From: Daucus carota subsp. sativus
Lineage: Eukaryota > Streptophyta > Magnoliopsida > Apiales > Apiaceae
DNA length: 64,000 nucleotides
Reading direction: 5' to 3'
Assembly: GCF_001625215.2 (NCBI RefSeq)
Contig: NC_030384.2
Location: 39,962,390 to 40,026,389, forward strand
In this document: positions 1 through 64,000 of the stretch, in pieces
How positions within the stretch are numbered: position 1 is the stretch's first letter
Layout of the letters: each line of letters opens with the position of its first letter
The notes under the pieces: model-generated
The model's database searches: none
Seen by the model: only the letters and a program-made list of their open reading frames with translations
What the model was told of the DNA's origin: nothing
Position numbers and translations under genes: made by a program

Positions 1-469
1 TCTTTGAGCTCTACTTGAATCAATATCATTTTTCTACTTAAGCTCTACGTTCTGTTTGGCTCCGGTTGCTTGGTACAAAATATTTAAACGAGAGTATTCT
101 TTTTTGGGTATTTATTTAACTTTGAAGACTATTTTTCAAACTTAAAGTGAAAACTGTTTACCTACCCAGTCTTCCGAAAATTATAATATTTTTCCTAGGA
201 CACTCTAATTATAAATCAGTTATAAATTCTAACAAACAAATTTTGGAGAAACCAGACATTCTAACAAACAACGGAGCACTGAGCTTTGGTGAAGCATTCA
301 ACAGGCCTAATGTGAAAATCCGAGTGCAATAAAATTCCACATATTTTGTACTAGTTTTCAAGTCACACGGTCTTTATTCAAACTCGTTTTTTCTTGTTAA
401 CTTCCGGGAAATATTCACCTCACACTCACTTGTACCTAATAATTCCTCCCCTCGCTGCTTTTGCCACAA

Positions 470-594
470 GCTTTCCCCTATATATACACTTGAATCTTTC
501 TTCTCATTGCTCACTTCAACTTCAACTTCAACCTCTTCTTCAGCAAATACTTAAAACACACACATTATCTCTCTCTCTCTCTCTCTCGCTAATA
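470..594 (+). promoter_or_regulatory. Core promoter and 5' leader of the first AAE gene
   Basis: A TATA-like stretch (CTATATATACAC) lies at about 478-488, roughly 110 bp before the ATG at 595. The leader ends in a CT microsatellite at about 568-588 immediately before the start codon, a common arrangement in plant 5' leaders. Bases 1-469 hold no gene I can recognise. Confidence 0.5.
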
Positions 595-2418
595 ATGGAT
601 AAACTAGACAAGTGTGCAGCAAACTATGTAGCGCTAACTCCTCTCACTTTCTTGAAGAGAGCCGCTGCGGTTTATGCCAAACGGACCTCTGTTATATACG
701 GCGGAGTTCGGTTTAACTGGCTCCAGACTTACCAACGATGTTGTCGTGTGGCCTCCTCGCTTCGATCCCTCAATATTACAAAGAACGATGTGGTAAGATT
801 GATCGGCAATGTTTTAACTATCTGTAGTTTTTTGAGTAAAGTAGATTTTTAAATTTGTTTTGAAAAATGGCAGGTGTCGGTTTTAGCACCAAATACTCCA
901 GCATTGTATGAGATGCATTTTGCAGTGCCAATGGCTGGGGCGGTGCTGAATGCTATTAACACCAGGCTTGATGCCAATAACATAGCGACTATTCTGCGAC
1001 ACTCTGAAGCCAAGATGTTCTTTGTGGACTACGAATACGTGCCTCTTGCTCGTGATGCTCTCCGTTTGTTACTCTCTGATATTGATTGTTCACTCCCTTT
1101 GGTGATTGTCATTGATGACATTGACAAGCCTACGGGGATTCGGCTAGGCGAGCTTGAGTACGAGCAGCTTGTTTGCCACGGGGATCCTCGGTATGTGCCT
1201 GAGGCGGTCCAGGATGAGTGGGATGCGATAGCTCTGAATTACACCTCTGGCACCACCTCGGCTCCCAAAGGAGTGGTGTATAGTCATAGAGGGGCGTTTT
1301 TGAGTACTATGAGTTTGATTCAGGGGTGGGAAATGGGGACTGAGGCTGTTTATTTGTGGTCACTTCCTATGTTTCATTGTAATGGATGGACTTTTACTTG
1401 GGGAGTGGCTGCACGTGGTGGCACCAATGTGTGCATCCGCAACACCACTGCGAAACAAATGTACTCGGCAATTGCTGAGCACAAGGTCACACACATGTGC
1501 TGCGCCCCCATTGTGTTCACTATTCTCCTCGGGGCAAAACCCGAGGAGCGATGCAGTATTAGCCATCAGGTGAACATTCTGACGGGAGGGGCACCGCCAC
1601 CAGCGCCCCTCCTGGAGAGAATGGAGAAACTCGGTTTCCATGTCATGCATGCCTATGGCCTCACCGAGGCCACAAGACCTGCACTGATATGCGAGTGGCA
1701 GGCTAAATGGAACGACCTGCCACAGGAACAGAAGGCCAAACTCAAGGCTCGCCAGGGTGTGAGTATACTCACCCTGGCGGATGTTGATGTTAAGGATTTG
1801 ACTACAATGAAAAGTGTGCCGCGTGATGGCAAGACAATGGGAGAAATTGTGCTCCGAGGCAGCAGTATCATGAAAGGCTACTTCAAAGATCAGGTTGCCA
1901 CAAAACAGGCATTCCATCAAGGCTGGTTTTTAACAGGTGACGTCGGGGTAATCTACCCCGACGGATACCTGGAAATCAAGGACAGGTCAAAAGATGTTAT
2001 CATCTCAGGTGGCGAGAATATAAGCAGCGTGGAACTGGAGTCAGTGCTTTACAAGCATCCTAGTGTAATGGAGGCCGCCGTGGTGGCAATGCCTCATCCG
2101 CGATGGGGGGAAAGTCCTTGTGCCTTCGTCGTAGTGAAAAATATGGACAAAAATAATGTGCGAGAGGATGATATCATCAAACATTGCCAGGAAAATCTGC
2201 CAAAATATATGGTACCGAAGAAGGTAGAGTTCTTGAATGATCTTCCAAAGACTTCAACAGGGAAGCTGAAAAAATTTGAACTCAGGGCAATTGCAAAGAC
2301 TCTGGTGATCTCTGACAAACAAACGGCCAAGAAGCAGGCTAATAAAGTCCACAGGAACCGATTAAATGACAATGGACATGCAACTGATCACCATGACCTT
2401 GTCATGTCTCGTCTATGA
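595..2418 (+). CDS. Acyl-activating enzyme (clade VI acyl-CoA synthetase), peroxisomal
   Basis: There are two exons, 595-792 and 874-2418, joined by an 81-bp GT-AG intron, giving a protein of 580 residues, normal for this family. It should form an acyl-adenylate from a carboxylic acid and ATP and then the CoA thioester. The phosphate-binding motif YTSGTTSAPKG lies near residue 189. YGLTEA follows in the middle, then TGDVG, the hinge DRSKDVIISGGENIS, and the C-terminal PKTSTGK lysine motif. The chain ends SRL, a PTS1-type tripeptide, so I infer a peroxisomal location. Relatives in this clade (Arabidopsis AAE1-AAE12 and BZO1, petunia CNL) use acetate, butyrate, benzoate or cinnamate; the substrate here cannot be read from sequence. 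The splice keeps the frame across NDV-VSVLAP. A paralogue without this intron starts at 62605. Confidence 0.93.
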
Positions 2419-4399
2419 AACTATAAGTGTTCTCGAATTATACTACTTTACGGTGGAAATGATCCGCTTGGTAGTCAAAATTTTAATTCGCTTGTACAAA
2501 ATGTTAAAGTTTGAAACAGGGCTTGTAATTTAATCCTTTTGAAAATATTAATAGTTGTATCATACTGAAAATAATGATCGATCATTTGGTTGAGTTAATC
2601 ATTCGAATACTAAAATAAACTAATTCGGTTCGGTTGACCAAACCGAAGCAACTCGTTTTCAGTTCAATTATGATTTTTGTTTTATTTGATTTTTCGATGT
2701 TTTTTTTATTCTATCATAGTTTTTCTTCTGGTTTCTTTGTTCGCTACACGCAGTACTTAGACTAATCAACAAGTCTCTTCAATTTCTTACGGAAATTTGA
2801 TTAAACTTTAATTTCTTTTCATTCAAGTGTTGTTGTCAATCGAGTGTTCTCCTTGTGCCGTCTTGACTTCTCTGTTTGTCCGTTTAAGTGTTGATATTTT
2901 GAAATATATATGGAGTCTTTCAAAGTGAAGTACTTGGATGATGTCTTGTACTATCTGCTTTCTTTTTCTATAATCGCCGTGATTTTGGTTCACTGTTTTA
3001 AAATTTCATATTTTTAATTCGGTATTCAGTCAATATAACTGAAGTAAATTGCTATTCGATTACGAACGTATGCAGTAATCTAAATAAAATTCGGTTCAGC
3101 CACCGGATCAATAACCGGAGATGATGTATGCGTGGCACACTATACACATTTTGTTAGGACTAATGCTCAGATTGCTATAAAATTCATTTGAAAATTCTGT
3201 AATAATAAAATTTATTAATATGTCGGATTCAAATAAAATTCATTAGAAAATTCTCAAATTAATCACAGATTTCAGAAATCCAATCTGGTGTAAAATTTTG
3301 TACATCACACTATCCCTGGACCCTGCTAGGTAACAGTGTTTTTAAGGCAAGATACAATAAATAAGATAGTACTCTTGCAGTTGTTGTAGCTATGGCGTTA
3401 ATTGAATTCCTGGCCTATAATCCACATTCACCGCAGCTTGTCCACATATCTGGTCCTGAAAATCAAGTGGTCGCAATAGCTCTGCTGGATTGTACGAGGG
3501 GTTGACGGAATTTTGTCTCCGCCATTATTTTGGCCGATGATACAATTCAATTTTCACCGTTTCTTGTACTATATATTCGATTTTCTCACCGTTCCTTGGC
3601 ATGTCGCATCAAATTTATCGAAATTGAATCGGAACAAACGCTAGCAAATTTAATGTACAATTTGGTTTTTACCCCCTCTCTCGCGACAGATTTTTTACGT
3701 TATTTTTTACATACATTTCAAATTTTTTATAAAATGTTATTTCATAATACTTTTTAAAAAAATTTCCTCAATAAAAAGTTGACTTTCAAATTTTTATAAA
3801 AAAATATTATAAAAATCTCAAAATATGTGTAAAATAGTGAATATAAACAAACTGCTGGAACATATAATTTCAATAATAGACTTATAACATAACATCTTCA
3901 AACGAACTTTCAAACACGGGGTGAAAGTTATTGAACAGGACAATATTGATCAAGGTTGTCGGACAAAAAATAAATTCGACGCGTTCGTTCGACATTTCAA
4001 CTCGAGTTTATCGAACACGAGCGAGCTTGTTAAGCCTACGAAGCAGTTCAGATCGTTTACGGCTGTCGTTACTCGAGTCACCAGTCACCACGTGTCGTGT
4101 TGTTTTCAGTTATCATTCTCCACACACTTCTTTTGGTGAATCTAACTAAGCATTTAAAATTCAGAGAAATCCTAGTACATACAATGTTGGAAGAACACAT
4201 AAAAATATCTAATGTTGCAAGAGCACATCCGCATATTTAAGTTGCGCGAATTTCATAGATGTCGAAATGGACGACAAGGATCGCAGTGCCGACCCCGAAG
4301 CTCGTGCCTGGTGGCCAAACAAAGCAATATGACAGCACACAATCACCCAAAAGAAACAGAATTGACAGTACTTATCATTGCACCACAAAATAGAGAAAT

Positions 4400-4575
4400 G
4401 GTTTTTCCATTGTGTGCCCGTGACCACATGTTAAACATTAAATTTTATAGGTTTGATACGTTTTGATGGATGTGGTTGTTGTATTTACAGGAAACAACCA
4501 CAAGAAACAATCAAAATGTTCCAAACTTATAGAATTTAGTGATTAGCATGTGCGCATGAACACTCGGAAAACCAA
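4400..4575. repeat. Foldback (imperfect inverted repeat)
   Basis: The sequence at about 4407-4488 is the reverse complement, with many mismatches, of about 4493-4570. Matching blocks include TTTATAGGTTTGATACGTTTTGAT against TTCTATAAGTTTGGAACATTTTGAT, each shown here in the same orientation in part, and ACCACATG against GCACATGC further out. The centre is near 4490. This looks like an old hairpin element or the head-to-head remains of two repeat copies. No target-site duplication was found. Confidence 0.5.
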
Positions 4576-6420
4576 TGATAAAAAAACAACCAGCACAACT
4601 TATTGTGGTAGTTGCTGTGGGGCAGTGAGAAAGCCCTTGAAGACAATGGCCGGGGCACACCGTGTTACACATTCTGCGTTTATTAGCTTTTGTATTGTTT
4701 TTCAAATTGGTCCTCACCTCCAAATAGACAAGCTTGCTGATGATCCGTCTAGTTCGAACATCATGTGCCGGTTTCCTTTCTTGATGGTCTGTGTGCTTGA
4801 AATGGACCGGATGGTTCGGCTGCTTCCCCTGAATTAAAAAATTTCACCGTCCAAATAATAATTCATTATTGATTCATTATTGCTGTATCACCACTGTTTT
4901 TATAAAACGAATGTGCTTTAAAAAGAAGAAATAGGAATTAATTGAAATGATTAATCAGGACACTGATTAGATATAAATAATATACAATAATTCAATTTAT
5001 AAATTTATTTAATATTATTTTGTTATTAATCGAATTTTAAAAATTGAATCAACAAATTATGCAGTAACAATTAATCAGTCCAGTTACATATTTGATCTTT
5101 GTTGAGGCCTGTCATTAATTGGTCAAATTACATATCTGATCTTTATCAAGGTTTGTCTGTCATATAAATATTTGATTAATAAAATAAAATCTAAATTTGG
5201 TCGAATTTGGATTTCATCCAGCCAACAAATCGTAGGAGAGGAAGAGATGATCTGTATTTGTTTGAATAAGAATGTTTCAAATCTGGAGTTGTGGGCTGGT
5301 CTTGTTGTTCGAAAATGTAAATTTATATTCCTAAAACCAATGTTGTTTCATAGCAGCAACCACCACGTTCCTAGTTGGAATATTTGTCGTTCAATTTCGA
5401 AAGAAATTTGTTAGATATGTTGGTGTCATGTACTGGACACCTCGCTCGGTTGTAGAACAGTACAAGGCATCCATGAACATGATACATAATCACATTTAAT
5501 ATACATGCAAAAAGTTTCGGCAATTAATATTAAATGGTTAATTGTGCCAAATTTGTAAGCATAGTACACATGAAGTTTCATCTCATCACAGCTTTATTTT
5601 GTTTAATTTTTGTTTGTTACAGCTTTACCAAGCGACCAAACTCAGGCATCTTGCCTCTGCCAATATGGTTGATTCGATACTCGCTTTGAGTAGCAGGGAA
5701 TAATTTGAACTGCAAATGTTATGCAGTTATCTTTTATTTATTATTATGCCCTTGCTTAATTCAGGTTGCAACTAATTTGGTTTGAGAAGATTAATTCCAA
5801 AAAGTAAGTAAATCACGGTAATTAAACATTGTTACATTTTTTTTCAATCCAACTAAGTTGTCTACATATAAAAACTAGTTTTGTTAATCCCATCGGGCAA
5901 TTGACTAGTAGACCGTAAGGAGAGCCAACTAGTCGATCATTTGAGATTTTATGATCTTATTTTAATATAAGGGGACCAAGCTACTAATAGATGCATCAAG
6001 TTATTGAACAAATTGATAGAACACATTCAAATTCAAATCAATATGCTATTGAACTCATAATTTGAGACACGGGGTACTCTCCACAGTTGACTTGAAATCA
6101 TGCTAACTTGCTATGTGTTTCTTGCTTGAGACAGAGGGAGCTCTACAAGTCTGCCCGCCACAAGACTTAACCGAAACTTCCGCTGTATGTATTAATTGCA
6201 AACCTACCTGCCAAATTAAATAATGGTAACTATATCAGCACCTAGGAGTACCATAAGTATATTGATAACAATAATTCGATTGAAGTACTACATTACCGTC
6301 ACCATCACTATCGTGGACGGATAAGCCCATTTTATTGGAAAAAATCTCTACAAGCACAGGTGCCACCATAAAGAAATTTCAGTTGATGACACTTATAATT
6401 GTTTGCCTAGAATCTAGTGT

Positions 6421-6502
6421 CCATAAGTTGACTAAGCTAAACTTATAGCGCACTTATTGTTCCATAAGTTGAATAAGCTAAACTTATAGCGCACTTATTG
6501 TG
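6421..6502. repeat. 41-bp tandem duplication
   Basis: Two adjacent copies of a 41-bp unit beginning CCATAAGTTGA (6421-6461 and 6462-6502) differ at only one or two positions. The copies contain AAGCTAAACTTATAGCGCAC. No coding role is seen. Confidence 0.8.
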
Positions 6503-7094
6503 CAAGTGTTTCAGTTCCCGCAACCTAAAATGCACATAAGACAACCAACAATAATAAATTGTAAGGTATGGGAGAGATGAAAAACAAATATGTAGGGAGA
6601 TAACTTGACAGAAAAAGGCAAACTTTGAGAGGCACGAATGAAGATCAGAAATTAAAGAGTTTAGCCATTATCAAAAATTGCTTCTCCATACAAGTCTCTT
6701 ACTTTGCTTGTAGAACCAAGAAAAAACATGAACCGACTTTCTTGCCTCAAGGAGCTCATTTAGTTCTCTAAAGATCAAAATATATAAATAGATGAGTCTC
6801 CTAAGCAAACACTATGTGGCACATATGGAATGGATTTTGGAAAGATTTATGATTAATGCAAGAAATTTGTTGTAAGGTGTGCCGGGATGAACTCAAAAGA
6901 AGATGTTCATTTATCAAACCCAAAAGCGTACTAATTAACTAAAAATTCCTAAAGCAGGAATCAGAGGTTCACAGATCAACTCAAATTGACTTTGGCAACT
7001 AAAACTAATTTGTTCCTCCACTGATTGGTGGTTTCTGCTGCACTAAACTAACAATTAACATTTTTGCATCTAATCGTATGAGGAGTTTGAGAGA

Positions 7095-7118
7095 GGGGGG
7101 GGGGGGGGGGGAGGGGGG
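7095..7118 (+). repeat. Poly(G) tract
   Basis: Seventeen consecutive G residues (7095-7111), one A and six more G residues form a homopurine tract in otherwise AT-rich DNA. It could form quadruplex DNA and is prone to length change or sequencing error. It lies 160 bp upstream of the hairpin at 7276. Confidence 0.85.
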
Positions 7119-7275
7119 CATGCAAAATTACATAATACTCAATTATTCTGGTATCAATCAATTACAGTACTTACTCCCACCTTGGTCCACAGTTTCTCAT
7201 TTAATTTCAGTGGACTAAGAATTAATTAGAAGATATATAATGGAAATTTGTGAAAATGTGAATGAAGTAAAGCAT

Positions 7276-7489
7276 GCTTGTTCATCAAATTCAAGCTCTC
7301 TCTCTTGGTCTGGAACTGTCATCAAAATTCCATTGTCCTGCCTTCTCTGATCAAAGTTGTGGTCTAATAAATTTGTATTCGGTCATTTGTGCTTCCATAT
7401 GGAAGCACAACTTTGATCAGAGAAGGCAGGACAATGGAATTTTGATGACAGTTCCAGACCAAGAGAGAGCTTGGATTTGATGAACAAGC
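7276..7489. ncRNA. Long near-perfect hairpin, candidate MIRNA-type or hairpin siRNA precursor
   Basis: Arm 7276-7361 is the reverse complement of 7406-7489 with about one substitution and one two-base CT-repeat difference over 84-86 bp. The loop is about 44 nt. The loop itself contains a 24-bp palindrome (TTGTGCTTCCATATGGAAGCACAA, 7388-7411 in two halves around CATATG). Near-perfect long arms are typical of young plant MIRNA genes or of hairpins feeding siRNA production, as known from inverted-duplication origins. I do not recognise a conserved miRNA in either arm. No clear target-site duplication flanks it, so a plain MITE is less favoured but not excluded. Confidence 0.5.
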
Positions 7490-8889
7490 TGAACTTTAAG
7501 ATATAAATGAGGAAAATCATGGACCATTATCTGACTGAACATTCAAGTTTCCTTGCAGCAATTGACAAAAAAAGAAATGAAAAAACTCATTAATCACCTT
7601 TTAGACCCTAACTGTGCTCCCGAGTTTTTATCGAGAGAAGAGAATAGAAGAGAAAAGAAGGTAAAACAAGAGAAGTGATATAAAAGTTCAACTGAGATCT
7701 TTCACGTGCTCCCGAGTTTATAATTTGGAAGAAGAGAAGATTTTGAAAAAAATGATATATATGGAAATATTGATAATGTTATGTGTGAGGATCCATTGCA
7801 ATCTTTCCAAAACCGGAGAGAATTTTTGATAGAAAATTTTTAAAAAATTTCTCTATGCTTCTCTTCCCTTACCAGCACGATTACAAAAGAATTTTTGCAA
7901 ATTTCTCCTCTTCTTTTCTCTTTCCTACATTTAGAAAGTTGGGAGCACCTACCTCACAGTCAGTACACTTTACAAATTCAAAACCCAGATATCAACATCA
8001 TCATTCTTTCTACTAAAGTTTAAAGGAAAAAACCATTTCTAAAAGAGCTATTAAGATGAAAATAGCACCAACTGAAACAGGACTATACCAAAAAAAATTA
8101 AAAAAAATCAAAATTTGAATCTATGATTGGACTATCATGTGGCAAACTAACTGCAATGAATCCCTTTCTGCCGGATGAATGACATATTATCTATTACCTT
8201 TTTTCAGTTATGATTATAAAGCTGTCTAAAAATCTAAAATAAAGTTTTTCTTGTTTCCCTTTTAACATGATACACAATCTATACTATTATATAAAAGGCG
8301 AACGAAGGATAATATGTAAGTACGTTTTTGGCACTATCACACAGGTTGTAAACTGGGTTTAAGCTAGTATTGAACATACAGATACTGACACTAGTACAAG
8401 GACATAGTTGCTTGTATAACCAGGAAGTTGCTTGCTGCTTATTTTTTAAGATTGCTGTAAATTAAAGTCTCCTCACCATATTAAATCACATAAAAAATAC
8501 ATCAAGATTCTAAATTTAATCCTTCATCCCTCTATCTTATCACAGTTCTATAGTACAACATGCATTCTGCTTTACTCATGACTGAGAACACATCGGAAGT
8601 CAGCATGAAAGCCAACTTTACAGCTTAAAGCTTCGTTCTCACAGTAATTGGGTGATATTACACCTGGCGATATGTCATCACTGTAAAACAATTGGCTGAT
8701 TCAGCATAATGCACTCAACAGCAAAAAACTCCCGAATTATATTGCAAACATGTCTAGACTTCTATTATTTTATCTTAGTATTATGCCTCTGGTTGTAATA
8801 TCCATATTAACAAATATAAGCACAAGGTTTATTTAGCAAAGAGGATGAGAAAATTGAGATCTGAGTGGTAGTAGGAGAAAAAGTGATAC

Positions 8890-11800
8890 CTAGAACAGCA
8901 AGCTGAAGCTTGAGATCCTACAGCCGGCCTGTCTACAAGTACCATTCCTGCTGGGTTCTGGGATGGTTGTGCTCTTGGCAGTCTTTTAGCTGTTTCAACC
9001 AAAGCAGGAATCATGTCAAATATCATAAAATAATACGAGTATATGTTTCCACATGTATCTTACAAATGTCAAGAACACTAACCAAAGGTTGTAAACGCAT
9101 TGGGAAACGTACATTTTTGTGTGTGTACCTAGTGAATGCAATAAAAGATCTTATTATTGGGACAGAATTACTATATGCAGCGGTCATTGACTTGGAATTG
9201 TTAATAAATGACATCAGTTAATAAATCATTTCCGTGCTGAAATTTATATGGATTCCACTTCTACAAATATATAATAAATTACAAGTATTTGAAATAGAGG
9301 AGTATTATAACATAAGTAGAGATATATTACATTATTACTGCAACCAAAATAGTAAACAATACTACTTCATAAGGACATAGAGTGAGCGGCCGCCAGCAAG
9401 TAGCAGCGTGTGCTTAGGCTCTTGCTCATTTATATATTGTCTTGCCAGGTAGAGTAACAGATTACTACATAGGGTATGCAGGAAAAACAATAAATGAAGA
9501 GTTAATATATTATGGGGAATTGGGGATCATAAAAACTATATGGCTGAGTAATGGTGGAAGGGAGTGAATATGAAAGCAGGAAAGAGAACTTATAAGTGAT
9601 TCGTAATTCAAGTAAAGCACTTCTCAATTACCCTCACGATCTATCTTACTTTATCTGGTAGGGCTGCAATGTCTATTACTAGATAAGGGCAGCTGACTAC
9701 TGCTAAAACAAAAAAGGTAAGATAGTTAATTTTTTGTCGTTTTCGAGAAAATATATACACTTTCTAAATGAATAAAATGTTCTTTTTACGAAGTGAGGAA
9801 AAGACAAAGAAATTTTTTAGCTATGACAAAATTTTGATTGCCCATAGCAATCAGATCAACTGAAATACGAAGTTCATTCTTCAAAAAAACAAAATAAAGA
9901 ATAAATTGCATTCACTCGAGCTCTCCTTTATTCATATTATGGAAAATAAAATAAATATTTATTCTTTAAGTATTTAACAGTGTGCATAGTCAAGTAAAAT
10001 ATAAACCAGTATCAATAATTACGGATAGTACTATCTTGTTTTAACAATTACAAATTACAGCTACTAAACAAAATTAATAGCGAAAATAATGTGAAATAAA
10101 GACACGAGAAGAAAACAAAGGTGCATTATCTACTATAACAATCCAATTCATGAAAAAAGTGATATAACTAACCTATCTCATAGAATATCTCATTGACATT
10201 GGCAGCAGTTTTGGCCGAGGTCTCCATAAAAAAAAGACCATTCTCCTCAGCATATAGTCGAGCCTCCTGCAATAAATTTAGAAGTCATATATCAAAAATG
10301 GAAGCATTACTTATGTAACTACACCTTAAGTTTATATATACAGGCACAAAACAACACACATATTTGTCAGTGGATTACATTAAGAGGAAAAGAACAGGGC
10401 CGGTCTTGAGATTTCGTTGGCCTAGTGCGAAAATTTTTTATGGACCTTTTTATACAAGACTACTAAAATGAATATTAAAACAAAATTCCAAGCAACTTGA
10501 AATTAGATATATTAAAACATGTGATATCTTATAAAAACAAAATTAGTTACTACAATTTTGAGATAATATATAAATAACTAAATTTAAAGATTGAAATTAC
10601 CTTTGTTTTTGCGAGAATTGAAGTCCTAAATTACAACTTGAAACTTAAAAGATAATTATATAAATAATCGATCGTTTGGTGGACCATGATGCAGCAGTTA
10701 ACGTGGCCTGTGCCGTGCGTTAAGTTTTACCAGGGAGAAAAAGGGCTTCTAAATTGCAGGTATAGAATTATAGATGTATAGTAACTATACACTAGACTTA
10801 AAAGAGGTTTGGGCCCCTGGATCCAATGGGCCCAGTACTGGAGCACTGGTTGCACTGGTCCAGGGCCGACACTGGAAAAGAATGTGTGAAAATAAGAATC
10901 AATTGGATGGACAATATATGTTTACAATCCTTGCATTATATTATAATGTGCAGTACGAACCAGTAATGCTATAACTTACATCTGCAGTCACTTTTCTTTT
11001 CTCTTCCAAATCCGCTTTGTTCCCAGCAAGTGCCATTACCAAATTAGGATTCCCTGGAAAGCCAAAATCAGCACACTGAGAAACGTGTTTGGATGATGTG
11101 TAAAATAAAATAAAAACTATCACAATACAAGTGGCATCCACTTGGACAGTGAAAGAATGCAATACACTTTTTACATTTTTGTTCACATAAAAACTTCAGG
11201 TATAGTATAAAGTATAAACATCAACTAACTCGTAGAACAAAAAGAATCAAAGCATAAAGACCTTGCTTTTGCAGTTCCTGCACCCAAGTCTTAGCTCGTG
11301 CAAATGAGTCCTACAATTGGGCACCAAGAGAGAACAATCCGATACGTAAGAAACTGAAGCATATGACAAGAACAAATAGCACCACACTAATCTCATGAAA
11401 CAACAAGTGGTGAAAATCAATTGAGAGCATACTGTCCCCATCAGTGAATACCTTATAATGTACTATTCATAACCATAAATACATATAATTCAATCAAAAT
11501 AACAAGTGACGCACTTAAAAACATCTAGCAGAGTTTAAGAACTTAAAAAAACAGCAACACAAAAGAGTATCTAAAAACAAAAAAACAAAAATAAAGTATT
11601 TAAAAACTAAAAAAAAAGGTATCTAACATCTCTGCTACATATGTTTGATTTAATGAAAATAGATTTGGCCAAAAAGATTTTTAAGCTAAACTCAGAACAT
11701 CCTTTGAAAAAAAGAAAAAGAAAAAAAAAGCTAAACTCAGAACATAAAGTAAGTTACAAGTTAATCTAAAGCTTAAAGAAAGAATTTAGCATTTATTTAA

Positions 11801-12362
11801 ATACCGCAATTAAAGCCAAAAAAAAACAGAAATAGACTAGCTATACATATATGAAAGGCAAGAATGGTGAAAATTACAATGCTGGCAATGTCGTAAACGA
11901 TAATGGCAGCAGCAGCGCCTCGATAGTACATAGGAGCTAAGCTGTGGTATCTTTCTTGTCCAGCAGTGTCCCAGATCTCGAATTTGACGGTTGCATCACT
12001 AACGGCAAGGGTTTGCGAAAAGAACGCCGCTCCGATCGTGGATTCCTGCAATTGTAAAGTAGTACATATACATAATTAATCAAAAAAGTTAATCACATAC
12101 AGTTCGTTATACACGGAGTCATGGATCATTATCACATATCGAGAGAGAGAGAGAGAGAGTACCTGAAAATCGAGAAATTGACCTTTGACGAAGCGCAAGA
12201 CGAGACTAGATTTACCGGCTCCCATATCGCCTAATAAAACCTGAAGGATATGATAAATACAACAAAGTGAGGAATTGAAAGAGATATACAAGTATGTGTG
12301 TAAGTATAGGTGTAGTAGAATACGAGTTTAGCGTTGAGATTGTTGCGAGCAGAAGTTGCCAT
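8890..12362 (-). CDS. RABF2: Rab5-type small GTPase, RABF2 (ARA7/RHA1) orthologue
   Basis: Seven coding exons on the minus strand are 12324-12362, 12163-12240, 11878-12045, 11262-11310, 10980-11053, 10173-10266 and 8890-8989. They give about 200 residues with frame-consistent GT-AG junctions. The switch and nucleotide motifs are GDMGAGKSS (P-loop), [17 protein letters not shown] and ETSAK. The effector region [14 protein letters not shown] is typical of plant Rab5. Products of this group act in endosome fusion and vacuolar transport. The C-terminus reaches SQASACCS, the double-cysteine prenylation motif, then splits a codon (AG, then a GTATCA donor), so a tiny last exon carrying the stop must lie below 8889. 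Read straight on, the frame would add about 24 residues to a stop at 8829, which would bury the CC motif. A hAT element sits in the intron between 10266 and 10980. Confidence 0.93.
10395..10874. mobile_element. Non-autonomous hAT element with 8-bp target duplication
   Basis: The 480-bp segment starts CAGGGCCGGTCTTGA and its reverse complement starts CAGTGTCGGCCCTGG, so the ends are diverged terminal inverted repeats of hAT type. Perfect 8-bp direct repeats GAAAAGAA flank it at 10387-10394 and 10875-10882, the length that hAT transposases produce. No transposase is encoded. It sits in an intron of the RABF2 gene between the exons at 10980-11053 and 10173-10266. Confidence 0.88.
11701..11727 (+). 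mobile_element. Poly(A)-only micro-insertion with 18-bp target duplication
   Basis: The 27-nt A-rich stretch CCTTTG followed by A-rich sequence is flanked by the same 18 bases, AAGCTAAACTCAGAACAT, at 11683-11700 and 11728-11745. This is the footprint of target-primed reverse transcription in which almost nothing but the tail was copied. It lies in an intron of RABF2. Confidence 0.75.
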
Positions 12363-13436
12363 GGAAGTGATCAAGGTTTGGAGATGTGCAGCAAAAGAGA
12401 AGGAAATGCGGGTAGTAGTCAGCCACAAGAAAGGGGAAAGTTAAGTTGTCTGCTTAGAACAGACGTGATGGTTTTAGTGTCGGTGTATTAATATGCTTTT
12501 TCACAAACTTATTGCCTGGCCAAACTACGAGTATTTGGAAATATACTTGCAGTTGGAATTCATCGGATAGATGATGGATTGAGTGAGCAATGGAAGGGAA
12601 TTTTTATGATTGAAAATGGTGGATAAATGGATAAATTAGAAACACAACAGAAACACGGATATGTGATAAAACAAATATTTCGGTCCATACTAGTATCAAT
12701 ATATAATATTAATTTATATTTATATTATATTTAATATATATATATAGATCTTATAAATTATATTTATATTATATATAATTTATATTTATCTTATATATAT
12801 GAATATCTTATATATATCTTGTAAGTTATAATTATAATATCTCATTTGTAAATTCTATTATATCTTTTTAATGAAGTAGTTGTGATTAATTAATATTTTA
12901 TTTTTAAAATAAATCATGGATTTAGATTTATTTATAATTAAAAATAATTTGGTTCTTTTGGGTCGGACCAGATCGAATTTTATTATTTCAAAAAATCATT
13001 TAACTAGTTTTCATTTCGTATCTCCAAAATATTATAATTTACTGGTCATTCGATTATGATTATTGGTGTACATATTGTATCATTTTTTTATTATTAGATT
13101 AACATTTTTATTTCAAGAAAATAAATTATACACTTTTTTCGAGCTACTTTGAGAACGAACTATATTAATATTTTAATTCGAAACTTTTCCTTCTTTTTTT
13201 TTTGTTTAAGTTTGGTCCGTACCAGATTTTCGAGGAACTCAATAGGATCAGAATGCTAGGGCCCAAGCACCGCAAAACTTGTTCGAATTAAACTAGGTCG
13301 GTTCATTAAGATCATCAACTAATCTCCTAATTAAATTTACAAGGGATCCCCCACATTTCGTCAATCCCACCACAAGGAAAACAACTGATAATTATCCTTA
13401 ACCTCAAAGCAAAATCATATGTTTAATCAGACGGTC

Positions 13437-13618
13437 TTTCTAATGTGTGCCCTTGGGCACATAATAAGCACCAACTTTTATGAAAATGACTTGTTTTGAT
13501 TGGTGGAATTGATGTGAATGCAGGGGGCCATTTACATTTATTATCCATCCACCAATCAAAAGTTAGAATTCTCATGAGAGTTAGTGACTATTGTGTGCAC
13601 TTGGGCACACCATAGAAA
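13437..13618. mobile_element. MITE with about 70-bp terminal inverted repeats
   Basis: The left end TTCTAATGTGTGCCCTTGGG and the reverse complement of the right end TTTCTATGGTGTGCCCAAGT match well, and the similarity continues through TTTTGATTGGTGGA in both arms. Only about 40 bp separates the arms. No coding capacity is present. Superfamily is not certain because I could not define the target duplication. Confidence 0.75.
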
Positions 13619-13840
13619 ATTCGTTAATCAAATACAAAAACTATGTTCAATCAAGATCTTACAAAATTCTCAAGTAATCTTAATCATAAAGGCTAATAGG
13701 TTATCATAACAGATGCCATCTTTCCACAGAAAGATCTGCAAAAGAAAGGGAAAATTCTTGTGCCTTTCTATAGCTCACGGCATTAAATATATCAAAGGGT
13801 CATCTTACATATATACATAATCTCTTGCAAAGAAAAACTA

Positions 13841-14536
13841 TTAAGCCGTAAAAAAGGGAATTACACATCTCAAAGAATCCTTAGCCTCAAACAAAGGTGT
13901 TTGAGGATCAGAAGATCTATAAGAAGACGGATGAGTAGGTGGCCTAGTAGTAGTATCACTGTGATTCCTCTTTGCAGCACTGGTAATGAAGGAAGAACAA
14001 GATCCCCTTGATGTTTTCTTCGAGATGAGCCTTGAAGAAGCACTCTTGGGAATAATATGACTACTCATCATCTGCTGATTTGATCTTTGGCTCTCTCCGT
14101 ATAAACCCACGTAGCTTTTACAAGACTTGAGCTTCTTGTTGTATGGATGCTCTGGCTTGGCTAAATCTTCCAAGCAACTCACATTTGATAAATCAGTGAA
14201 AGATTGTGACTTCCCTTCAAAATGTCTAGACAAACCCCTTCTGCAAAAACAAAAATATGCAAGTCAGTAAAATAAGTCCTTATTTTTGGCCGTTGAGACG
14301 GGCCAAGTACCCTTGCATATGTAAAGGACTTACTTGATGGGGAGTTGTTGAAGAAGGGAGGACATATCATTCAAAGAAGTAGGACTATGATCTTCAACAT
14401 CAGAAAAATCAGAAGAAGCAGCACTCGAAATCTCATCAGAGGAGCTAGCTGAGAGGCTGAAGTCTTCAGAACCTTGATCATCTAGTTGCACACCATAACG
14501 CTTCTTGGCTTGTACATCAAAAGAAGCAAACCCCAT
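13841..14536 (-). CDS. OXIDATIVE STRESS 3 (OXS3)-like protein
   Basis: Two exons, 14334-14536 and 13841-14240, encode 200 residues on the minus strand. The junction restores the family hallmark LPIKRGLSRHFEGKSQSF followed by SCLEDLAKPEHPYNKKLK, which spans residues 65-100. An upstream Ser/Asp-rich stretch (SASSSDEISSAASSDFSD) is typical. OXS3-family proteins are nuclear stress-tolerance factors whose overexpression protects against heavy metal and oxidative stress; the biochemical role is not settled. The C-terminal third is basic and Ser-rich and ends SLRCVIPFFTA. The neighbours give no further hint of function. Confidence 0.85.
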
Positions 14537-15169
14537 TTGAAATAAAGATTAGTATAGAGACTAGAGAGAGAGGGAATGAAAGAAAGTTGTTTAGGTTAGA
14601 TGGAGATATATATATGATGAAAATAGATGGGGTGTGAGGGGAGAGGGATGGGGGAGAAATGTGATAAGTATAGAAAAAGAGTTATCCAAGACTAGGATGA
14701 GAGTGAGGATGGAGTATATTAGGTAAAAGATTCGGCGTTATCTAGTTTCCATTTTTTGTCTGCCTTTGTTTCCTCTTTTGCTGGCCCCACGCACCTCTAT
14801 AAATGTGATCCCCGACACTCTTATCCAATCAACCCATACAAAACCCTGAGTATACGGGTTAAACTAAAGTTTCCATCTTTTTCTTTTTCTTAATTTACTT
14901 TTTTTAATTTTAATCCAACATCCGTATAAATAAATAAATATTTACTAATCTGTATGTTTCATGGGTTTTTGCTTAACGTCATTTGATGGTTTTATTAGTT
15001 CATGCAACTTTTAGTCGTGAGTCATGAGCAACTCAACTCCAGATTCCAATCTACTTTGTGGGTGTTTTGCTTCGCATTAGGCGTATATTATTTTCAGCCT
15101 TTGATTTCATCTTTATTTGAACCTATGTTTAGAATTTGATTTCATTTGTAAATTGTAATATCTGGATAG

Positions 15170-15500
15170 AGGTGTTATGGAAGCTCTCAAGTGGATTCAA
15201 GAGTTAGAAGTCACCAAAGATGACGTTGAATGTGACTCCCTGCTCACTGTTCCAGCTATTAAACGTGAATCTATCAACTAATTGAAAGTGAGTTCTGTGC
15301 TTCTTGAGTGTTGTTCGAGGCTTCGTGGTCGTCCAAATATTTCTATTTCGTTTGTTAAAAAATAAATCAATAAGGTTGCCTACTTGTTAGCTAGACTATC
15401 TTGTTAGGTTAATTGTTTTAACGATTTATCGTCTCTGTATTGGGTGACTCTCATGTATGATGCTTCGTTGATTTAATATATTCCATGCTTTCAAAAAAAA
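15170..15500 (+). mobile_element. LINE fragment: RNase H-like 3' end with poly(A)
   Basis: The plus strand reads EALKWIQELEVTKDDVECDS, then LLTVPAIKRESIN, a stop, then SVLLECCSRLRGRPNISISF and KVAYLLARLSC with in-frame stops. This is the pattern of the RVT_3-type RNase H domain found at the C-terminus of plant L1 LINE polyproteins. About 150 bp of 3' non-coding DNA follows and ends in an A tract at about 15492-15501. The copy is 5'-truncated and decayed. Confidence 0.75.
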
Positions 15501-15878
15501 AAGGTCGTTCACACTATCTACAGGTGGGGTGCAGTGCGGACTATTAACTTGGGCAGTTAGGTCGGGATCCAAGATTTTCTAGAGCCCCGATTATCTGGGT
15601 ATGTCATATATGTCAGACAGAATATAATTAAAAGTATTAAAAGTTAAAAATTAAAATATGTGCTTAATATTGATTTTTATATAATAACATATATAAATTA
15701 TCGTAAATTTATGATTAATGTAATAAATCTAAACATTTATAAATGAATGTATTGCAATTATTTTTGTGATGTTAATTATTTTTAAATAAAATGACCCAAC
15801 ATTTAGATTTAACACTTGACTTCTTTTATGATTGAGCCAACATGCACATTAAACCCGGAGTAAGCGGTTTAGTGGAGA

Positions 15879-17193
15879 CTAGTTGAGAAGCCGCGCGTTG
15901 CGGCGGTCTATAAAAATTATATTAATAATTTAATATTAATATTTGTAGAATGTAATAATTTTGTGGCTGTTTATAAGAAGTATATTAATGAATAAAAATT
16001 AATATTTTCAGGATAAAATATATTTTATATTATAAAAATCTTGATGTAATACCAATACTAATATATAAAATTGCAAAATTGAACTATAATTCATGGTAAA
16101 AAATGAAAATAAATTTCTACACGTAATTAACAATTTAAAGCACGACGATAATTTTAAGTAATCATGTTCTTGCATTGTCACAATACTCCAATTTTTTTTG
16201 GATTGATTGTGTAAATCCATGAGATAGCGGTCTATAACTACTCTTACTTGTAACAATAATACTGTATGAACAGTCTTCACTTAAAAATTGCTTGAACAAA
16301 GCAAACAGATAATGCATGAATAATATTTTCCTGTGTACAAAGTAAATCATATATAAATTAACAACAACAAACATGTTCGATAAACAAAACAAATATTATA
16401 AAAGAATAACCAACAAATATACATCACTAATAGTTAATATATTGATATCATCCATCAATATCATGTCAAGACTATATTTTTCTCCCGTGTTTGGATTTGT
16501 CGACTACCACATAGAGGTCTATAACCATCTTAGCTTGCAACAATCTTTATTTTTTTTAATAACATATAAACAGCCTTCACTTATCGTTGCAAAAGAACGG
16601 CACCACACCGAGTTAGAAATCGAGAAAGATAACTATCTAGGGTTGTGTTCAGATGATCCAAAACCCTATAACCTACAGGGGTATTTATAGGTGCCGAAAG
16701 ACTTGTGTGCTACTCTCTTCCATAATTAAATAATCTGAAATAAAATCAGATTAAAACTTTCAAATTACTATATTCCATAAATAATCTGAAACAAAATCAG
16801 ATTCTGAAACTTACTTCTAATATATCAAAACTAAAAAAGGTAGTTCTAATTTTTGATATTTTTCATCCAAAAATTCCAGAAAATTAGAAAAATAGAACGG
16901 AGCGATGTGAGAGGCGCCACTTACACGCCCCTTGCTTCTCCTTTATATAAGTATATTGATTAAATAATCTGAAATAAAATCAGATTAAAACTTTCAAATT
17001 ACTATATTCCATAAATAATCTGAAACAAAATCAGATTCTGAAACTTGCTTCTAATATATCAAAACTAAAAAAGGTAGTTCTAATTTTTGATATTTTTCAT
17101 CCAAAAATTCCAGAAAATTAGAAAAATAGAACGGAGCGATGTGAGAGGCGCCACTTACACGCCCCTTGCTTCTCCTTTATATAAGTATATTGA
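15879..17193 (-). mobile_element. Non-autonomous Helitron with tandemly doubled 5' end
   Basis: Read on the minus strand, the element begins TCAATATACTTATATAAAGG after an A at 17194. It ends with a hairpin CCGC-AAC-GCGCGG followed by CTTCTCAACTAG and then a host T at 15878. TC at the 5' end, a hairpin just before CTRR, and insertion between A and T are the Helitron hallmarks. The 1315-bp element encodes no Rep/helicase that I can see. Its 234-bp 5' terminal segment is present twice in tandem. A related 3' end lies at 54130-54454. Confidence 0.82.
16725..17192. repeat. 234-bp tandem duplication inside the Helitron
   Basis: Units 16725-16958 and 16959-17192 begin ATTAAATAATCTGAAATAAA and are almost identical; I noticed one substitution (ACTTACTT against ACTTGCTT). 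The near identity marks it as the youngest change in this region. Each unit carries the GGCGCCACTTACACGCCCC block and the Helitron 5' terminus. Confidence 0.9.
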
Positions 17194-19321
17194 TTTGGAG
17201 TCGTTTGCGTATCTTAAAATAAAAGTTAATTCCTATAAATAAAATATTAATTATATGTGAAAAATAATTTTTATTTTAAATGTATGGATAACTTTTTTGG
17301 ATTTAAAAATGAACATGTACATACCTGTAAAATCAAATTTCAAAAATAGTTTATTTAAAAAATTTAGGATTTTCATGTTTTCAAATTCACATTTATAAGT
17401 CAAAATTCACTTAAAAATTCATTATATAAATTATACGAATAAATTATTTTAGACTTAAAGCCCGTTTTACAGGCCTAGCCAAACAGCCCATTGTATTTTT
17501 CTTCTGGATAACCGATTATTTGTATTTCTTTTTAAATGTGCTTAAAATTGCTATAAGCCTAGCCTGTGACGTGTTTCCGATAAGAGAAAAGATAGCGGAG
17601 AGGGTGCATTTACCAAAAAAGATAAGAACGCACGTGTACAGGACAACATTATTGTGATTTGTGAGGGTATATGTTAATACTTTCGGTATAATTTTTTACT
17701 TTTTATAGTTCGATATAATTTTTGAACGTAATAAGCATCAGAAATTCATAAGTGTAAAATTTAAACCATCTAATCAAAATTAACAATTTTTAAAAGAATC
17801 AGTTCGCTTTCCTTTATAAAGTTGATCAATAAAATACTATAAATTGGATAAATTTAATTAAAATAATTTCCATCGAACTTTATGATAATTAAAATTTCAA
17901 ATATTTGAAACATAATCCGACAATTCAAAATAGAAACAATGAGAAAAGCAACTGTCCGGTTAACACTGGGGGGTTATTTGATTTATTGGATGTGTTGGTG
18001 CAGAAATAATATTTTGAATTCATATCTCAAATTCTTGAGACATGAGTTTTTGATGCTAAGAAGAACTCTACCTCAAATTCTTAAGATATGAATTCTTGAT
18101 ATCAGGGGAGGTGGGTATGAGATGCACAATGAGAATCAATTTCATTTATAATTTTTATTTTTATTTTTATTGAAGTAAATAAATATTAATATTTAATGCA
18201 AGAATAATCAGACGCAAAATTATATAATAAGAATAATTTGAGTAATTTTCAAAGTTGTGGCCAACTTTCATTTTTGAATAGACCAGTGTTCTAAAAATCG
18301 CCGAGTCGGTCGAGTACTCATTCTGAGTACTCGTTTTTAACCCTCCGTCCGATGTGAGTTTCGAGTAATCGGGTTCGAAACTGACTTATTAAAAAATCAT
18401 TCAAAACTCAGTTTGATTCCGAGTACTCGACGTCAAATCCGAGTTTGACTTCTCAAATTTTTATTGTTTTATTTGAAAATTATTTCAAAAGAGACTAAAC
18501 GTAAATTTATATATGTTTTGGTCTTTTTTTGCAAAGTATTGACATTAATTCGAAAGTATATGTGTTTTATTATTAAAACTTGTGAATGAATATTATGTCA
18601 AAAATTATCAAACAAGTAACTTTTATTTGAACTTCATTATTTCAAATGTGTTATTAAAATATTAATATTATTAGATAGTTTTATTATTAATCAGTATATA
18701 ACTATATATAAGAGAAAAAATTAATTTAAAAAAATATCTGATTAGTTATCCGATAACTCATTCCGAGAAGTCTCCCAAATCCGAGTACTCATTTTTTTTC
18801 CAGAACCAAATCAAGTTGAAACGAGTTTGGTAATATTCATAATATTCTCCGAGTACTATCATTTATGTATTCTATCACTCCTTGCCTCCTGTGATTACCC
18901 CTTGTCGCATCACCAGAACATCCGAAACAGGAATAATCAAGATTGTTAAAGAACCGATTTCCTCAGTCATTCAATTCCGTTTTATGATTTCTAAATATAC
19001 ATCTTTATATTGTTCCAATGATGCTACTTGAAAAGTACATCAAGACGGAATTTAGTAATTAGAAAAAAAAACCTTCTATCGCTTTATTTTTGTAATCTGA
19101 TGCTTTTAAACTTGTACGATACCAGCTGTACTAAATCAAATTGGTAAAACTGGGAATTTAATTCAACCAAAATGACTCTTACGATGAAGGTAAGAAAAGA
19201 CATGCCACTAAATGAAGCTATGATGAAAATTCACCACATTATTGAGCGCACAGGAAGCTGCGCGTCTTTGAAATTGTTCTTCAGAAACAAATTACAAGTT
19301 GCAAACACTTGACATTCACGA
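17194..19321. other. Intergenic AT-rich region
   Basis: No gene is recognised in this 2.1 kb. The only structured part is a repeat at 18286-18860 with clustered GAGTACTCG motifs, described separately. Weak TTGAATTC/TCTTAAGATATGAATTCTTG repeats occur near 18015-18095. Confidence 0.5.
18286..18860. repeat. GAGTACTCG-motif repeat, possible transposon remnant
   Basis: The stretch begins CAGTGTTCTAAAAATCGCCG. It contains a perfect inverted repeat, CGAGTACTCA-TTC-TGAGTACTCG, at about 18311-18333, and the motif CCGAGTACT recurs near 18420, 18780 and 18850. The CAGTGTT...TAAAA start resembles some hAT termini, but I could not find the matching right end or an 8-bp duplication. Confidence 0.4.
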
Positions 19322-20988
19322 CTAAAAAGACACCCGGATATTGAGAAGCGCCATAAGCTGAGAAATAAACTCGGGGTGAGCTGGCCAGGCTGCTCCAGTC
19401 ACCAAATTCCCATCAGTGTAGCATCGAGTTATCGGATCGGGTTCTAACCATGTTGCACCAGCCAAGACCACATCAAGTTTCACAGCAGGGTATGCAGTGC
19501 ATTTCTTGCCCTGTATGCAATCAATAATTTAGAAAAATGAGTAGAAGTCCAAGTCTTTAACGCTGGACTAGCACGAGGATAACATACTAAGAGCAATAAT
19601 AAATTGATTTATTTTTTGAATATAACAAATCAATGAAGATGAAAAAAGTGCTGATTTGTTATTAGAGAGAAGTGTATATGAACTCTTCCTTTAAATGAGG
19701 TGAATAGATTACCTTGAGGACACCGGCGGCTGCCAAAATTTGTTGCCCCTGGCAGATGGATGCTACTGGCTTTCCGGCTTCCATAAAGTCCTTCACCAGT
19801 TTGATGACAGTCTCATCTAAAGCCAAGTATTCTGCTGCTCTGCCTCCAGGAATGACAAGAGCATCATAGCTTGAAGCATCAAGGCCTTCATAGCTGGCTG
19901 TTAGCTTGAAAAGGCGACCTAGTTTCTCACTATAAGTTTGGGCACCCTCAAAATCGTGGACAGCTGTGACACATTTTTCACCCGCCGCCTTCTGGGGACA
20001 GACTGCATCGACATGACAACCAATAGCTTGAAGGGCCTGAAAAGGAACTCCGACTTGGTAGTCTTCCATGTAATCCTGTAGGAAAAATGCATTCCAACAA
20101 GTGGATAAGAAAAATTGTCAATGTTATAAGGCCAACTTCAAATTGCAAAACAGCTGAACCTTTTATTTTTTTAATTACCCCGCAGAGGAACAGAATCCTT
20201 TTGTTTGAGCCAGTTATAGTGCCTCCTAGTGCCTTGATGAAATGGTGGAGGTACTCTGCATGGCCATAATATGTAGCCGCCGTGATGATATTTCCATCGG
20301 CAGTGCATTTAGCCAAGGTATCTGCTTCCACCCAATGACCACCCGCGGCACTGAGTAATGGTTTCAAAGTGATGTATCCAGTGCATTTTCGGCCTTTAAT
20401 TATATCTGCAGCTGCTAAAATTAACTGGCCATGGCAAATAGCACCAATTGGCTTTCCAGACCTGGAAAACACTTTCACCAATTCCAGCACAGATTTATCC
20501 GTTGCTAGATATTCTGGAGCACGTCCTCCAGGTACCAGCAGCCCATCGTACTTGTCAGCTTCAATCTCATCAAAAGTCGCATTCAAGACAAAATTGTGAC
20601 CTCTTGCCTCAGAGTAGGTCTGTCAATATCATTAGATATAACAAAAATTCAGGTTTTCAGGAAGCCTTGTAAATAAAATAAAATCTACAGAATAGAGAAG
20701 AGATAGAGAGACCTGATATTGATACGATTCCTGTTGAACAGCAGTGGTACAAATATCACCAGCTTTCTTGCCAGGACAAACAGCGTCTACTGATATTCTA
20801 TATGCTTGTAATGCTTGAAATGGAACCATCACCTGTTCAGTAATAGTAACCACAATTAGCTTAGAAACTACAGATTCTAGTGTAAATAAGCATAAATACA
20901 TTTACTTGTAGTCACATACTTCCCAATCTTCCATGTAATCGCCGCATAGCATAAGAACACTCTTACTCGCAGATTTAGAGCTCGCCAT
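19322..20988 (-). CDS. DJ1D: DJ-1 homolog D (two-domain DJ-1/PfpI glyoxalase III-like), copy A
   Basis: Five exons (20920-20988, 20713-20832, 20179-20619, 19713-20075, 19322-19510) encode 393 residues, matching the roughly 390-residue DJ-1D family. It is built of two tandem DJ-1/PfpI domains, about residues 8-195 and 205-393. Family members convert methylglyoxal to lactate without glutathione. Domain 1 has the nucleophile elbow AICHGQ with Cys at about residue 125 and the acidic GDYMED near residue 20. Domain 2 has SICQGQ with Cys at about 318, so the His that normally follows the nucleophile is Gln (codon at 19749-19751). The tandem paralogue at 23023-26526 keeps His in both domains. Domain 2 of this copy may therefore be weak or altered; that is inference. 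Confidence 0.94.
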
Positions 20989-21929
20989 CTTTGAGATGCC
21001 TTTTGAGAACTTACTGAATTGAGGGTCTGAGCTGAAGTGAGTGTGTTTGTGCATGCGAAAGAGATTTTATATTGTTACGAGGGAGAGTTTCTGCGAGTTA
21101 ACTGACCACAAGAGTATACGTTTCCACGTGTAAACTAAAACGGAAAAATCCAAATTTTTTTCCTAAATCTAAGTTTGGGAATATATGATTGGTTCCGCAC
21201 ACATTAATAATAATGAGATATTTTGTATATACATAAATCACCCAATTAAAACTAATCATGTGTCTACCATATCATTTGGAAAGGAAAATTTGCTAAGGAA
21301 ATTTGAGATACTTAGCATTACTCAATTGAAAGAAATAATTAATAGTTGATTGTTTCCAAAAGTAACGTGAATGCTCGAGGATCAAATTTGAGCTTATGAA
21401 AAAGTAAACTGACCACAAGAGTAAGTTTTTACCAGTAAACCGAATAAAACGCTCGCATTTAAATGCTGCTGCTACAGATAATCTGAATACTTGACAATCA
21501 TAATAAATACTTTTACAAAAATCATATATAATTAAATATTATAGGACCTGACAAAAAAAATATTATAAGAATCAGTTTTCACAGGTTAACTGAATAATTG
21601 ACCAGTTAAGATTAAGAAACGGAAGAAACCGTATGTTTGAGTAGCTGAAACAGAAGAAACTGTTTGTGTGAATAACCGATAACCAGAGAATATTTTAGGG
21701 TTATAACTTATAAGAGTTTGGTTTCACAAGTAAACAAAATATCTTCTCGAATTACAGGATATATATAATATATATATTTTTACACCCATTAGACTAGATA
21801 TTAATAGAAATATTATTGGAGTGAGTTTCTACGTGTAAATATTTCTTACAAGTAACTTTTTTTTTTTCAAAGTTTCTTACAAGTAACCTTGATCCTTAAT
21901 GATCAAAATTAAATACCATAACAGTCATG

Positions 21930-22069
21930 TACTGTAAGTAAGTTGCATAAGTTGACTGTCAAGATTATCAGAAGAGTCTGAGTGTATAACGTGTACATGT
22001 ACCGTAAGTAAGTTGCATAAGTTGACTGTCAAAATTATCAGAAGAGTCTGAGTGTATAACATGTACGTG
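21930..22069. repeat. 70-bp tandem duplication
   Basis: Two adjacent 70-bp units (21930-21999 and 22000-22069) share GTAAGTAAGTTGCATAAGTT and AGAAGAGTCTGAGTGTATAAC with only a few substitutions. They lie about 950 bp upstream of DJ-1D copy A, between the two DJ-1D genes. Confidence 0.85.
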
Positions 22070-22306
22070 TATGAGTTCGGTTTCCATAAACACCTGAATA
22101 TCAACGTAAATATGAATTAGTGGAACTTTCCACTAATATTTTTCAGGAAGATTCCTGTTGAAATTTCATATAAGTACGATATATTAATAAGACTAGAAAA
22201 AATGCATGTCAATATTTCTTTCTTTTCTGTTTTTCCTTTCTTTTGGGAAGTGAATGTCAAGTGAGATAAATTTTCTAGCTCTTTATTTCTAACATCTTAT
22301 GCTTAA

Positions 22307-22680
22307 GAGCAAGTCCAACAATGTCCTAGCAAATGCCCTATAAATATAATAAAATAATGTGTCCTAGTGATTTAGGACATCATCTTCATATATCAACTCC
22401 AACAACATGCCTCATTATTGTGCCTTATTATTAAAATATTAATATATTTAAATTGTTATTGGAGGGAAATGAAATGGAAAGAAGAGAGAGATGTAGTGGA
22501 ATGGTAGGAAATTATTTTTTTATTGAATAGGGCATGCATATTGGTGCCTCAAAAATAAGGCAATTGTTACATGTCCTAGTGTTTTAAGGCACCACTAGGA
22601 CATTGTTGGAGCATTGATTTGCTTCACATGCCTTATATTTTGATTTAGGACATTAATATAGGACACTCTTGGACTTGCTC
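22307..22680. mobile_element. Tourist-like (PIF/Harbinger) MITE
   Basis: The 374-bp segment has terminal inverted repeats GAGCAAGTCCAACAATGTCC and, on the other strand, GAGCAAGTCCAAGAGTGTCC. It is flanked by TAA at 22304-22306 and 22681-22683, the three-base target typical of PIF/Harbinger. It has no coding capacity and lies between the two DJ-1D genes. Confidence 0.82.
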
Positions 22681-23022
22681 TAAGCGGACTTCAAATGTTT
22701 CCGGTGGCTGGCTTTAGCAGCCCGAAAGTCGATCAGAAACTTCAATTGCAAACATGATATGTTAAGATGTAATATTTAGAACAGTGCTGGGAAACATGTA
22801 GTATGGTATTAGCTTTGCCAATTCAAATTACTCAAATGGGCAACTAAATCACTAAACTCAACCTGGCTTACTTCACAATGAAGGTCAAAAAGACATGCCA
22901 CAGGATATAAGTATGATATTTCGTCGTCACCAACATAGAAAGCCATTTTATTGCGCCTTTGGGAAGCTATCAGTTCTTCAGATACAAGTCACAAGTTACA
23001 AACACTTCACATGATTCACAGA

Positions 23023-26000
23023 CTAAAAAGAGACCTGAATACTCAGAAGTGACATAAGCTGAGAAATAAACTCAGGGTGAGCTGGCCAGGCTGCTCCAGT
23101 CACCAAATTCCCATCAGTATAGCATCGAGTTATTGGATCAGGTTCTAACCATGTTGCACCAGCCAAGACCACGTTAAGTTTCACAGCAGGGTATGCAGTG
23201 CATTTCTTGCCCTACATGCAATTAATAATTTAGAAAACTGATAGCAGCATAAAGCGTAGACAGTTTTTGTTTTATGGAAAGCACAACCAGATAAATCAAA
23301 ATTAAATAGAAGTCAAAGTCCATAATGCCTTTTCTTATGAGGAATGCCATATTAGGAGTAAAACTTTTGTATACGACATATTAATAGGCTTCAAGGTGAC
23401 TAAAACAAAATCCACTAATATTTACCTGAACATCACTTCAGAAAATTAAAGGATCATTTTATTATTAGCAAAGAAATTCTCTTGTTAATTTCTTGAACAA
23501 ACTCTTTCTAGTTTCAAAGGCTATTCTACAGGGTGGACATACAACTCCAAAAGAGAGAGAGAAGATATAAAACCATTAATCAGAATTCAATATATAAGAT
23601 AAGCAAGCAGAGTAATTGCTAATAATCAAGTATTAAAAGGGCAAAGGCGCCCTCTTTACACTACTTTGAAAATAAAGGGTACAAAATAATGACCAATTGT
23701 GCATTACACACAAGCATACCCGCTAATATTTTTTTATTGTGCGTGTAGCTTGTGTAATTAGCCAGAACTATGGTAGGTATGGTGATTAGTGTTTATTCCA
23801 TTGGTCAAATAACTAAAATCTTGTTTCAAGACTAATACATAAAATATACAAAATATATATGGGACTAATATTTACGTGCGTTAAAACTTTCTCATCAATA
23901 AATTACATAGAATTTCGAAAAAAAAATTACAAATTAACATTGACATTTTCCATATTCTGCCACTGCCTTCAAAAGCATATATATCAGATTTTTGCACTGA
24001 AGGACTCAAACTGATAAAAAATTTAGTAGCCTCTAGAAATTTTCTTCACCCAATTTCAATTTCCTCTTGTAGAAACATGTAGGAGGACTAGGTTTTGGTG
24101 TCCATACAATTACATCTCTGAGCTTATCTTCATCCAATTTCATTTTCCATACGAGCATAATACATGTAGTAAAATACATTAAGATAAGTTACGTGTAAAA
24201 AATGTAAATACTATATACATAGTTACATAAATTTTAACAGCAGTAAGGTGAATAGACTATAGAGTACCTTGAGAACACCTGCAGCTGACAAAACTTGTTG
24301 CCCATGGCAGATGGATGCTACTGGCTTTCCAGCTTCCATAAATTCTCTTACTAGTTTGAGGACACTCTCGTCCAAAGCTAAGTATTCTGGTGCTCGGCCT
24401 CCAGGAATGACAAGAGCATCATAGCTTGAAGCATCTAGACCTTCAAAACTGGCTGTTAATGTAAAAAGGTGACCAGGTTTCTCACTATAAGTTTGGTCCC
24501 CCTCAAAATCATGAACAGCTGTCGCGCATATATCACCTGCCTTCTTCTTTGGACAGATTGCATCTACATGGCAGTCAATAGCTTGAAGGGCCTGAAAAGG
24601 AACTACTACTTCGTAGTCTTCCATGTAATCCTGTAGAGAACATGCAGTCAAACAATATAGAATATTGCATATACAAAACTTTGCAATATAACAAATTTCT
24701 TCAGCTTATCAGCGTGCAGAACTCTGGACAACGAGTTCACGGGATTCTAATACATAACTGTACTCGTAAAGCTGTAAAAGCCAGCATTAAAATATTAAAC
24801 AGCCATCAGTATCATTAACTGAAGTATATAATCAAATTAATTCATATGCTATATGAGTGCATTATTTATTAATTTAACGATTATAATACTATTTAAAGGG
24901 TGATGAAGATAATTACTACTGCAAAACCCTTCAACCTAACCGACTCTCTTGATCTATCAAGAAGTACAGAGATGGTGACAGGAACATTATACTGAGCATG
25001 CTCTGTATTTAAAATCATTCTCAAATCTAAACTACACACACACTATGAACAATACTAGTTTACAAAGGGTCGTAGTTTGTAGCGCTGATGAATTGACTAT
25101 AGCCTTGAAAAACTTGTTAGTTGTTTGACGGGTACTGGTTTAAAGTTAATAAGCACGGTTAATGATAACAGGAACCTCAATCCCATGTGTTAGTGTTTGC
25201 ATTAGCAATTTGATAGTTTAGAAACGGAACCACATTCCCTTATGATAGGTAAATCATTCCCTTCATACCTCTTGGTATTCCTATCATTCTCATTTCCATT
25301 AATCTCTATGCCTGCACAATACATTTACATCAACCATCAACAAGCCCCCCATTTTTTTCAATAATAAATATTATTATTCCAATACTAGGTCCGCATAAAA
25401 TGAATATCTATTTGCAAGCACAGTTTAATAGGTTAATCTGTCCTAGCTTGAGCAAAAATAAACAAATAAAATCAACTAACCCCACAGAGGAACAAAATCC
25501 TTTTATCTGAGCCAGTTATAGTGCCTCCCAGTGCCTTGATAAAATGGTTGATGTACTCTGGATGCCCCATATATGTAGCAGCTGTAATGAGATTGCCATC
25601 AACATGGCATCTAGCCAAAGTATCTGCTTCAATCCAGTGAGCACCTGCGGAGATGAGTACCGGCTTCAAAGCAGGATACGCAGTGCATTTTCGGCCTTTA
25701 AGTATATCTGCCGCTGCTAAAATCAACTGCCCATGGCAAACAGTGGCAATCGGCTTTCCAGAATTGGAAAAAGATTTCACCAACTCTTGCACAGATTTAT
25801 CTATCGCAAGATATTCTGGAGCACGTCCTCCTGGTATCACTATTCCATCATACTTGCTGGCTTCAATCTCGTCAAAATTTGCATTTAAAACAAAGTTGTG
25901 GCCTCTTGACTCAGAGTAGTTCTGCCAACATTAATAAGGATGAGAAAGTTTTAGAAAGCCTTGTAAATAAAGTTGATAAAAGGAAACTTTCCAGTTTGGT

Positions 26001-26526
26001 GCAATACACTTCTTATATTGAAAAAGACACTGCTTAAGGATAAATTTTATCTCCTGGTTATGCTTTCATAGTATCTACAATACATTAACAATATTATCAT
26101 GATTATAGCTAATCTAAGATCTATACTTCATTTTCTTTGAAGTTACACTTCCATCATATTCATCCAATACACATAATAGTTTCAGTAGATGTACACAAGA
26201 TAATAAATAGAGAGAGAGGGAGGGGGAGAGGGAGAGAGAGGGGGGGAGGGAGAGAGACCTGATACTCAGAATTTTGATGAATAGCGGTACGACAAGTGTC
26301 ACCGGTTTTCTTGCCAGGACAAACAGCGTCAACTGATATACCATAAGCTTGCAAAGCTTGAAATGGAACCATCGCCTGTAAGAGTAGGAGTCCACACACA
26401 TGATTATGATTCAATTAATTCCAGATTATTATATTATATAAGTGTGTAATTACTTACTTCAAAATCTTCCATGTAATCGCCGCATAGAAGAAGAACACTC
26501 TTCTTCTGAGATTTGGAGTTCGCCAT
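23023..26526 (-). CDS. DJ1D: DJ-1 homolog D (two-domain DJ-1/PfpI glyoxalase III-like), copy B
   Basis: Five exons (26458-26526, 26259-26375, 25481-25921, 24268-24630, 23023-23211) encode 392 residues. Exons 1, 3, 4 and 5 have exactly the same lengths as in copy A and exon 2 is one codon shorter, so the pair is a tandem duplication. Both domains keep the catalytic pair: TVCHGQ (Cys about 124) and SICHGQ (Cys about 317), each with an acidic GDYMED or CGDYMEDY segment upstream. The expected activity is glutathione-independent methylglyoxal removal. Introns are longer than in copy A, with about 1.06 kb between the last two exons and 0.85 kb between exons 3 and 4. The end is [11 protein letters not shown]. 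Confidence 0.94.
26205..26258. repeat. GA-rich microsatellite in DJ-1D copy B
   Basis: A purine-rich GAGAGGG/GGGGAG tract ends right at the splice donor of exon 2 of DJ-1D copy B. Because the gene is on the minus strand the transcript carries a CT-rich run directly after GT. The corresponding place in copy A has only a short GAGATAGAGAG. Confidence 0.7.
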
Positions 26527-26704
26527 TGCTTGAGCTTCACTCACTCAACTGAAGATCTAAGTTCAACTGGGGTCAAACAGATACACATATATTACTATTA
26601 TCATAAGTACTGTAAATAAACACCACTCAAGTCGGTATGCCAAGATTGTGGACCGAGGAACAAGATAATATTATATATCTGTAATTTGTTGTTTTTCTCA
26701 TCTG

Positions 26705-26785
26705 GTGGACGTGCCGGAGTGGTTATCGGGCATGACTAGAAATCATGTGGGTTCGCCCGCGCAGGTTCGAATCCTGCCGTCCACG
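26705..26785 (+). tRNA. tRNA-Ser (AGA)
   Basis: The 81-bp sequence folds as a class II tRNA. The acceptor stem GTGGACG pairs with CGTCCAC, followed by discriminator G. The anticodon loop CTAGAAA at 26736-26742 gives anticodon AGA at 26738-26740. A long variable arm (GTGGGTTCGCCCGC region) fits serine. The A box (GTGCCGGAGTGG) and the B box GGTTCGAATCC are intact, and a T run (CTTTTTG) follows as pol III terminator. It is intronless. Confidence 0.95.
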
Positions 26786-27463
26786 CTTTTTGTTGTTGTG
26801 TAGAATGATTTGGGGTTGTATCTATCTGGATGCAAAATTGCACTTTTGCTATGAAGTTTGAATTGTATTTCTACAAATTTTTAAGAAAGCAAAGGTATTT
26901 TTGTAAGAAAACTACAAAATGAATCGTATTTCTAGAGGAAAAAAAACATGAATACATTACATTTCCTGTTATGGGCCATTCCCCCCACACACTGCAAAAT
27001 TTCCATGGTCAATGATATAAATGTAGGTACAAAAGATGGTATCCGATAGAGTAGTCATATATATTCAGGTCTCCGAGGAGTTCTGGGATGAATCTTGGAT
27101 CTCAAAACAAGAAGATATTCTTTCTACACAGTGGCAGAGTAAACATATAATTTAGCCCTTGCAGTTTGATGTCAATCTTTCGAGTATTCTAATTAATTAT
27201 CATTCAAACTCATTGCAGCAAATGTACTACACAGGTGCTGCATGGGATCTGTTCCAGGTAAAGTAATCTTCCTCGCAACATCTGAGTGTACTGGCCATGT
27301 TACTGGAACCTCCAAAGTTCTGCAGCAAATGAGAATGGCTCAAACAAAATAGATTTATGTAAATATTGACAGTTGTCTATCATTAACTGTACTGCATGAA
27401 ACTAAAGCACTTAGATTTTGAATTGTTATGCTCCTCAGGCACATCACATGTGGTTCTTAACCA

Positions 27464-30400
27464 TTATTGCCACCTGGAAAGTAATATCCAGACCTCGCTC
27501 ACGCAGAAAAAGAAAAACAGTAGCAAAGGAGTGCCATAGACAACATTTGTAATGACATATATCTACTTCCCACGAACAAAAATGCTTGAACCTTTGATTA
27601 ATAAAATTAATGTTCCAGCTCGGTAATATTTTAAACAAATATAATAAGCAATAAGATGCATACCCCTCCAACTTCTTGAATGTGCATAGGTACATTAGAT
27701 CCATATTATAGCTCCCAAATGAGTAGTCCATATCCTTTAGTAGGTTAGGTATCTTAGACAGTGGTAACATGTCCCAAACCTTCAAAACTTGAGAGTAACT
27801 TGAATGTACCTTGACAACGTCAACACTCCAAACTATATAATTCATACAATTGACCTTGCACAGCTCTACGAGTTGAGCAGACTTCCCATCAATGACAATG
27901 CGGCTTTTGTCATTGCATGGCCAGCGCAACCCATTAGAAAGCTTAGTCAAATGAGAAAGTGTTTCTTTGCGAATTTCAATGTTTTGAATATTAGACATAG
28001 ATGTCCAGAAATTATTAGAGAAGCAAACCTGCAAAAGTTGTGAATTAGTGATTCAGCACATAAAACATATAGTTAAAGGGAATGCTTCTGGGCCTGAACT
28101 AAGTCCATCCAGACCAAGAAAACTGATGAACATCACACCTTCCATTTTGCCTCTTGAAAGAGTAGAGAATCTATGCTGAGTGAAACCTCAAAACGGTCAA
28201 TGTCAACCAAGGTAGCTACAATAGTTTTAGCCAACCTGTGGTCATCTTGAGCATTATAATAGCACCTCCGGTTCTTTGCATCATTGATTAGATTTCTCCA
28301 AACAGATCTACTGCCTCGTAGAGTAGCTTCATTACCAAATATCCAAAGGCAATATCTACAAAAAATAAGGTAACACAAATTAATTGCACAACATAGACAT
28401 GTTAATGAAGAAAACTGATTATCATTAAACCAAGGCCGCAACAGATGACACCTACCTCGCCCTAGTAAGGGCAACATTTGCTCTTTGACAATTAGAAAGA
28501 AATCCCACAGATCCGTTCCCATTACATCGAACAGTCGACAATAGTATTACATCCTCCTCACCACCTTGAAAGCCGTCTATAGAGCGGACAGTTACAGAGA
28601 AGTCACTCTTGGGATCCATACTATATCTTGTACCAAAATTCTCTTGAATTGCAACAACTTGAGCATTATATGGGGATATCACACCAACACTAAGCTTCTG
28701 TTTTGAACCAGTAGACTCTGTAAAAGAAAAATATTAGCTACTGAATAAGAAAAACTTTACATAAATTGCAGTTAAGAATTTGTGTTTCTCTTTTTAAGCT
28801 CTACATTTTTCTCTCTTCACACAGATATATCAGTTGACAAAGTCTTACCTTTAAAAAGGTTTGCAACTACCTCTGCAATGACAGCAACCTCCACCCTGTT
28901 TTTCAGGCTATATCCATCACAACTTTCCTCCCGTCCAAAGGGTATGTTAATAAAAGAGTAAGATCCATACATATCTCCTCTAAGGATATGCTTTTGATAG
29001 TTCTTTTGCCTCACATTTGGACCATCAGCAATCTGTCTATGGTAGAATTCTTTATTGGGAAATAAGCTTATTGATGGATGCATTCTATATTGAATGTCGA
29101 GAAGGTCTTTTTTGTATCCCAAGGACACCAGCCTTGTAAATAAACTTCTTCCAAACCCTGCTTCGTCAGAGGCCTTATTAAGACAAAATGAAAATTTATT
29201 AACCAACATTTGTGGCTTCAGTTGCAGCATGAAAAAAAAAATTGAGAAAGAACAAACCTGGCTTTTAACTAATGCCGACAATTGCATTTCATCCCCTACT
29301 AGTATTGCGTGACGAAGACCAGGAAGTTGGAGAGGGATGTTGGACTCACACTCTTTGAGCTGAGCAGCTTCATCAACAACTAGGAGTTCCATTGATGTAA
29401 CATGCAATTTAGAAGAACTTGAAGCAGTACAGAAAAACAGGCATGCATTTTGCAAACAAAACATTCTAATTGAATATTCATCATAAATATTAGGAACAGA
29501 AATTCCAACATAGAGGGACTTGAGAATATTTAGCAATTCTTTTCTAGTTTTTTTCAGAATTGAGAAGACATTTACAAATTGCCCAACATTCATAATTTGA
29601 GCTAGTACATCCTTTAATCCTATACCATTAACTGCATCGCTATGTAATGAAGTTCCAAAAGACTCCAGCAACCTTAGAGCCGTCATCATGTTTTTCACAT
29701 TGTCTAGTGATATGAAAGAAGTTGGCAGGTGAGTTAACAGATTCACGATACAAAACTTCATAAATTCTCGTTTTGAGAAAAATCTGCTTCTGAAAAAGTC
29801 CTCAAAGTTCATTACTTTTTGGTTTTGTGAAAAATCATTTTGTTTCTTTCTTCCAGACTTTGAATGTTTATCCTCCCGGGAAGGATCTTCGCGCCTCCAG
29901 TTTATCTTTTTATCATTTTTTCTTAAGATCTTAACAATAACCTCCTTCCAAACATTTTTCTCTTGAGTGTATTTTAGGCTTCTATTGCCAGGAGCACAAC
30001 TCACCTCCACCTCCTCCTCATCATAGCCGTCTTCTTCATCACTTTCCTCATATTTCTCATTTCTCAGGTACAAACGGTATTGCTCTTCCGGATCTTCAAC
30101 TAGACTTATTAGCGACGATAGGCAGTTTGTCCATCCAGATTTTGGAGCAAAACACTTTAGAAGAATTTTAGTGCGATAATCAAGAAATATATTAAGTAAA
30201 TCAGTGTGATCGTCAATTTTCATTCGCTTCCTATTTCCTAAGAGAATTATGTCTCCTAAACCATAAGTTTCATACCCATTAGACTGAGTGACCAACCTCA
30301 ACAGCCGTGCTGCAACTTCTAGTACAGCAATGTTAGTCGGAGCACAAGTAACAGTCCTGCACTTCTGTTCCAGTAGTGCATATAATAAAACTGCCACTGT

Positions 30401-31786
30401 CTTTGTTTTCCCTGTACCAGGAGGACCCCAAATTAGCTTGACAGAATTCTCATGACAGCAATATTTCATAGCAAAACTATTCGAAACTGCTTCTGCTTGG
30501 GATGTGTTCAGGCTGAAAGAGCGAACAGTCGGGGCTAAAATTGATGCAGTTATGCGGTAATTCCCCTCCTTGAAGCAAAAATTGCAACGACGACCAATCT
30601 GTGAGATGTAAATTTCAATAAGAAATAAAAACAAAAATTATAATCAATGGTTCCGTTAGTAACACCAAACACAATGAAAATAAAGTATAAAGAAGTAAAG
30701 AACTGCTTTAAGTATAGAAAGATGGTATCTACAATAACATTTTTTTTAACAGCACATGATTCGTTACTGCTCATTATAATATGTAAGATATAAATAGAAA
30801 TTCTTACAACAAAATCATGTTGCAGCACTTTATTGATAATTTTTGCATTCCTTCCATCCAGTTGGAATTTCAACGCTTCCCATATACGAAGATTTGTCGT
30901 CAGGTTCATAAGAAATACAACAAAGAGATTTGTTGCATCCAATTTCTTGTGCATGCTTTCTTCAGGGTCAATGGGCTTTGACGATGTTACAAGTAGCACA
31001 ACATTATCCTTCTTAATCTTTACCCTTTGGACCAACGCAACAGTAAAATTAGTTGCGTCCGTGTACAAATCATCGCCACATTTTGGCCTTACAACTGTAA
31101 ACGCTATCAAATCTCCATAACCAGGCTCATACATATCTGCATCAAACTCAATATCTTGGTTTCTTCCAATACTTATTGCATAATTCATATTTGATGCAGG
31201 CTCAGCATCTTTGATTTCTAATACTTGGAAAGTTGGTGCCTTTGACACATTAGTGATGCTTGAACACAAGTCAGCGCGAGTTTCCTCAATGAGTGGAAAA
31301 GTAAAACTGTTCATGTAATGCAACAATGACGAAAATGTATCTGGAATCTGCTCAACCTGAGAGGAAAACACTATTGGGGTAACCACATCATAAAGTGGGA
31401 GGAAAAAAAACTTGGTTTCTCAAAAATCGAATATAAAAAAAGTAATTTTGACCATAAGCAGTCTAGTATGCATATTGACAGCAACAAACAATAGTTAGAT
31501 TAAATTTGTATATGATGTTTAGTGTTACTGAACATTAATTACCCTAAAGGCGAATATACGTACACAGAAGCACACAACAGAAACACGGGAAAATGCAAAA
31601 CAAGAAAATAGTTAGCACTTGGCAGTACACTTTACTAAAACAAAACTACTAGTAGAAAAATCAAAGGGCAAAATACATAATGGAGATGGGGGATTTGCAA
31701 ACCTTGTGTTTATAGAGATGGTGATTGAGAATATCTGGAAGAGACCAAGAGAAGACAATATCAATTAAGCTGCTTTCTTCATCCAT
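27464..31786 (-). CDS. SF1 helicase, plant MAGATAMA3/SEN1-like family
   Basis: Coding exons are 31703-31786, 30808-31356, 29258-30598, 28849-29173, 28456-28717, 28139-28355 and 27664-28028, about 1,047 residues in all. The family N-terminus reads [18 protein letters not shown], then [18 protein letters not shown]. Helicase motifs follow in order: [78 protein letters not shown]. Between I and II is an acidic then basic insert ([13 protein letters not shown], later [10 protein letters not shown]). After the helicase core a plant-specific tail contains [12 protein letters not shown]. Relatives include the Arabidopsis At1g65780/At1g65810 group; RNA or RNA:DNA unwinding is likely but unproven. The last exon is uncertain: after 27664 the best acceptor (27473) gives only GWQ and a stop at 27464. 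Confidence 0.88.
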
Positions 31787-31920
31787 TTGGGACTCACTAA
31801 ACTCCCCTTGTTCCAAGGCTCTCGTCGCTCAACTCATCAGTGACGAGGAGAGTTGAGGGAATTAGGGTCTGTCAAGTTCAGCGAGACAACAACAAATAAG
31901 GTAAACAAGGAGGAAGGGAA

Positions 31921-31939
31921 ATTTTCTGTCAAAAAAAAA
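31921..31939 (+). mobile_element. Poly(A) micro-insertion with 14-bp target duplication
   Basis: The 19-nt ATTTTCTGTC plus A run is flanked by AAGGAGGAAGGGAA at 31907-31920 and again at 31940-31953. The 3' end GTC-poly(A) matches that of the larger retroelement at 41849-42645. It lies about 130 bp upstream of the helicase start codon, in its promoter or leader. Confidence 0.72.
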
Positions 31940-31953
31940 AAGGAGGAAGGGAA

Positions 31954-33836
31954 TTTTATTTATTTTATTTCTATTTTATGTTTGGGTTTTGAAATCAATT
32001 TATTTTTTATAGAATTATACTCCTCCATCCCTCAGAGCAAACACTCGGGCACCTATTATAAAATATATTTTAATAAATTTTTTTGATTATTATGAATAAA
32101 TACTTATTACCTAAATTTTTATTTAAAAAATTATAAAACTATATTTTATATGCGTCTTAAAATGTGTATCGAGTAATAAAAAAGTGTAAAAAATGAGAGG
32201 GACATATAGAGTGTCATATAAATAGATTTAGATAAATATTTTATTTGTCCTTAGAGTTTTGCATTGTGTTTACTTTGGATGAAATTGAATGAAAGGAGAT
32301 TGAAATAAATTTTGTACTTTAAATGAGTGTTAATGAAAACAATTTTTATGATTTTCATTCCTTCAATCCCTACTATTTTAACAATAATCGTATTCATTCC
32401 AAAGATCATGTTTCTTAACCTTTGTATCCAAATCGAATGTAAAAAATTGGCTGGGACAAAGGGGTAGAATAAAACTTTGACTTAGAATTTTATAAAGCTT
32501 GTATTAGTGCACAACGTGCAATCTATCCAAGAAATTTCATCGTTCTTTCTTGGAGATATTTATGACTCATGATTAGTTTTTTATGACACATCTCAAAATC
32601 TCTAATCCAAAAAACTCCTTAAATGTCTTTTTGAAAATAGCTTTTTGAGGCCAAATTTTTATTTCAATGTGCTAGCTATCAAATACTAATGTTAGCGGAT
32701 TGAATTAATCAAACCTTTAAAACACTTCACACCTTTAATTTTACTCAAAAACTCTAACTTCCAAATACGATCATAATTTTTTGGTGAGATTTGATAGTGA
32801 AATACATGATAGCTTGAAAGACTCTCACAGATGCTCAAGGGCAGTTTTTCAAAATCATGCGAGAAACTGCATTAACTAAAAGCAGTTTATGACTTTAAAA
32901 ACATATTAAGCGGTCGTTTAAGCGGAGTCATAGCTAAATGCATTTCGATTTTGTACAAAACAGCAGGGATGAGTAAAACCGAAGAATGACAAAACAAACC
33001 GAACATTGTGAATGGATGTATATATGTACACCGATTTCTCATCAAATTTGAGGAGGTTCAGTGTGCAGGTTGTGTGCGAGGAATCATTTGGATAAGTTGC
33101 AAGGTTGAAATTATCCTGTCTTCAAATAAATTGTCTGATGTAATGACCTATGTTCATGTTAGTTATCTTGTCTAAAGTTATTGTGTGAAGAATAAATTTC
33201 GATTTTCGTCTTCAAAATTCGGACTGCAATAACTTATTGATTTGTCCAGATGACAGTCACTCTTTTATTATTTGACATTTACACCTGGTGGTTGCGACTA
33301 TAGATTTCTCGTTACCAATCTTTAAACTGAATCTCCAAGGACATTCTTGTAGTATTACCATAAAGCTATCTGCCCTGTGGGCAAATGCTGGAACTAAATT
33401 AAACAAGATAGAAAAATAGGCGTATATATCTATGAAAATTGGACAATGTTAAGGACATGACAGATGTGCTACTCAACTACAGTAGTTTGGAATTTGGATC
33501 ATGTAATAAGAACGAATACAAAGTTTAAATTCATTTGTATCTGGCAAAAACCAGAGATAATAGGACTTCTTACACCAATTAAGGAACCCTTGTTTATGCT
33601 AACAAAGTACTGCTGAAGATTATTATAAGCAGTTGCTAGCGAGTATTATAAGTCTAGAAACTGCAATTAGGACTCTGGAATGGCTAGCCCCATGGGAAAT
33701 AACGTCAAGATATAAAAACAAACCAGAGGTGGCCTATAAAACGTGTAAGTAGTGGCTTATTGAAAAACATAGTGATAATCACACCTTGAAAGAAGAGCTT
33801 TCAGCAGACACTCATTGCCAATCTTTCTGAAAGACG
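31954..33836. other. Divergent intergenic region between helicase and MGST3
   Basis: No gene is seen. It contains one copy of a MITE-like repeat (32550-32775) and AT-rich DNA. The leader of MGST3 lies in the last 100 bases before 33837. The helicase and MGST3 are transcribed away from each other, so this region holds both promoters. Confidence 0.5.
32550..32775 (-). repeat. MITE-like repeat, copy 1
   Basis: The reverse complement reads TTTGGAAGTTAGAGTTTTTG, then TCAATCCGCTAACATTAGT and GATGTGTCATAAAAAACTAA, matching the plus-strand sequence at 44940-45130 block by block. The shared order of blocks shows two copies of one dispersed element in opposite orientation. Termini are not defined. Confidence 0.6.
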
Positions 33837-35389
33837 ATGGACTCAACTGGAGTTGATATGTTGCCAAAAGAATATGGTTATGTTGTTATAGTTGTTGCCA
33901 TCTCCGGTTTCTTTAATTTCTGGATGGCTGCTCAAGTTGGCAAAGCCCGCAAAAAGTATTTACTATATCTGTATTTATCTCTTTCAGATTTATTTTTTCT
34001 ATCATTTTAGTGAATAATGTGCATATGATATTGTGAACAAAATTTGCAGGTATAAGGTTGCTCTACCTGCAATGTATGCTTTAGAATCAGAAAATGAAAA
34101 TGCTAATCTCTTCAACTGTGTTCAGGTAATATTCTCTTTTTATGTCAGCAAATATATACTGTTATCAACATGAATGTTCTAAGTATTCAAGTTTCTCATC
34201 GGGTCATTAACTGTGTAAAATGGTGCAGAGAGGTCATCAGAACTCCCTGGAGTGGATGCCTTTGTTCTTGACATTCATGACGTTGGGAGGGATTAAGCAC
34301 CCTGTCATCTCCTCAGTTCTTGGTGTTGTTTATATTGTTAGTCGTTATTTCTATTTTAAGGGATATTCCACTGGCGATCCTAAGAAGCGTCTATCTGTCG
34401 GGTAAGTCTAAATAACTTCCACCTGTATAATAATAGGATATATCCTTTAATTTGGTTCTTGATAACTTCATATTTAATTATATGGTTCAGAATATATATA
34501 CCTGCAAAATATATTTACTTAACATGCTATTCCGTTTACTCGTAAAAATGTACAGCTTCGCTCGTTTTAGTGTTAGGAATCTTTACTTAAACCAAATTAT
34601 TTGTCTTTCACCATGTGATAAGTTGTGAAGTTCAGAAAGCAGTAAGAATGTGTTTGCATCTCGCAACAGTCACATATTATCTTCAAATATGCAATTCCTG
34701 TATCTCTAGCCTGGGCCTGGGGTAAGGAATTAAGCCAGACTTGAGGGGTGTTCTACGCAGACTTTTGCCTTGGCAACTTTGATCATCATCTAAGGTTTAG
34801 TGCAAAGAACTCAAGGATATGAGTCATATTTGTGATCAGACTTGTTAATACTACCAGGCATGCGTTCTGAAGTTCTATACAGGTTCATCTGTTCTTTTCT
34901 GGAATGGATTTTCTTTTGTGCAGAATATATGGTTTCTTCATCAAAATGAAACCTAATATTTGCATGTTTTGTTGCAAAATCAAACTTCTCAATTAATTAT
35001 AGTTGCATGTAGGGACCTTGCCGCGCCTAGATGTCCAATGCTACCCATGCTTTCAAGCTTTGGGCAAACCACAGTAGAACTTTTTCTGTTTTTTTCACAA
35101 AAGAAAATTTGAGATTAATTAGTTACTCATATCTCATTTCCACAGTAATGCCATTGGTTGCTAAAAATACTCGTACATCGTTACTTCATCATATCTGGTA
35201 CATTAAGAAAAAGCTTGATCCAAATCATACATTGTATTTGCAGAGCTTCTTTATGTGTAAAGCATTTCTATGGATAGACAAATTTAATCAGAATGGATTT
35301 TTCTTTTGTGCAGAATGTACAGTTTTGGGGCACTGATCGGACTCATCCTCACTGCATTTTCTTGCGGGATCAAAATTCTCATTGCATGA
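33837..35389 (+). CDS. MGST3: Microsomal glutathione S-transferase 3 (MAPEG family)
   Basis: Four exons (33837-33955, 34050-34125, 34229-34401, 35314-35389) encode 147 residues, the usual length for plant MGST3. It is an integral membrane protein with four predicted membrane segments: residues about 12-32 (YGYVVIVVAISGFFNFW), 70-90, 93-112 and 125-146. The MAPEG signature is FNCVQRGHQNSLEWMPLF, and YIVSRYFYFKGYSTGDPKKR follows, both highly characteristic. The enzyme uses glutathione for peroxidase or conjugation reactions in the ER membrane. The third intron is 912 bp and carries a decoy copy of the exon 4 acceptor near 34905-34935. The start at 33837 gives MDSTGVDMLPKEYG, which fits the family. 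Confidence 0.94.
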
Positions 35390-36713
35390 AAGACAGTTTT
35401 CTTTTCACTGAATCGCGCTATCCATGTTGTGCACCCACAGTTGATTTCTCAAGTTCCTGTGTTATAGACTTACTTATATTTACACTACAAATGTTACTGA
35501 TACTTGGATGTTTACTAGTTTGGCATGCCTTCAAAAGGATCCCACTTATGATTTATCAATGTAATCGACAATACACAAGGGTGGATTTTATTATGAGGCT
35601 AAATTTCACAAACGAGTTTTAGCTGAATATTTTTTTGGACCATTGTCATACTTGGGAATTTCTAGCAGTTCACATGCAGGGAGTCAAATTAATCTTCCGT
35701 CGAAAGGATAGAGCCGATTAAGATATGCTTTACATTTTATTCATTCACTTGTTAATCGAACCCTATGCATACGTTTTATTTGCTGTCGTTCGAACTATAC
35801 TGAATTTTCGGAAGTCTAAAGCCACTTTTGATACCTCCAATAGATGGGGTTCATGTTTTGAATAATAGCAGTTGTTTATCTTAGAATAGAATCCTTCCGG
35901 GCTTCGAAAAGCAAAGGGAATGGAATCCTACCGTTACATGTTTGAGTGCCAGACCAGACATCTCATTTTGTCCAAATCCAAACCATTTCAAACATCCTAA
36001 TAAACAGTGATTAGGTAATTAAAGTCAGATATTAGTCCCAGACATTCACAAGATTCCAAACATGCCCAGAAACCACATGGATCTATCTTGTAATAAGGGA
36101 TTTCTTATAGTAATGGTCTAGATTCACATCAGTCTTGTACTCTTGTCCTTTGCTGTATATAATGTTCATAATATTTTTGCTTAATTATAATGTTATATCT
36201 ATGTGTTCATAAAAAAAAAAAAAGGAGTTATTCCCATGATGTTTATAATTTTATTTTCCTTGTAGTTAATATTGTAAATAACATATATATATTTGATTCG
36301 TCAAATATTCAAATAAAAATTTCAAAACTACATTTTCAAATATTCCGTAATTATTTTTACTGAAAAATCACATTGAATAATGTGCAGAAAGTTTAAATAC
36401 TCAAATTCCCTCTGCAGGCTGGCATGTCTTTGTGTCTTCTGCCATATGATAACTTATTTCAAATTTATAAATAACACCAACCCTCGTAACGGCTACATTT
36501 ACCACCCCCTTCAGTTAAAAATTTGAATTCCCACTTTCCCCTTTCTTACAAACTATCCGTTTCATTAATATTTTAAATCAAAACCCCAATTTGAGATTTC
36601 TTGGTTCTTGAAACACACAACACAAAAGTGCCCTTTTCAAATCTTCTCTTATCTCTTCTTCATTGTGAGATCTAGAATCAAAATCAAATCTTTCTGTTTC
36701 TCAATTCAAAAAA
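35390..36713. other. MGST3 3' region and promoter of the SR-rich gene
   Basis: The stretch after 35390 probably holds the MGST3 3' untranslated region. No other gene is recognised. An A13 run at about 36212-36224 could be a retroposition scar but has no clear target duplication. The leader of the next gene contains CT-rich DNA (TCTTCTCTTATCTCTTCTTC) just before 36714. Confidence 0.4.
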
Positions 36714-38732
36714 ATGGGATCTTGTTTCAGCAAGAAGAGTGTTGCTTCTTCTCCAATTCCTCTACCTGACCCACCAGTTCAGATCCAACAGGAAAAGAAG
36801 AAGCCCCAAGAAGAGTCTTTCAAGAAGGAGATCTTTATTATTAAACACCGAATGAGCCACGAAATCGATAGGGATACTACAGGGTCTGAGGAGGACAAGA
36901 ATGCTAATGTTACTCCTTCGGTTTCGGAGAATGGGAACAATGTGGTGATGTCTACTCCACTTAGGACTTCGAGTTGTACTAAAGAGGAGGTGGATGCTAT
37001 TTTGATTCAGTGTGGGAGGCTCAGTAGGAGTTCGACTGGGAAGGCGGTTTCGAGTGAGGGGAATGGGATTCAAAGGGGGAGGAAGTACTCGGGTTCTAAG
37101 AGGAGTTTTGATTTTGATTGTGAAGGTGGAGATAGGAATAGAGGGAATGATATTGTTGGTGATGGGGATGGGGATGAGGAGGCGATTGCTGATCGGATTC
37201 ATAGGCATAGGCAACGTCATCGTGATGGGAGTTCGTCTCCTCATGGAAGGAGGAGAAGGACTTTGAGTAGAGAAAGAGGTGGGGGGAATGGTGGTAGTGG
37301 TGAGAGGAGGGTGAGTAGGTCTCCGGGGAGGAGATCTGAATCACCGATTACTAATAGTAAGTCAGTGTCAGGGAATGCTGGTGGTGGTGGTGGTAATGGT
37401 GGTAGGCCAGGGAAATTGGTGTCGGTGCCTGCTACTGTGTCTTCTGATAAGGCTAAGAATGGTGGGGGTGTGGTGGAGGCGACGACGAATTCAGCTGCTG
37501 GTGTTAAGAGGGTTCAGGTGAAGAGGACTGTTGCATCGCCTCGTGCAAGATCTCCAGCTAGGACTAATGTTAAGGCGTCTTCGAATGATGTTCAGATATC
37601 ACTTAGCAGGAGTAATTCTAGGAAGAATGAGCAGTCGCCTTACAGAAGAAACCCTTTGAGTGAGACTGATAACAAGTCGCCTTACAGAAGAAACCCTTTG
37701 AGCGAGATTGATAACAATGTCAATAATCAGGTATTCTTATAATTTTTGAACTACTCTTTAATTCCAGAAGTGTATACATTTTCAGCAGCATAGCTTATAG
37801 ATATATAATGTTATTGAGTGGTGTATAAATTTGCAATACTGCAGAAACCAAGTGTGCAAGGAAATGAAAGCAAAATTTATGCTAATAGAGGTACAAAGGA
37901 GCAGCAGAAGCAGCAACTTGAAGAAGCAAAAGGAATGAATGGCAATGTGGCAGTGAATTTGATATCCTCAGGCAATGAAGGTCTTAAGCCTCAGTCACTG
38001 ACAAAAAGCAGATCATCAAGGCTTTCTCGAGACCTTGATATCAATCCCGAAGCTCTATTGAATCCAAACCCCTCCTATACCTCAATGTTGCTTGAAGACA
38101 TCCAAAACTTCCACCAAAAGACAGCTCCTACCCCTACCTCTGCTCCAGCTTTTTCTCTACCAGCTTGTGTCACCAAGGCCCGCTCAATTCTTGATGCAGT
38201 TGCTGACCTCAACTCGGGTACTAGTTCCAATACATCCAATGCCTATGTAGAAGAGAGAACAAGGGTTTCAGTAGCTGATAAATATAAGAGGCATGAGAGA
38301 AGCTCTTCTCTTGGAGCCAACATTGTGGAATCAAAGGTAGTTGTCAGCAATGACTTAATGGAGCCAAGCCTCCACAAGTACGTGACTGTAACACGAGGAG
38401 TGGCTAGAGAAGGAGAAGATTTGGAAGAGCAAGAATCATCTGGAAGCAATAGCTTTGTAGGCAGTCAACACCACTGGCTCTCCTCGTCCACATGGGAACC
38501 TAATTCAGCTGATTCAAATGATTGCTATACGTCTTCGAGAACATATGGCAGAGACACTGACTTGAGTCCTTTAGGATCACAAAAGCATGAATTTTCTGAT
38601 GAGCCCCGGACAAGGGTAAGCGAGACTAAGAGAAATTTTGATAACCAGAGGACTGGAATAGGGCGTGGAAGACTTGGTGGTTCCGCTAAAGGGCTTCCTT
38701 CATTCCCTGCAACTGCAGCTGCTTCAACTTAA
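36714..38732 (+). CDS. Serine/arginine-rich protein with acylation-type N-terminus (SRRM-like)
   Basis: Two exons, 36714-37730 and 37845-38732, encode 634 residues. The protein starts MGSCFSKKS, a good N-myristoylation site at Gly2 with a neighbouring Cys4 for palmitoylation, so membrane attachment is plausible. The middle is basic and Ser/Arg-rich (RGRKYSGSKRS, HRQRHRDGSSSPHGRRRRT, RRVSRSPGRRSESP). A 14-residue unit SPYRRNPLSETDNK is repeated at the end of exon 1 as SPYRRNPLSEIDNN. Exon 2 has conserved-looking blocks such as SRSSRLSRDLDINPEALLNP, SYTSMLLEDIQNFHQK and CVTKARSILDAVADLNSG. It matches a family of plant proteins labelled serine/arginine repetitive matrix-like; no enzymatic domain is visible and the function is unknown. 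The opposite frames in exon 1 are low-complexity shadows. Confidence 0.85.
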
Positions 38733-39174
38733 GTTTTATCAGTTAAATCACTTCATTGTTGTCATTTGTGTTGGGTTGCAAACTTGCAACCTTTGCTTGT
38801 ACCTTTCATTCCTGGTATGATAATGTTATTTGGTTTGTACTTTTACCAAATGTTAATATGTTATCATGTGATTTCTTGAAATTTAACTCTTGGATTTCAT
38901 TGAGTTTGGAATAAGTTCAATCTAGACTTCTACGTATAAATTATAAATCATCAGTATATTTTCTACAAGGTATACAATCAACAGACTGGTATACAGAGAA
39001 AGTGCAGACGTATAATTACAAAGTAATAAGATACAAGCCAAAAAAGAATCACTGTAATCCTCCACTTATTCTACTAAAAACCAAGGAGGAAAATATATAT
39101 GTGAACTGTGAAGTGACCAAAAATCTGAGCATAAAAGAAAAGGAACCCTAAAAGGGAATAGGATGATATCAAAT

Positions 39175-39933
39175 CTATAACCTAAACCTAAACTTACAGC
39201 TCCTCTCTGATATCCTGATAACGTTATCTGCAGCTAAAGTATCCACCACAAGCCTACACTTGACCAAGAACTTCCATTTCATTAACTTCAACTTCCCAAG
39301 CTTGATCCTCACTGGTACTCTAACCCGAACATTGAGAGGAATCCTTCCTGTTAATTGTTCCTGCTGAATTGACCTTAACAGATCAGCCGCGTTCACAGCT
39401 CTCCCTGTCAATGGCAAGTTCAACACGGTGGTGTTACGATGACCTTGGTAAAACTTTGGCCATGACCCTTCACATAGTTTTGTCCCCGTGTACCACACAC
39501 TAATAGGACTCCCTCCTTCATAGTAAATCCCAATCTTCTTATTAGGATTTCTAGCTGTGACATTCACATTGAATGAAGCTGACAAGCTCAAGTCATTGTT
39601 AAGCGCAAATTGAGTAATTCGAATGCTGTCCACTGAGTATTTTGGTGCTTTTGGTCGGAAGACCAAGAAAATGACTCCAGCTAGTATGGCCAAGATGGTT
39701 AATATTACAAGAAGTACACATAAAGACCAACATAAGCACCTTGTGAAACAACTTCTTCTCTTCTTTCTTGGTATTTTTGAGCCTGCTGTGTGGGCTAGCG
39801 GAGGAGGGAAGTGCTGCACCGGATCGCCTTGGTCGGATCGTGAGGCGTCTCTAGAGACTAATGGTGCTGTGGGCTGCTGCTGTATCGCCGCCTCGGGGTC
39901 TTGCACAGGGTGAATCTTCTGATGTTCCGACAT
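39175..39933 (-). CDS. NHL6: NDR1/HIN1-like protein, NHL6-type (LEA_2)
   Basis: A single exon of 252 residues. I chose the ATG at 39933 (MSEHQKIHPVQDPEAA) because NHL6 relatives start the same way; an upstream in-frame ATG at 39951 is possible. A cytosolic Pro-rich tail ends in KKRRSC-FTRCLCW, then a membrane anchor (CVLLVILTILAILAGVIFLVF) near residues 72-92, then the LEA_2 domain with NVTARNPNKKIGIYYEGGS, WYTGTKLCEGS-WPKFYQGH and the C-terminal SCKFRFRL. Proteins of this group are plasma membrane proteins tied to pathogen response and ABA or stress signalling. It converges with the SR-rich gene, whose stop is at 38732. Confidence 0.92.
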   Translation of the reverse strand: MSEHQKIHPVQDPEAAIQQQPTAPLVSRDASRSDQGDPVQHFPPPLAHTAGSKIPRKKRRSCFTRCLCWSLCVLLVILTILAILAGVIFLVFRPKAPKYSVDSIRITQFALNNDLSLSASFNVNVTARNPNKKIGIYYEGGSPISVWYTGTKLCEGSWPKFYQGHRNTTVLNLPLTGRAVNAADLLRSIQQEQLTGRIPLNVRVRVPVRIKLGKLKLMKWKFLVKCRLVVDTLAADNVIRISERSCKFRFRL

Positions 39934-41831
39934 AGTTTCAGCTGTAAACAATTGAGGGGGACGGAGGGAGTAGTTCTTTTTTTCTGCTAAATGATTTTTG
40001 TTGCTATATGGTTGTAATAGAGCTTGGTACTATATAGAGAATGAGTAAAGATTGTGAAGAGTAAAGAGCAGATGGAGTCATACAAATACACAGAGCAGAT
40101 GTTAAATTGAAGCTTCCTTTCATTGACTTTAACTCTTGCTTACGCGCCTGTGGAGTACAAGTATTGAATTTGTTCTTCTAGGAGCTCTGTATTCACATGC
40201 ATGTACAAGTGTGTGAATGCGGTGCAGTAATTCTACATAAAACCACCTTGATTATGATTAACAACTATATTAAAGTTTACACAAAGCATTTGGAGAAAAA
40301 AAATGTTGACGATTGGTAGAGTAGTTTGTATGAAAGAAAATTAGGCATGAGAACAAGTCATGCTACCCTTTCCAACATGGAACTCGAATTGTTTTCTTCA
40401 CGAATTAGCAAAATCCGTTCTTCCGTTGATTTTGTAATCATACTTTCTCGATCAACAGAAAAAAATAGTTATACTTTCGATTTTCATTTTTTTTCCCGAC
40501 AAATCTAAAACAAATTTCATTAACTTGAAATAAACTTATTCAACACAATTCATAGCTGCCTATGTAACCAAGTTATTTTCGAATTGCTTAACAAGTGATA
40601 TATTAAATATAAAAATTTTTAAAATTAAAAATAAATTTATGATGATTTTCCAAACAATCTAAATTAATTACATCCATATGTGATAATTTTCCATAACGTC
40701 TTTCGGTTGAAAAATTTATTGCAAAGATGAAATCTTACACTTCCCATCACTATTCCATTTTACGTCAGTTTGACGTGAGTCTTTGCAATACCCAACACAT
40801 TATTTTAATCAGTCTTAATAAAAATATCCGCATAAAACAACTCCAGTTATACCGAACTCTCACAAATATATACACTAAAACCATTTTAAAAAATTAGGTA
40901 TAGAAAATTGAAAGAATCCTTGTTCGAGGATGAAATTTATAAAATAAAAAAGAAGATTAAACTAAGAAAGAGGACATGCTAGCGGTGGGCAGCCACCGTC
41001 GGATTGGGGGACAAACTCGACTAACTATATGACATTAAATTCAAATATTTTTGTTTGCGTACACATTCATGTATCTAAAAATTTAATATAAATATTAAAA
41101 TTTTGTGTTGTGATGGTAAATTGATAGGTCTACCCATAATGAAAATGAATAACTAATAATAAAATATTTATCTATTTAGAAGTAGATGTAATTTATAAAT
41201 TATTTAAAAAATTGATGAATTATCATAAATTATTGATGATAAATTAGTATACTATACAATGATAAATAATAACCAGAACTTAAATAAATTTATTTTTTCT
41301 GAATTTTAAACTATATAACTAAAATTTAACAAAGGAGCAAAGACGACACCTTGTTAAATTATAAATTACTTGAACCCCAAAAGTCACATGGGACGCGCAA
41401 GTCAAAAGTGTTCGGTGAGATGGAAAGATCCGTAGAACCGAATGACCTACGCGTGTAAATTTCATTGGAAGATGCATTTTCCTGGTGCTAATTTACTATC
41501 GCAGAACACGATTTTTAATTTTTTTATAATTAATATCAGAAAAATTGGGACGAAAATCCATACTACGAGTAACTTTTGCTATATATAACGTTTACTTCTC
41601 TTTAACGTACCATAAGTATATATTTATATATTTTAAATTAGGAATCCCTTTCAAAAGATATAAATACCTAACCGTCTTTTAGTATTATGTAAAAGTAATA
41701 TGAAGGGTTAAAATATGAGTTCATATAGTAGGTAGAATTTCTTAATCCACATTTCAACGGAGGGCAAAAGAAAATGACTGATACTTCAATAATTTACCTG
41801 CGATTCATTCCTTGGAGTAATGTCTTGTTTC
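39934..41831. other. Intergenic AT-rich region upstream of the NHL6-like gene
   Basis: The first 150 bases hold the probable NHL6-like promoter (TACTATATAGAG near 40029-40040 as TATA box). Beyond this I see no gene or recognisable element in about 1.7 kb of AT-rich DNA. Confidence 0.5.
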
Positions 41832-41842
41832 GATTGCAGGAC

Positions 41843-41848
<6 letters not shown>

Positions 41849-41877
<29 letters not shown>

Positions 41878-42645
41878 ACAAATGCAAGAAAATTTCATTA
41901 ACTTGAATATAATACAGTCGGGACAAACCCCCAACTGTCGATACAACCAGGTGGTAAAACAAATAACATGCTAAAAACAATTAGATGATTTGTTTCCTGA
42001 TCGTTTAACAGATAGAATTCAAAAATTCTTGAAGCAAAAAACGAAATCAAAGACATCCTAAGCGATCCAAATTGCACCAAAATCTCTGGAAACAGTAACA
42101 TCGCAATTGACCATATCACATAAAAACTATTGTTAGCCCAATGTTCAGAAACACCAATCGCATAAATCGAGATTGGAGAAGTGGCACCACAGCTATCTAC
42201 ATGCCGGATACCAGCTATAGACTTGCCGAAGGCACCCCAGCTATCTACATGCCGGATACCAGCTATAGACATGCCGAAAGTGTAAACCCGTGAATGATGA
42301 ACAATCTTTGATTGTGAAAGGTGAGCTCTTGCAATAATCACCACCGTCCCAGATTCGATACAGTTTTTGTAGATCACCAAAAATATCAAGAAACTCGTTT
42401 TCAACGGATCCAACACGAAATAAACCCAATCATGACTAAAGAAAAACATAACAAACACTCCAAAAGGAGAGACAAACCACACACTCCAAGAGGAGAGACA
42501 CACAAACACCCAAAAGATTGGGTTTTATTGAAAAGAAATTAACGAGAATAAAAGATAGATAATGAAAGGGTTGGGGCTTTCCACCGGAGAAAACCAGTGG
42601 AAGCCCCTCGATTTACTTGAAAAAGAGCAAACCCTAATGGAGGAG
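41849..42645 (-). mobile_element. LINE-mobilised non-autonomous retroelement with 17-bp target duplication
   Basis: The insertion is on the minus strand: it starts with GGGTTTGCTC-rich leader sequence near 42640, ends CTTGCATTTGTC and then a poly(A) tract (poly(T), 41847-41876 on the plus strand). The 17 bases GATTGCAGGACATGATT occur on both sides, at 41832-41848 and 42646-42662, a perfect target-site duplication. No reverse transcriptase is encoded, so it must have been moved by a LINE; it looks like an internally deleted LINE or a retroposed transcript. A 203-codon open frame (41898-42509) resembles no known protein. A 48-bp unit (CAGCTATCTACATGCCGGAT...) is repeated twice inside, near 42190 and 42238. 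Confidence 0.82.
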
Positions 42646-43324
42646 GATTGCAGGACATGATTAATTTATCTACTAAAAAGTAAAAACAAGTCCGAAAGAT
42701 GTTTTGTATGATATTCTAAATTATAATTTAGAATATTTGATTAAAAAATTTGATCCAACAATTTTAATGATGTTTAGTATGATAGGACAACCTATTCAGC
42801 CTTATTTTTAGGCATCTTTTACCTTGCATATCCTAAATTTTATAATAAAATATTATACACAACTCTGTTTCTCTCTCGATTTTATATTATCTTTCAATAA
42901 TGAAAGAAATTTTTTTAATAATAAACTATCAAAAATACAGTGAGAATAAATCACATTGTTGATCATTTTTATCATAATATTTAACACCTTATTGACATCC
43001 CTTATCAATAGACTTGGAAAACAACTCAATAAAGAGTGATATTGTCTATTGATATTGTTGAGTATCAATGAGATATATTAATTTGAGATGTCTATTTAAG
43101 ATAATGACTTCAGTTACGATCAATCATTAATAAAATATTTTCTATAATCTTAATCTTTAATTTAATATAACGAATAAATATTTATATTTTTCTTAGACGG
43201 GTAAGTATAACAAGACGATTTTATAAGCTGATCACTTGGCCATATTTTTTCATTCATTATACAAGGAGAAAAAAAAACAATGACAACAAAATTTGTGCTT
43301 TGCTGGGAGAAGTCTAAGTTACTT

Positions 43325-44452
43325 CTATCGACGACAAGCAAATCCGTGGCTATGGCCAGGACTTGTGCTCGTGCAATCCACAGTCATCACATCCGACAAC
43401 ATACTCTTGGCTTCAATATTCATTTCACCGCCACTAAAAATGCACTTCTTACAATCTGCAGCCACCAGAGAAGACGTCATGAACTTATCTTCCCCGCCCA
43501 TGACTGGCATTGCCACGCCTCTCTTAACCGGACTCATGAACCCGGGGCGATACGTCTGTCCCAACACTCCTTCCACTTTATCACTCAGCGAAAAGAACTT
43601 AAACTGCACCTCCAAATGTGCAAAACAGTCATCTGCAGGTATTTGATAGTTATGTAAAAGATCATCTTGTTTTGTTACTGGTACCACATTTACTGACATC
43701 TCCACAACTCCTGGCAGTGTTAAGGCAATGCTGTTGTGCAATGTCGTCCTCTCGACGGTTAGCTTGCTGTCAGGGGCAGTCCAGGTGTTTAGGTGGCCTG
43801 ATGAGATGTGAATAGGTAGGTCATTGTAGGTGAAGAGGAAGTGGTCAGTTGAGCTGTCCCATTCTGCAACTTTGTTTGCTGATAATGTGAAGGTGTGTGA
43901 GCCAAATATGAGGCTTAGTGCCTGAATCCATGTATTGTCGCGTGATCTCCCCTGAGGTCGTCGTCCAATGAACCGGGCGTTTATGTGGAAGTTGACATCG
44001 GAAACTAGGCTGAAATGCTCATTGGTCTTGCCATGGAAGTAAAACATGACTCCATCTCCTCCCACGAATCTTGGATCATAACAGGCTGAACCAATTCCAT
44101 TGCAATTTGGCTTGCGAGCTGCAGAATAAGAAGAAAAAAAAAAACTTAAGTATTTGAACAAAATACATATATTCACACAGAGAGTAAGAGGACTAGGGTT
44201 CATACTTTTGCAAATAGCTTCACAGTCTCTGGCATTGCAGTCGATGAAGCAGCCTTTGCCTTTCTCAGTGGAAGCCTTAAACGTCGGGCATTGTCTAGGG
44301 CAGAATATCTGTTTGCCGCCACATTTGGTGGAATAATCAGTGCAAATTCTAGATTGAGGCGAGTAATATGCGCCGTTCCCTTGAGATGTGAGAAGCAGCA
44401 TGAGAGCCAACAGAAGGAGATTATAAGATGAAGTGCAAGTATAAGGCCCCAT
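43325..44452 (-). CDS. Root_cap domain secreted protein (LEA-like)
   Basis: Two exons, 44206-44452 and 43325-44118, encode 346 residues. The N-terminus is a signal peptide (LLLLALMLLLTSQGNGAYY). A Cys-rich module follows (STKCGGKQIFCPRQCP, GCFIDCNARDCEAICK, KPNCNGIGSACYDPRFVGGDG). The rest is the Root_cap domain with GVMFYFHGKTNEHFSLVSD, NVHINARFIGRRPQGRSRD-like and EVQFKFFSLSD. Relatives are expressed in the root cap or in response to stress and are thought to be wall or apoplastic proteins; no activity is established. The 87-bp intron splits the codon after CK and is supported by GTATGA and TTCTGCAG sites. The upstream region to about 44600 has its promoter. Confidence 0.88.
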   Translation of the reverse strand: MGPYTCTSSYNLLLLALMLLLTSQGNGAYYSPQSRICTDYSTKCGGKQIFCPRQCPTFKASTEKGKGCFIDCNARDCEAICKSMNPSPLTLCVNICILFKYLSFFFSSYSAARKPNCNGIGSACYDPRFVGGDGVMFYFHGKTNEHFSLVSDVNFHINARFIGRRPQGRSRDNTWIQALSLIFGSHTFTLSANKVAEWDSSTDHFLFTYNDLPIHISSGHLNTWTAPDSKLTVERTTLHNSIALTLPGVVEMSVNVVPVTKQDDLLHNYQIPADDCFAHLEVQFKFFSLSDKVEGVLGQTYRPGFMSPVKRGVAMPVMGGEDKFMTSSLVAADCKKCIFSGGEMNIEAKSMLSDVMTVDCTSTSPGHSHGFACRR

Positions 44453-44667
44453 ACTTTTACTGGACTATCACTAGAAACACTACCAACTTGCTGTTATCCT
44501 GAGTAATAGTTAAGAAGCTGATGTTACGAGATTGCATCAATTTAAAGAGGGAAACTAGATCTGGAACGAACCACAATTAAATGAATACCAAAAGGTCAAC
44601 TCTATTGTAATTGCACTACGTGGTCTAGCCATGCAAAACCATTATTAATCCTAATCATGATTCATGG

Positions 44668-45618
44668 ATACAGCAGGCAGAAGCATTCCCGGCGCTTCTT
44701 GCTACTCTTCACGTGCAAGCATCTGGATCTGTTCACTCTTTAAGATGCTGCATAGATTCAGGGTTTCATGAACAGAATATGCATAATGATAAGGAAGAAC
44801 CGTCCACAGCTGGGTTAATTCAGCAGAATATTGATCTGGCAGCTAACGTTGTGAATAGTCATATGGTATATGGCACAGATACCCTACAGGTTTGATAAGT
44901 TGTCAAAAACTAATAGATATTACTGCACCAAGCTAGAATGTGGCCGTTTTGGAAGTTAGAATTTTGAGATAAAATTAGAGGTTTGAGAGATTTCAGAGGT
45001 TTGACCATTCAATCCGCTAATGTTAGTGTTTGATAATTAGCGGAATGAAATACAGGGTTGAGCTCTAAAAGCTATTTTAAAGAGTTTTTGAATTAAAAGT
45101 TTTGGTATGTGTCATAAAAAGCTAATCAAACATCTATTTATCAAACAGTTTTACAAGAAACCGCTAATTCAATCTACTAGTCAAAACATCTATTTCAATC
45201 AACTAGTCAAAACATCTAATTCAATCCTCTAGTCGATAATTCTCAAACACTAAATTCCCAAACAGTGCTGTGTTTTTTTTTATTAGGTGCAGACATACAG
45301 TTCGTGGGATGAATTTCTTACACAAGGTCAAATTTTTATCTCCCATACAAATTTACATCCCGTCGTAATGTATAAACGAGACTTGGACAGGTATCTGATT
45401 CAGTGCTACCCTACTCTAATTTCGAACCCGGAACCACACACCGAGGCCTAAAGCTCAATTTCATGTCTGGCTCTCCACTGCACTTTATGTGGAATCCGTG
45501 TGTTCTAACATTAGCAAGGGTTAGGCTTGAAATGCAGAAGATTGGGACTCATTTGCAAGAATCACCTACTACATTCTTGCAACAGAGAGTCCTGGCCTTG
45601 TGTTTCAATACTGCATAA
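44668..45618 (+). pseudogene. Two exon-like fragments of an unrecognised gene
   Basis: Bases 44668-44888 are open for 73 codons, bounded by ACAG before and GTTTG after, and read QAEAFPALLATLHVQASGSV, then CCIDSGFHEQNMHNDKEEPS and NIDLAANVVNSHMVYGTDTLQ. Further on, 45292-45330 starts after GGTGCAG with TYSSWDEFLTQGQ, and 45460-45618 reads SGSPLHFMWNPCVLTLARVR, then LEMQKIGTHLQESPTTFLQQ and a stop after ALCFNTA. The residue composition is that of real protein, and the fragments share an orientation. A MITE-like repeat (44940-45280) separates them. I do not recognise the family. It may be a decayed gene copy or the tail of a gene whose start is lost. Confidence 0.35.
44940..45280 (+). repeat. 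MITE-like repeat, copy 2
   Basis: The sequence GGCCGTTTTGGAAGTTAGAA, then TTCAATCCGCTAATGTTAGT and GTATGTGTCATAAAAAGCTA shares blocks and order with the reverse complement of 32550-32775. It is longer at the right and ends near TCCCAAACAGTGCTG. It separates the two exon-like fragments at 44668-45618. Confidence 0.55.
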
Positions 45619-46207
45619 CTTGGCTTTTAACAATAGTACGTGTTTTGCAATACTATTCAAGTACAGATAAACCACATTGAAAATAGAGGCAAACTAAAGT
45701 GAAATCGCCAGATTTAGAGTCTGATTAATAAGAATAATTAATGAAGCTATCCCGAAACAAGATACATAATTGATAAAGGCCACTCATTTCCCCTTGTGTT
45801 GCCGTAAACAATTACACACACACATATCTATATGATGCAGCCTAACTATCAGGTGTGGCTATTAATGCTACCCAAGAAGCAAATATTGGTTATATACAGT
45901 AGCCTCTGTAGACTTGCGGACAAGCTTCACAAAATCAGCTGAGAACGAAATTAACAGCAGAGTCAAAATGGTACCTGCAAAAGCCACTAAACCATAAGCA
46001 GTCAAGATGTAGAAGCATACAAACATCATCATCATTTTCGTATCAGCGATGTATTTTTTTTTCCTAATGAGGACCTTAATAGAAAAGCTTAGCGCATATA
46101 TATTCAAAATATCTTACAAAACCCAATTTCGTGATATATAATATTTACATACAAAAAGAGCATGCAACTAGGTGTCTTCACTTAAAATTGCAATACGTGT
46201 ACCTTCA

Positions 46208-49200
46208 TCATCTACGAGTAAAAAGACCATGAAGAGAACCAGCTGTACCACGTCTCTTTCCCTGGAACATTATCAAAAAAAGGAAAACTGTTTGTTACAG
46301 TTCTCATTCAATTGATGTTAATCCAGCTTAAGTTATCAAAGGGAAAAACCTTTTCGTGATTAAATAAGTCATCTGCGACAGCCTCCATTTGTTTTCTCCT
46401 TTTCTCTTCTTTTATAGATTCAGCTACTTCCTCATTCCCGTAGTCAGAGTCTCTGTGGTCAAGCAAGAAAGTTTGAACTTATCAAATAGAAAGAAAGTTG
46501 AGATAACGTTGACTTCCTATACAAGTATCATATCATTAAAACGTAACAGCAAGGGATGAGGCATGTACTTGTACGGATTTTTTGCAAATGGAATCAGATT
46601 GTTGAAGCTATTCCCTGATTGCATATCCATCTGCGTATCCATTTCAAGTTGAAAGGACAAGTAAGAAAATACATCAGTTAAAGACATGCTACATCAGTAA
46701 AACTCAAAGAATTATCGTATGTGATTCCAACATGCAGAAGAGAAAAGCATATTGCAAAAAAAAGTCAAAAAATCAGTCATGAGATTCGTATTTATCCCGG
46801 ATGAGCAAAACAACCCCCTCAATTGCTCTACTTAATTACTGTTCTATTGTAGACAGGATAACTACCTTATCATCTCAAGTAGGAGGACCATGTCACTCTA
46901 AGAGACTGTACATAATTTATGTAATAGAGGAAATTCAGTGTAGAACTAACTAACTGTATATGACCAAAAAAGAAAACAGTCTTTTCCCAAAACTTGTTGA
47001 AAGAAATTAAAACTCATGTAGTATTGCATAAATCTAAACATTGATAGGAACATAAGTAAACTTCATTCACCTTCCTGAAACGTTTAAAGTTTACGACTGT
47101 ATTGTTCATTGAAGAACGGGCTTTAGCTGGTAATTTAAGGTCTCTGATAACTAAGTCTTGGCTGTATATAATATCTGAATTTTTGGCATCAGATTCTTCA
47201 TCCTTCATTTCTCTAGCCATTTTGCCACAGTATCTATCCTCTGAACATGCTACTTGCTCTGATTTTTCTACTGATTCATCACCACGATTTGTTACTACAT
47301 CCATTTTGCTTTCATTATGAGGAGATTCTATGTTGGTACGAGATATGGGTCCTTCGTCCCCTTGATCATCAGACATCACAATGAAGACATCTGCCTCCCT
47401 TCTGCCTTCACTCTCCCCAATATTTATTGTGTCTAAAGCAACAGAATTAGGAATAGATGTGGCTGTTTCTACTTCTTCATCAGAATCTGCCACCACTGTC
47501 TCGTCTGTAGAGCATGAAGATGCGATAACCACTGCAAAATGATATCAATTTACATATGGAACAATTATCATACACAGCCCGGAGCTATCTTGATTTGATT
47601 ACTTTTTACAACAAAAAAAAAAATCCTATCTGGATATTTAAGTCAATTATAATTAAGGAACAAGGGACTTGCTCAAAATATGGAACAAGCCTTACCAGGT
47701 GGCAACACCAAAACAGAAGGGTCAAGCTGTCCAGACAAAGTTGCACAGATCAAATGCATCTCATTCACTCTTAAAAGAGAACTGAGGTGACGGAGGCTTT
47801 CAGAACCATCCGCTGATCCAGCAGGTATAACTAGAGCAATGCGTTCATTTCCCTCACCCTCTGAACCCTGCTACTCATTTAAACTTAAAATATCACTGAA
47901 CGTTCAAGTAACTAATATCACCAAAAAATAGTTGACATATGTAAAAAGAACAACATTTTCCAGAGCAGATCATGAGGAGCTTCTTAATTTCTTGTTGAAA
48001 CCTTCTGCACAACTTAATTAGATTTTACAGGCAAACGCTTGTGCATCATGGTGCTGTGTTTGAATAAGCATTTGGTTATCAACTTTTTTTTTATTCATGC
48101 AACTTTGCCCAAGGTCTAATCATTGGTCAATGAGACAATGACGAATGTTTCTTCTACCCTGCCATTTTGAACAGTCCTTGAGTTTAAGACTTTAAATGAT
48201 TAGTCTCCTTGGACAAGGAGGTGTCTAGTTGTCCCTGACTCCACAGGAAAAAAGGCTATTCATATAATTAATTATTGGAGAACACAAGGTTTCGCCTACA
48301 GACAACTTGGTAAAGTCTTAATGCTTAACAAAATAACAAGTCACGTTCACATTTGATTATTTGTTTAGTTGAAATTTTATGAAAGTGTTTGATATGATTG
48401 AGCAAATACCAGCTTGAATGAGGACAATCTATTTATCCCATCTAGAAATTTTGTACAACAGAAGAAGCCAAGATGCTTTTGGTACTATTCTAAATAAATC
48501 ATACAGTTAATAGTTACGGTTTTCCTACTTAGTTGAGCAAAGGGAGATTATGGATATACATTAGAGAAAATTCAGCATCGACACTTGGTTTAAAACCAAT
48601 TATGGGTTTTTTACAAGGGAGTTGTTATGAAGAAAAAAAGCCCAGTGCACATTTGAGCAACTCAGCATGTTACCATGGAGCACTACTTCACAAGTTGTTT
48701 CAGTTTTTCAGCTTCATTCCACAAGGAATATTTGCATAAAAAATGATTAAATTTTCATCCTTCGTTATAAATTTAAACACACACACCAACCTTGTCTTTG
48801 ACATGGTATGAATCGTAAACCTTCTGTAAATGGATAGCACCAGGATAAGAGCATCTTGGTCGTACATGATAATTTCTTTTGAAAGAGTATATGAAGAAGA
48901 AAGAAACATACTTGAGCACTTTGATAGAATGCCTCAACAGCAATAACCTTGGCTCCAGAGACCTCCAATAAAGCTTGCAACCTATCCTTTAGCTGATACT
49001 GCAGCAGCAAGATAAATAAAGTGAATTTCTAATTAGTTAACCACAATGTTACTAAGACCTGTCAGAGATAAATACAGCCTGCAACCTATCCTTCAGCTGA
49101 CACTTATTCTGCAACTGGGTAGAAATTTCAGCCTCCATAGAGTAATGAGATGTTGTAATAGTCTATTATTACTTATTAGCTATACTTGTATATTACTAAT

Positions 49201-49217
49201 TTATATGCTGAAAGGGC

Positions 49218-49268
<51 letters not shown>

Positions 49269-51707
49269 TGAAATTAAACATTATCTGTAGCCAGTAACTG
49301 ATTGTGTTGAGAGTAGTGTGTGCAAAGCTTTTCACCCTCGTAATTTTTCCTAAAGCACTTACCCTTTTCTGCTAACAAGGGCATGAACAGGTACTTGCGT
49401 ACATTAGTTTGTAAAATTATCTATACATAATACAAGCACGTGTGTCTATATAAAACATATTTCAAATTATATACAAGACATTGTCCAGTGGTTCCCAACT
49501 ACAAAGGAACAGAGAACATATTATAAGTTAGAACTTAGGAAGTAGATAACAAAACAAATTTAGCAAAATTATCAGAATTAAATACCTTGGGGGCTGATTC
49601 CAACAGAAAAGTGTATCCTCTCAAACAATTTTCTCTAGACATAGAATCTGCAAATTTGACTGACAAATCTTCCACCTTCAGTGTTGGAGCATGACTGAGG
49701 AAGAAAACAATATTTTACTACTGTATTCTCGTTTCAAAATTACTATGAGCAATCTGTAAATTATATTAACAGTTAAATGCCGGGCAATACTTACGAACTG
49801 CAGCAGGGAATTTCTGTGCAAATATTCGATTCTGCAATGACCTGAATATCATAGTAAGCATTAGGAATTATATGGTGAGCCCCTGAATGTAACCTAAAGC
49901 TTCAGTTATAAGGTGTTGCTCATACTGAACAGAGATATATAAAGAACTAGTGCAGCAGGGAAGAAAAACAGATGCAGATTACATCAAGTATCAGTAGCGT
50001 ATATACCACATACTACTTTACTGCTTGGCTGCTGCATACGCAATGCGAAACACAACTACAATGGAATTATAAACAAAAGCCATTACAGATAAAGAAGAAA
50101 CTGTACCTCGACCCACTTGTGACAGACTAAAGGTTTTTTGCCCACAATAGCATCAACTATATCTTCATTAAATGGTGCGATGTCATCTACAAGCACATGG
50201 GTGCACTCCATACTCCAATTACGAATAGCAGATGCACCTTCACAAGACGAATGTGTCATTATGCTACCAAGATGCTAATATACATTTATCAATGGCCATT
50301 TATTTCAAACTATTGCATTAAAACTGATAAATAACAGTTCAGCAAAAACCTGAAGGGATAAGTTCTAAAATTTTGCTTAATCAACTTCAATATATGTGTA
50401 CCCTTTAATATATTCAACACCAAGAAAGGAGGCAGAAATGGTACCCAGAAGTACCAAAGCGGAAACAAAATTCAATGTGGACAAGGATGATTCAATCACT
50501 TCTGATATTAAAAAGAGGAACAAATCAGACTTCTCTGCTATATTTTGCCTCCCTGGCTCTAGATAAGTACTAATTCTTAAAATTTTACCAATAATTGTGC
50601 TTGGGGGGTTGAAAGCTTGACACTTACTGTAAATTTATAAACCGTGATGGTATAGTCTAGTTTTAAGGGCTTGTCCAAGGTCCTGAGTTCGGTTATCGCT
50701 CACCCAGTGATTTACTAGAACAAGAACTAATTTGTAAGGTATATAAGCCTAATTATTCAAATATATATATGTATATATATATAGGGTCCTACTCCAATAC
50801 AAACTACTAAAATACAAACCAATGCGATTAAGTAGAATGGTAAGGGTTTTGGGACCGGGGATGGACCCCAAGATGGGCCTAGACATGGTCTAAGTGGAGC
50901 CTAGTAGGGTCGGGTTGGGGCCTAATGGGATCATGGTGGGGCCAGTGTTGTTAAAAGCGCGCATATGCGCGCGCATAAGCGAGAAGCGCATCGAAGCGCA
51001 GCTGATGCGCATCGCTTTGTATATGCGATGCGAGTTCAATGATGCGAGCGCATTTCTGCGCTTCTTGGGATTAAGCGATGTGTAATAGTTGACTAGGCCG
51101 TTGACTGGCTTGACTGGGCCATTGACTAAGCTCTTTGAATAGACATGGGTCATAAAAAGACCCTAAAAACACTACCTAACATCCGAGAAACAAACATACC
51201 TGGGGTGAATCTACTTCTTTTTTCCTCTGGACTCTCTCTTATAATTATCTCTTTTAATTATACTTTTTTTCTTGTTCTGAACTCTCTCTCTTAATTACAT
51301 AAGATAAACATACATATACCTCATCTTCTTATTCTTGCGCACACACACACATGTATATATACATATAGATATGTAGCATAGTGGAGCCTAGTAGGGTCGG
51401 TTTGGGGCCTAATGGGATCATGGTGGGGGCGTGGGGCCAAGTTTTGGCTCTTGAGGATGTCTGGAGCCTGTACGGGCCTGTGCGAAGCCTTGGCGAGGCT
51501 CTAGCGGTCCCGGGGTGGATTGAGTGGGGGCCATGTGTGGGCCCTAGGTGGATGATGACATATAGGGGGTGGGCTATGTCGTTTAGGTATAGTTACTCTT
51601 GGTTTGTGTTTTAGTTTTTATTTTAGTGGTTTGTATTTGAACAATTGCATATATATATATATGTGTGTGTATATATATATATATGTGTGTATATATATAT
51701 ATGTGTG

Positions 51708-51738
<31 letters not shown>

Positions 51739-53551
51739 ATATATATATATATGTGTATATATATATATATATGTATATATAGGGGTGGGTTCTGGTACAA
51801 ACTTACAAACTTTATGCTTCAACATTTATATAATTTGAGTTCAACATTTTTTAACATATTTTGTTGAACATCAATTAAAATTGTGTTGGAGAAGTACATA
51901 TACTAATTTTTTAATGTAGGAACTAAGTTAAACGTATTATATAACTAATATTTATGTTTCTAGACCCTACCCAAGAACACCAAGAACATGATCATCAAGA
52001 ACAGGTAAGCCACTCAATTAGATAATAATATAATAACACTGAACAAAACTAAAGATACTATATTTAAAATAAATATATGGTCATTGTAAATATTTAAAGC
52101 CAGTTGAAGACCTAAATTCTCCACGAGTAGCAGGGTTTTTTATAAAATATTTTGCAGACTTATCCTTAAATCAAGATCCATGGATCACGAAAAGTATCTC
52201 AAGAGACACTCGTATATGGTATACACATCTGCCTGTACTGTACTTGCAGCAATATTACCTCAGCTTACATAAGTAAAAAGACCTATAATCTTGAATAGTA
52301 ATACTACAAAAATGAGAAAACCTTACAAGAACACTTAACTACTTAAGCCAAGATGTTTAGTGAAAATTACTGACCTATTAATGATATCTTCTCTTGAAGC
52401 TTTTTAAAAGGCACAGAACAGCAGACGGAGAACATAAAGGGAACAAAAGAAAACCTGCACACAAACGTCAACAGTCTAGCCATTAATTCTGCATTCTAAT
52501 GTCTAATTTAGCAGTCTCAAACAAGTCTTCGACTGCAACACTATGACCAATAGATGAACAGAACAAGACTTGTAAAAAGAGTTAAATACAAGTTTATTTA
52601 CCTGTAGGTAGCATTGCCGGTCCCAAAAGAGACCAGGTCCCCTTCTTGCAGAGTTGTTTCTCTGCTGGGGAACTCATGCACTTTTTTCTTCGAGACGAGA
52701 TCATTGCTAATGAATGTCCCATACTTTGAGCAATCTCTTATCCTAACTTTAGCATCTATACGCGAAGTATTCCTCTGTGTATTTAACGCAATCATCGCAT
52801 CAATTACTATCTCAGCATGAACTCTTGAAACTCCTTTATCTTTATTAATGATCACATCGCAACCTACATACCAAATTCAAATTATGACATCAGGTTATCA
52901 ACCAAGACCTGATAACAACATTTAATTTTATATGCAGAATGTGTACTATATTAGGCACAGTTGTGATAGTAACATGTTCCATTGAGCAAAGTTATCACAT
53001 TTTATACAAGTTCCGCTCACTTCAATGAAGTGTTGCATTACATTTGATACAGCATGTAAACAAATATATGTGCGTGAATTTTAATATATACATATTCCCT
53101 TAATTCCCATTTCTATCAACAATCCAACCACCCGTAAACCGGAATCAAAATACATGAAGCTGTTACCCAGACAAAAGAACATTCGGCACAATGTAGAGTA
53201 CCTTTTCGACCGACTTTATAAGTCCCTTGACTGAAGATATAATATCTGTTTTCACCTGCATAATAATAACAAATTAGCACCACTTGGACAATTCTAAAAA
53301 ACAAGAAGAACAAAATATGAAAACAAGCATGAACTGACATTGTCAACCTTCTCTTACCATCAAACCCAAAATACCAAAGTATTAATCCTACTGTATTTAA
53401 AGATGTCCATTGCTAACACACAACACGCCAAATGTTTGTCAAAAGTCCTCAGTGAAAAAGACAGTGTTGTTGAGATTGAAAGAAAGTAAAGAGGTGAAGA
53501 TGAAAAAGAATAACCTGAAAGGGGTTCGGTTGGAAAGAGGCCCCAGACCAT
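46208..53551 (-). CDS. NBS1: NBS1 (Nijmegen breakage syndrome 1), MRN complex subunit
   Basis: Exons I can place: 53515-53551, 53202-53255, 52602-52863, 50107-50237, 49795-49841, 49586-49694, 48912-48998, 47696-47867, 47071-47531, 46569-46630, 46350-46452 and 46208-46261. The N-terminal FHA domain has [17 protein letters not shown] and [15 protein letters not shown]-like part follows ([33 protein letters not shown]). The exon ending at 47071 ends in VNFKRFRK, the MRE11-binding motif, and the C-terminal ADDLF near 46390 with a basic [17 protein letters not shown] tail matches the ATM-binding end of NBS1. With MRE11 and RAD50 it acts in double-strand break sensing and repair. One exon between 52602 and 50237 (the segment after the FHA domain) could not be placed cleanly; that intron carries a transposon. 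An in-frame start at [10 protein letters not shown] is typical of plant NBS1. Confidence 0.9.
49219..49264. repeat. (TG)n microsatellite in an NBS1 intron
   Basis: About 23 uninterrupted TG units sit in the intron between the exons at 49586-49694 and 48912-48998. Confidence 0.9.
50640..50740 (+). mobile_element. tRNA-derived SINE-like fragment in an NBS1 intron
   Basis: The stretch GATGGTATAGTCTAGTTTTA, then AGGGCTTGTCC and GTCCTGAGTTCGGTTATCGC resembles the tRNA-like head of plant SINEs, with an A-box-like and a diverged B-box-like segment in the right order and spacing. The 3' end is not clear. Confidence 0.45.
50785..51650. mobile_element. Composite transposon in the NBS1 intron
   Basis: The left end (CCTACTCCAATACAAACTAC) and the reverse complement of the right end (AAATACAAACCACTAAAATA) resemble each other. 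Inside, a 50-bp block beginning GTGGAGCCTAGTAGGGTCGG occurs twice, at about 50896 and 51381, flanking a different inserted sequence that starts CAGTGTTGTTAAAAGCGCGC. So one element appears to be nested in, or duplicated around, another. No transposase is encoded. Class not assigned. Confidence 0.5.
51648..51781. repeat. (TA)n/(TG)n compound microsatellite
   Basis: Alternating TATATA and TGTGTG blocks fill 130 bp. They produce open frames made only of Tyr, Ile, Cys, Val and Thr or His, which are not genes. Confidence 0.9.
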
Positions 53552-54009
53552 GGCTTTAAGCTTCGACTAATAAGTCAGACCGGAGTACAACCAAAGTAAA
53601 AGAGAATCTGGTGTGTTTCTCGTTCAATTCAATATCCCACAACTACAAACACTTTGGAATTTCTGGGGAACTCGGAACCGGGAGAAGGTAAGTACAATCA
53701 TCAGTGTATACGGGCGTCTCCTTGGATTCGGTTTTTGATTTTTCTCAAATTTCGGAGAGAAATATATAATTATAATTTAAAAAAAATCAGGTTTAAGAAT
53801 TCTAAAGATAATATAATTCTTTTCTTAACGAATTCTAAAGCTAATACTCTAAAATATAAAAAAAAATTATAAAAATAATACGATTCTTTCTCTTATTTAG
53901 CAATCATAAATCATAAAAGTAATATAATTCTTATTTTTAATTACCAGCTTACTGACGGAGTCGACCACGATAGCTCCGCATCTACCGCATCATCATTCTA
54001 TAAGGCCAC

Positions 54010-54133
54010 GGTTACGGGAGTCTCTACAAACTTTCCGTTTAATTTTTCTAATTTTTCGAGAGTCACTGGACTTACATGGCGTTAAGGTTACGGGAGTCTC
54101 TACAAACTTTCCGTTTAATTTTTCTAATTTTTT
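54010..54133. repeat. 76-bp-period tandem duplication
   Basis: GGTTACGGGAGTCTCTACAA followed by ACTTTCCGTTTAATTTTTCT starts at 54010 and again at 54086. The second copy runs straight into the Helitron 3' fragment. Confidence 0.8.
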
Positions 54134-54454
54134 GTGCACAATCAATCCAAAAAAATTGGAGTAAGGTGGCAATGTAAGAACATGATTACTTTAAAAAAAA
54201 ACACAAATAAAATTAAGATTCGTCGTGCTTTAAAATGTTAATTACGTGTATAAATTTTAGAATTTTATATATTAGTATTGGTATTACATCAAGATTTTTA
54301 TAATATAAAATTTATTTTATCCTACAAATATTAATTTTGAAACATTAATATACTTTTTATAGACAACCACAAAATTATTTTATTCAAAAAATATTAATAT
54401 TGAATCATTAATATAAATTTTATAGATCGCCGCAACGCGCGGCTTCTCAACTAG
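54130..54454 (+). mobile_element. Helitron 3' fragment, same family as 15879-17193
   Basis: The last 325 bases match the 3' part of the minus-strand Helitron at 15879 block by block (for example CAATCAATCC, GTATTGGTATTACATCAAGA). They end with the same hairpin CCGC-AAC-GCGCGG and CTTCTCAACTAG followed by T. The 5' terminus TCAATATACTTATATAAAGG was not found upstream, so this copy looks 5'-truncated. Confidence 0.75.
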
Positions 54455-55378
54455 TTTCCAATTAATCTAGTAATCAGAATCTAATTATCTAATTATTTAT
54501 AAACAATTGAACAATTATCATAACTGTTTATAGATACTATTATCGATCATACGAAATAAATTATTTAATATGTATGCAATATACGTAATAAATCAAATAA
54601 GATAAGAATATCAAAACAATATTAAATGTATAATTATATTTGGAAATACACTAAAATCAAATATATATTTTATTTAATAACATATTTAAATTATTAAAAT
54701 AAAAAATTTAAATAAAAATATAAATAATCATAATTGGTGCATAAAAATGTAGTTTCATAATATTTTTTTTAAATATCTTTTTCTATACTTCCAGCACCAA
54801 TCCCCCTGGTATAAAGCGGTAATATATAATACTAATCCACATCTTTAATTCTTTCATTTTACATTATTTTTATTAAATAATATTTTGACCGGTATAGATG
54901 AAGGATGAAGTGATGTTGAAAATTGTTGTGTTTGAGAATAAGTGGATTTTCAAAATTCTAAATAATTATGTTAATTATTTTCATAATTAAAACTATAATG
55001 TAAAAATAATAATAAAATTTGTAACATTTCTCAAATTGAATATCAACTTTTTGAAAATATAGTTTCAAAAATTATTTTTTTTTTTGAAAATATGACAATT
55101 TGATTTTCCTAACTAAAAACTGTTTTTCTGTAAACCCTAGTTTTAGATTTGTTTTTTTTATTAAAACTTGTGTTACTGTCGAGCAAAAGCCGATTTCAGC
55201 CGCTGATCCATGATCTCAATTTGTATCACTTGATAAAACAAGTTTGTATTCATCGAATTGGGATAATCGGAATTCGCCTTATTTATGCTTCTTAAAAAGT
55301 GAAAGTGAAAACTAACGGGTAACCTGAAAAGAAGATGAAAAGTTGCATAATATACATACAAAACGTCTTCACATATCA

Positions 55379-56173
55379 CTAGTATCGGAAAAAGCTAGTT
55401 TTCAGTTGCTGCACTTTCTGGAGACAAACTCGAGCTCTCTCAATCGCAGCAACGGTATTCATATCTCTTCTTTTCCCGTAGGCTTCGTCACAACAAGACC
55501 TCTTCCTACACAACATCTTACAAACTTCCAACTTAGATTCAGCTTCATCAACATCCCTCATTTCTTCCTCATCACTACTGCCCTTCTTTCTCTTCTTCCC
55601 GGTCCACGAAACTGCTCAACAACCCAAAAAACAAATGTATTTATGTACTTGCCCAAAAAACAAAATTTTTATGATATTCAGACTCTGTACGGGAAAATTA
55701 CTGGTAATATTGCACGTCTCACTTTATTGGACTTCATAAGAACAACAAAAGGTTAATTTTTTATTATGGTAATCTTTACACACGAGAGAACAAGCCTGAC
55801 TACATAAAAAAAAACCTAGTTCATCGTTCCTAAGTGTAAAAAACCGTTTTTCTAAAGCACACGCTTAAAAACAATTATATACCACAAACATGCAACGAAC
55901 GTAAAAAAATCAAATATTCATGACAAGTGATTGTTGTCAACGATTTTATTTTTTTTAAATTGATTGTTCAGAAGCGGAGTGTGTACATAAAAATAAAATA
56001 CCATGGGTGGAAGCAGTGGTGGAATAGTATTGTGGAGATGAGAGCTTCTCTTCCTCTTCCTCTTCTAGTTGAGATATGAAGTTTCTGAGTTCAAACTTGA
56101 GGGACTGAAAACTATTTGGATGCTGAATTTCCAGCTTCTCCAACTCCTTTTTTGCTTGCTCTATCACCATCAC
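55379..56173 (-). CDS. Small coiled-coil protein of unknown function
   Basis: Two exons, 56002-56173 and 55379-55611, are joined by a consistent GTATTT/TGAGCAG intron of about 390 bp and give 134 residues from the Met at 56173. Exon 1 reads VIEQAKKELEKLEIQHP and SLKFELRNFISQLEEEEEEK, heptad-like and acidic. Exon 2 reads WTGKKRKKGSSDEEEMRDVD, then CRKRSCCDEAYGKRRDMNTV and ends KTSFFRY. I do not recognise the family. The frame stays open upstream of the Met for about 40 codons (LKPYWGKTANTEKTV), without another ATG, so the real start may be in an upstream exon. Not a typical pseudogene: no stop and good splice sites. Confidence 0.6.
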
Positions 56174-56440
56174 TGTCTTCTCTGTATTTGCTGTCTTGCC
56201 CCAATAGGGCTTCAGTACATTGGTTTGACTAGTTAAGTAAAGACGACTTGTTTTGTTGAGGCTTTGCTCTGTTTTTTATGCCTAATTTTAAGTAAGACAG
56301 GCTAGGAACCCCAAAAGTTGCCTAGGGAGTGGGGACGTCCTTCTACTTCTTCCCTTAATGCGCCCTCTCTTGTCAGGTTGGAAATCTAAAATAATAAAGG
56401 ACTCTTTAATTAGATTGCAATATGTCATGAGTAATCAAAG

Positions 56441-56690
56441 TCCTCCTTCGGTCTCAATTTATACGTCTTTTTTCCAAGAGGTAAATTGATTAAATTTTGA
56501 TTAATTATTAAAAAATATTTATTTGTTATTTTACAAAATAAAAAGTTGCATATTAAAGTAGGCTTAACTTATCTTTCGATGATATTTTTTTAATTATATA
56601 ATATTTATAAATTTTAATCAAAATATAGTCAATTAGACTAGTTAAAAGTCAAAAAAAACCTATATATTGAGAGTTGAGATGGAGAGATTA
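56441..56690. mobile_element. Stowaway-like MITE (diverged)
   Basis: The left end CTCCTTCGGTCTCAATTTAT and the reverse complement of the right end CTCTCCATCTCAACTCTCAA are of the CTCC-type seen in Stowaway elements of plants. The target TA is not clean on the left, so the termini are approximate. Confidence 0.5.
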
Positions 56691-57146
56691 GTACACAGAT
56701 AGATCGTGAAATAAAACTACTCCTGCAACGAAGTGCGATCCCTGTGGTTCGATTTTCCTTTTAATCTGAACTTTTGAGTTTTGACAGTTGATTAAATTCG
56801 AATAATTTTGATACATTTTATTATAGGGGAATTATCTTCTATATTGTTTTTTCAATCTTATTTTCAAAAATACTACCTTATCCAATCTTATTTTCAAATC
56901 TCTAAAATATTTTCAAAAATACTACCTTTTTGAAAATATTGTCCAAAAATACGATGGTTGCATATGGAACCATATATGCAACTACAAATCCTGATTTCAA
57001 GTTTCAGTTTTCAAGTCGTTATATATATATAACGACTCCAAAGATGAGGTCGAAAATAACATTTGAAAACTGGAACTCGAAATCAGGAATTCAGTTGCAT
57101 ATATAGTTGCATATGGTTGTATTCAGTTGCATATGGTTGCATTCCG

Positions 57147-57345
57147 TTGATTCTATTGCAATCTAATGGCCCCGCCAGGGGCACACCATACATCCGTTGC
57201 AACTTACAGTTTTCAGTTGCATTTAGTTGCATATAAGGTTGCATTTAGTTGCCTATAAGGTTGCATTCAGTTGATTCTATTGCAATCTAATGGCCCCGCC
57301 AGGGGCACCCATACTTCAGTTGGAACTTACAGTTTTCAGTTGCAT
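57147..57345. repeat. 124-bp tandem duplication with GTTGCAT repeats
   Basis: TTGATTCTATTGCAATCTAA followed by TGGCCCCGCCAGGGGCAC starts at 57147 and at 57271. Both are embedded in many short AGTTGCATATGGTTGCAT units from about 57080 on. GGCCCCGCCAGGGGC is itself near-palindromic. Confidence 0.75.
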
Positions 57346-57351
57346 AATATA

Positions 57352-57425
57352 GATGAGAATCGAACCCGAAACCGAAACCTCGGGGACGACTGACGTATAG
57401 CTTTACCACTGAGCTACTCTCAACC
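57352..57425 (-). other. tRNA-like sequence (tRNA pseudogene or SINE head)
   Basis: On the minus strand GTAGCTCAGTGGTAAAGC is a good A box and GGGTTCGATTCTCAT a good B box, about 35 bp apart. The outer ends (TTGAGAGT and ATTCTCAT) could pair only poorly as an acceptor stem, and no clear anticodon arm is seen. It is more likely a SINE or a decayed tRNA than a working tRNA. Confidence 0.55.
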
Positions 57426-57639
57426 CATGATTTCAGGTTTAACTTGATTTCAGTTTCAAAACTATGCAAAGAATAATGTTGTGTCTTTTATTGATGATAT
57501 CAGACCTTTTGATGAAACCACAACTTCTTGCTAGTCTCGCAAATGTTCATAATTCAGCAAATGCAGTAGCATCACGTGTTATATCAAACTGTTGCCAACT
57601 TGTAACACAGTAAAACTAGTTTAAAATGTCCTCTCTTAA

Positions 57640-57653
57640 TTCGTCAAAAAAAA
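57640..57653 (+). mobile_element. Poly(A) micro-insertion with 17-bp target duplication
   Basis: TTCGTC followed by an A run is flanked by AAAATGTCCTCTCTTAA at 57623-57639 and again at 57654-57670. Only six bases of non-A sequence remain, ending GTC like the tail junction of the larger retroelement at 41849. Confidence 0.78.
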
Positions 57654-58720
57654 AAAATGTCCTCTCTTAAAATGTAAAAAATGTTGTATTTTACTGGTAT
57701 ATATATAAATTACATATATTACAAATCTATTTCAATCCTTTCACCCCTTATCTATATTACTTAAAATATTGAATAAATATTTTTTTTAAGTTTTAAGTTA
57801 TAAGGAACAATTAAATCCTTTCACTTCTTATCTGTATCTATATTGCTTAAAGTATTTAAGAAATATTAGTCTTTTGAGTTTTAAGCTACAGGGAATAATC
57901 AAAGACAAAATTGTTGTAATAAAACAATTTTCATATTACTTGTTTACGTTCACTATTTGCACGCATTTTGAGATTCCTATAAAGTATAGTTTCATAACAT
58001 TTTTAAAAATTATATTTTTTGAATAAAAGTTTAAACCGTCGAAATTTTATTCAGATAAAAAAATTTTAAAAAAATATCGTGGAACTATACTTTATAAAAA
58101 GCCTCAAATGCGTGCTAAAAAGTAACATAAAGAACCTGTTGGGATGGAGAGAGATTTTTTTTAGGTATTCATTAGTTTAATACTCTTTTTGTCCCTCCAA
58201 TTTCTTTACAATCTTTTTGCATTGCTTTTAACTTTTAAGGCACGTGTTGAATTTAGTTTCATAATTTATTAGTAATATTTTTCTTTTTTATATAAAAATT
58301 TAAACATTAAATTTTTATTCACAAGAAAAAGGTTCAAAATAATTTATCAACCATATTTTATGAGAATACTAAAATACTTGTCGGGTCTCGTCTCGCGATA
58401 TAAACAGTTGAGGGAAAGGAAGGAGTATATTTTAGAAAATCAAAATAAGGTTTGTACTTAGAGATTACTGGTAAAATGAATGTGCATCCAGAGTATCTAT
58501 TACTTTTTTTAAAAGGGTGTAATCAATAACAACTTAGAGCATATTATTTTTTTAAAAGTTGGGATATCTTTCCGAGACCTCTGATATTCTATGTTTATTA
58601 CTCCTCTCGTCCAATTTTGCTTGTCACATTTATTAAAAAGCACACATTTTAAAAAAAATTAAATATTATAAGTTGTTTCCACGTATACTCTTATTTATTG
58701 TATTAAATGCCAAGTGTATA

Positions 58721-58948
58721 CTCCTTTTATTTTAAAATATAGATCGTTTGATTTTTTGACACACACTTCTAATTCTTTGACTGTATAGTTAAAATCATGA
58801 TTCTTAAAATTTTCTTTTTTTTGAATAAAAATATATGATTAATATTATAATTCAAAAAAAAAAATTTAGAATAACAATTTTAACTATGCTGTCAAGCGAC
58901 TTAGAAGTGTGTGTTAAAGAGTAAGGCGATTTATATTTCAAATGGTGG
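58721..58948. mobile_element. Stowaway MITE with long inverted repeats
   Basis: The 228-bp segment folds almost end to end: left CTCCTTTTATTTTAAAATAT and GACACACACTTCTAA, right (reverse complement) CCACCATTTGAAATATAAAT and AACACACACTTCTAA. TA flanks both ends (58719-58720 and 58949-58950), the Tc1/Mariner target. No coding capacity. Confidence 0.75.
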
Positions 58949-58950
58949 TA

Positions 58951-61900
58951 AATCAAATATTAGAACAAATAATCACGGGTGAATATGAAAAAATATGCAT
59001 TGGAACAAGAATGAAACACTATCCAGAGACAATTTTTTTACAGTCACAACATAGGAAAGGAGGGATAATAAATTATGAATTTTAAAAATTAGGCCCTGAG
59101 ACATTTTCACCCAAACTGTACATCATTCGTCATAAATCGGCCTGTTCGGACCAGACAGAGTTTGGTCAAGTTACTGTACTGTCATTCCTTATTCGCCATA
59201 ATTCCTCATTTTCAAACCTTCCTCAATTAATACATGTCTTGTTGAAGTAGTTAGTTGTCTCCTGATTCTTAACTCTGGTTCCGACTAAAGCACCAAACGG
59301 TTTAAATGTCAATCCGTATCTTACGGCACAGTTTCAACCGCAGGGCGTATGCTATCTTAAACTAAAATAAAACAAAGATTTACTCTTGTCAAAAAAAAAA
59401 AAAAACATAGGGCCCCGAAATTTTGTATATAAAGGTTCCTGCTTTCGCTAAGTTTAAAAGAAATGACTTCTTGCTTAAAATAAAAAAGTGGAGTAGAAGT
59501 GAGAAGTAGAAGTAAATTTTTTAAATTGTTAAGTGTTTGGTTATTTGAACTTATAAGTTTTTTTAGTGTTTGGATGATATAAATTATAAGTTTATATAGT
59601 GTTTCGTACATTATAATATTATTTTTAAAATAATTCAAACTAATAATAAATAAACTTGCTAAGAAATTTAAATACAAAATACACTAAACATGAATAATTT
59701 AAATAGAAGGATGGCCTTCCTGTAAATTAAATATAACTTACAGCCAAAAAAAGATGAAACTGAGCTTTATGCTCTAAAAAGGAAGTAGAAGCAAGAAAAG
59801 AAGCTCCAACTCCTAACTTCTGCATTATCACTTCTGAAGCTCCAAAACAACGCCGGGCTTCTTTCCCCAAACGCTGACCCGACTTCTATTCTGGACTTCT
59901 ACTTCTTTTAAGCCTTTGCTTCTCAATCCCAAACAACCACATAGATGAATTTGGTTTTTGGTAAAAGAAACTACACGATAGTTTGAAAGGTCCGCTCTTG
60001 GAATTTCAGTAATTTATAACTATATAAACATATCACAGATGCAAACGTTCTATAATATGCAGAAATTTGGTTAAGAGCAAAAATATACTTGTTGATTTTG
60101 AACTAGTGGGGGCTAGGGATGTCAAAATCTTTCCTGAACTCAAAATACATTATATATTTTTTTAACGCGCTGAATTATTGATGTCAATATAATTTTTTAT
60201 CTCTATCATAGAGAGGGACTTACTTTCCAAATTTTAAAGCATGATAATTTAATTGATTATTGGATTAATTGTTATTCTTTAATATTTTTGTATTTGCTGT
60301 GATTTTGTATAAAGAGTTTTTTTTAATTAGGGGTTCCGAATTTTTTAAAAATTAAAACTTGAATTTTGAACAATTGAGTGGTACATAATTTGATGAACCG
60401 CGGTTTGATGAGGGTTCCGCTATTTGATGTATATGTTAGGATTTGTGATGGTTAAGCGCAGCACATTTGTTCATTATTCTAAAAGAAAACGAATGATGCA
60501 TTGATGTTTAAAATTTTACATTTGTTTTTGTGAATTGTGATGGTCATTTATATGTTTTTTAAAAACTCGGCACATAATTACACTACTCTTCTCATATATT
60601 AAAATGTGCATGTATCATCTTCTAGCAATTTGTATGATATTAAGAAATGCTCCTGCACTCTTAATAAAAAGCATCAAGCTGAAATTTTCCAAATGTTCCG
60701 AAACATCAATCTAAAAAACTTTGCACATTATTACGTTACACTTTTGATATGTTGTTTAGTAAAAAAATCACTAAAAGAGATCAAGATATCAAACCGTGAA
60801 TCGGATTTGCGGGTCGTCGTACCCAATTCACAAGAACTAGCGTTTTGTGTACTCGATCCCGTACCTCGTACCCGAACGACCCGTGAATCATGAAACACAC
60901 TACTTGAGCCCTTTAAATTTTAGTCCAGTTCCGCCACTGCTTTGAACACGTAAAAAAGAATCATTAATCGTATAACTATATAATTAATTTTTAAAAATTT
61001 ATTTTATAGATAAAAATAAAAAAAATAAAAATAAATTTCAAAATTAGACAGCCTAACACCTTTAAAATTATAAGTTAAATGCGCCCAAAATGAGAAGGCC
61101 ATCATATACATGAAATCTAGATTGTTTTTATAACTTAGTTGCTGAGGCACGAGAAATCTAGTTGCCCGCATGCATTTCAACACTTCCCCAACCATCTCAT
61201 ATGCAAGAGTCATCATTGTTTTCTCCTGCATACTTGCTTTTTTCTCAAATTACATGCCTGTTTTGAAATATTAAAAAATAAATTTAAAAAAGATTTCCAT
61301 TTACAATCACATTTACTTACATTGGGCAAGTTTCCAGTAGGCAGTAGCCCACACGCATTTCAACACTTTCCCCCCATCTTATCTCCAAGACTCATCGTTT
61401 TCTTCTGCAGACTTACTTTTTTCAAATTACATATTCTTTTTAAAAAGTATTAAATATTTGCAAGAATTTTAATTTATCGTCACATTTATTACATTGGTCA
61501 AACAGGGGCATAAAATTATCATGTGTAAGCCAAACAATATGAGTGTAATCACTAGGGTGCTGAGCTTCCTGTGACGATAATCAAGCGCACGGCACTCGGT
61601 CAAGTAGTTTGGAGAAAACTGCATCAATGTTTTCCTACTTTGTGAGCAAAAAAAAGAGGATAAGGAGTCACACAAACAGTGAGTTGCATATTTTTATAGC
61701 TGTCTTCAGAGTCAATTATTACTTATTATGTATATAAATTTGTTGGAAATATAATTTATTTGTAGCGTAAATAATTGTTGGTGGGCGAACTCCAATCAAG
61801 TAAAAATAATTTATGTATATACTTTTAATAGTTTGACATATCTTGACTAGAGAGACCTCTCCACAAATTATTCCTACGCAATAATGACCAAAAAAATAAG

Positions 61901-62504
61901 TCTTAACGAATGATTTGTTCGAACCCATTCCATTCCATCACTCATCAATCCAGAGCAGGGTTTCTTTGTTGAAATATACGAGACACATAACTTGGGATGC
62001 ATTTTTAGAAAATATAAGGTTACATAGTTCCTGGGATACATTGTTAGAAAATATAAGGTTTCGTATTTTCAAACTGCTAGAGAAAACTACTAGATCTGAT
62101 ACTAAAATACGATAATTAGCATAAACTCCAGAATAACAAAGTAAGTGTGAAACGATTACAACGGAAAAGTAATTGCCACTATTCGAGAGGTGGTCTCTCC
62201 CAGCCCTACTCAACAACAATATTCTTTCGATCCCCTACCCCAGTCTCCTCCCTTCTCTTTTTAACTCTCTTCCAGCATAAAGTCCTTTTTGCCCCTCTGG
62301 GTCACATGTCTGTCTGGGCCACTTTCATAGCCCTCTTCTCCTTGGGCCTCCTTTGATATGTTATATGGGCTGGTGGTGCGACAGCATTCATAGCACAAAC
62401 ATGCACGGCTAATATCTCTGCTAATCAGGACCTGAGCGTGTTTAATTATATAAAAACAATTATTATATAAAAAAGATTAATTCCGACTAATCTGTTTTCG
62501 CTGC
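58951..62504. other. Gene-poor region before the second AAE gene
   Basis: About 3.5 kb without a recognisable gene. A segment at about 59460-59930 with AGAAGTAGAAGT-like and CTTCTACTTCTTTTAAGC-like ends looks like an old inverted-repeat element. An A15 run after CTTGTC near 59390-59404 looks like another retroposon tail. Direct repeats of CCCACACGCATTTCAACAC type occur near 61170 and 61350. Confidence 0.45.
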
Positions 62505-62604
62505 TCAAGTTTTTGTATATAAATGACACCCCTCAGCGCTAAGGTGCATAGCTACAACGTACTGCTTTTCATCACTCTGTTTCGCGAACTAACAACCAAA
62601 AACA
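62505..62604 (+). promoter_or_regulatory. Core promoter and leader of the second AAE gene
   Basis: TTTTTGTATATAAATGA at about 62509-62525 is a TATA box about 80-95 bp before the ATG at 62605. An ATG at 62523 heads a different frame (about 125 codons) that overlaps the gene start and could act as an upstream start if included in the transcript. Confidence 0.5.
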
Positions 62605-64000
62605 ATGAACGCATTGGAACCGAATCCCGCGAATTCATCACCATTCACCCCAATCTCTTTCTTGGAGAGAGCTGCGGTTGTTTACGGCGACTCTCCTTCT
62701 CTAATCTACAACCAAACCATGTATACTTGGGCACAAACTCACCGTCGCTGCCTTCAACTCGCCTCCTCGATATCGTCCCTCTCTATCTCCCCCGGAGACG
62801 TTGTTTCTGTTCTCGCTCCCAACATTCCCGCCATGTACGAGCTCCACTTTGCTGTGCCAATGTGCGGCGCGGTACTCAACTGCATCAACACTCGCCTTGA
62901 TGCACGTGCCATCTCAACTCTGCTTACTCACTCTGAGTCGAAACTCGTCTTTGTTGATTACCAAATGGCTTCGGTTGTTTTGGAAGCTCTCTCGTGCTTT
63001 CCTCTGCACTCGAGGCCGAAACTAGTTATGATCACGGAAGATGATCAAGCTTCATCTCCGGAGTTTGATTTTACGTATGAGAGGCTAGTTGAAAGAGGTG
63101 ATCAGTCGTTTGATTGGATCAGGCCGCGGTCAGAATGGGATCCGATTGTTCTTAATTATACTTCTGGCACAACAGCCTCCCCGAAAGGAGTTGTTCTTAG
63201 CCACCGTAGCGCATTTCTTAAGACTATCGATGCTTTGCTCGAATGGTCTGTACCGAAACAACCTGTTTTTCTATGGGCCTTACCGATGTTTCATGCCAAC
63301 GGTTGGGGTTATACTTGGGGGATGGCTGTTGTGGGAGGGACTAATATTTGTTTGAGAAGATTTGACTCCGATTTGATCTATGATAAGATAGTCAAGCATG
63401 GAGTGACTCATATGTGTGGAGCTCCGGTTGTTTTAAACATGTTATCCAACGATCCTGACCGCGAGAAGTTAACAAGTCCGGTTCATATTCTAACAGCTGG
63501 AGCTCCCCCTCCTGCTGCTGTGTTAATGCGGACCGAGGAGTTAGGATTCACGGTGAGTCACGGCTATGGTCTTACAGAAGTTGGGGGATTAGTAGTGATG
63601 TGTTTGTGGAAACCGGAGTGGAATGGTTTGCCTGCAAGGGAGCGAGCGAGGCTCAAGGCGCGACAAGGAGTGAGGACGATTGGCTGCACGGAAGTGGATG
63701 TGGTGGATCCGGAGTCAGGCCTTGGTGTGAAGCGCGATGGGGTGACTGTGGGGGAGGTGGTGCTGAAAGGCGGGACTGTGATGTTAGGCTATTTGAAAGA
63801 CAAGGAAGGTACTTTGCAGTGCATGAAGCAAAACTGGTTTTACACGGGTGATGTTGGAGTCATGCATGAGGATGGATATGTGGAGATCAAGGATCGGTCT
63901 AAGGATGTGATTATTAGTGGCGGCGAAAATGTGAGTAGCGTTGAGGTGGAATCCGTGTTGTACCTGCATCCGGCTGTGAATGAGGCCGCCGTGGTGGCGA
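62605..64000 (+). CDS. Acyl-activating enzyme (clade VI acyl-CoA synthetase), second copy, cut by window edge
   Basis: The frame from ATG 62605 stays open for 465 codons to the last base, so the C-terminal part (about 100 residues, including the final Lys motif and any PTS1) lies outside. It starts MNALEPNPANSSPFTPISFL, with ERAAVVYGDSPSLIYNQTMY. Motifs are YTSGTTASPKGVV near residue 190, MFHANGWGYTWGMAVVGG, AGAPPPAA, YGLTEVGG, TGDVG and DRSKDVIISGGENVSSVEVE. The region where the gene at 595 has an intron (GDVVSVLAPN here) is continuous, so this copy lost or never gained it. Being the same type as the first gene, it should make acyl-CoA; the substrate is not readable. Differences such as MFHANGWGY for MFHCNGWTF in the pocket region suggest a different acid. 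Confidence 0.93.
   Translation, partial: MNALEPNPANSSPFTPISFLERAAVVYGDSPSLIYNQTMYTWAQTHRRCLQLASSISSLSISPGDVVSVLAPNIPAMYELHFAVPMCGAVLNCINTRLDARAISTLLTHSESKLVFVDYQMASVVLEALSCFPLHSRPKLVMITEDDQASSPEFDFTYERLVERGDQSFDWIRPRSEWDPIVLNYTSGTTASPKGVVLSHRSAFLKTIDALLEWSVPKQPVFLWALPMFHANGWGYTWGMAVVGGTNICLRRFDSDLIYDKIVKHGVTHMCGAPVVLNMLSNDPDREKLTSPVHILTAGAPPPAAVLMRTEELGFTVSHGYGLTEVGGLVVMCLWKPEWNGLPARERARLKARQGVRTIGCTEVDVVDPESGLGVKRDGVTVGEVVLKGGTVMLGYLKDKEGTLQCMKQNWFYTGDVGVMHEDGYVEIKDRSKDVIISGGENVSSVEVESVLYLHPAVNEAAVVA

Follow-up and report, generated by a model that had tools for sequence, protein, structure and literature searches.

A near-perfect zero-spacer palindrome found once in the carrot genome, probably a recent local inverted duplication

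Hairpin RNA genes of plants are described as originating commonly from duplicated genes, pseudogenes or transposons (PMC3237417, PMC1790633). The young gene-derived MIRNA loci MIR161 and MIR163 represent the first of these sources, while the endogenous inverted-repeat siRNA loci IR71 and IR2039 have a near-perfect self-complementary stem and do not need RDR. According to PMC4687873, long near-perfect stems occur in both young miRNA precursors and endogenous inverted-repeat siRNA precursors. Another route is template switching, which in the account of PMC8794818 can produce a perfect stem in a single event and is put forward there as a source of microRNA loci; that study presents microRNA loci consistent with template switching and draws its case from rRNA genes and from microRNA loci of mammals. 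In apes, the majority of the short-range switch patterns described lead to single inverted repeats (PMC7954356). In yeast, short inverted repeats are described as priming inverted duplications, chiefly in nuclease-deficient strains (PMC10622511, PMC7999016).

The locus described here lies on contig C4 of the carrot genome, within a window of 64,000 nucleotides (the whole stretch of DNA that was analysed). It is a 214-base hairpin at positions 7276-7489, a stretch nearly identical to its own reverse complement. With the template-switch hairpins (PMC8794818; great apes, PMC7954356) it shares a local reverse-complement copy and a perfect stem of the kind made in one step, whereas here the stem is ~90 bp long, the host is a plant and the event is deduced without an outgroup. 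Its likeness to IR71 and IR2039 lies in the stem alone. Like MIR161 and MIR163, it is an inverted duplication able to form a foldback, but unlike them it is a hairpin for which no parent gene was found. The features of the locus are as follows.

7276..7398, + strand: left arm, 123 nt, including a 30-nt block missing on the right; 90/91 aligned columns identical
7399..7489, - strand: right arm, 91 nt, reverse complement of the left arm
7362..7391, no strand: 30-nt block present in the left arm only, flanked by direct repeats TTGTG; edges ambiguous by 5 nt
7387..7410, no strand: perfect 12+12 palindrome at the axis, the second palindrome of the initial annotation
7291..7303, no strand: differences between the arms, a substitution (7291) and a 2-nt slip in a CT run
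7611..7949 (approximate), no strand: MITE-like element with GTGCTCCCGAGTT.../...GGGAGCAC ends; partial matches at five loci (L007-L011)

The arms as first described, 7276-7361 (86 nt) and 7406-7489 (84 nt), are reverse complements, and a complementarity check found the initial annotation to be exact in giving them as about 85 bp long with one substitution and one CT slip. Complementarity is perfect over 64 nt (7298-7361 against 7406-7469), and the 2-nt slip and the single substitution lie beyond this core. When 7276-7398 was aligned with gaps to the reverse complement of 7399-7489, 90 of the 91 aligned columns were identical and two gaps were opened, one of 2 nt and one of 30 nt. The palindrome axis falls at 7398/7399 with zero spacer, at the sequence CTTCCAT/ATGGAAG. 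Mononucleotide shuffling of the loop gave a 7-bp zero-loop palindrome directly next to the 3' arm in only 19 of 200,000 trials, and chance is therefore an unlikely reason for the shared axis. The whole structure is one zero-spacer palindrome that is asymmetric near its tip. The asymmetry is the 30-nt block, bounded by one TTGTG at 7357-7361 and another 30 nt away at 7387-7391; an insertion on the left arm and a deletion on the right fit the sequence equally.

Inverted reads are a known long-read error, and a palindrome of this form might therefore be an assembly or library artefact. We regard this as very improbable, since the flanks are unlike each other, the duplication spans no more than about 100 bp, and the arms are set apart by the substitution, the slip and the 30-nt block.

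The hairpin is also predicted to be far more stable than shuffled sequence. On the + strand it folds at -163.2 kcal/mol against a mean of -56.4 for shuffled sequences (z -22), and on the - strand at -155.6 kcal/mol (z -23); for each strand, none of 200 shuffles folded as low. It contains the longest perfect stem of the window in a search with arms reaching out to 350 nt from each centre and simple repeats filtered out, and the runner-up measured 16 nt. Chance is no candidate for the hairpin, because its fold lies 22 standard deviations below the dinucleotide shuffles and the next stem in the window is this short. The initial annotation had proposed that the loop palindrome at CATATG competes with the main stem and so gives two alternative folds. 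We found that the two share one axis, and the minimum-energy fold contains the inner hairpin and the main stem together on both strands; we therefore see one fold, and competing folds are not supported. Folded as single-strand DNA, the central segment 7357-7410 gave -9.9 kcal/mol.

Further copies of the hairpin were sought in several ways. The whole 214-nt sequence matched only itself in its own 441-Mb, 11-contig genome. A 93-nt piece (7397-7489) searched at E up to 10 recovered the two arms only, and a translated 32-residue frame of the arm, searched against the genome at the same threshold, recovered its own locus only. Allowing up to three mismatches, the 24-mer 7312-7335 occurred in two places genome-wide, namely both arms (reversed control, 0). 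A 2.6-kb query around the hairpin found the hairpin here only, and no second hairpin or paralogous flank was present among its genome matches. Within the window, a blastn search for further arm copies gave chance-level matches only, and a plasmid collection gave no match.

The MITE-like element at 7611-7949, which lies outside the palindrome, served as a positive control for the copy search. With the 2.6-kb query it was partly matched at five other loci at 71-85% identity, so the search does reach diverged repeats. The terminal inverted repeat of the element is imperfect, at 76% over 41 columns. On the other side of the palindrome, the same query also found two matches, on C3 and C9, for positions 7095-7118, which read 17 G, one A and 6 G and are preceded by GAGAGA. 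Elsewhere in the window, 13437-13618 holds a diverged inverted repeat with 71-nt arms that are 75% complementary, perhaps an old MITE.

These searches bear on whether the palindrome is itself a MITE or fold-back transposon, either as the one copy to have survived or as a new arrival. Other elements of this genome that are MITEs, such as the one at 7611-7949 and L038 (see below), share its inverted-repeat anatomy, and another MITE does lie about 120 bp downstream of it. Those elements, however, have relatives and recognisable ends, whereas a second copy of the hairpin was recovered neither with its whole sequence nor with the 93-nt piece, the translated arm or the 24-mer 7312-7335. The initial annotation had stated that a large number of dispersed copies with common ends would make the hairpin a MITE; such copies were sought genome-wide and were not found, and the hairpin matched only itself. 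That annotation had also noted no clear target duplication, and we agree: no duplication of at least 4 nt is present at the palindrome ends. Shifting the ends by up to 6 nt each way and seeking at least 4 nt produced one 4-nt match, which we do not count as a target duplication, and the bases directly next to the unshifted ends (...CAT and TGA...) have no 2-3-nt repeat in common. Two features of the tests leave some room for a transposon: certain MITE superfamilies make 2- and 3-nt target duplications while the test with shifted ends covered those of at least 4 nt, and the genome DNA search leaves out very frequent words and scores best candidates only, so that a single-copy transposon relic is conceivable. 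We know of no TIR family that matches the hairpin ends, GCTTGTTC... With neither copies nor a target duplication found, a MITE origin is not our preferred explanation and we consider it unlikely, even though it deserves more weight than the other alternatives discussed here.

An argument for a transposon comes from the genome at large. In a comparison sample of 20 random 10-kb stretches from six contigs, 29 perfect stems of at least 16 nt were found after simple sequences were filtered out. The 25 of these that were listed were grouped by eye into seven elements, with a short palindrome (L031, 20 nt) left out, and among the stems listed the longest perfect arms of the seven measured 85, 67, 51, 48, 34, 23 and 18 nt. 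Again among the stems listed, 4 of the 20 stretches had a perfect stem of at least 48 nt and 2 of 20 had one of at least 64 nt; two of the four stems of at least 48 nt had a loop shorter than 100 nt (L038, 81 nt; L034, 4 nt). Relatives of the seven elements and of the hairpin were then sought in 289 kb of DNA from 29 sequences, less than 0.1% of the genome. Clear relatives were found for L038 and L037 and weak ones (64-67% identity) for L036 and L035:9096-9257, while L034, L035:7073-7490 and L022 had none in these 289 kb. Neither did the 7276-7489 hairpin, although a sample this small says little. The element L038:8518-8755 is Stowaway-like, with TACTCCCTCTG ends and a stem that is perfect over 67 nt. 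Relatives of it turned up in 10 of the 28 other sequences, one of them being the window, which demonstrates that long near-perfect hairpins can be MITEs in this genome; we take its relative in the window to be the element at 58.7 kb (58731-58942). L034:3791-3890, on the other hand, is a second near-perfect palindrome, with 48-nt arms and a 4-nt loop.

Near-perfect stems are thus not rare in this genome and some of them are MITEs. The statement that the arms are far better matched than the MITEs nearby holds inside the window but does not extend to the genome, given the four random stretches with comparable stems. The existence of other long perfect stems, some of them belonging to repeat families, counts against reading the palindrome as a local duplication. 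What distinguishes this hairpin is not its perfection but that the genome search found it once.

Our preferred explanation, to which we assign a probability of roughly 0.6, is that the palindrome is a recent single-copy local inverted duplication made by template switching or fold-back priming and not a transposon. We infer such an origin from the anatomy of the locus, and any choice of one arm as the original is of the same kind. The reverse-complement copy is local and contiguous, and the genome searches found it once, as a template switch would leave it. During DNA synthesis, the growing strand would have switched template near CTTCCAT/ATGGAAG, copied about 90-120 nt of the just-made strand in reverse and then returned to its template. 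The 30-nt central difference could be due to slippage from one TTGTG copy to the other while the event took place, or else to a deletion that one arm underwent afterwards. Spacers that are short or missing are described as raising the risk to genome stability (PMC7999016); in our view, instability of a spacerless palindrome would fit a later loss of its central symmetry. A point against this origin is size: at about 90 bp the event would exceed every template-switch-like rRNA pattern that PMC8794818 names, of which the largest has 59 bp.

One substitution in 91 columns corresponds to an age of about 0.8-0.9 My with a Poisson interval of 0.02-5 My, at rates of 6.1e-9 and 7e-9 per site and year. 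This is best read as a figure of roughly 1 My, and correction for the arm-to-arm comparison would push the true age older.

An inverted duplication may also start from a gene, and the initial annotation had favoured this source. The palindrome would then have arisen as MIR161 and MIR163 did, from a parent now lost, unassembled or too diverged. The arm is indeed open in one frame for 55 codons, and 16 Arabidopsis MIRNA loci, including MIR161 and MIR163, are described as resembling protein-coding genes (PMC1790633). However, with arms so alike, the parent should still match closely, and the DNA and protein searches of the genome described above recovered nothing beyond the locus itself; searching Pfam and PDB with the 32-residue arm frame at E up to 10 likewise gave nothing. 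The arms thus resemble no gene that we could find. The one exception to this picture is a second 24-mer, 7336-7359, which with up to three mismatches matched both arms and one further place, L018, at three mismatches (control, 0). By our own arithmetic, chance alone should give a 24-mer about 0.2 hits of this kind. Similarity of L018 to the stem extends to at most 34 nt at 82%, and the match sits between stretches that look coding, in a gene that from its translation is presumably Pelota-like. With three mismatches, hardly any extension and these surroundings, we treat L018 as a chance match and not as a parent or copy. A gene-derived origin accordingly finds little favour with us and is improbable.

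A local duplication by template switching or fold-back priming could nevertheless have consequences at the RNA level. Nothing in the sequence demonstrates that the palindrome is a gene. If transcribed, its RNA would be a long near-perfect hairpin that could feed siRNAs or a young miRNA. Plant MIRNA foldbacks have few mismatches and do not exceed about 300 nt, and the hairpin falls within these bounds; it equally has the long near-perfect self-complementary stem of an inverted-repeat siRNA locus. Because such stems are described for both classes (PMC4687873), the hairpin sequence alone cannot choose between MIRNA and siRNA. Long stem-loops of plants are reported to yield siRNAs of 21 nt (DCL4), 22 nt (DCL2) and 24 nt (DCL3), and young miRNAs are placed in an intermediate position as mainly DCL4 products (PMC4687873), or described as products of DCL1 and/or DCL4 accompanied by spurious siRNAs (PMC12825306; cf. 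PMC4211545). A transcribed hairpin would be expected to give mixed siRNAs from DCL4, DCL2 and DCL3 over one precise miRNA, and in our judgement the near-perfect pairing favours this outcome.

A true young MIRNA gene releasing one 21-22-nt duplex is doubtful by comparison. Hairpin length and stem stability permit it, and long foldbacks are described as giving young miRNAs, several of them DCL4-processed (PMC4687873, PMC4211545). Against it, an Rfam scan of the window at gathering scores left the hairpin unmatched, as the earlier remark that no conserved miRNA is visible would lead one to expect, although membership of a known family is not required of a young MIRNA locus. Two T-free stem cores of 15-16 nt were absent from the main text of the papers searched, a search that speaks for those cores and not for miRNAs elsewhere in the stem. 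For the 24-mer 7312-7335, the near-complementary sites in the genome are the arms alone. The initial interpretation as a whole, a young small-RNA gene candidate, is partly supported.

Most likely, the palindrome at present carries no function under selection and is best seen as raw material. As a single-copy palindrome with none of the usual sources of plant hairpin RNA genes in sight, it is a test case for the template-switch route. A later paper from the group behind the template-switch study of rRNA and microRNA loci reportedly deals with new miRNAs from template switching. Were the palindrome transcribed and diced, it would be a plant example of the parent-free route to hairpin RNA genes argued for in PMC8794818. 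A template-switch palindrome already transcribed and diced, a small-RNA gene caught at birth with neither parent gene nor transposon behind it, is a long shot on the sequence at hand. Judged by its sequence, it is an ordinary young palindrome.

The hairpin is situated between an AMP-binding frame ending at 2415 and DJ-1 frames that start from about 19.7 kb. Between these points no frame of at least 100 codons was recognised as a gene, in a survey confined to such long frames; the frame at 13844-14263 had no Pfam match. Seven of the 10 window frames submitted did match Pfam, as two AMP-binding enzymes, two DJ-1/PfpI proteins, an AAA helicase, LEA_2 and root-cap domains. The DJ-1/PfpI frames occupy two places on the minus strand within 19665-25930 and probably represent tandem genes. 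The AMP-binding enzyme genes (853-2415 and 62593-63999) are on the same strand at opposite ends of the window. A tRNA gene on the + strand at 26705-26785 is the sole Rfam match in the window.
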